33,912 nt of DNA. Origin: Bacillota bacterium (lineage in GTDB: Bacteria; Bacillota; Clostridia; Acetivibrionales; JANLFN01). Every line of letters begins with the position of its first letter. Position 1 is the stretch's first letter. A program made the translations under genes and the position numbers. Below are positions 1 through 33,912 of the stretch, piece by piece. The stretch is taken from contig JAUZPR010000021.1 in the NCBI GenBank assembly GCA_030705825.1, forward strand, positions 1-33,912, written 5' to 3'. Under the pieces are notes generated by a model. The model was not told the origin of the DNA. It saw only the letters and a list, made by a program, of their open reading frames with translations, and searched no databases.

Positions 1-260
1 AACCTTATCTGCTGGGAAAATTTCTACAGGGTGTTCTTTCGGCTGTATTTACTTTCTTATGGATAAAATCAGCAGGCCTATCTTCAAGTACCAAGCCTGC
101 TTTTATACCTGTTGAATCTGGCAGTCAGCTCAACTGGCAAAATTGTATTTCATATTCAATACAGAGTTTTTTTCAAACTCTCCTGCTGATTCTTATATGT
201 ACCGTGGTAACAATCATTTTCAGCGTAATTTTAAAAAACCGCCGCAAGCAATTATTTTAA
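1..260 (+). CDS. C-terminal end of an integral membrane protein, possibly YlbJ (partial)
   Basis: An open frame enters from the left edge (codons in phase from base 3) and ends at TAA 258-260, giving the last 85 residues. It has a hydrophobic stretch near its beginning (LLGKFLQGVLSAVFTFLWI), a polar middle, and a final membrane helix (FFQTLLLILICTVVTIIFSV) followed by a basic tail KNRRKQLF, so the end probably lies in the cytoplasm. It converges on the next gene and overlaps its stop by 9 bases. In many Firmicutes the sporulation membrane protein gene ylbJ sits beside coaD and rsmD, so the position and membrane character suit YlbJ. That is inference from context; too little protein is present to recognise the family. 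Confidence 0.5.
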   Translation, partial: PYLLGKFLQGVLSAVFTFLWIKSAGLSSSTKPAFIPVESGSQLNWQNCISYSIQSFFQTLLLILICTVVTIIFSVILKNRRKQLF

Positions 261-689
261 CTCTTCCCTGTTAAGCTGAATAACCTCAAGTGTATCTTTA
301 AGTATTTCTTCAACCTTGTTAAGAACGCCATCGGCATATTCCCTTGTTCCCATACGTATTTCCCTTGCGTTTTTCTGGGCATTTGCGACAATCTCATTTG
401 ACTGTTCATATGCTTTTTTTGTAATCTCATGTTCATCCACCAAGGACATAATCTTGCTTTCGGCATCTTTAATTATTGAATTGGCTTCCTTTTGAGCTTC
501 AAGAAGGATACGCTGACGTTCTTCCTTTACCCATTTAGCCTGTTTTAAATCATCTGGCAGGTTTAATCTCATTTCCTTAATTGTCTCGAGGATTTCATCC
601 CTGTTTACAATACATTTCCCGGAGAAAGGCACGCTTACTCCCTTTTCAACAAGGTCTTCCAATGTTTCCAATATTGTAAGTATCTCCAT
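252..689 (-). CDS. small coiled-coil protein (DivIVA / ATP synthase B-H-like)
   Basis: A 145-residue protein rich in Glu, Lys and Ala. I start it at the ATG at 689 because GGAGG lies four bases upstream; a longer reading frame to 731 has no such site. The N-terminus (MEILTILETLEDLVEKG) is followed by a predicted long coiled coil from about residue 50 to the end (for example RILLEAQKEANSIIKDAESK), the pattern that makes such proteins get labelled DivIVA-like or V-type ATPase subunit E/H-like. There is no membrane segment and no catalytic motif. Related small coiled-coil genes occur next to coaD in clostridia, but I know of no proven function. It is 77 bases downstream of coaD on the same strand, so probably co-transcribed with rsmD and coaD. 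Confidence 0.7.
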   Translation of the reverse strand: MEILTILETLEDLVEKGVSVPFSGKCIVNRDEILETIKEMRLNLPDDLKQAKWVKEERQRILLEAQKEANSIIKDAESKIMSLVDEHEITKKAYEQSNEIVANAQKNAREIRMGTREYADGVLNKVEEILKDTLEVIQLNREELK

Positions 690-766
690 AATACCTCCAT
701 GCCCCCATGTTATTCGCTTCCGACTTGTCAAACCGGCTCCGAATCAATAATTTAGGCTTATTTAAC

Positions 767-1249
767 TCATTTGCTATTACACTTTAGCATTATTTCATTA
801 ATAATGCTTTCAGGCACAAACTCTTTTATGCTTCCGCCCATACCGGCTATTTCCTTAACAGCGCTCGAACTGATACAAGAATAGTTTGCGCTTGACATCA
901 TAAAAAGTGTTTCCACCTGCGGATCAAGTATTTTATTAAGATCTGCCATTTGCAATTCATATTCGAAATCTTGAACTGCCCTAAGTCCTTTAATTATCGC
1001 ATCGGCATTTTTTATCCTCACCCAGTCAACAAGCAGGCCGGAGAAACTCTCCACCTGAACATTTCCAATTCCGCAAGCAGCTTTTTTTATAAGTTCTACC
1101 CGTTCGTCAACGGAAAACATCGTTTTTTTGCTGATGTTCACAAGTACTCCAACTATAAGCTGATCACATAACCTTGCAGCCCTGTTTATAATATCAAGGT
1201 GACCGTTTGTAACGGGGTCAAAACTTCCAGGATAAACAAATATCTTCAA
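767..1249 (-). CDS. coaD: phosphopantetheine adenylyltransferase CoaD
   Basis: CoaD transfers AMP from ATP to 4'-phosphopantetheine to make dephospho-CoA, the fourth step of coenzyme A synthesis, in the cytoplasm. The N-terminus [20 protein letters not shown] holds the nucleotidyltransferase T/HxGH motif (TNGH). Further family blocks are [17 protein letters not shown] and the [17 protein letters not shown] segment, which carries the ISSS-type ATP-binding motif. I choose the TTG start at 1249: it gives 160 residues, the normal CoaD length, and GGGAGAGG lies eight bases upstream. The ATG-initiated longer frame adds 17 residues foreign to the family. The gene begins four bases after the rsmD stop, the usual rsmD-coaD pairing. 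The last step of the pathway, coaE, is also in this window at 32440-33027. Confidence 0.95.
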
Positions 1250-1253
1250 AAAA

Positions 1254-1817
1254 TCATACCTCTCCCGAACATTTGTAAAAGGATACGGCTGTTTCCCCAT
1301 ATTCCTTTCTTCTTACCAGTACAAGCTTGCCTGCGCTTTCAGGCACAATATCGGTTGAGCGGTGTTCGGCAACAATTAAACCGCTGAATTTTATTATATC
1401 ATTTTTTTCGATAGAATTTAAAGCTACTTCGACAAGATTTTTAGAATAAGGTGGATCCATAAATATTATGTTGAACTGCATCTTTCTTTCTCCAAGCAGT
1501 TTTACAGCACTTACGCAGTCATTTGTGAACACTTCTGCATTATCATTAAGCTTGGTATGTATAAGATTATCCTTGATAATTCCATAGCATTCACGGCTTT
1601 CATCAACAAATACGCCCCGGTGCGCACCCCGGCTAAGAGCTTCTATTCCAAGGCTTCCAGTTCCGGAGAATAAATCAAGAATGTCGGCATCTTCAATATA
1701 TGCAGATATTATATTAAAAACAGACTCCTTCACCCTGTCTGTTGTCGGTCTTGTAGATAAACCCTTGGGTGTTTTAAGTTTATGTCCTCTAGCACTGCCA
1801 GAAATAACTCTTAAAAT
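1254..1817 (-). CDS. rsmD: 16S rRNA (guanine966-N2)-methyltransferase RsmD, apparent ATT start
   Basis: RsmD uses S-adenosylmethionine to methylate G966 of 16S rRNA in the assembling 30S subunit. The Rossmann SAM-binding motif is [20 protein letters not shown] and the catalytic motif for N2-guanine methylation is DPPY ([11 protein letters not shown]). The first ATG-type codon in frame (1733) would remove the conserved N-terminal block. Reading upstream gives [18 protein letters not shown] and [12 protein letters not shown], the family N-terminus, up to an ATT at 1815-1817. AAGGAGG lies eight bases before that ATT, and no ATG, GTG or TTG occurs between them. An in-frame TAA follows a few codons further upstream. 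The product would have 187 residues, normal for RsmD. A GTG at the V of DRVKES is the only other candidate and would cut the domain. Confidence 0.9.
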
Positions 1818-1903
1818 AGTCTTTTCCTCCTTATAGGGTAATTATATCTCAAAAAAGGAATGTCCCAACCGGAAAATAGCGACCGGAAGTCCCATACCTC
1901 TTT

Positions 1904-3988
1904 TTAGTTTAAACTCAATCCTTCTATTTTATTTGAAAACCTTTCGAGAACCTGTTTTTTAAGTTCCCGATTCTCTTCGGATATCAGGTACCTGTCTGCT
2001 TTTAAAAGGTCTAAAGCCGCTGTTTGTGCCAGTTTCAGTATTTCCATATCCTTATATAGGTTGGCAATTTTCAAATCAGGTATTCCATGCTGCCGTGTGC
2101 CAAAAAACTCACCCGGTCCCCTTAATTCCAAATCCTTCTCGGAGATATAAAAACCGTCATTGGATTTTTCCATAACTTCCATTCTTTCCTTTGATACGGT
2201 AGTTTTACCTTCATTATATAGTATACAGAATGACTGTTCAGCTCCCCTGCCGACTCTTCCTCTAAGCTGATGGAGCTGGGCCAGGCCGAACCTTTCGGCG
2301 TTTTCAATGATCATAACTGTTGAATTTGGCACATTCACACCTACTTCGATTACGGTAGTGGATACAAGGATGCTAATATCCCCACCCACAAACCTTCTCA
2401 TTGTCTCTTCCTTTTCACGGGGCTTCATCTTTCCATGAATCAAGCCTACATTCAGATCCTGAAAGTCTTTTTTTGCAATTCTTTCAGCCAGTTCTACTGC
2501 AGACTTTGCTTCCATTGCATCGGATTCTTCAACCAGAGGACATACTATATATACCTGCCTGCCTTCCTTTACTTTTTTCCTTATAAAGGCGTTAATCCTA
2601 TCCCTCATGGACTCATCAACCGAGTAGGTTTTTATTGGTTTTCTTCCCGGAGGAAGTTGGTCAATTATTGATATGTCAAGGTCTCCGTATAATATCAGTG
2701 CAAGCGTTCTGGGTATGGGGGTAGCCGTCATTACCAGAACATCAGGATTTTCGCCCTTCATGGCAAGCAGTGCTCTTTGCCTTACACCGAAACGGTGCTG
2801 CTCATCAGTTATAACAATCCCCAGCTTTTTAAACCGTACACTATCCTCAATCAATGCGTGTGTTCCTATCAGGATATCTATTTCACCGGTTGCAGTTTTT
2901 TCGAGGATTGCTTCCTTTTGCTTTTTTGTTTGGCTTCCTGTAAGAAGCTCTACCTTGATATCCCAATTATAAAGCAGCTCTGAAAGAGATTTAAAATGCT
3001 GTTCTGCAAGTATTTCGGTAGGAACCATGAATGTACCCTGATAACCACATTTGACCGCTTTAAACAGGGCAAGGACCGCTACGATTGTCTTTCCTGAGCC
3101 AACGTCTCCCTGAACCAGTCTGTTCATAACAGATGTACTTTCCATATCCTTTTCTATTTCTTCCAAAACTTTTTTCTGGGCACCTGTAAGCCTAAAAGGA
3201 AGACTTTCAATAAACTTGTCCAACAAACCGGTATGATGAAATTGGATCCCCTTCTTATCCTTTTCCAGATTGTTTTTTATGCTTAAAAGACCCAACTGCA
3301 ATAACAGCAGCTCTTCAAAAACGAGCCTATATCTGGCATTATCAAAATCCCTTTGGGATTTCGGAAAATGTATGTTTTGAATCGAATAGTTTATTTCACT
3401 TAAATTGTATTTATTTCTGATACTGCCCGAAATAGCGTCAAACATTTTGCCTTCCACCAGCTGCAGTGCATTTTTAATAACAGACCGGATTATGTTTTGC
3501 GAAAGCATGGAAGTAGCTGGATAAACCGGTATTATTCTGCAGGTATTTTTCATTTCGCTTCCGTCAACTTTTTCATATACCGGATTCATAATTTCAAAAG
3601 TACTATATTTTTTAGAAACTTTCCCGTAGAATACATATCTTTCTCCCGGGCTGAACACGTTTTTTATGTACTGCTGATTAAACCATGTAGCTGTAATTAT
3701 TGCTGTTTCATCCCGTATATTCAGCTTGTATATGGAAAGTCCTTTTCTTGGCCTGTTTTCTGTTATGTTTGACATAACCAGACCTTCAAAGGAGCAAACA
3801 TCTCCATCGTCCAATTCTATAATTTTTTTGAAATTACCCCTGTCTTCATAATTCCTGGGGAAATGGGTAATGACATCCTCCACATTATTAATTCCAAACT
3901 TAATAAAGTGCCTGGCTCTGGCATCACCAACCCCTTTTACATATTGAATCGGCTTTTTTAATATTTCACCAACTTTTGTTGTTTCCAC
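1904..3988 (-). CDS. recG: ATP-dependent DNA helicase RecG
   Basis: RecG remodels stalled replication forks and Holliday junctions by branch migration. The protein (694 residues, typical) has an N-terminal wedge/OB region (about 1-240), then the superfamily 2 helicase: Walker A in RLVQGDVGSGKTIVAV, a DEQH box (IVITDEQHRFGVRQ), motif III MTATPIPRT, and motif VI HQLRGRVGRG. The C-terminal DLELRGPGEFFGTRQHG is the RecG TRG/wedge-associated signature. A GTG at 3997 sits directly on the GGAG with no spacing, so I choose the next in-frame GTG at 3988, eight bases after GGAG. It is divergent from rpmB and 86 bases before the rsmD start, the usual recG-rsmD-coaD order. Confidence 0.96.
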   Translation of the reverse strand: METTKVGEILKKPIQYVKGVGDARARHFIKFGINNVEDVITHFPRNYEDRGNFKKIIELDDGDVCSFEGLVMSNITENRPRKGLSIYKLNIRDETAIITATWFNQQYIKNVFSPGERYVFYGKVSKKYSTFEIMNPVYEKVDGSEMKNTCRIIPVYPATSMLSQNIIRSVIKNALQLVEGKMFDAISGSIRNKYNLSEINYSIQNIHFPKSQRDFDNARYRLVFEELLLLQLGLLSIKNNLEKDKKGIQFHHTGLLDKFIESLPFRLTGAQKKVLEEIEKDMESTSVMNRLVQGDVGSGKTIVAVLALFKAVKCGYQGTFMVPTEILAEQHFKSLSELLYNWDIKVELLTGSQTKKQKEAILEKTATGEIDILIGTHALIEDSVRFKKLGIVITDEQHRFGVRQRALLAMKGENPDVLVMTATPIPRTLALILYGDLDISIIDQLPPGRKPIKTYSVDESMRDRINAFIRKKVKEGRQVYIVCPLVEESDAMEAKSAVELAERIAKKDFQDLNVGLIHGKMKPREKEETMRRFVGGDISILVSTTVIEVGVNVPNSTVMIIENAERFGLAQLHQLRGRVGRGAEQSFCILYNEGKTTVSKERMEVMEKSNDGFYISEKDLELRGPGEFFGTRQHGIPDLKIANLYKDMEILKLAQTAALDLLKADRYLISEENRELKKQVLERFSNKIEGLSLN

Positions 3989-4080
3989 TCGATACACTCC
4001 GCTAAAACATAATTAACACCGAATTTACTTATTTAATTTTAATACAATATACTTTTTTTTTCTATATATACAAAAATAAC

Positions 4081-4110
4081 TTGCAGAATTTCTTGGATTT
4101 GTGTTAAAAT
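4081..4110 (+). promoter_or_regulatory. promoter of rpmB
   Basis: A -35 box TTGCAG (4081-4086), an 18-base spacer and a -10 box TAAAAT (4105-4110) with an extended TG one base before it. It lies 84 bases before the rpmB start in the divergent recG-rpmB gap. The match to a vegetative promoter is fair; the start of transcription is inferred. Confidence 0.55.
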
Positions 4111-4194
4111 AGTTATTGCTTTGATTATAAGCAAAATTTATAAGTAAATTCTAATATTTGAAATATTACTCCATTGAAGGAGGTGTAACTATAA

Positions 4195-4383
4195 ATGGCA
4201 AAGTGTGATATCTGCAGCAAAGACATGAGTTTCGGACTTAAGGTCAGCCACTCAAACAGAAGAAGCAACAGAGCATGGAAACCCAATGTAAAGAAGGTTA
4301 GAGTAATAGTTGGCGGAACTCATAAATCAGTCAACGTTTGTACAAGATGCCTTCGTTCAAACAAGGTGACCAGAACAGTTTAA
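4195..4383 (+). CDS. rpmB: 50S ribosomal protein L28
   Basis: A 62-residue basic protein of the large ribosomal subunit. The sequence MAKCDICSKDMSFGLKVSHS matches L28, with NRRSNRAWKPNVKKV and RVIVGGTHKSVNVCTRCLRS following. Two CxxC pairs (C4/C7 and C52/C55) form the zinc-ribbon variant of L28. The start has GGAGGTG eleven bases upstream. It is a single-gene transcription unit: promoter at 4081-4110, a small GGGAC/GTCCC hairpin just after the stop (4391-4406), and a strong terminator at 4451-4490. In Bacillus rpmB also neighbours spoVM, as it does here. Confidence 0.97.
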   Translation: MAKCDICSKDMSFGLKVSHSNRRSNRAWKPNVKKVRVIVGGTHKSVNVCTRCLRSNKVTRTV

Positions 4384-4450
4384 TTTTTTTCGGGACCTGG
4401 TTGTCCCATTATTTTGCGTTTCTCGACTTTAATTTTCATTTTGAAATTAA

Positions 4451-4490
4451 AAAGCAATAAAAGAAGCTTCGGCTTTTTTTATTGCTTTTT
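4451..4490. terminator. bidirectional intrinsic terminator between rpmB and spoVM
   Basis: A 17-base arm (4451-4467) pairs with 4472-4488 with one mismatch, closed by a C(UUCG)G tetraloop, a very stable loop. T-runs lie on the plus side (4474-4480 and 4486-4490), and the mirror image is also T-rich, so it can end rpmB on plus and spoVM on minus. Confidence 0.85.
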
Positions 4491-4495
4491 AAACT

Positions 4496-4567
4496 TTAAC
4501 TCATCTTCAAGACTTTTTTAAGTATATTCCCAAAAAATCTCGGCATTTTTACAACTACTACCTTCAT
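4496..4567 (-). CDS. spoVM: stage V sporulation protein SpoVM (23-residue micro-protein)
   Basis: A 24-codon frame encodes MKVVVVKMPRFFGNILKKVL followed by KMS. I recognise SpoVM of Bacillus subtilis (MKFYTIKLPKFLGGIVRAML...): Lys2, Lys7, Pro9, Phe11, Gly13 and Ile15 agree, and the whole is an amphipathic helix. In Bacillus, SpoVM inserts shallowly into the convex forespore membrane and anchors SpoIVA, the base of the spore coat. The start has GGGGTGG about seven bases upstream. It faces rpmB across a shared terminator, and in Bacillus spoVM is likewise next to rpmB, which supports the call. A weak sigma-E-like -10 (CATAAATT, 4586-4593) lies upstream, but its -35 spacing is not convincing. 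The gene is shorter than most gene finders accept. Confidence 0.82.
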   Translation of the reverse strand: MKVVVVKMPRFFGNILKKVLKMS

Positions 4568-4696
4568 TAAAATACCACCCCACATAATTTATGGTACCAA
4601 CATTATCAGTATATTCCGATAAACTTGTTTTGGTGATTGTCTAATGAGGTTTTGCTCAACTTTCCCACATAGTAATTAGATTGGATAGTTGAGTAA

Positions 4697-4960
4697 TTAC
4701 CTTGTTTGTCTTGCAACGCTCTTAAACAGCCCAAGTATGAATATGAAGACTGCCGCTCCCAAGATGGTTGGTATTATAGAAATCCCCAGCACCCTTGGAC
4801 CCAGTGTATTGAAAAAAGGTATATATGCTCCTATCCATGAACCTACAAGCCCTGCAAGCAATGCTCCCCAGAAGCCTCCCGGCATATCATTCTTAACCAG
4901 GGCGTCTCCTATCCATCCTGCTATTGCTGCAATAACAAGTGTTAATAAAAATCCAAGCAT
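4697..4960 (-). CDS. GlsB/YeaQ/YmgE family small membrane protein
   Basis: An 87-residue protein with three membrane helices: LGFLLTLVIAAIAGWIGDAL, GFWGALLAGLVGSWIGAYI and ISIIPTILGAAVFIFILGLF. The glycine-rich GWIGD...GGFWGALLAGLVGSWIG pattern is the transglycosylase-associated / GlsB signature. The family is linked to envelope and general stress in Gram-positive and enteric bacteria, but the molecular function is not established. The start has AAAGGAGG six bases upstream. It probably forms its own transcription unit; spoVM follows 129 bases downstream on the same strand. Confidence 0.88.
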   Translation of the reverse strand: MLGFLLTLVIAAIAGWIGDALVKNDMPGGFWGALLAGLVGSWIGAYIPFFNTLGPRVLGISIIPTILGAAVFIFILGLFKSVARQTR

Positions 4961-5125
4961 TTTTATTCCTCCTTTCTATAACGACATAAAATAAATTGCA
5001 ATTATATTATCTGTACTTTTACGTTTTTTAATCAAACGTTATTGTATACCGGACAATTCTTCTGATTATTTTTGCTTATGGTTTTATTTCTTATTCGCAT
5101 GAATAAACTTTATTGAGGTGTTAAT

Positions 5126-5821
5126 ATGTATATTGTCATTGTTAACAATTACAAAAAAAAATTCTTTTTATTTGGTTTGCTTCTATTATTCTGGCTATTT
5201 ATGTACCTATTATCAGAACTAATTTCAGGAAACAAATTAATTAATGTAATTTCAATAAAGAATTCAATATCATTTTCCTGTCCTGAATCTCTTAAAGTTG
5301 AACAGATTTATTCCAACAGCAGTACCGGGGAACCATCGGTGGAATCAACCCTTAAGCATAGTATTCCCGTTATAGGGCAATTCTCCAATTATACCTCTCT
5401 GGAAGGCAAATTCAGTTTCGATTATCCATCCATATTTGAAATAGATACCAAGAATTTTGTTGGAAGTGATATTCTTTATCACGTTGATTTCAGTAATAAA
5501 GCTATTGGGGCTCATGGTTTTGTTCAAGTTTGGAAGCTTGATGAACCGCTTGCCCAGTTTCTCGAAAAGTCAAAATCCGTCTCTGCCCAAAACATTCAGG
5601 ATCTTACAGTAAAGCCGATAGCCTTAAAAGACATGCCGGGATATTTATGGGATTATTCCACTACAGCAGGCGACAATGTAAGGTATAAGGCAGAAGAGGT
5701 GTTCTTCGACAAGAACGGCAGGATGTACAGAATAAGCTATTTTGTACCATTGATATACTGGAACAAGACACAATCGGATACATTCTGGAAAATAGTAGAC
5801 TCACTTAAGGTATATAATTGA
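5126..5821 (+). CDS. membrane-anchored protein of unknown function (PsbP-like fold suspected)
   Basis: 231 residues. After a short basic N-terminus there is one hydrophobic segment (about residues 13-33, FFLFGLLLLFWLFMYLLSEL), which I read as an uncleaved signal anchor with the rest outside the cell. The outer part (about 85-231) runs SLEGKFSFDYPSIFEID ... GAHGFVQVWKLDEPLAQFL ... RYKAEEVFFDKNGRMYRISY ... DTFWKIVDSLKVYN. This beta-rich pattern with a final short helix resembles PsbP/DUF1795-like proteins, but I cannot confirm the family. The start has GAGGTG five bases upstream. It stands alone on plus, converging with the diguanylate cyclase gene across a terminator. No function can be assigned. 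Confidence 0.75.
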   Translation: MYIVIVNNYKKKFFLFGLLLLFWLFMYLLSELISGNKLINVISIKNSISFSCPESLKVEQIYSNSSTGEPSVESTLKHSIPVIGQFSNYTSLEGKFSFDYPSIFEIDTKNFVGSDILYHVDFSNKAIGAHGFVQVWKLDEPLAQFLEKSKSVSAQNIQDLTVKPIALKDMPGYLWDYSTTAGDNVRYKAEEVFFDKNGRMYRISYFVPLIYWNKTQSDTFWKIVDSLKVYN

Positions 5822-5828
5822 ATAAAAG

Positions 5829-5853
5829 AAAGCCCGACAGTCCGAGCTTTTTT
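5829..5853. terminator. terminator between convergent genes
   Basis: AAAGCCCG (5829-5836) pairs with CGAGCTTT (5843-5850) with one mismatch around a six-base loop, followed by a T-run to 5853. It ends the plus-strand unknown gene. The mirror strand also has a T-rich tail, so it may serve the diguanylate cyclase gene too. Confidence 0.6.
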
Positions 5854-5865
5854 GATAGTGATATA

Positions 5866-7578
5866 TTACTCCTTGTCATCAATTGTATCTGCAATCCTTA
5901 CGCAATTTCTTCCTGAAGATTTTGCATCATACAATGCATCATCGGCATGGCTTATCATTTCATTTTCAGAAAGAGAGGTCTCCGGATATGACGAAACTCC
6001 AAAGCTTACAGTAACGGAGGCTGCTACAAGATTATCCTTGATGCTTATGGAGGCTATCTTTTTTCTCAAGATTTCAACCTTGTCATAAGCTTCTCTGATA
6101 CTGGTCCTGGAAAACAAAATGACAAACTCTTCTCCGCCAAACCTTGCTATAATATCGGTTCCACGTATTGAACCTTTGACCAGTGAGGCTATGCTTTTAA
6201 GCACCTTGTCTCCAAACAGGTGACCATATGTATCGTTGAATTTTTTAAAATGGTCGATGTCAAAGATGGCAAGAGACAGTTTATAATCGTTTTCCTGCGC
6301 TCTGATAAATTCTTTAGACAGTCTGTCCTGAAAATACAGCCGGTTGTATACTCCCGTCAAGCCGTCTACGGTAGCCATCTCCTGCATCTGTTGATACAGA
6401 GCTGCATTTTCCATAGCTATACCTACCTGCTGGCCTATAACTGCAAGCAGTCTGAGATTTCCGTCATCAAATGCGTTGAAGTATTTATGTTCTACAAGAA
6501 CCACACCGAATTTTCTCGTTTTTGTTGTCAAAGGTACAGCTATAAGAGCTTTAACTTCCCTGTTTTTTATGAAGGAGTATGTGTCCGAATCTGCGAAATT
6601 TTCAAGAATGGGATTTCCATTCTGCAGGCAATCCATCAAGGCTTCGCAGTTAATATTATCATTTAGTATAACAAGTTCTTTCTTATTTTTTATATTTGTA
6701 GTATTTACCTTAAATCTGCCCTTCTTATCATCATAAAGAAGAATAGTGGAATAGCTGACGCCCATAACTCCTAATATAATGTCATTAACATGTCTTAATA
6801 ATTCGGTTGTATCAAATATTGAACCAATGACCCTGCCTATTTCCTGTAATGTATAGAACTCGGCAATACTGCTGGTTAGACGCTTATTGCTCTCTTCCAT
6901 TCTTAAATTAGCTTCTTCCAAAGCTTTATTGGTTTCGGTCAGAAGTCTGTTTCTGCCCTGAACTTCTTCCTCAACAGCGGCAAGCTGCTGGTATTTCTCT
7001 TCAAGCTGTGAAAGGAGCGCTTTATTCTCCTCATCCTTCATTTTACTCTCTTTGGCAAGTATATTGCAGAAAATTACAAGTATTAAACCCATAAGGCAAT
7101 AAAACACCATTGTTGTAAAATTACCTTTATCTACAAAGCTTTTAACTGTTTGATGTGTATTTACATACAGATGCATAAAATAAATCAGCATATTGGTTAT
7201 CATCCAATATGAAAGTATCATATACCCGAATTTTATGCCTCTCGAAAGTTCTATTGTAATTATGGCAAAAAGTGCGAATATATAAGCCCATTCTCCGATA
7301 TTTCCAAGTACAATGCCGACAAGAATTATAGTAATTTCAAATACACGGGTAAGAATATGAGATAAATCAGATTTAATAATATACTTAAGCAGGCATTTGC
7401 TTTTAACTAGGTTGAGTAAAGCAGCTGCCGGATAGAATACAAATACCATTGTCATTCCGTTGCCATTAGTATTTGTATGGTATATAAGAAGTGAAATAGT
7501 ATTAAGCAGGAAACCTGCAGCAATAAAAAGCCATGTTGATTTAATAAACAACTTTTCAAAAAATTCTGTTCTATTCAC
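5866..7578 (-). CDS. membrane diguanylate cyclase with GAF sensor domain
   Basis: About 570 residues that should make cyclic di-GMP from two GTP. Layout: about six membrane helices (to about 175), a coiled coil (about 180-235), a GAF domain (about 240-395, with EIGRVIGSIFDTTELLRHV and AVIGQQVGIAMENAALYQQM), and a GGDEF domain. The active site reads RFGGEEF. Five residues before GGEEF lies RGTD, an intact RxxD inhibitory site, so product feedback is expected. An ATG at 7584 is only two bases from AGGAG, so I prefer the GTG two codons later, eight bases from it; the choice changes two residues. The signal sensed by the membrane or GAF part is unknown. An HD-GYP phosphodiesterase (12370-13785) and a second GGDEF protein (29108-30169) are in the window. 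Confidence 0.93.
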   Translation of the reverse strand: MNRTEFFEKLFIKSTWLFIAAGFLLNTISLLIYHTNTNGNGMTMVFVFYPAAALLNLVKSKCLLKYIIKSDLSHILTRVFEITIILVGIVLGNIGEWAYIFALFAIITIELSRGIKFGYMILSYWMITNMLIYFMHLYVNTHQTVKSFVDKGNFTTMVFYCLMGLILVIFCNILAKESKMKDEENKALLSQLEEKYQQLAAVEEEVQGRNRLLTETNKALEEANLRMEESNKRLTSSIAEFYTLQEIGRVIGSIFDTTELLRHVNDIILGVMGVSYSTILLYDDKKGRFKVNTTNIKNKKELVILNDNINCEALMDCLQNGNPILENFADSDTYSFIKNREVKALIAVPLTTKTRKFGVVLVEHKYFNAFDDGNLRLLAVIGQQVGIAMENAALYQQMQEMATVDGLTGVYNRLYFQDRLSKEFIRAQENDYKLSLAIFDIDHFKKFNDTYGHLFGDKVLKSIASLVKGSIRGTDIIARFGGEEFVILFSRTSIREAYDKVEILRKKIASISIKDNLVAASVTVSFGVSSYPETSLSENEMISHADDALYDAKSSGRNCVRIADTIDDKE

Positions 7579-7660
7579 TTGCATCTCTCCTATGTATTGC
7601 AGGGGTGTTTCAATTCTGCGAAACTAGCAATTCGATTATATCATAATTTGTATTCCTATT

Positions 7661-9826
7661 TTATATGTCTTTTGTGTTGTCCCAGTATATTTCCACATTA
7701 TCTCCTTCTCTTATTGGATCGGTAAAAGCAGCCTGTCTTCCGTTAAGCTTCAGTACAATAGTCCCCTGTGGGTTCGAAAGGTCAAAATTTATAAAGTTGA
7801 AAATATCTACAAAAATATAATTGGATTTATTTCCAGCCAAAGCTATTTTATTTCCGTTGACAATCAGCTCGATTTCTCCGGCATTCAAGCTTTTGCCCAT
7901 TATCGCAGCCGGTAAAGATTCTATTTCAAGGACCTTTTTTTCATCCATATTAACCGGTTCATTACTATTATTCAAAGTTTCTAAAGCGCTTTTCTTTTCT
8001 AAACTGACAATGTCCGCATTATTCAATGTATATTCTTTATCGGCCGATAACCCATTTACATAAATATCAAAATTATTTATATCCAACTCTTTTTTTCTGG
8101 CGATGTCAGCTATCGTAAGAATTTCTTCAATTTCAATATTATCTCCTTCGGAAATTGGAACATCAGACTTTACTGTAATGCCATCAAGGGTTATTCTTGT
8201 CCCAATTTCGGTTCTTTCTCCGTTAAATAGCACCGAGCCGGTATTAATCCCTTTTATGACTTCATATAATCTGGCAGATGCATCTGTTCCGTTTTCAGCC
8301 GGTTTTACCGTAATCTTATCGCCAACCATTAAAACCGTTTCGAGATTGGAAGGTTTGTCATTCACAAGAATTTCCGCCGGACTGCCAAAACCGCCCCTCA
8401 CTGCCTTTTTTTCGCTGTTTACGGTAAAGGTAAGGCTTTTTCCTGTCTTACCTATCAAATCCTCCGGATTATACCCAATCAAAATCAAAGCATCGGCAAC
8501 GGTTAACCTTTTGGAATTAAACAGCCTTACCTTTCTGTCGTTAACAGTAACATGAAGGAAATCCTGACCCTTCTGGAGCATTGCAGTAACTGCAATCCCA
8601 AACGGGGTAATAGCTTCCGGGCCTAATAACTTCCGGCTGCTGAACTTTATGTTTTGAACAACTTCTCTTCCTCTTACAACTACCCTGTCTTTGGGCAAAC
8701 CCAAATTTTCTGATATAAAATCAGTCAAACCCGGGATTTGACTTCCTCCGCCTATAAGGAAAACCGCATTGGGGGTTTTATGGTTATATTCCTGGATCTT
8801 TTGAGATATTGTCGCTGCCAGAATTTCTACAGCCGGCTTTATAACCCGAACCACATCCTGCACCTTTACCGTCTGTTTTTTGCTTAATATATCGGTAAAG
8901 CTTATATCCTCATCGTTTGAAGTAACCGCTAATTTTATTTTTTCTGCCGAATTAAAATCCACCAGATAATTCTGAGCGATTTGTTCTGTAATTTCATCCC
9001 CTGCAATAGGAGCCATAGCATATGCAACTACACTGCCATCCCTGGTTATGGCTATATCCGATGTTCCTGCTCCAATATCCACAAGCGCAATATTTAAAAG
9101 CCTTAATTCTTTAGGAATTGTTACATTAATGGCTGCAATAGGTTCAAGCGTAAGGCTTGTAACTTCCAGACCTACTTTGTCCATAACTGTATAGAGGCTG
9201 TCTACAACGATATGAGGAAGGAAGGTAGCCAGAATGTCGGCCCCTATTCTACTGCCCCTGTGACCTGACAACTGTGAAATTGCGAACCCGTTGAGATAAT
9301 AATTTATGACGCTGTAGCCTACACAGTAGAACTGGGTTTTCTCCTCCCTTGATATACTGTTGTCCAGTCTCAGTTGAGCGAGCTGTATACCTTCTATTTC
9401 CAGGCTGCTGATCAATTCCTTGTCTATTTCCAAGGCAGAATCTATATCCCTGTCGACACGTACTTCACAGGTTTTAAGAACTCTTCCTGCCGCAGCAATT
9501 GCAACCTTTGTAAGTTTATATCCGGTTTTTTTCTCAAGCTTATTTTTTATCTCACCGGTAATTTCTGCAACCTGAACTATATCATGAATCTGACCATCAA
9601 GCATAGCTCTGCTTTTATGCTCCAAAACCTCGGCAGAAATTACCTTGAATTTGTCGTTTTCCTTAACTCCTACTATACCTACAACAGTCCTTGTTCCAAT
9701 ATCAAGTGCAAATATTATGTCCTCTGGATTACATGAACTTATTTCAGTGTTTTTTTCAGTTTTTTCTTTCACCTGCCGGCTTAACTTATCTTTTTCCTTG
9801 CTGCTTTTTTTAGCTTGGGCTGACAT
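7661..9826 (-). CDS. FtsA-like actin-fold protein with long C-terminal extension
   Basis: 721 residues. A charged N-terminal tail (about 1-35) precedes an FtsA/PilM-type actin fold: phosphate 1 loop FALDIGTRTVVGIVG, an inserted FtsA-like subdomain, phosphate 2 loop ALVDIGAGTSDIAI, and adenosine motif FLIGGGSQIPGL. The fold ends near residue 415. About 300 residues then follow that ordinary FtsA (about 420 residues) lacks. They look like repeated small beta-rich modules, each closing on a similar turn: MVGDKITV, SEGDNIEI, NNADIVSL, REGDNVEIYW. No FtsA-type amphipathic C-terminal membrane helix is visible. I start at the ATG at 9826, with AGAGG seven bases upstream, rather than an ATG five codons earlier. 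No ftsZ or pil gene is adjacent, so a role in division or envelope assembly is only inferred from the fold. Confidence 0.85.
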   Translation of the reverse strand: MSAQAKKSSKEKDKLSRQVKEKTEKNTEISSCNPEDIIFALDIGTRTVVGIVGVKENDKFKVISAEVLEHKSRAMLDGQIHDIVQVAEITGEIKNKLEKKTGYKLTKVAIAAAGRVLKTCEVRVDRDIDSALEIDKELISSLEIEGIQLAQLRLDNSISREEKTQFYCVGYSVINYYLNGFAISQLSGHRGSRIGADILATFLPHIVVDSLYTVMDKVGLEVTSLTLEPIAAINVTIPKELRLLNIALVDIGAGTSDIAITRDGSVVAYAMAPIAGDEITEQIAQNYLVDFNSAEKIKLAVTSNDEDISFTDILSKKQTVKVQDVVRVIKPAVEILAATISQKIQEYNHKTPNAVFLIGGGSQIPGLTDFISENLGLPKDRVVVRGREVVQNIKFSSRKLLGPEAITPFGIAVTAMLQKGQDFLHVTVNDRKVRLFNSKRLTVADALILIGYNPEDLIGKTGKSLTFTVNSEKKAVRGGFGSPAEILVNDKPSNLETVLMVGDKITVKPAENGTDASARLYEVIKGINTGSVLFNGERTEIGTRITLDGITVKSDVPISEGDNIEIEEILTIADIARKKELDINNFDIYVNGLSADKEYTLNNADIVSLEKKSALETLNNSNEPVNMDEKKVLEIESLPAAIMGKSLNAGEIELIVNGNKIALAGNKSNYIFVDIFNFINFDLSNPQGTIVLKLNGRQAAFTDPIREGDNVEIYWDNTKDI

Positions 9827-9907
9827 CTGAACACCTCTCATGTCATGCTTGTTAAAATTTGTAGTTTTGGCTTGTAAACCCCTGATATATCAATAGATTA
9901 TTCGACA

Positions 9908-10567
9908 CTACCGATGTAAATCCTTCTTTTTTGTCGTTTTGTCTGATTTGCCGTAATTGCATAACGTTTTAAGTTCACATATGCCGCAGTCAGGTTTTCT
10001 CGCTTTGCAGACTGCTCTCCCGTGATAAACAAGCTGGTGGCAGAACTTACTCCACATCTCTTTAGGCAGTATCTTCATCAGATCATATTCTATTTTTTCG
10101 GGATCTGTATTTTTTGTCAATCCAATAAGGTTTGACAGTCTTTTGGCATGTGTGTCAATTACTACACCCGGTATGCCAAATATATCACTAAGTACGAGAT
10201 TAGCCGTTTTTCTGCCGACTCCGGGCAGCTTAAGCATATCTTCGAGGTTTTTAGGTACCTTGCCGTCAAATTCATTTATAATCATACGGCAGCAATTTAT
10301 TATATTTTTCGCCTTGTTGTGATAAAACCCGGTAGATTTAATTTCTTCTTCCAATTCATGCAAATCGGCATGTGCAAAATCTTCAGCGTTTTTATATTTT
10401 TTAAACAAAGTCTTTGTAACTATATTTACCCTGGCATCAGTACACTGTGCCGCAAGCTGTGTTGACACCAGAAGCTGAAGTGGATCCTTATAGTCAAGAG
10501 AACATTCGGCTTCAGGATACAGCTTGTCCAGGACATTTATAATTTCATTGATTCTCTGCTTATCCAT
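9908..10567 (-). CDS. nth: endonuclease III (DNA glycosylase / AP lyase)
   Basis: Removes oxidised pyrimidines and cuts the abasic site in base excision repair. The helix-hairpin-helix LKLPGVGRKTANLVLSD carries catalytic Lys120, and the second catalytic residue is Asp138 in GVVIDTHAKRL; both numbers equal those of the E. coli enzyme. The C-terminal 4Fe-4S loop CKARKPDCGICELKTLC has the C-x6-C-x2-C-x5-C spacing. Length 219 is typical. The ATG start has GGTGGTG five bases upstream. It lies between glgA and the FtsA-like gene on the same strand, separated from glgA by a terminator-like hairpin. Confidence 0.97.
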   Translation of the reverse strand: MDKQRINEIINVLDKLYPEAECSLDYKDPLQLLVSTQLAAQCTDARVNIVTKTLFKKYKNAEDFAHADLHELEEEIKSTGFYHNKAKNIINCCRMIINEFDGKVPKNLEDMLKLPGVGRKTANLVLSDIFGIPGVVIDTHAKRLSNLIGLTKNTDPEKIEYDLMKILPKEMWSKFCHQLVYHGRAVCKARKPDCGICELKTLCNYGKSDKTTKKKDLHR

Positions 10568-10588
10568 AATTTCACCACCATATATGCC

Positions 10589-10612
10589 AAAACTCCGGAA
10601 TCCCGGAGTTTT
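10589..10612 (-). terminator. hairpin at the end of glgA
   Basis: A perfect 10-base-pair stem, AAAACTCCGG (10589-10598) with CCGGAGTTTT (10603-10612), and a four-base loop, located between glgA and nth. The only T-run is the TTTT at the end of the stem, so termination may be partial and nth could be reached by readthrough. Confidence 0.6.
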
Positions 10613-10630
10613 GTAAAAAATAATGTATTT

Positions 10631-12088
10631 TTATTTTAAAGTCTTATTGTATAACTCCATATATTTTGCTGCAGATTTGAACCAGGAGAAATCTTTTTGC
10701 ATACATCTCTTAATTAACTTTTCCCATTCCTTTTTATTACCTGCGCAAAGACCCGTTGCTCTTCTCACAGCCTCCAGCAACTCAAAAGAATTGAAATTCC
10801 AGAAGACAAAGCCGTCACCGTTTTTATTGTCGAAATTGTAGTCAATTACGGTTTCAGCAAGTCCGCCTGTTGCCCTTACAAGAGGAATTGTTCCATACCT
10901 CATGCTTATTATCTGACCCAAACCACATGGTTCAAACAACGAAGGCATCAGGAAGATATCACAGCCCGAATAAATCCTTTGCGCCAGAGAAGCATTAAAC
11001 CCTATATATGTCCCCATTTTATCCGGATACTGAGTTCTCAAATCCCTGAAAATCGATTCATAATACTCATCCCCGGTTCCAAGCAATACAAACTGCACAT
11101 CCTCCTTGAATATTTCATGTACTACATCTACAATCAAATTCAGGCCTTTCTGTCCGGTAAGCCTTGAAACCAATCCCAGCAAGGGCACATCCCTGACAGG
11201 CAGCCCGAACTCTTTTTGAAGTGCAGCTTTATTTTCCTTTTTAACTTCAAAGCTTTCCAAACTGTAATTTTTATATATGCTTGTATCTGTTTGGGGATTG
11301 AATTCGTCATAATCTATACCGTTAACTACTCCGAATAAACTTTCAGACCTGTTCCTAAGCAAGCCCTCCAGCTGTTCACCGTATTGCTGGGTCTGGACCT
11401 CTTTTGCATATGTTTCACTGACAGTATTAATTATATCTGCATAAACAAGTCCTGCTTTCATAAAATTGAAAGAACCGTAGAATTCTACCTTTTCGGGAAC
11501 AAAAAGCTCTTCTCCCACTTCAAAAATCCTAAGCATATCCTTGGAGAAGTGTCCCTGGTACTGAAGATTATGAATTGTGAATACAGTTGAAATATTCTTA
11601 TAGTATTCATTGTTTGAATACTTTTCCTTAAGCAGCATGCATATTGGTCCTGTATGCCAGTCATTGCAGTGAATTATGTCAGGCTGGAAGTTTATATGCT
11701 GAAGCATTCCCAATACGGCCTTACAGAAAAAAGCAAACCTTTCACCGTCATCATTAAAACAGTAAATACCGTCTCTATTAAAATAATTATAATTATCTAT
11801 AAAATAAACAGGAAGACTTTTATGAATTTCCCCATCCTTGTATGTCATACCCGATTCCCTGACTATGCAGGTTTCCTGCCTCCAGTCGACTGAAACAGGA
11901 AAATCGGCCACATAAGACATTTCCGACTTTATTGATTTATATCTGGGCATAACAACTCTTATGTCATTTCCCATAGCGGCAAGATATTTTGGAAGAGATC
12001 CTGCCACGTCGGCCAAACCGCCGGTTTTAGCATAAGGACTGACTTCAGCTGAGACAAAAAGTATCTTCAATCTACTTTCATTGTTCAT
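10631..12088 (-). CDS. glgA: glycogen synthase (ADP-glucose type, GT5)
   Basis: Transfers glucose from ADP-glucose to the growing alpha-1,4-glucan. The N-terminal SAEVSPYAKTGGLADVAGSL holds the KTGGL motif that binds ADP-glucose. The body shows HCNDWHTGPICMLLKEKY and FTIHNLQYQGHF. The C-terminal half has PLLGLVSRLTGQKGL and the GT-B retaining motif SLFEPCGLGQIISMRYG. Length 485 is normal. The start has GGAGG seven bases upstream. No other glg gene is adjacent in this window, so it is an isolated gene of glycogen storage, often linked to sporulation in clostridia (inference). Confidence 0.96.
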   Translation of the reverse strand: MNNESRLKILFVSAEVSPYAKTGGLADVAGSLPKYLAAMGNDIRVVMPRYKSIKSEMSYVADFPVSVDWRQETCIVRESGMTYKDGEIHKSLPVYFIDNYNYFNRDGIYCFNDDGERFAFFCKAVLGMLQHINFQPDIIHCNDWHTGPICMLLKEKYSNNEYYKNISTVFTIHNLQYQGHFSKDMLRIFEVGEELFVPEKVEFYGSFNFMKAGLVYADIINTVSETYAKEVQTQQYGEQLEGLLRNRSESLFGVVNGIDYDEFNPQTDTSIYKNYSLESFEVKKENKAALQKEFGLPVRDVPLLGLVSRLTGQKGLNLIVDVVHEIFKEDVQFVLLGTGDEYYESIFRDLRTQYPDKMGTYIGFNASLAQRIYSGCDIFLMPSLFEPCGLGQIISMRYGTIPLVRATGGLAETVIDYNFDNKNGDGFVFWNFNSFELLEAVRRATGLCAGNKKEWEKLIKRCMQKDFSWFKSAAKYMELYNKTLK

Positions 12089-12369
12089 TTTCGAACCTCC
12101 ATCGGTTATCTATCTATAAAAATATTATTCTATTAACTTTATTCTGTAAGGCTGTATTAATTACTTAAACTCAACAAATACAAACGTACTAATTTAAGTT
12201 AACATAAGGAATACTGTACTGCAATGGCTTTTATATGGGTACTTATCCGATTACTTCCTATACCGTCATTTGAACTGCAAAAATCCGAGCTTTAAGGTAA
12301 GAATTATATTATTATAACAACTTGAATTGTTATTTAGTTTCATTATTTTAAGTGATTCCTTTATAAAAA
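12089..12369. other. gene-free gap upstream of glgA
   Basis: AT-rich, 281 bases, with no credible frame. It must hold the glgA promoter; TTGTAT and TAATAC 18 bases apart on minus are a possible but weak pair. A small inverted repeat, AACAA (12316-12320) with TTGTT (12327-12331), is too weak to call an operator. I see no strong terminator for the HD-GYP gene. Confidence 0.4.
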
Positions 12370-13785
12370 CTAGTTATTACCTAATATCTCCCGGTTCATC
12401 CTTATAAAAATATCAGCTATTTCAGGATCAAACTGGGTACCTTTGCACCTTTCTATTTCAGAAACAGCTTCTTCCAGCTTAAGACTTTTTCTGTAAGGTC
12501 TATCGGAGGTCATTGCATCATAAGCATCAGCAATACACAGGATTTTCCCAAGCCTACCGATATTGTCTCCGGTAAGTCCGAACGGATAGCCTGTTCCGTC
12601 ATATCTTTCATGATGCTGCAGTATTGCTTCAAGACCGCTTTTTAAAAACCTGATTTCTTTTAGTATATTATATGCTATCAATGGATGTCTTTTTATCTCT
12701 TCATATTCATCACCGGTAAGTTTGCCTTCCTTGTTAAGGATATAAGCATGTATTCCTATTTTACCTATATCATGCAATATTGCGGAATACCTAAGTATCT
12801 CTATTTCTTCTTCATTACAGCCCAATTTCTGTGCAATTTCACACGCTACTTCCATAACCCTTTGACAATGACCACGTGTATATGAATCCTTCGCTTCGAT
12901 TGAATTGGCCAATGCCATAACTGTCTGAAGATAGCCTGTTTGAATTTCATCAAAGTAACTTACCAGTTCTTCATTTTTTTCTTTTAATTCTTCCTTTGTA
13001 ACACTAACCTCTTGTATGGAATTATTCAGTTCCTCATTTACAGATGCAGCCTGCTCGTATAATGCCTCTATCTCCTGTTTCTGAAGATAAACATTGTTAA
13101 AAAGCTCGGAATTTTTTATGGATATTGCAGTATATATAGCCAAACTCTCTAAAAAGTTAATGTTTGCTTTTTCAAAGGCGCCGGGCTTTCCGCCTTCCAT
13201 AAAAATTACTCCGATTGTCTCTCCGGTAACATTCAAGGGCATTGCGAGCTTATCACCATAGATATTTCTTGATTGAATTAAAATATTTGTCCTCAACTTT
13301 GTTTTTTTCTCATTAAAACAGGATGTGATCATAGAATTTTCGCCGAAGGTACAGCCTGTAATATCCAGTGATTTCTCACCAAATTCATATTTACAGATAA
13401 GTTCGTTTTTTCCCTTGTCTAATATATTAATCAGGCATCGGTCACAGTCGGTAAACCTGTTAAATATTTTGTATATATATTCTATTATAGTATTGATATC
13501 AAATGTAGATGTGATTACTTCCGATAATTCCCTGATTACCTGCAGTTCATCGGTTTTAATACTTGAATCGGTTTCGTCGTCTTCAAATCCTGCTGCTTTA
13601 TCCTTGACCTTTAAATACCTTTTTAGTGTCAATATTTCCAGTACTGCCATAACAAGTAAAACAAATGTACTCAGGTATAAAAGAATCGAGTCGTATGATT
13701 TAAGATATCTATTAAAAAACAAAATTGCCACAGATAATGCAAGAACGTATATTATTGCACACACTCTTGCGTATTTCATCAACAT
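12370..13785 (-). CDS. membrane GAF / HD-GYP cyclic di-GMP phosphodiesterase
   Basis: 471 residues. Two N-terminal membrane helices (CAIIYVLALSVAILFF and ILLYLSTFVLLVMAVLEIL), a GAF domain (about 80-230), a coiled coil (about 230-285), then HD-GYP. The metal site HD is at 338-339 (HDIGKIGI), the HHExxDGxGYP signature at 391-401 (HHERYDGTGYP), and the supporting blocks are SYTRGHCQRV and ADAYDAMTSDRPYR. All key residues for hydrolysis of cyclic di-GMP are present. The ATG start has GGAGG eight bases upstream. It is a monocistronic gene set between glgA and htrA. Its GAF plus coiled-coil layout parallels the diguanylate cyclase at 5866-7578, so the two could sense related cues with opposite output (inference). 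Confidence 0.93.
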   Translation of the reverse strand: MLMKYARVCAIIYVLALSVAILFFNRYLKSYDSILLYLSTFVLLVMAVLEILTLKRYLKVKDKAAGFEDDETDSSIKTDELQVIRELSEVITSTFDINTIIEYIYKIFNRFTDCDRCLINILDKGKNELICKYEFGEKSLDITGCTFGENSMITSCFNEKKTKLRTNILIQSRNIYGDKLAMPLNVTGETIGVIFMEGGKPGAFEKANINFLESLAIYTAISIKNSELFNNVYLQKQEIEALYEQAASVNEELNNSIQEVSVTKEELKEKNEELVSYFDEIQTGYLQTVMALANSIEAKDSYTRGHCQRVMEVACEIAQKLGCNEEEIEILRYSAILHDIGKIGIHAYILNKEGKLTGDEYEEIKRHPLIAYNILKEIRFLKSGLEAILQHHERYDGTGYPFGLTGDNIGRLGKILCIADAYDAMTSDRPYRKSLKLEEAVSEIERCKGTQFDPEIADIFIRMNREILGNN

Positions 13786-14056
13786 TCAAACTTCCTCCAT
13801 TATAGCTGTATATTAAGCTTAATTATTGGTTTGTAAATATTTATAACTTTAAATTTCGTACATTTTATCATTTTAATAACAATGACTCAATAGATTTTCT
13901 TTTGCTTTTAGTTAACTATTTTACCGAAATATTGGCTTGATATTATTTTATCATAGTATTCTGTAAATTTCATCTTTTGAATAAATATGAATAGAAAAAG
14001 ACCGGAAATTAATTCCGGTCATAAAATGTATATTAATTTGGCTGTATCACGAATTT
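13786..14056. other. gene-free gap upstream of the HD-GYP gene
   Basis: 271 AT-rich bases. Apart from the htrA terminator at its right end (14000-14020), I see no frame or clear promoter. The HD-GYP promoter should lie here. Confidence 0.4.
13995..14020 (-). terminator. terminator of the htrA-type gene
   Basis: GACCGGAA and TTCCGGTC form a perfect 8-base-pair stem (14000-14020). On minus it is followed by TTTTTC, a good uridine tract, 37 bases after the protease stop codon. Confidence 0.8.
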
Positions 14057-15574
14057 TTAATTGTTGCTTTTATCTTCACCCAGTGTAACTTTAACCGTGA
14101 AGGTTTTTCCGTTCCTGTATATCTCCAGGGTTACCGAATCCCCAACCTTATAAGTATTCTTTATGGTATTCAATTCATCTACGCTTGCAACTGCTTTACC
14201 GTTTATTTTGGTTACTACATCTCCAACCTGTATACCTGCCTTCTGAGCGCCGCTTAACAATTCTACATTTGCAACATATACACCTGCTGGCATATTATTC
14301 TGTTTTGCAACATCCGGGGTATACCTCGGGTCTGATGATATTCCTAAAAACGGCCTTCCTGCGACATAACCGTGATCAATAAGGTTATCGGCAACTTTTT
14401 TTGCAGCATTGCTGGGTATTGCAAACCCCAGTCCTTCAAAACCTGTTTGAGCTATTTTCAATTCGTTTATTCCAATTATCTGTCCTTTTGAATTTACCAG
14501 TGCTCCACCGCTGTTTCCAGGATTTATGGCAGCATCTGTCTGAATTAGCTTCATATCAGAATTGTCTTCTGTAATTGTTCTGTTTAAACCGCTGATTACA
14601 CCGGTTGTTACACTTCCAGCGAGTTCCATTCCTCCGGGGTTTCCAATTGCTACTGCAAGTTCTCCGACCTTAACTGCATCAGAATCACCAAATTCAGCTA
14701 CCGGAAGGTTGGTTGCGCTTATTTTCAATATTGCCAGGTCTGATTTTGAATCATAACCTACAAGTGTTGCAGGGTATGGCTTTGTATTCTGACTTGACAG
14801 AAATACATCCAGTTTTGCACCTGAAGCAAGCTTGCCTGTATTTGGGTTTACAGCATCCTGTATTACATGGTTGTTAGTAAGTATATATCCGTCACTTCTT
14901 ATTATAATTCCCGAACCTTCTCCTGCCTCCTGCTGACCTCCGGCATCAAAGAAGAAATTCGATCCGCTGTTTGATACAAAGGTTGTCCTAACTCCGACTA
15001 CAGACGGTCCGACTTTTTCTGCTATTGCTGCTACAGGTGAATCTCCGTTCTGAACAATTTCCACCTGCTTATATGCGGCTGTTCCTGTACCTTGAGTATT
15101 GCTTGAACCGGCTGTGTTGCTTCCGAAAAAGTTTCTTACTGCAGGTTGTATAGACGGTGCAACAAATGTTATCAATGAACCTACAACAAGTCCTCCTATT
15201 ATGGAGCTTACAAGTGCAACCAGTAGTATCTGCTTCAGGCCGCCTTGCTTCTTTACCTTGGGCTTTTTATAGTTTTCGGTGTAAAATGGCGCCGATTTCA
15301 AAAAGTCCGAATTATTTACCTGACTGCTGCCTGTATTGTAATAACCATAATTATTGGTTTCCGCTGTATTTTGTGAATAGCCGCTGCTATTAAATGCAGG
15401 GTTATAATACTGCCTCTCGGGAGGATTATAGTAATTTTGCTGTTCATCCTGAATATTGCGGTTATCTCCGGTCGAACCGGTATTTTCAGTTATATTTACT
15501 GCATCCGTTTGATTGTTTTGTACATTTTCTATATCTTCGGGATTTTTGTTGCCTTCATTGTCAAATTCGTTCAT
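14057..15574 (-). CDS. HtrA/DegP-type membrane-anchored serine protease with PDZ domain
   Basis: 505 residues, a quality-control protease facing outside the membrane. The first 110 residues are a hydrophilic, Asn/Gln/Tyr-rich cytoplasmic tail, unusually long. One membrane helix follows (about 113-138). The trypsin-like domain has the full triad: His236 in ILTNNHVI, Asp279 in YDSKSDLAILKI, and Ser355 in NPGNSGGALV. A single PDZ domain (about 400-500) includes GVYVANVELLSGAQKAGIQVGD. The start has AAAGGAG ten bases upstream. It follows a response regulator and histidine kinase gene, an order like the Bacillus CssRS-HtrA secretion-stress system, so control by that pair is plausible. A candidate operator lies at 15641-15662. 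Confidence 0.94.
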   Translation of the reverse strand: MNEFDNEGNKNPEDIENVQNNQTDAVNITENTGSTGDNRNIQDEQQNYYNPPERQYYNPAFNSSGYSQNTAETNNYGYYNTGSSQVNNSDFLKSAPFYTENYKKPKVKKQGGLKQILLVALVSSIIGGLVVGSLITFVAPSIQPAVRNFFGSNTAGSSNTQGTGTAAYKQVEIVQNGDSPVAAIAEKVGPSVVGVRTTFVSNSGSNFFFDAGGQQEAGEGSGIIIRSDGYILTNNHVIQDAVNPNTGKLASGAKLDVFLSSQNTKPYPATLVGYDSKSDLAILKISATNLPVAEFGDSDAVKVGELAVAIGNPGGMELAGSVTTGVISGLNRTITEDNSDMKLIQTDAAINPGNSGGALVNSKGQIIGINELKIAQTGFEGLGFAIPSNAAKKVADNLIDHGYVAGRPFLGISSDPRYTPDVAKQNNMPAGVYVANVELLSGAQKAGIQVGDVVTKINGKAVASVDELNTIKNTYKVGDSVTLEIYRNGKTFTVKVTLGEDKSNN

Positions 15575-15640
15575 TTATATCGTACTCCTTTCTTTATTGT
15601 CCCTACATTTTTATTGTAATTAAATATTTTGAAAAAAGTA

Positions 15641-15662
15641 TGAATAATTTGTTAATAATGGT
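15641..15662. promoter_or_regulatory. possible OmpR/PhoB-type direct repeat upstream of htrA
   Basis: Two similar 11-base units stand head to tail: TGAATAATTTG (15641-15651) and TTAATAATGGT (15652-15662). OmpR/PhoB-family regulators bind direct repeats with 11-base period, and one is encoded at 17273-17959. The site is 67 bases upstream of the protease start. The sequence is AT-rich, so chance similarity is a real risk. Confidence 0.3.
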
Positions 15663-15700
15663 GAAGATATTTTTATATTATATTCAGTATATATTTCATA

Positions 15701-17215
15701 CTATTCATTGTCGTCGGGGGTAGGTGCTGCATTAAGGGTGAATGAGAAAACCGTCCCTTTTCCGGGTTCGCTTTCTACCCAAATTTCCTGCCCATGCCCA
15801 TTAACAAGATTCTTTACTATTGCAAGTCCGAGACCGGTACCTGATTTATCTTTTCCTCTCGATTTATCCGATTTATAAAATCTGTCCCAGATCATATCAA
15901 TCTCATCCTGATCTATTCCAATACCTTCATCTTTTACCGAGACTACTACCTTGTTCCTCATATTTTTGGTGTTTATTTCTATTTTCCCACCGTTGAACGA
16001 AAATTTTACAGCATTGTGCATCAGATTTATGATTACCCGTTCAATGGCATCAGGATCGGCTACAACAAATGCTTCTTCATCTTCAAAGTTGGCTTCCACC
16101 TCAAGTTCCTTTTGTACAATGAGACTTTCAAGCTTGATAATACAACGTCTGCAAAGTTCATTTATATCGATAACCCTGAAATTAAGAGGTATATCGCCCG
16201 ACTCAATTTTAGCCAGATCCAGCAGATTGTTTACCAGTCTGTTCATTCTGTTTATTTCATCCCGTACAACATTCAGATAGTTAAGCTGCCTGTCGGGAGG
16301 TATGGTTCCGTCCAAAATGCCTTCAATGAATCCTTTAATGGAGGTCATAGGCGTTCTAAGTTCATGAGAGACATTTGCAACAAAATCTCTTCTCATCTCT
16401 TCCAGGTTCCTCAAATCGGCAACCATCTGATTAAAGCTTTCCGCCAATTCACCAATTTCATCCTTTGATTTTATAGTAAGCTGTTTCTGGAAATCTCCGC
16501 TTGCTATAACTCTTGCAGCTTCATTAATCTGCTTAAGAGGTTTTGAAATGCGGCGTGAGAAAACATATATCAGAACAACTGAAATAATGGATGAAACCGA
16601 AACCGATATTATAAAGAAATTGATAACCGAAGTTCTTGTCTTTGTTATCTCGGATATGGGTGTACTTATTAAGATACCAAGATAACTGGATTTGTTGCTG
16701 TTTGCAAGGGTATATTTAAAAGGTTTTTCTATTGTAAGCCAGGTATATGGCGTGTTTTGATACAAACCATAGAAATCTCCCTTTTCCTTTAATTCAGATG
16801 TCTGACCGGTGGTTATTTTTTTATATTGTTTTTCGTCTGGCAGTTTTATGCCTGAATCATCAGTTTTCATATTACTCTTGATATTTTGCTGAATTCCCAT
16901 ATAATCAGCCGTTGGCAGTATAATATACCCGCTGCTGTTTACAACCCATATATAAGAACTGCTGCCTGCAGTAGAATTTATAAACCTGGATAGCAGCATG
17001 GCTGCATCAAGGCTGGTATTCTTGTTCTGCAGATAGGGGAGAAAAATATTCAGCTGGTTACTTATATTATCAACCTTCTGTTCCATAAGTTTTACCTGTT
17101 CATCGGAAACATAGTTGTCAAGAAAGTAAAACAGTGTGATTCCAGCTATTGAATATCCCAGTAACAGTATTGCTATAAATATGACCACAAGCTTGCTGAA
17201 TATGGTCTTGAACAT
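15701..17215 (-). CDS. sensor histidine kinase (HAMP, HisKA, HATPase)
   Basis: 504 residues. The start ATG at 17215 has GGAGG five bases upstream. Membrane helix 1 (about 4-32) and helix 2 (about 199-220) enclose an extracellular sensor region of about 165 residues. A HAMP linker (RRISKPLKQINEAARVIASG) leads to HisKA with the phosphorylated histidine near residue 284 (FVANVSHELRTPMTSIKGF). The ATP-binding domain shows NLMHNAVKFS (N box), DEGIGI (G1) and GTGLGLAIVKNLV (G2). The response regulator gene ends 57 bases upstream on the same strand, and the HtrA-type protease gene is next downstream. This suggests envelope or secretion stress as the signal, though the sensor domain itself says nothing about the ligand. 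Confidence 0.94.
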   Translation of the reverse strand: MFKTIFSKLVVIFIAILLLGYSIAGITLFYFLDNYVSDEQVKLMEQKVDNISNQLNIFLPYLQNKNTSLDAAMLLSRFINSTAGSSSYIWVVNSSGYIILPTADYMGIQQNIKSNMKTDDSGIKLPDEKQYKKITTGQTSELKEKGDFYGLYQNTPYTWLTIEKPFKYTLANSNKSSYLGILISTPISEITKTRTSVINFFIISVSVSSIISVVLIYVFSRRISKPLKQINEAARVIASGDFQKQLTIKSKDEIGELAESFNQMVADLRNLEEMRRDFVANVSHELRTPMTSIKGFIEGILDGTIPPDRQLNYLNVVRDEINRMNRLVNNLLDLAKIESGDIPLNFRVIDINELCRRCIIKLESLIVQKELEVEANFEDEEAFVVADPDAIERVIINLMHNAVKFSFNGGKIEINTKNMRNKVVVSVKDEGIGIDQDEIDMIWDRFYKSDKSRGKDKSGTGLGLAIVKNLVNGHGQEIWVESEPGKGTVFSFTLNAAPTPDDNE

Positions 17216-17272
17216 ATTAACCTCCAAAACTTAGCTAATATCTATTATAGAGCGCAAAAAACTATACTTTCA

Positions 17273-17959
17273 CTATTTTACCTCGAACTTATAACCTACA
17301 CCCCAAACAGTTTTCAGCTGCCAAATCTGGTTTTCTATATCGATTTTTTCTCTCAGCCTTTTTACATGTACATCAACGGTCCTGGAATCTCCGTAAAAAT
17401 CAAATCCCCATACATGCTCCAGTAGCTGCTCCCGGGTAAATACCTTATTGGGATTTGATGCAAGGAAATATAAAAGCTCCAGTTCCTTCGGAGGCAGTTC
17501 AAGATCTTTCCCGAGTATTTTAACAGTATAATTGCTTTTATTTATAACTAAATTCGGATAGATTATTTCCTGGGAATCGGTTTCCTTATGTTCATATCTT
17601 CTTAAAACAGCCTTCACCCTCGCAATCAGTTCTTTAGGATCAAAAGGCTTAACCATGTAGTCATCTGCTCCAAGTTCAAGCCCAAGGACCTTGTCAAAGG
17701 TTTCGCCCTTTGCTGTGAGCATTATTATGGGTATATTACTGACTTTTCTGATTTCTCTGCAAACCTGCCAGCCATCTGCACCCGGAAGCATTATATCCAG
17801 AACTACCAGGTTGGGTGTAAAATCCTTGAATACTTCAATAGCCTTTAAACCGCTATATACAGGAAGAACCTCAAAACCTTCCTTCTCCATATACAATCTC
17901 ATCAGTTCACATATGTTAACATCATCATCAATAACAAGTATCTTTGACTTATTTGTCAT
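17273..17959 (-). CDS. OmpR/PhoB-family response regulator
   Basis: 228 residues. The receiver domain has the acidic pair DDD (11-13), phosphoacceptor Asp55 (LVVLDIMLPGADGW), Thr82 (IIMLTAKGE) and Lys104 (MVKPFDPKE). The winged-helix output domain (about 130-228) includes LPPKELELLYFLASNPNKVF and SRTVDVHVKRLREKI, the DNA-recognition helix region. ATG start at 17959 follows GGGGTGAGGG. It is the first gene of a two-gene unit with the histidine kinase and has its own promoter next to the trp terminator. Confidence 0.95.
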   Translation of the reverse strand: MTNKSKILVIDDDVNICELMRLYMEKEGFEVLPVYSGLKAIEVFKDFTPNLVVLDIMLPGADGWQVCREIRKVSNIPIIMLTAKGETFDKVLGLELGADDYMVKPFDPKELIARVKAVLRRYEHKETDSQEIIYPNLVINKSNYTVKILGKDLELPPKELELLYFLASNPNKVFTREQLLEHVWGFDFYGDSRTVDVHVKRLREKIDIENQIWQLKTVWGVGYKFEVK

Positions 17960-18022
17960 ACCCTCACCCCGTATATCTATTATTCCCTGTTTTATATAAT
18001 GTTTTTGACGTTCATCTATAAT

Positions 18023-18051
18023 ATTATACCAATTGCAGAGATTAAAAACAA
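18023..18051 (-). promoter_or_regulatory. promoter of the two-component genes
   Basis: On minus, TTGTTT (18046-18051), a 17-base spacer and TATAAT (18023-18028), 64 bases before the regulator start. The -10 is perfect and the -35 moderate. It overlaps the tail of the trp operon terminator. Confidence 0.5.
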
Positions 18052-18077
18052 AAAAGGCTGTTTATTTACAGCCTTTT
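18042..18077 (-). terminator. terminator of the trp operon
   Basis: AAAAGGCTGT (18052-18061) pairs perfectly with ACAGCCTTTT (18068-18077) around a six-base loop. On minus the stem is followed by a T-rich tract (18042-18051). It is about 145 bases beyond the trpA stop. Confidence 0.8.
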
Positions 18078-18137
18078 CATAAAAAGTTTACAAATTATTC
18101 ATGTAATTCAACTTATCCATGGAATTCAACTCCCCTG

Positions 18138-18155
18138 CCCCTCAATCTTGAGGGG
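18138..18155. repeat. short palindrome after trpA
   Basis: CCCCTCAA and TTGAGGGG form an 8-base-pair stem with a two-base centre. There is no T-run. It lies between the trpA hairpin and the operon terminator; role unknown. Confidence 0.5.
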
Positions 18156-18164
18156 TATTCTTAG

Positions 18165-18196
18165 AAAGCTGGCAATGCTTTCGCATTGCCAGCTTT
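18165..18196. repeat. perfect 14-bp hairpin directly after trpA
   Basis: AAAGCTGGCAATGC (18165-18178) and GCATTGCCAGCTTT (18183-18196) pair perfectly around a four-base loop, 25 bases beyond the trpA stop. No uridine tract follows on minus, so it is probably an RNA 3'-end stabiliser or an extragenic palindrome rather than the main terminator. Confidence 0.7.
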
Positions 18197-18221
18197 AAAG
18201 AGTTTCTTTACCATACGGCTA

Positions 18222-19016
18222 TTATTCATCCATTGCGCTTCTCAAACTACTGACAAATTCACCTACTTTAGCTACTGCTTCATCTTCGGTGCTGCTTTCA
18301 CCTACTCTTCTTACAATGGCGCTTCCTACTATAAGCCCGTCGCAATAGCCTTTAAGCTTTTTTATATGCTCGGGGGTAGATATCCCAAATCCCAGAGCCG
18401 TAGGTATTGTTACAGACTTGTTTATTATTGAGAAAAATTCTTCAAAATTGGTATCAAAGCTCTCTCTTGTCCCAGTAACCCCAAGAGATGATACACAATA
18501 CAGAAATCCTCTTGCACTCCTGGCAATTCTTTCTACCCTGTCTTTGGAAGTCGGAGATACCAAAGAAATAATATCAATAGAGTACTTTAAGGCTGTATCC
18601 TTTATTTCATCCTGTTCTTCAAAAGGAAGGTCGGGAATAATTACCCCGTCCACTCCTGAATTTTTACAGTCGTCAAAAAACTTATCGGCTCCATATTGAA
18701 ATATACAATTATAGTACAGCAGATAAACAATCGGAACTTTGACCTGAGTCCTCATTTCCATAACAGCGTCCATAATATTTTTAATTTTAATATCATTTTT
18801 TAAAGCCCTGATATTTGCTGCCTGAATAACCGGTCCTTCTGCAATGGGATCTGAATAGGGTATACCCAACTCAATCAAGTCGGCTCCCTTTTGTTCTATT
18901 TCGCTGACAATTTTTTTTGTAGCTTCAATAGTCGGATCACCAGCCGTGACAAATGTAATCAGAGCTTTTGTATTTATATTTTTCAATTCATCGAATTTAT
19001 CCTGTATTCTACCCAT
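18222..19016 (-). CDS. trpA: tryptophan synthase alpha chain
   Basis: Cleaves indole-3-glycerol phosphate to indole and glyceraldehyde 3-phosphate; the indole passes to TrpB. 264 residues, a TIM barrel. Catalytic Glu is in LIELGIPYSDPIAEGP and catalytic Asp in DGVIIPDLPFEE. The phosphate site is ALGFGISTPEH and GLIVGSAIVRR. ATG start follows AGGAGG. It is the last gene of the operon, 28 bases after trpB. Confidence 0.97.
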   Translation of the reverse strand: MGRIQDKFDELKNINTKALITFVTAGDPTIEATKKIVSEIEQKGADLIELGIPYSDPIAEGPVIQAANIRALKNDIKIKNIMDAVMEMRTQVKVPIVYLLYYNCIFQYGADKFFDDCKNSGVDGVIIPDLPFEEQDEIKDTALKYSIDIISLVSPTSKDRVERIARSARGFLYCVSSLGVTGTRESFDTNFEEFFSIINKSVTIPTALGFGISTPEHIKKLKGYCDGLIVGSAIVRRVGESSTEDEAVAKVGEFVSSLRSAMDE

Positions 19017-19044
19017 AATAACCTCCTATCATCATAATATCCTG

Positions 19045-20244
19045 TTAACCTTCCGATGATATATCCTCCCCCATGTACTTTGCTATCGAATAAACGTCCT
19101 TATCTCCTCTTCCCGAAATATTTACAACTATGATTTTATCTTTGGGAAGAGTAGGTGCCAGTTTTACAGCATATGCCACCGCATGTGCACTTTCTATTGC
19201 AGGTATTATACCTTCTACACGAGTCAGATATTTAAAGGCTTCCACAGCTTCATTATCGGTTGCAGGTACATATTGTGCCCTGCCCGATGAATATAGGTGT
19301 GCATGCTCCGGACCTATTCCCGGATAGTCAAGTCCTGCAGAAATGGAGTAAACAGGGTCTATCTGTCCATCCCTGTCCTGAAGGAAATAGGATTTCATAC
19401 CATGAAGAACTCCTACACTTCCCTTGGCTATTGCTGCGGCATGTCTTACGGTATTAACACCCTCTCCGGCTGCTTCAACACCTATCATATTTACTTCCTT
19501 ATCTTCAATAAAAGGATGGAACAATCCCATAGCATTGCTTCCGCCGCCTACGCAGGCAATAATGTAATCGGGATATCTTCTTTCCTTTTCCATAATCTGT
19601 GTCTTGACTTCCCTGCCTATTACGCTTTGGGAATCCCTGACTATCATAGGATAGGGATGCGGGCCTACAACCGAGCCTATGGCAAAGTATGTGTCATCTA
19701 TTCTTGAAGCCCATTCACGCATTGCTTCACTGGTAGCATCCTTCAAGGTTCCTGTGCCTGATAAAACAGGTCTTACTTTTGCACCCAAAAGCCTCATACG
19801 AAAAACATTAAGTGCCTGGCGCTCCATATCTTCTTTACCCATGAATATTTCGCATTCCATATTGAACAAGGTAGCTGCTGTTGCTGTTGCCACTCCATGC
19901 TGGCCTGCTCCGGTTTCCGCAATAAGTCGTTTCTTGCCCATTCTTTTTGCCAGCAGCGCTTGGCCTATTACATTATTGATCTTGTGAGAACCTGTGTGAT
20001 TCAGATCTTCACGTTTAAGGTAAATTTTTGCCCCGCCCAGGTCTTTTGTCATCCTATCGGCGAAATACAACAAAGATGGCCTTCCGGCATATTCCTTAAG
20101 GTAGAACTCAAATTCTCCAATGAATGATTTGTCATTCTTGAACTTTTCATATTGATTTTCCAATTGAAGCAGTGCATTCATCAGCGTTTCAGGTATATAT
20201 TGACCGCCAAATTCGCCATATCTGCCCTTTTTCTGTGTCGCCAT
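19045..20244 (-). CDS. trpB: tryptophan synthase beta chain
   Basis: PLP enzyme that condenses indole with serine. 399 residues from the ATG at 20244, nine bases after GGAGG; a TTG three codons upstream touches the ribosome site and is rejected. The PLP lysine is in [20 protein letters not shown], and the phosphate-binding loop is [10 protein letters not shown]. The N-terminus ([16 protein letters not shown]) is that of the standard TrpB1 type that pairs with TrpA. 26 bases separate it from trpF. Confidence 0.98.
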
Positions 20245-20270
20245 CTGTGTCAACCTCCATTTAATGCAAT

Positions 20271-20894
20271 TTAAATAGCTCTAGCTATTTCTATAAAATT
20301 TCTGATCTTGATTTCATCTTTAAACCCTTCGGTTTCAACTCCGCTGCTTACATCAACAATATAAGGCTTTACAGCCTTTATAGCCCTTTTGACATTTTCA
20401 CTGTTAAGGCCTCCGGCAAGAACTATTCTTTTATCACTGGCTGCTTTGGCAGCAATGTCCCAGTCGAAAATCTGACCTGAACCGCCATAGCTGCCTTTAA
20501 CAAAAGTATCAAGCAAATAAGCATCGGCATCATAAGAGTAAAGCAAATCCAAACTGCTTTTGTCAATGACCCTTATACTCTTCCATACCTGCGTTTGATA
20601 TCCTGTTCTTTCTTTTATTTTAACAAGAAAATCCGGAGCTTCCTCTCCATGTATCTGGACCGCATCAAGGCTGCATGCTTCAACTGCCGCTGCTATTTCT
20701 TCCAACCCGGCGTTTACAAAAACTCCGGCCTTTTTTATATCCTTATCAAGGCCTGCCGAAAGCTGTGCCGCCTCAGATAAGGAAACCCTTCTGCGGCTTT
20801 CGGCAAATACAAAACCTATATAATCCGGCTTGTACCTGTTTACGTATTCGATATCCTCATGTCTTTTAAGCCCGCATATTTTAACCAGTGACAC
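20271..20894 (-). CDS. trpF: phosphoribosylanthranilate isomerase
   Basis: Amadori rearrangement of phosphoribosylanthranilate to CdRP. 207 residues. The N-terminus [18 protein letters not shown] carries the catalytic Cys of the KICG motif. The catalytic Asp lies in AYLLDTF, and [10 protein letters not shown] plus [11 protein letters not shown] form the phosphate site. The start is GTG directly after the trpC stop (TAA-GTG), with GGA seven bases upstream, so translation is probably coupled to trpC. Confidence 0.97.
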
Positions 20895-21680
20895 TTAATT
20901 TTCCGCCTTCATTTCCAATACCTTCTGCTTTATTGAAGCTGCCCTCATAAAGGTTTCACCTATCAGTACGGCATCAACGCCAAGTTCTTCCAGATATTTC
21001 ATATCTTCCGGGGTCCTTATTCCGCTTTCGCTTACCACAACCTTATTATGAGGGATGTAATTCAATAATTTTTCGGTTGTAGTTATATCTTCTTCAAAAG
21101 TATGCAAATTCCTGTTATTGATACCTATAATCCTTGCATCAACAGCCAGAGCTCTTTCAAGCTCATTTCTGTCATGAACTTCTACCAGACACTGCATACC
21201 GAGGATTCCGGCAACGATATGGAACTTTTTCAGTTCTTCATCGTTAAGAATGGCTGCAATAAGCAGTATTGCATCTGCTCCCAGATACCTTGATTGATAT
21301 ACCTGCCACAGATCTATTATAAAATCCTTTCTGAGAAGCGGTAGAGGAACTGCCTGCCTGACCCTCATCAGATAATCGTCGCTTCCCTGAAAGAAGGTTT
21401 TCTCGGTAAGTACCGATATAGCCTGTACTTCAGCCTCATTATATTCTCTTGATATTTCAACAGGGTCAAAATTCTCCCTTATAAGCCCTTTAGAAGGTGA
21501 AGCTTTCTTTATTTCAGCTATGATGGAAACACTGCCGTTTCTTTTAAGCGAACCGTAAAAGTCCAGAGTTTTGTGCAAACCAGGCCTTTTCAGTCTGTCC
21601 TTCCAGCCATCTATTGATATTTTACTTTTCTCTTCCTTGAGCTGCAGCTTTTTTTGAATAACTATATCATCTAATATCAT
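20895..21680 (-). CDS. trpC: indole-3-glycerol phosphate synthase
   Basis: Closes the indole ring from CdRP. 261 residues. Key blocks are SIIAEIKKASPSKGLI (catalytic Lys), PLLRKDFIIDLWQVYQS (second Lys and phosphate contacts), LVEVHDRNELERAL (Glu), IIGINNRNLHTFEED, and VVSESGIRTPEDM. ATG start follows AGAGG. An 87-base gap with a hairpin separates it from trpD, the widest gap in the operon. Confidence 0.98.
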   Translation of the reverse strand: MILDDIVIQKKLQLKEEKSKISIDGWKDRLKRPGLHKTLDFYGSLKRNGSVSIIAEIKKASPSKGLIRENFDPVEISREYNEAEVQAISVLTEKTFFQGSDDYLMRVRQAVPLPLLRKDFIIDLWQVYQSRYLGADAILLIAAILNDEELKKFHIVAGILGMQCLVEVHDRNELERALAVDARIIGINNRNLHTFEEDITTTEKLLNYIPHNKVVVSESGIRTPEDMKYLEELGVDAVLIGETFMRAASIKQKVLEMKAEN

Positions 21681-21727
21681 GCTTTACCTCTGTAAGCTTT
21701 TTATTTATTGGCAATATTATAATTTTG

Positions 21728-21746
21728 GGGCGGATTTAAGCCGCCC
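21728..21746 (-). repeat. hairpin in the trpD-trpC gap
   Basis: GGGCGG (21728-21733) pairs with CCGCCC (21741-21746). On minus it is followed by CAAAATTAT, not a uridine run. It may protect or partly attenuate the message between trpD and trpC. Confidence 0.45.
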
Positions 21747-21767
21747 TTATGATATTTCAATTTTCGG

Positions 21768-22799
21768 TTAATTGGTAGCTTCACACAAGAAACCTTGGGA
21801 ATAGGATTTAAGTTCTTCGAGCTTGCTTAAAGCCTTGCCGCTGTCTATAATTTCAGCTGCCATAGCCAACGCCTGTTCCATGCTGTCTGCTGCCTTTCCC
21901 ACATACAATGATGCTGCTGAGTTCAATAATACTATATCCCTTTGTGGTCCTTTCTCACCGTTAAATATCCTGTATATGATTTTTGCGTTTTCAATTGCAT
22001 CCCCGCCTTTAATATCATCGGATGAGGCTTTTGCTATACCATATTTTTCGGGATCGAGTTCATAATTGTTTACCTGTCCGTTGTTAAGCTCGGAAATTTT
22101 GGTAGTTCCGGTAATTGTTATTTCATCAAGTCCGTCTGAACCATGTAGTACCATTGCCCTCTCAATATCAAGATTTGCAAGCACCCTTGCAATAGGCTCG
22201 GTAAGCTTTCCGTCAAATACACCGAGTACTTGCCCTTTGGCGGCTGCCGGGTTTGTAAGAGGTCCGAGTATATTGAAAATGGTTCTTATTCCTAGTTCCT
22301 TTCTCGGTCCGCCTGCATATTTCATGGATTTATGAAAGGTAGGGGCAAACATGAAGCCTATACCCACACTTTCAACACAGCTTTTTACCTGCACCGGAGT
22401 AAGATTAATATTTACTCCGAGTGCTTCAAGCACATCCGCACTTCCGCTTCTGCTTGATACCGACCTGTTTCCGTGCTTTGCCACAGAGACTCCTCCTGCC
22501 GAAGCAACAAATGCAGCTGCTGTAGAAATGTTGAAGGTATTGGCTCCGTCTCCTCCTGTTCCGCATGTATCAATATAGTAATCCATTTCAGGAGAAATTC
22601 TGTCTGCTTTATCCCTCATTACTTTCGCACAGCCAGTAATTTCTTCAATTGTTTCTCCCTTAATCCTGAGAGCAGTCATAAAGCTCCCTATTTGTGCCTG
22701 TGTTGCATTTCCGTCCATAATACAGCTCATTGCTCCCATAACTTCCTGCTCAGTAAGGTTTTTTCCCTCTACCAGCTTTTGAATGGCATTTTTAATCAT
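21768..22799 (-). CDS. trpD: anthranilate phosphoribosyltransferase
   Basis: Joins anthranilate to PRPP. 343 residues from the ATG at 22799, five bases after GGAGAGG; an ATG six codons earlier is inside the ribosome-site region. The PRPP site is DTCGTGGDGANTFNISTAAA, followed by SVAKHGNRSVSSRSGSADVLEALG. DGLDEI is the second metal site. Not fused to trpG, unlike in enterics. It lies between trpG (29-base gap) and trpC. Confidence 0.98.
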   Translation of the reverse strand: MIKNAIQKLVEGKNLTEQEVMGAMSCIMDGNATQAQIGSFMTALRIKGETIEEITGCAKVMRDKADRISPEMDYYIDTCGTGGDGANTFNISTAAAFVASAGGVSVAKHGNRSVSSRSGSADVLEALGVNINLTPVQVKSCVESVGIGFMFAPTFHKSMKYAGGPRKELGIRTIFNILGPLTNPAAAKGQVLGVFDGKLTEPIARVLANLDIERAMVLHGSDGLDEITITGTTKISELNNGQVNNYELDPEKYGIAKASSDDIKGGDAIENAKIIYRIFNGEKGPQRDIVLLNSAASLYVGKAADSMEQALAMAAEIIDSGKALSKLEELKSYSQGFLCEATN

Positions 22800-22828
22800 A
22801 ATAACCTCTCCTCTCATCTCAGCTCAGC

Positions 22829-23401
22829 TTATTGATTTACCTGAAGAAAATTGTTCAGAATTCTTTTACCCTCAGGTGTCATTATTGATTCCGGGTGGAA
22901 TTGTATTCCGAATACCGGATATTCCTTATGTTTAAGCCCCATTATCTCACCATCGTCTGTAACTGCAGTAACCTCCAATTCATCAGGCAGGGTTTCCTTT
23001 TCGACTATCAGTGAATGATATCTTCCGGCCTTTATTTTACCGGGCATGTCGTTAAATAATCTACAGCTGTTTTTAACCTTTATTTCGGATGATTTACCAT
23101 GCATCAATTCTTTGGCATGTATGACCTTCCCCCCGTATGCCTCTCCTATTGCCTGATGTCCCAGACATACACCCAGTACCGGTATTTTGTACCCAAATTT
23201 TTTTATTACTTCTATTGAGATACCCGCATCAGCCGGGAATCCAGGACCGGGAGATATTACGATGTGTGATGGCTTCAGTTTTTCTATTTCCTCAACCGTG
23301 ATTTTATCATTCCTTAATACCTGTATATCACTATTTAATTCGCCTATAAACTGATAAAGGTTATAGGTGAATGAATCATAATTATCAATTATAAGTATCA
23401 T
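22829..23401 (-). CDS. trpG: anthranilate synthase, glutamine amidotransferase subunit
   Basis: Supplies ammonia from glutamine to TrpE. 190 residues, class I amidotransferase: nucleophile Cys79 in VLGVCLGHQAIGE, catalytic His and Glu in FGIQFHPESIMTPEG, oxyanion loop VISPGPGFPADAG. Its ATG overlaps the trpE stop (ATGA, four bases), so translation is coupled. In some Firmicutes the same subunit also serves folate synthesis (PabA); no pab gene is here. Confidence 0.97.
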   Translation of the reverse strand: MILIIDNYDSFTYNLYQFIGELNSDIQVLRNDKITVEEIEKLKPSHIVISPGPGFPADAGISIEVIKKFGYKIPVLGVCLGHQAIGEAYGGKVIHAKELMHGKSSEIKVKNSCRLFNDMPGKIKAGRYHSLIVEKETLPDELEVTAVTDDGEIMGLKHKEYPVFGIQFHPESIMTPEGKRILNNFLQVNQ

Positions 23402-24882
23402 CTTATATATTTCGCCTCCTCCAAAGCTTTAAGCAGTGCTCTTGACTTATTCAGCGATTCTTCGTATTCTTTTTCGGGAACCGAATCTGCAACAATTCCG
23501 GCACCTGCCTGTACATATGCTGTCTTATCCTTGCAGACAATAGTCCTTATTGTTATGCAGCTGTCCAGGCTGCCGTCAAAGCTTATATAACCGATAGCTC
23601 CTCCGTATGGGCCTCTTTTTACAGTTTCAAGCTCATCTATTATTTCCATTGCCCTTATTTTGGGAGCCCCCGAAAGGGTCCCTGCAGGGAGAATTGCCAT
23701 AAGTGCATCAAAATTGGTTTTTTTCTCATCTAGCGTTCCCTGGACATTGGTTACAAGGTGGATTACGTGGGAGTACTTTTCTATATGCATTGGATCTTTT
23801 ACAACTACCGATCCGAATTTTGAAACCTTTCCTATATCGTTTCTTCCAAGATCTACAAGCATTGTATGCTCTGCAAGCTCCTTTTCATCTGAAAGCAGTT
23901 CTTTTTCAAGCTCTGCATCTTCCTGGGGAGTTGAACCTCTTTTTTTGGTCCCTGCTATGGGGCAGGTCTCAACTATCCCATTTTCAACTCTTGCCAGCAT
24001 CTCTGGAGAAGAGCCTATTATCTGGTATTGATCAAATTTAAGATAATACATGTAAGGTGAAGGATTGATTACCCTCAGCGCTCTGTAAATATCAAACGGT
24101 TCACTTTCCAGCTTTGTAGAAAGCCTTTGTGACAATACTACCTGGAAAATATCACCGTTCCTTATGTATTCCTTGGCTTTAAGAACATTGCTGCAGTATT
24201 CTTCCTTTGATATGTTGCTTGTAAAATTGGTTTCAGATTTTTGAATATTGTAATTGTATTTTGTATTTTCGGAAATTTTCCACCTTCCGTTGAGAATTTC
24301 CTTATGAATTGCCTTTATTCTTTCAATTGTGCTGTAATAAGCCCGTTCAATATTACCGTCTATATGGAGATTAACAATAATGTGTATTTTTTGTTCCAGA
24401 TGGTCAAAGGCAATAACTTCATCAGCTATCATGAAATGACTGTCGGGAAGATGCAAATCGTCTTCAGGAACATTGGGCAATTCCTCGCAGTACCTTATCA
24501 GATCATAACCGAAATATCCTACCGCACCGCCGTTAAATCTCGGCAAGCCGGCTTCCTTCATACCTTTAAAAGCACCGATTACTTCTTGAAGCGCCTCTAT
24601 TGGATTGCCTTCAATATTTCGTATATTTCCGTCCCTATCCTCAACAGTTGATTTGCCGTCTACACTTTTAAAAATAAGTGAAGGATTTCTGCCTATAAAT
24701 GAAAATCTTGCCCATTTTTCGCCTCCCTCAACGCTTTCCAGCAGGAAGCAGTATTTGCTGCTTTCAAATCTTTTAAAAATACTTATGGGCGTTTCCATAT
24801 CGGCGTAAATTTCCATTGAAACAGGAATAGTATTATATTTTTTGGATAATTCTTTTATTTCTTCCAGACCGGGATAAAACAA
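23398..24882 (-). CDS. trpE: anthranilate synthase component I
   Basis: Converts chorismate to anthranilate, the first committed step of tryptophan synthesis. 494 residues from the TTG at 24882. The start is chosen because AGGAGG is nine bases upstream and FYPGLEEIKELSKKYNTIPV is the family N-terminus. The frame stays open for 55 more codons upstream, but those lie in the regulatory leader. The feedback-site region ESVEGGEKWARFSFIG holds the LLES-type tryptophan-binding motif. The catalytic half has GSSPEMLARVENG, CPIAGTKKRG, HTMLVDLGRNDIGKVS and PAGTLSGAPKIRAMEIIDELE. First gene of a complete trpEGDCFBA operon. Confidence 0.97.
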   Translation of the reverse strand: MFYPGLEEIKELSKKYNTIPVSMEIYADMETPISIFKRFESSKYCFLLESVEGGEKWARFSFIGRNPSLIFKSVDGKSTVEDRDGNIRNIEGNPIEALQEVIGAFKGMKEAGLPRFNGGAVGYFGYDLIRYCEELPNVPEDDLHLPDSHFMIADEVIAFDHLEQKIHIIVNLHIDGNIERAYYSTIERIKAIHKEILNGRWKISENTKYNYNIQKSETNFTSNISKEEYCSNVLKAKEYIRNGDIFQVVLSQRLSTKLESEPFDIYRALRVINPSPYMYYLKFDQYQIIGSSPEMLARVENGIVETCPIAGTKKRGSTPQEDAELEKELLSDEKELAEHTMLVDLGRNDIGKVSKFGSVVVKDPMHIEKYSHVIHLVTNVQGTLDEKKTNFDALMAILPAGTLSGAPKIRAMEIIDELETVKRGPYGGAIGYISFDGSLDSCITIRTIVCKDKTAYVQAGAGIVADSVPEKEYEESLNKSRALLKALEEAKYIR

Positions 24883-24891
24883 TACATCATT

Positions 24892-24907
24892 CCTCCTTTT
24901 ATAAGGA
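24892..24907 (-). promoter_or_regulatory. trpE ribosome binding site within a small hairpin
   Basis: The trpE Shine-Dalgarno AGGAGG (24892-24897 read on minus) overlaps one arm of a 5-base-pair stem, TCCTT (24903-24907 on minus) with AAGGA (24894-24898), loop of four. Bacillus trpE has a separate SD-blocking hairpin controlled by TRAP. This one is short, so its effect is uncertain. Confidence 0.35.
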
Positions 24908-25008
24908 AGATATGAGTATGGATGTGAGTACAAGGAACCGGCTTTTACAAACCGGTAAATCATATGACATGAAATGTTAAACAGGTAAATTTTCTTTTGG
25001 AAAATATT

Positions 25009-25045
25009 TCGTAAAATAATTAAAGCCAGGTTGAAAAAACCTGGC
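25009..25045 (-). terminator. leader terminator (attenuator) upstream of trpE
   Basis: In the transcript GCCAGGTT (25038-25045) pairs perfectly with AACCTGGC (25025-25032) around a U-rich loop of five, followed by TTTAATTATTTT (down to about 25013). It is inside the untranslated leader, about 14 bases downstream of the last GAG triplet and 140 bases before trpE, as expected for a transcription attenuator. Confidence 0.8.
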
Positions 25046-25058
25046 AAATATACATATC

Positions 25059-25117
25059 CTCACGTAAACCTCTGCCTCGTCTCATCTAACTCTACTCATC
25101 TCTTCTAATCTCATCTG
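25059..25117 (-). promoter_or_regulatory. TRAP-type binding site: GAG/UAG triplet array in the trp leader
   Basis: Read 5' to 3' on minus, the triplets are CAG, GAG, UAG, GAG, GAG, GAG, UAG, GAG, GAG, GAG and, eight bases later, GAG. Their plus-strand positions begin at 25115, 25110, 25105, 25100, 25095, 25090, 25086, 25081, 25076, 25070 and 25059, so the spacers are two bases with one exception of one, one of three and the last of eight. The ring-shaped TRAP protein (MtrB) of Bacillus binds 11 G/UAG triplets spaced by two or three bases in just this place, before the trp attenuator. No mtrB gene is in this window. The triplet pattern is seen directly; binding by TRAP is inferred. Confidence 0.78.
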
Positions 25118-25136
25118 ATATTAAATTATTATGAAA

Positions 25137-25165
25137 ATTATAGCACATACCAAAAGTTTATGCAA
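25137..25165 (-). promoter_or_regulatory. promoter of the trp operon
   Basis: On minus, TTGCAT (25160-25165), a 17-base spacer and a perfect TATAAT (25137-25142). Transcription would begin near 25130, about 15 bases before the first triplet of the GAG/UAG array, giving a leader of about 250 bases. It lies just beyond the P-II gene. Confidence 0.85.
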
Positions 25166-25224
25166 TACGAAACAAATAATATGGACACGTACTCAATTAT
25201 ACGGCATAGATTTTTTTTCTTTAT

Positions 25225-25566
25225 TTAAATCAAAGCTTCATCACCCTGCTGGCCGGTCCTGATCCTGTAGGAATAACCCATATCTGATATAAATATTTTA
25301 CCGTCTCCTATTTCTCCGGTTCTGGCGGCTTTGACAATAGTATCAATTATTTCTTCCACACATGCATCCTTTGTTACTATTTCTATTTTTACTTTCGTTA
25401 GGAGATTAATATTATACTTATTACCCCTGTAGTATTGTACCCTGCCGCCCTGCAATCCGCAACCCATTACCTGTGTTACCGTAACGCCGAATATATGGTG
25501 CTTGTTAAGTTCATCCAATACTTCGGACAGTTTTCCGGGCCTTATTATTGCTTCTATTTTCTTCAT
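25225..25566 (-). CDS. P-II nitrogen regulatory protein
   Basis: 113 residues, a trimeric signal protein that reads 2-oxoglutarate and ATP/ADP. The T-loop has YYRGNKYNINLL with Tyr51 at the usual modification position, and the two PROSITE-type blocks are present: MKKIEAIIRPGKLSEV at the start and GEIGDGKIFISDMGYSYRIR (ATP-binding B and C loops) near the end. GlnB and GlnK cannot be told apart from sequence alone. No ammonium transporter gene (amt) is adjacent, which is unusual for glnK. Start follows GAGGTG. The trp promoter starts 60 bases downstream on the same strand, and no clear terminator separates them. Confidence 0.93.
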   Translation of the reverse strand: MKKIEAIIRPGKLSEVLDELNKHHIFGVTVTQVMGCGLQGGRVQYYRGNKYNINLLTKVKIEIVTKDACVEEIIDTIVKAARTGEIGDGKIFISDMGYSYRIRTGQQGDEALI

Positions 25567-25579
25567 TTAATCACCTCAA

Positions 25580-25628
25580 TTTATTGCCCCTTTGCAATAA
25601 ATTACCTTGTAATTTTTAAAATATTATA
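25580..25628 (-). promoter_or_regulatory. leader and possible promoter of the P-II gene
   Basis: A perfect -10 TATAAT on minus (25623-25628) without a clear -35. Downstream, directly before the ribosome site, an 8-base-pair inverted repeat TTTATTGC / GCAATAAA (25580-25601). The half TTTATTGCAAAG occurs again on plus at 25715-25726, over the ychF -35 box. Confidence 0.45.
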
Positions 25629-25718
25629 TCATATAACCTTATTTAAAAAAAGAAGGGAGCATTTCCCAAGTAAAAGAATATATATTATAATTTTTATACT
25701 CCTGGGAATGGCTGTTTA

Positions 25719-25747
25719 TTGCAAAGTGGTAAAGTTGAGTATATAAT
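25719..25747 (+). promoter_or_regulatory. promoter of ychF
   Basis: TTGCAA (25719-25724), a 17-base spacer and TATAAT (25742-25747), 50 bases before the ychF start. Near-consensus vegetative promoter. Confidence 0.75.
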
Positions 25748-25797
25748 TTATATGCGTTTTCTAGACTCAGTATATACGAAAGGAAATGATGCATTAG

Positions 25798-26892
25798 ATG
25801 AAACTTGGAATAGTAGGGCTGCCTAATGTAGGCAAAAGTACCCTCTTTAACGCCATAACAAAAGCAGGCGCAGAATGTGCCAACTATCCGTTCTGTACCA
25901 TAGAACCCAATGTAGGTATTGTACCGGTGCCGGATGAAAGGCTTGACAAGCTTGCTGAAATGTATTCACCCGAAAAAATAACACCTACAACTATCGAATT
26001 TGTTGATATAGCCGGTCTTGTAAAAGGTGCAAGCAGAGGCGAAGGCCTTGGAAATAAATTTTTATCACATATACGTGAAGTTGATGCAATAGTACATGTA
26101 GTACGCTGTTTTGAAGACGGAAATATAATACACGTCGACGGCTCAATTGGTTCTCTGCGTGATATAGAAACAATAAATCTTGAGCTGATTTTTGCAGACC
26201 TGGAAGTTATGGAAAGAAGAATCGACAGAACCAGGAAAATGTTGAAATCAGGTGATAAGAAATTCCAGGTTGAGCTTGAACTGTATGAAAACATTAAAGA
26301 CAATCTGGAAAAAGGAACACCCGTAAGAATGATGAATTTTGACGCCGAACAGGCAGCACAGGTGGAACAGCTGTTTCTCTTAACCTCCAAGCCTGTACTC
26401 TATGCTGCAAATGTCTCGGAAGATGAACTTCAGTCCAGCCAGGACAACAAGTTTGTCAAGGAGCTTAAGGAATGCGCTCAAAAAGAAGGCTCCGAAGTCA
26501 TGGTTATTTGTGCAAAAATAGAAGAGGAAATCTCTCAGCTTGAAGATGATGAGAAAAAAGAGTTTTTACAGGAGCTCGGTTTGGCAGAATCAGGCTTGGA
26601 CAGGCTAGTAAAAGCCAGTTACAAGCTGCTGGGCTTAATAAGCTTTCTTACTGCAGGAACACCTGAAGTAAGAGCCTGGACAATAAAAAAAGGCACAAAG
26701 GCGCCTCAGGCTGCCGGAAAGATACACAGTGATTTTGAAAAGGGATTTATCAGGGCGGAGATTGTCGCATACAAGGATTTGATGGAATGCGGCACTTACA
26801 ATGCAGCAAAGGAAAAGGGCCTGGTAAGATCGGAAGGCAAGGAATACGTAATGCACGACGGCGACATAACCTTATTCAGATTTAATGTATAA
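25798..26892 (+). CDS. ychF: redox-regulated ATPase/GTPase YchF (OLA1 family)
   Basis: 364 residues, a universally conserved Obg-related P-loop protein that binds ribosomes and prefers ATP. The Walker A is GIVGLPNVGKSTLFNAI, switch II is DIAGLVKGASRGEGLGNKFL, and the altered G4 region reads YAANVSEDEL instead of NKxD, as in YchF. A TGS domain ends the protein (WTIKKGTKAPQAAGKIHSDF). The ATG directly follows a three-codon frame (ATG ATG CAT TAG, 25786-25797). AAAGGA is thus 13 bases from the start, further than normal, so initiation may be coupled to that mini-frame. Monocistronic, ended by the palindromic element at 26894-26988. Confidence 0.97.
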   Translation: MKLGIVGLPNVGKSTLFNAITKAGAECANYPFCTIEPNVGIVPVPDERLDKLAEMYSPEKITPTTIEFVDIAGLVKGASRGEGLGNKFLSHIREVDAIVHVVRCFEDGNIIHVDGSIGSLRDIETINLELIFADLEVMERRIDRTRKMLKSGDKKFQVELELYENIKDNLEKGTPVRMMNFDAEQAAQVEQLFLLTSKPVLYAANVSEDELQSSQDNKFVKELKECAQKEGSEVMVICAKIEEEISQLEDDEKKEFLQELGLAESGLDRLVKASYKLLGLISFLTAGTPEVRAWTIKKGTKAPQAAGKIHSDFEKGFIRAEIVAYKDLMECGTYNAAKEKGLVRSEGKEYVMHDGDITLFRFNV

Positions 26893-26893
26893 T

Positions 26894-26988
26894 AATCGCC
26901 TATAAAAAATATAGATATTCCTATTCATGGGCTGCTCATAGATGAGCAGTGTAGTGAATCTATGGAATATCTTTTTTTATAGGCGATT
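26894..26988. repeat. 95-nt nested palindrome after ychF (terminator or MITE-like element)
   Basis: Four nested pairings: outer AATCGCC (26894-26900) with GGCGATT (26982-26988), continuing through the A-run and T-run; GATATTCC (26914-26921) with GGAATATC (26964-26971); ATTCA (26923-26927) with TGAAT (26955-26959); and a core CTGCTCAT (26932-26939) with ATGAGCAG (26942-26949). A T-run (26972-26978) follows the inner hairpin on plus, so it can terminate ychF. The length and outer terminal inverted repeats are also like a miniature mobile element. No second copy is in the window. Confidence 0.75.
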
Positions 26989-27005
26989 TAATTCAGGCTT
27001 CAGGT

Positions 27006-27038
27006 AAAAAAACAAAGGCGGATATTTAATCCGCCTTT
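27006..27038 (-). terminator. terminator of cheW
   Basis: AAAGGCGGAT (27014-27023) pairs perfectly with ATCCGCCTTT (27029-27038), five-base loop. On minus it is followed by GTTTTTTTA, a strong uridine tract, immediately after the cheW stop. Confidence 0.9.
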
Positions 27039-27040
27039 TA

Positions 27041-27508
27041 TTATGCTATTGTTTCATTTTCTATTTTTTCTATCTTCTTTAATTCATCATCCTTAAGTAT
27101 CAATCCAAGATCAAGTACCGATATGATCTTACTATTAACCTTGGCTATATTTTTCATATATACGTTTCCTGCCTGCTTTAATATTTCTGGAGCAGGTTCT
27201 ATTTCATTCCCGGCAACTTTGATGATTTCCGGCACTTCGTTCACCATGAAACCCAGAAGGATTTCGTTAATTCTGGTTATTATTATTTTGGTTTTTTTGG
27301 TTATTTCTGTTTCGCCGAAACCGAAACGCTTATTCAAATTTATTATAGGAACCATTATTCCCCGGTAATTTATCACACCTTCGATAAACTTCGGCATTTT
27401 GGCCACCTTGACTATATCCTTGCATAGTATGATTTCCTGCACATGTGAAGTATCAACACCGCATAATTCCCTGTTCAAACTGAATACTACTATTTGAAGA
27501 TCATTCAT
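27041..27508 (-). CDS. cheW: CheW-like chemotaxis coupling protein
   Basis: 155 residues, one CheW domain. Family features are VVFSLNRELCGVDTSHVQEI at the N-terminus, MPKFIEGVINYRGIMVPIIN with the conserved NYRG, and the closing SKIISVLDLGLIL. CheW links chemoreceptors to the CheA kinase at the membrane. It stands alone with its own terminator and no other che gene, so it may serve a dispersed chemotaxis set or another CheA-like system. The start has AGGTAG six bases upstream. Confidence 0.9.
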   Translation of the reverse strand: MNDLQIVVFSLNRELCGVDTSHVQEIILCKDIVKVAKMPKFIEGVINYRGIMVPIINLNKRFGFGETEITKKTKIIITRINEILLGFMVNEVPEIIKVAGNEIEPAPEILKQAGNVYMKNIAKVNSKIISVLDLGLILKDDELKKIEKIENETIA

Positions 27509-27645
27509 TGTAAACTACCTCCCATGTAGGTAATAAAGAAGTTTCAACTGTCCTGCATATCAATATTATATTATCATAGACCGACAATTAAATGCAAATT
27601 TTTTGAGCACCGACATTCAGCTCAAATTTGTAAAAAAAATATATC

Positions 27646-27675
27646 TTGACATTTCTGGTTGTCTCATGCTAATAT
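27646..27675 (+). promoter_or_regulatory. promoter of the T-box / DAHP synthase unit
   Basis: Consensus TTGACA (27646-27651), 18-base spacer, TAATAT (27670-27675). Transcription should begin near 27682, giving a leader of about 310 bases before the coding region. Confidence 0.8.
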
Positions 27676-27681
27676 TAATGA

Positions 27682-27955
27682 AAATTTATAGTTAATTTCT
27701 GTGAAAAGGAAAAGTAAGCTGCAGCCAGTATTTAAAGCGAATCCGGGACGGTGAGAGCCGGGTAACACACTGTATCTGAAGTTCTCCTTGGAGAAGCAGG
27801 CTGAAATAAAACCTATGTAGGCCGTGCCGGAGCTTTCACCGTTAAAAGAAAGGTTGTATAGGATTTTATGATCCCGTACGATATTTAAACCGATATTTGG
27901 GTGGTTTGCAGAGAGTAATTTACTCCTTGTCCCGTTTGGGGCAAGGAGTTTTTTG
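27682..27955 (+). promoter_or_regulatory. T-box leader, specifier probably UUC (Phe)
   Basis: A tRNA-sensing leader upstream of DAHP synthase. Stem I begins with GAAAAGGAAAAGTA (AGTA loop-E motif) and has the distal AAGCG...GACGGTGAGAGCC block. Near its base AAGG pairs with CCTT (27786-27789), leaving AAGTTC in the specifier loop, so UUC (27782-27784) is the likely specifier. A GTTAAAAG segment (27841-27848) resembles the stem III region. The T-box is TTGGGTGGTTTGCAG (27897-27911), where TGGT would pair with the uncharged tRNA end. The terminator is ACTCCTTGTCCC (27922-27933) with GGGGCAAGGAGT (27938-27949), then a T-run. The bulge reads TGGTTTG instead of the usual TGGNACC. T-box identity is firm; the codon choice is less so. 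Confidence 0.85.
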
Positions 27956-27995
27956 TTATATTAAAAAAGAATCTAGGTAAAGGAGTGTTTTCAAT

Positions 27996-29009
27996 ATGAT
28001 AATTATTATGAACAAGGATGCAACGAGAGAGCAAATAGATAATGTGGAGCACAAGCTTTCGGAACTTGGCTTTAAGACACATCCCATATTTGGTGAAGTT
28101 AAAACGGTAATAGGAGCAATAGGTGATAAAAGGCATCTTAATCCCCAGCTTATTTCAATCATGCCTGGAGTGGAAAACATTGTACCCATAATGAAACCGT
28201 TCAAGCTTGCAAGCCGTGAATTAAAACAGATTTCTTCGATAGTTGAGATTGGAGACGTCAAAATAGGTGGTAATGAAATTGTAGTGATGGCGGGTCCCTG
28301 TGCTATCGAAAATGAATCCAACTTTGTTGAAACGGCAATAAGGGTTAAGGAGGCGGGTGCGAAAATAATCAGGGGTGGTGCATTCAAACCCAGGACTTCC
28401 CCATACGCTTTCCAGGGTCTTGAAGAAGACGGACTTAAAATAATGGCTTCAGCCAGAGAGGCAACCGGCCTCAAACTGGTCACCGAGGTTGTTGACACAA
28501 GAGATGTGGAGCTTGTAGCATCCTACGCCGATATCCTTCAAATAGGTGCCCGTAACATGCAGAATTTCAGGCTGCTTCAGGAAGCAGGCCTTTCCAAAAA
28601 GCCTGTACTGTTAAAACGAGGGCTTGCGGCAACCATAGAAGAATGGCTAATGGCAGCTGAATATATAATGGCTGCTGGTAACCCAAATATCATACTTTGT
28701 GAAAGAGGAATACGCACCTACGAGACAGCAACACGAAACACCCTGGATTTAAGCGCTATTCCCGTTATAAAAGAATTATCCCATCTTCCCATAATAGTAG
28801 ACCCGAGCCATGCGGCAGGAACCTGGAAGTATGTAGGCCCCCTGGCAAAAGGAGCAGTAGCTACAGGTGCTGACGGTTTAATAATCGAGGTACACCTTGA
28901 CCCCCCAAATGCTTTCAGTGACGGTCCCCAATCACTCCGCCCCGACAAATTCGCCGAACTGATGAATGAGTTGAAGCCTATGGCAAGTGCAGTTGGAAGA
29001 ATCATTTAG
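27996..29009 (+). CDS. aroF: 3-deoxy-7-phosphoheptulonate (DAHP) synthase, type I beta
   Basis: Condenses phosphoenolpyruvate and erythrose 4-phosphate, the entry to aromatic amino acid synthesis. 337 residues. The N-terminal about 70 residues ([20 protein letters not shown] and on) form the small regulatory domain seen in the Thermotoga-type enzyme, where Phe or Tyr binds. The barrel has [53 protein letters not shown] and [14 protein letters not shown], covering the PEP and metal ligands. The ATG follows AAAGGAG by ten bases. It is under the T-box just upstream and stands alone, about 3 kb from the trp operon on the other strand. Confidence 0.96.
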
Positions 29010-29039
29010 ACAGAAATTAAATAAGCATAATTATTTTAA

Positions 29040-29072
29040 AAAATCCCACATCTATTTTTGATATGGGATTTT
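29040..29072 (+). terminator. terminator of aroF
   Basis: AAAATCCCACATC (29040-29052) pairs with GATATGGGATTTT (29060-29072) with one mismatch and a seven-base T-rich loop. It ends the DAHP synthase unit and, being symmetrical, may also serve the converging GGDEF gene. Confidence 0.7.
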
Positions 29073-29107
29073 CTAATTTATTAAAATTAATATAATCTAA
29101 ATACTAT

Positions 29108-30169
29108 TTAACATATATCTTCATAACCCACAACCGTATTTTTACCTATTTCTTTTGCATGATAGAGTGCTTTGTCGGCACACTCGACAACAGCTCTTAT
29201 ACTTCCCGAATGCCTTGGGTATTGAGCAACTCCGCAGCTGACGGTAACTCTTTGCCTGTTGTTGTCGGTACCTACATAAATCCTCTGTTTCTCAAGATGT
29301 TTTCTGATTCTCTCCCCTACGCTTCTGGCAGTTTCCAGATCCAAATCCCTTAACAAAATAAGGAACTCCTCACCGCCGAATCTTACAGGGATATCGGCTT
29401 TTCTGATATTTTGCTTGATAATATCCGAGAACAGTGTAAGAAGCTTGTCTCCCCAAACATGTCCGTAACTGTCGTTAAATTTTTTAAAATTGTCCAGATC
29501 GAATATAAGTATGTTGATTGGTAAGCCGGTAGCATCAGAATACAAAGCCTCTTCCTGGAGTTTCTGATCAAAATAGTGCCGGTTTGCAAGCCCTGTCAGT
29601 TTGTCTGTGCGGGCTAGCTTGAACTCACGTTTATGCATTTCATCATATTTTTTTATTTCAACATGAATAAAATCAATGCCTAAAGCGGCACATAAAAGGA
29701 ATATATCCCTGAGCACCAGCTTCCAATAGCTTAAGCCTCCGATATAGCTACTTTTAAAAACCAGGGATGATATTGAGAAAAGGAAAATACTGAATATGCT
29801 TATCTTTACTGTCGAAAGGTTGTTCCCCGAAACACCCGAATATCCTATAACAAAGAAATATATCAGATACATGTCAGAATTTAATCCGCCCAGCAGAACG
29901 ACAAAAACGGAAAGCATTATAGTATCTGTATAGAAATAAACATTTGAATTCCTTTTGTAATTTCTATTGAGCTTAAGTCTGGTTACTATAATAGCATAGA
30001 TAACAGCTGCAATCATGCATATTGTAAATGTCGTGGTATCTTTTGTTTTTTCCTTGCCCAGTATAAAATCTGCCGTTATAATAGCCAAAGCAAACCATCT
30101 GAACAATACATCCAGATATGTGGTGTTGAGCGTTTTGTTATTTTTAGCTTCCGCCTTCTTTTTATTCAT
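29108..30169 (-). CDS. membrane diguanylate cyclase (GGDEF)
   Basis: 353 residues. The N-terminal half has about five or six membrane helices (for example WFALAIITADFILG, TFTICMIAAVIYAIIV, IMLSVFVVLLGGL, ISIFSIFLFSISSLVF). The GGDEF domain (about 190-350) has the active site RFGGEEF with GGEEF at 265-269 and an RxxD inhibitory site RKAD at 256-259, so it should make cyclic di-GMP with product feedback. Other blocks: DKLTGLANRHYFD, IFDLDNFKKFNDSYGHVWGD and ADKALYHAKEIGKN. No GAF or PAS domain, so the membrane part is the likely sensor. The ATG has only a weak GGA seven bases upstream. Monocistronic. Confidence 0.93.
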   Translation of the reverse strand: MNKKKAEAKNNKTLNTTYLDVLFRWFALAIITADFILGKEKTKDTTTFTICMIAAVIYAIIVTRLKLNRNYKRNSNVYFYTDTIMLSVFVVLLGGLNSDMYLIYFFVIGYSGVSGNNLSTVKISIFSIFLFSISSLVFKSSYIGGLSYWKLVLRDIFLLCAALGIDFIHVEIKKYDEMHKREFKLARTDKLTGLANRHYFDQKLQEEALYSDATGLPINILIFDLDNFKKFNDSYGHVWGDKLLTLFSDIIKQNIRKADIPVRFGGEEFLILLRDLDLETARSVGERIRKHLEKQRIYVGTDNNRQRVTVSCGVAQYPRHSGSIRAVVECADKALYHAKEIGKNTVVGYEDIC

Positions 30170-30271
30170 AAATATTCCAGCTTTTAAAATTCAAGATATA
30201 ACTCAACCCTACCACCTCATCATTATAATTGCTTTTATAATAATTCAGTTTAACCTTATATAATATAAATT

Positions 30272-31192
30272 CTATGTTTTCTTGAAAAGTCCTCCAAAGA
30301 TTTGACATAATTTTTCATGAATTTCATACCAATATATAGATATAAGTATGCCACCTATAATGAGAAATGTACCGAATATCAGATTTACAGTTAATTGTTC
30401 ATGCAGGAAAATCAAAGCCAATATACTTGCAAGAGCAGGTTTTATGAAAAACACAAGTGACCCCGAGCTTGCCCCGGTTATCGATAAGCCCTTGAAATAT
30501 GACAAATAAGCCAAGCCGGTGACAAAAATCGAAAGGTAAACCACCTGTAGCATACCCGAGTAATCAAATTTCAAAATAGGCAGTTTAAAAACCACTAGAA
30601 AAGGAAGTAAAACCATACTTCCGGCTATTGAAGAATATGAATTCATTTTAAGACTGCCTATCCTTAAAGAAACCCTTCTTCCTATAACCGTATAGAGTCC
30701 GTAAAAGGCTGCTGAAAGCAGAGCCAGCAACGGGCTTAGATAATCCATTCCCGAAAAATCCAGTTTCTCAAAAAATATAACTAAAATACCGATAAGACCT
30801 AAAATAAGTCCCCATAATTTTTGAACCGTTATCTTTTCCTTATCAATTATTGCTGAAAATATGGAAACAAATATCGGATTGCTGCTGAAAATAACGGCAA
30901 TGACCGAAGCTTTTGAATTGGTCATGTAAAGGCTCATTTGTAAAAGGTTCATACTTATCACAACATTAATTACGCCAATTATAACAACCTGTATGAAATC
31001 CTTTTTAGATATTCCTATCCGGTCGGTAAATATTATATATATAAATAAAATCAAACCGCCCACAAGAAATCTTATGAAATTTATTTGAAAAGGGTCAATT
31101 TTATTGACAAGTGTTTTACTGACCGCTTCATATGTGCTGAAAAACAAAACGGTATTAATAAGGTATATATATCCCAAACCCTGCTTCTTCAA
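30272..31192 (-). CDS. EamA/DMT-family transporter
   Basis: 306 residues and about ten membrane helices in two EamA repeats, for example YIYLINTVLFFSTYEAVSK and VIIGVINVVISMNLLQMSLY in the first, LSPLLALLSAAFYGLYTVIG and SIFVTGLAYLSYFKGLSITG in the second. The family exports or imports small metabolites, amino acids among them; the substrate cannot be told from sequence. The start is a TTG with GGAG nine bases upstream. No neighbours suggest a substrate. Confidence 0.92.
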   Translation of the reverse strand: MKKQGLGYIYLINTVLFFSTYEAVSKTLVNKIDPFQINFIRFLVGGLILFIYIIFTDRIGISKKDFIQVVIIGVINVVISMNLLQMSLYMTNSKASVIAVIFSSNPIFVSIFSAIIDKEKITVQKLWGLILGLIGILVIFFEKLDFSGMDYLSPLLALLSAAFYGLYTVIGRRVSLRIGSLKMNSYSSIAGSMVLLPFLVVFKLPILKFDYSGMLQVVYLSIFVTGLAYLSYFKGLSITGASSGSLVFFIKPALASILALIFLHEQLTVNLIFGTFLIIGGILISIYWYEIHEKLCQIFGGLFKKT

Positions 31193-31345
31193 GATACTTC
31201 ACTCCCATAGTTCTTATTACCTATAAATGCAAGGACTGCTGCTCCAAAAATTAGGCCTCTATGTTTATTAACATTTGATTTACATAAACGTATAATTTTA
31301 TTAAGTAAACAAGGGAAGCGTATAAAAAGTTATACCTATTCCCCT

Positions 31346-31385
31346 CCATAAAACGGGCAATTCCCGTAAAAACCTGAATTGCCCG
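31346..31385 (-). terminator. terminator of the small unknown gene
   Basis: CGGGCAATTC (31354-31363) pairs perfectly with GAATTGCCCG (31376-31385), loop of twelve. TTTTATGG follows on minus, and on plus TTTTTTT lies just after (31389-31395), so it can act both ways. Confidence 0.75.
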
Positions 31386-31420
31386 CAATTTTTTTACATA
31401 TTTTTTTTTTGATAAAACAT

Positions 31421-31774
31421 CTACTCGTCTATATTATTTACGCCTGAATATTTTATATGGTCACCATCAAATTCAGCTTTAATATATCTGGAGTTGTCAT
31501 ATTGAGCAAGCAATTCAGAATTATCCTTTGCATCTATATACAAGTTTATATTCTTTTTTACGTTAATGTTAATTCTGTCAAATATATCGGTTTGCATGCT
31601 CCTTATTATGGTATCCATATATTTTACAGGAGAATGTGATGTTTTTGTTTCGATAATAACCGGCATCTTACCTTTTCCCGTTGGTCCAAGTACTTCCATA
31701 TGAACACTGCCCGGTTCAAACAGATTCTCGGTTATATACAGCAAATCCCTGGAATATAAAATATTTGCGCTCAT
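31421..31774 (-). CDS. small protein of unknown function
   Basis: 117 residues from the ATG at 31774, six bases after AGGAGG; a TTG two codons earlier touches the ribosome site. It is a soluble protein without signal or membrane segment: NILYSRDLLYITENLFEPGS, then MEVLGPTGKGKMPVIIETKT and FDRININVKKNINLYIDAKD, ending acidic (GVNNIDE). The pattern looks like one compact alpha/beta domain. I do not recognise the family. It has its own strong terminator and strong ribosome site, so it is a real gene; its neighbours give no functional hint. Confidence 0.8.
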   Translation of the reverse strand: MSANILYSRDLLYITENLFEPGSVHMEVLGPTGKGKMPVIIETKTSHSPVKYMDTIIRSMQTDIFDRININVKKNINLYIDAKDNSELLAQYDNSRYIKAEFDGDHIKYSGVNNIDE

Positions 31775-31843
31775 ATTCAACCTCCTAAATAGTACATTTC
31801 GGTTTTCAGTTAATCTATATTTTTAAAGATATCATTAATTGTC

Positions 31844-32419
31844 CTATTCGTAAAGTCTTTTGTAAACCGATTTATAGTTATTGACCTTCTTCAGGAAATT
31901 GTCGGTTTCCTTAAAGGGTATTTTTTGAAGACTTTCTCCGGTATCGCTTAAAGTTCTGTCTTTGAGCCACTGGCTTACTTTACCGTTACCGCTGTTATAA
32001 GCCGCTATTGTCAGATCTGTATCATTGTTAAAATATTTCAAGAGCCATCTCAGATACCAGCAGCCCATGCGTATATTGGTTTCAGGGTCAAAAAGCCGGT
32101 CAAAGCTGTAATCCTCAAGCTTCATTTCACCGGCAGCCCATTTCCCTGTTGATTCGGTAATCTGCATAAGTCCTCTGGCATTTTTGCTTGAAACTGCATC
32201 CGACTTGAAATTACTTTCCGCTTTTATAATGCCATATACGAGACTGGTATCAAGATTATACTCACCCGCATATTTGTATACAATCTCCTTGTATTTCTGC
32301 GGATACACAATTTTAAGAATGGTAGTTGAGTTATTCAGAAGAAAAACAACAACTACAACTAGAATAATTAATATAGATATATATCTTAACGTTCTTCCAC
32401 GTTTGGTTTTCAAATGCAT
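31844..32419 (-). CDS. lytic transglycosylase (SLT domain), membrane-anchored
   Basis: 191 residues. A basic N-terminus and one membrane helix (about 13-30, YISILIILVVVVVFLLNN) anchor it outside. The SLT fold begins IVYKYAGEYNLDTSLVYGII, with catalytic Glu68 in KAESNF, then SSKNARGLMQITESTG (the GLMQI block) and IAAYNSGNGKVSQWL (the AYNxG block). It cuts peptidoglycan between MurNAc and GlcNAc to give anhydro ends. The start is uncertain: GTG 32422, ATG 32419 or TTG 32413, the last best spaced from GGGTG. It follows coaE by 20 bases; the order polA-coaE-SLT is common in clostridia. Confidence 0.93.
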   Translation of the reverse strand: MHLKTKRGRTLRYISILIILVVVVVFLLNNSTTILKIVYPQKYKEIVYKYAGEYNLDTSLVYGIIKAESNFKSDAVSSKNARGLMQITESTGKWAAGEMKLEDYSFDRLFDPETNIRMGCWYLRWLLKYFNNDTDLTIAAYNSGNGKVSQWLKDRTLSDTGESLQKIPFKETDNFLKKVNNYKSVYKRLYE

Positions 32420-32439
32420 CACCCGTTAAATTATTTTGG

Positions 32440-33027
32440 TTACATAGAAAGACAATTCTTTACCGATATGGCAAGCTCATCAAAGCTTCGATCATTATTA
32501 ATAATTTTATCTGCCAATTTCAGATATTCGTCATCACTTATCTGGGATTCTATTATTTTATTTGCCTTTTCTTCTGTAACTGAACTTCTTTGGATTATTC
32601 TTTTAATTCTGACAGGCTTGCTTGCCGTAATTACCCATATTTCATCCACAAGGTCAAGAAATCCCCGTTTGATCGGTATGGCGGCTTCTATTACAAGAAC
32701 TGGAGTTTTCCTTTCTGATTTGCACTTTTCTATGATTACTTTGATTTTTTCTCCAACATGTTTGTGCATTATTGTATTAAGCGCAAGCAGCTTATCCTCA
32801 TTGGAAAATACTATATCTCCAAGGAGTTTTCTATCGAGTTCACCTTTACTGTTTATTATACAGTTGCCGAAAACATCTATCAATTCATTTAGTATTCCTT
32901 TATCTTCCTCAACAAGGTCTTTTGCAATTTTATCGGCATCATATACTTCAGCTCCAAGATCCTTCAGCAGTGCTGCCACCGTACTTTTACCGCTTCCGAT
33001 TCCGCCTGTCAAACCAATAACTTTCAA
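32440..33027 (-). CDS. coaE: dephospho-CoA kinase
   Basis: Phosphorylates dephospho-CoA to coenzyme A, the last step of the pathway. 195 residues. The P-loop is IGLTGGIGSGKSTVAALL, followed by GAEVYDADKIAKDLV (catalytic Asp) and VIEAAIPIKRGFLDLVDEIW. The lid region is RIKRIIQRSSVTEEKA. The start is TTG at 33027, six bases after GGAGGGG; a longer frame to 33075 overlaps polA and lacks similarity. It follows polA by 16 bases. Confidence 0.96.
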   Translation of the reverse strand: MKVIGLTGGIGSGKSTVAALLKDLGAEVYDADKIAKDLVEEDKGILNELIDVFGNCIINSKGELDRKLLGDIVFSNEDKLLALNTIMHKHVGEKIKVIIEKCKSERKTPVLVIEAAIPIKRGFLDLVDEIWVITASKPVRIKRIIQRSSVTEEKANKIIESQISDDEYLKLADKIINNDRSFDELAISVKNCLSM

Positions 33028-33043
33028 TATTTTCCCCTCCGGA

Positions 33044-33912
33044 TTATTTTGTTTCGTACCAACTGCTGCCAGCATTGACTTCTACTTTCAACGGCACGTT
33101 CAGACAAATGGCATTCTCCATACAATCCTTTAGTATTACCGCTACTTTCTCCTGTTCTTCCTTTAATGTTTCTATTATCAGTTCATCATGCACCTGGAGA
33201 ATAAGCCTGGATTTAAGGTTCTGTTTGTTTAACTCGTCATACACCTTAACCATGGCTATTTTTATTATATCCGCGGCACTTCCCTGAATAGGAGTGTTCA
33301 TGGCTACACGCTCTCCGAACGAGCGTATGTTGAAATTACTGGATTTAAGTTCCGGAAGATATCTTCTTCTATTCAATATAGTGGTAACGTAACCCTGCTC
33401 TTTTCCCAACTCCACTATATTGTGCATATAATCCCTGACCCTTGGATATTTGTTCAGATATTCGTCAATATATTTTTTAGCTTCCTTACGGCTTATGCCA
33501 AGATCCTGTGACAGGCTGAAATCTCCTATACCGTATACTATTCCAAAATTAACGGTTTTTGCCCGTGACCTCATTGTAGAGGTGACTTCGGATGGGGCAA
33601 CACCAAAAATTCTTGATGCTGTAGAAGTATGTATATCGGCATCATTAATAAAAGCATCTGTCATATTCTCATCCGAAGTAATATGGGCAAGAACCCTGAG
33701 TTCTATTTGTGAGTAATCTGCGTCCAAAAGTACCTTGGAGTCATCAGATGGTATGAAAACCTTTCTGATTTCCCTTCCTATTTCAAGCCTGACAGGTATG
33801 TTTTGAAGGTTGGGTTCTGTACTGCTTATTCTGCCTGTAGCAGTTACAGTCTGGTTAAAGCTGGAATGTATTTTGCCTGTAGCGGGATTTATTACATTTA
33901 AAAGACCCTCGG
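33044..33912 (-). CDS. polA: DNA polymerase I, C-terminal part (partial)
   Basis: The frame is open to the right edge, so 288 residues of the polymerase domain are visible. The upstream visible part is EGLLNVINPATGKIHSSFNQ and TATGRISSTEPNLQNIPVR. Motif A is LLDADYSQIELRVLAH (catalytic Asp), the O-helix motif B is RSRAKTVNFGIVYGI, and motif C is RLILQVHDELIIE (catalytic Asp). It fills gaps after repair and primer removal. Whether the 5' nuclease and a working 3' proofreading domain exist cannot be seen. First gene of the polA-coaE-SLT cluster as far as visible. Confidence 0.97.
   Translation of the reverse strand, partial: EGLLNVINPATGKIHSSFNQTVTATGRISSTEPNLQNIPVRLEIGREIRKVFIPSDDSKVLLDADYSQIELRVLAHITSDENMTDAFINDADIHTSTASRIFGVAPSEVTSTMRSRAKTVNFGIVYGIGDFSLSQDLGISRKEAKKYIDEYLNKYPRVRDYMHNIVELGKEQGYVTTILNRRRYLPELKSSNFNIRSFGERVAMNTPIQGSAADIIKIAMVKVYDELNKQNLKSRLILQVHDELIIETLKEEQEKVAVILKDCMENAICLNVPLKVEVNAGSSWYETK

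Follow-up and report, generated by a model that had tools for sequence, protein, structure and literature searches.

A probable TRAP-type attenuator at the trp operon of a clostridial genome, with predicted additional sites at trpD and trpB2

The window, a 33,912-nt stretch of contig JAUZPR010000021.1 (assembly GCA_030705825.1; Bacillota, Clostridia, order Acetivibrionales), carries a trp operon on its minus strand that begins with trpE and continues with trpG, trpD, trpC, trpF, trpB, and trpA (Table 1). Immediately upstream of the trp promoter, and in the same orientation, is a gene for a P-II nitrogen regulator (25225-25566, minus strand). Ahead of trpE, the minus strand reads TATAAT ... CAGATGAGATTAGAAGAGATGAGTAGAGTTAGATGAGACGAGGCAGAGGTTTACGTGAGG ... 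GCCAGGTTTTTTCAACCTGGCTTTAATTATTTT, and transcription probably starts at approximately 25130. The first-pass annotation had called the promoter near-consensus, which is true of its extended -10 element, a perfect match, but not of its -35 element, which matches at only 3/6 positions, at 17-nt spacing. A short frame, MMYCFIPVWKK, with one Trp codon (ATGATGTATTGTTTTATCCCGGTCTGGAAGAAATAA, 24890-24855, minus strand), overlaps the trpE start in a different frame.

Table 1. Features of the trp operon and its leader, in window positions.
Feature	Position	Strand	Details	Basis
Promoter	25137..25165	-	-35-like TTGCAT (25165-25160), 17-nt spacer, extended -10 TGCTATAAT (25145-25137)	Sequence
TRAP-type triplet array	25059..25117	-	CAG + 10 GAG/UAG (11 NAG), mostly 2-nt spacers; first bases: CAG 25117, GAG 25112, UAG 25107, GAG 25102, GAG 25097, GAG 25092, UAG 25088, GAG 25083, GAG 25078, GAG 25072, GAG 25061	Sequence, array scan
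Array segment GAAGAGAUGAGUA	25093..25105	-	12/13 complementary to the stretch before the trpE Shine-Dalgarno sequence	Sequence, co-variation
Antiterminator core, 5' strand	25071..25076	-	GGCAGA, inside triplets 9-10	Folding
Antiterminator core, 3' strand	25043..25048	-	UUUGCC, overlaps the terminator 5' arm	Folding
Intrinsic terminator (attenuator)	25016..25045	-	Hairpin 25045-25025 and U-rich tail	Terminator scan, folding
Anti-Shine-Dalgarno region and Shine-Dalgarno hairpin	24891..24918	-	UACUCAUAUCUUC (24918-24906), predicted to pair with the free array; hairpin UCUUCCUU (24910-24903):AAGGAGGA (24898-24891)	
trpE	23398..24882	-	TTG start, first gene of the operon	TIGR00564, 599 bits
trpG	22829..23401	-	Overlaps the end of trpE	
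Second TRAP-like array AAGctGAGctGAGatGAGagGAG	22808..22830	-	On the trpD Shine-Dalgarno sequence (array scan: 22825-22808)	Array scan, genome pattern search
trpD	21768..22799	-	Probable ATG start at 22799; listed ORF begins at 22817, inside the array	TIGR01245, 440 bits
trpC, trpF, trpB, trpA	18222..21680	-	Remainder of the operon	

The leader contains a conspicuous array of NAG triplets. The ten G/UAG triplets with a CAG in register and a mostly 5-nt period, as first described by eye, were borne out by a chain score that rewards NAG triplets spaced two or three bases apart. The array scores 15.5; 2,000 dinucleotide-shuffled leaders peak at 7.0 and shuffled versions of the whole window at 7.5, and none of 5,000 shuffles of the purine-rich 70-nt array region alone attains this value. 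Its spacers are, in order, 2, 2, 2, 2, 2, 1, 2, 2, 3, and 8 nt; because of those of 1 and 8 nt, only nine triplets are well spaced, a point against the TRAP reading. The single other strong array in the window lies at the trpD ribosome site.

An intrinsic terminator sits between the array and trpE, as a TRAP leader requires. The hairpin reported by the first-pass annotation was recovered as GCCAGGTT-TTTTC-AACCTGGC, with 8 pairs, followed by TTTAATTATT; the terminator scan returned this one terminator against 0.2 expected. The U-tract is imperfect (UUUAAUUAUU), which counts against reading the element as a TRAP attenuator. Most leaders in the order also contain a terminator.

No strong antiterminator had been seen by eye, and a pairing of AGGTT (25067-25071) with AACCT of the terminator arm had been put forward as a weak candidate. 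This pairing is absent from the main predicted fold and was set aside as the antiterminator. Instead, folding the RNA from the array to the terminator end alone predicts a GGCAGA:UUUGCC core, flanked by outer pairs that join the array to the remaining terminator region. This structure is the best fold once the polymerase has reached 25030 (-19.2 kcal/mol), when the 3' arm of the terminator is still incomplete. Leader folding with and without the triplets blocked, the check proposed by the first-pass annotation, gives the terminator a probability of 0.01 when the array is free to pair and of 1.00 when it is kept single-stranded. Blocking the first five triplets leaves the antiterminator in place, and blocking the first seven raises the terminator probability to 0.91. 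In simple folds of relatives, an antiterminator is predicted in only some leaders, and the median terminator probability is 0.89 even with the array free.

These structures suggest the following switch. When tryptophan is abundant, the MtrB (TRAP) ring would bind it and wrap the 11 NAG triplets of the nascent leader. The wrapped array could then no longer form the antiterminator, the terminator hairpin would fold, and transcription would halt ahead of trpE. When tryptophan is scarce, the free array would pair with the terminator region and the operon would be transcribed.

A second layer of control may act on transcripts that read through the terminator. In these, the array could pair with the anti-Shine-Dalgarno region before trpE and oppose the Shine-Dalgarno hairpin, whereas a TRAP-bound array would favor the hairpin and lower trpE translation. 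Most leaders of the order have a stretch like TTCTCATGTCTTCCTT immediately before the trpE Shine-Dalgarno sequence; it complements the array segment GAAGAGATGAGAA, and the final part of the stretch pairs with the Shine-Dalgarno sequence. The window has TACTCATATCTTCCTT as the stretch and GAAGAGATGAGTA in the array, so that the two have changed in step. In a comparison of 30 loci, pairing is better between an array and the anti-Shine-Dalgarno stretch of its own leader than between arrays and stretches of different loci (permutation p of 5e-5); for terminator hairpins, the same holds across 23 loci (permutation p of 5e-5). Both values are only indicative because the loci are related. Four control regions in the anti-Shine-Dalgarno test (the reversed stretch, coding start, start region, and upstream region) gave p values of 0.06-0.60. 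A dinucleotide-shuffle test of the array:anti-Shine-Dalgarno pairing is only moderately strong (median z of -1.7; z of -0.9 for the window) because both sides are compositionally biased, and the own-versus-other permutation test with its controls is the better of the two. Blocking the array lowers the predicted Shine-Dalgarno accessibility in 23 of 24 leaders of the order. In the full-length fold of the window's own leader, the Shine-Dalgarno sequence is hidden both ways, with an accessibility of 0.06 free and 0.00 bound; a TRAP-dependent translational switch at trpE is therefore less well supported here than in relatives.

To look for further sites, the 3.65-Mb genome was searched for exact matches to four KAG triplets with 2-nt spacers, and the genes at the matches were identified by NCBIfam and ORF calls. 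The pattern occurs at only four places, all at trp genes: the trpE leader, the trpD ribosome site of the window, the trpD ribosome site on a second contig (C63), and the start of trpB2 on a third (C77). The reversed pattern also occurs four times, so the count alone is unremarkable, and it is the location of all four at the start of trp genes that is remarkable. On C77 (L236; 2651-2672, minus strand), the array TAGatGAGgaGAGatGAG lies over the Shine-Dalgarno sequence and start of the TrpB2 gene. C63 (L174; GC content of 42%, compared to 38% for the window) carries a second trp cluster, trpB-A-D-C-F with a T-box leader (2051-6645 and 6781-7027; T-box, 110.8 bits), in which the trpD ribosome site bears a six-triplet TRAP-like array, TAGaaGAGtaGAGtaGAGgaGAGatGAGtATG. 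Being led by a T-box, this cluster would sense tRNA at its leader and, presumably, tryptophan via TRAP at trpD. The DAHP synthase gene of the window (27996-29009) was considered as a further target, and the plus strand of the window holds no strong array.

At the shorter array on the trpD ribosome site of the window, TRAP would block trpD translation directly. To our knowledge, the trpD site is not a described TRAP target in B. subtilis. Most loci of the order in which trpD was located carry the trpD array (typically GAGatGAGaaGAGagGAG), as do several array-bearing loci outside the order; MtrB-negative genomes lack it, except for a weak score of 5.5 in one (G702). The trpB2 array occurs in most of 30 loci of the order. 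The arrays at trpD and trpB2 could be nothing more than strong purine-rich ribosome sites, an explanation that we regard as unlikely, though with a real claim to attention: they are short, with 4 to 6 good triplets, they overlap Shine-Dalgarno sequences, and the known B. subtilis sites are longer, at 9 to 11 NAG triplets (PMC4347634). However, the 5-nt period runs well upstream of the Shine-Dalgarno sequences, the trpD array is conserved in the order and missing from MtrB-negative genomes as described above, and in the whole genome such arrays occur at trp genes only. We lean toward a TRAP regulon in this order with targets undescribed in Bacillus, in which trpE attenuation is joined by a direct block of the trpD and trpB2 ribosome sites. 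In this genome it would come on top of the T-box that leads the second operon, trpBADCF; the same genes would then respond to both free tryptophan and uncharged tRNA, with no anti-TRAP involved. The novelty of this proposal lies more in the trpD and trpB2 sites, which stand as predictions.

The protein that would read these arrays is encoded in the same genome. The MtrB homologue that the first-pass annotation proposed to search for is present as a single PF02081 (MtrB/TRAP) gene on contig C90 (5147-5344; 135 bits; E value of 2.7e-39; 77-aa ORF). In the PDB it matches MtrB/TRAP chains; identity to Geobacillus TRAP is 49 of 66 aligned residues, and the motifs EKLDKGE and IKxRGK are shared with the solved structures. 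The alignment retains residues that contact RNA and tryptophan in TRAP, among them K37, K56, and R58, which we take to be the RNA-contacting residues of B. subtilis TRAP. Judged by its sequence, the product of the gene next to mtrB looks like a deoxyribose-phosphate aldolase. Anti-TRAP (rtpA, PF15777), whose search had been proposed as well, has no match in the genome.

MtrB is found in 53 of 58 genomes of the order, which presumably includes Acetivibrio thermocellus, as well as in 71 of 291 genomes of the class and 200 of 398 sampled genomes of the phylum (half), so that TRAP in Clostridia is no peculiarity of one genome. Inspection of the leader in relatives, a further check put forward at the outset, found the triplets conserved: an array lies ahead of trpE in 30 of the 30 best trpE loci of the order, with 90 to 260 nt separating its last triplet from the start. 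From the more distant TrpE loci of the order, those of G522, G697, and G702 were examined in addition to these 30. Of 25 MtrB-positive loci outside the order, 12 score at least 7. None of 17 MtrB-negative loci has an array or scores above 5.5. Among the loci lacking an array, T-boxes were found in four MtrB-positive and five MtrB-negative ones. One member of the order (G697) is MtrB-negative and has a T-box at trpE. Conversely, no MtrB was found in one 99%-complete genome (G694, locus L154) even though its trpE array is clear, owing to either an assembly gap or a recent loss. At another locus of the order (L167), the best chain upstream of trpE runs to 25 triplets, is built from repeats of a GAGatTAGttAAG unit, and could accommodate two TRAP rings.

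A triplet-binding protein other than MtrB might act on the array, as MtrB and the array need not always co-occur: G522, which we take to be Ruminiclostridium-like, is MtrB-positive and has a trpE leader without an array (score of 4) that appears T-box-like by eye. TRAP in that genome must have other targets, possibly trpB2. Such a protein is nonetheless very improbable in the window genome, where MtrB is present and highly conserved, MtrB co-occurs with arrays, and all exact four-triplet arrays lie at trp genes. Less credible still is control by a T-box or a ribosome-stalling leader peptide with the GAG triplets as incidental purine-rich sequence, which had been named from the start as an outcome that would speak against TRAP and is already largely refuted: T-boxes do control trpE in many related genomes, MtrB-positive ones included, and the second trp operon of this genome has one, but the T-box family (RF00230) gave no match in the trpE leader in Rfam searches of the window, which had no Rfam match at all, and of L141, reading by eye found no Trp-rich leader peptide ahead of the terminator, Trp codons are missing from MRLEEMSRVR, the one short ORF that the array contains ahead of the terminator, and conservation of the array tracks MtrB.

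The array, terminator, alternative fold, mtrB gene, conservation, and co-variation, all computed here, point with high confidence to a trp operon leader under Bacillus-type TRAP control, for which we infer MtrB binding, its tryptophan dependence, and the size of its effect. The TRAP interpretation of the first-pass annotation stands, while the antiterminator, the anti-Shine-Dalgarno refolding, and the TRAP-like sites at trpD and trpB2 had escaped it. Since the gene for the protein resides in the same genome as its docking site, it is very probable that this Bacillus switch operates in a large group of Clostridia as well. The literature found treats TRAP as a Bacillus mechanism and usually ascribes clostridial trp operons to T-boxes. 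No description of TRAP in Clostridia was found in the literature searched, and a prior mention is possible, for example in the comparative studies by Gutierrez-Preciado and others (2007, 2009). The type of system is familiar; what sets this case apart is a TRAP attenuator found beyond the Bacilli and accompanied by predicted sites at trpD and trpB2. The attenuator is complete, comes with an mtrB gene, and is maintained throughout an order. Conservation of the two added sites makes them new and directly testable targets, and close relatives with a T-box instead allow the replacement of one tryptophan sensor by another to be studied.

Several known systems resemble the one proposed here. The T-box trp operons of Clostridia likewise show tryptophan-responsive attenuation of trp genes, but they sense via RNA-tRNA contact, and in this genome a T-box leads the second trp operon and is absent from the leader studied here. 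Bacillus halodurans also has TRAP and many NAG triplets at trp, 19 in its leader, and its TRAP is a 12-mer with Lys15/Thr72 (PMC3184956). The MtrB of the window genome has Glu and Ser at the equivalent positions and, with Ser at the residue-72 position and no Lys at 15, is probably more like an 11-mer. At the trpG, trpP, and ycbK ribosome sites of B. subtilis, triplets overlap the Shine-Dalgarno sequence and TRAP blocks ribosome entry (PMC11255114, PMC4347634), as would be the case here, where the targets are instead trpD (two copies) and a trpB2, with fewer triplets. The closest counterpart is the B. subtilis trpEDCFBA leader, which shares the 11 NAG triplets with 2- to 3-nt spacers, the antiterminator overlapping the triplets and the terminator 5' arm, the terminator before trpE, and a long-range refolding onto the trpE Shine-Dalgarno sequence, which is putative in the window (PMC3913778, PMC11255114). 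The present system differs in its clostridial host, in having trpG inside the operon and an extra array on the trpD ribosome site, in that anti-TRAP was not found, and in the length of its leader (approximately 250 nt, compared to 203 nt). The switch logic is that of B. subtilis (PMC3913778).
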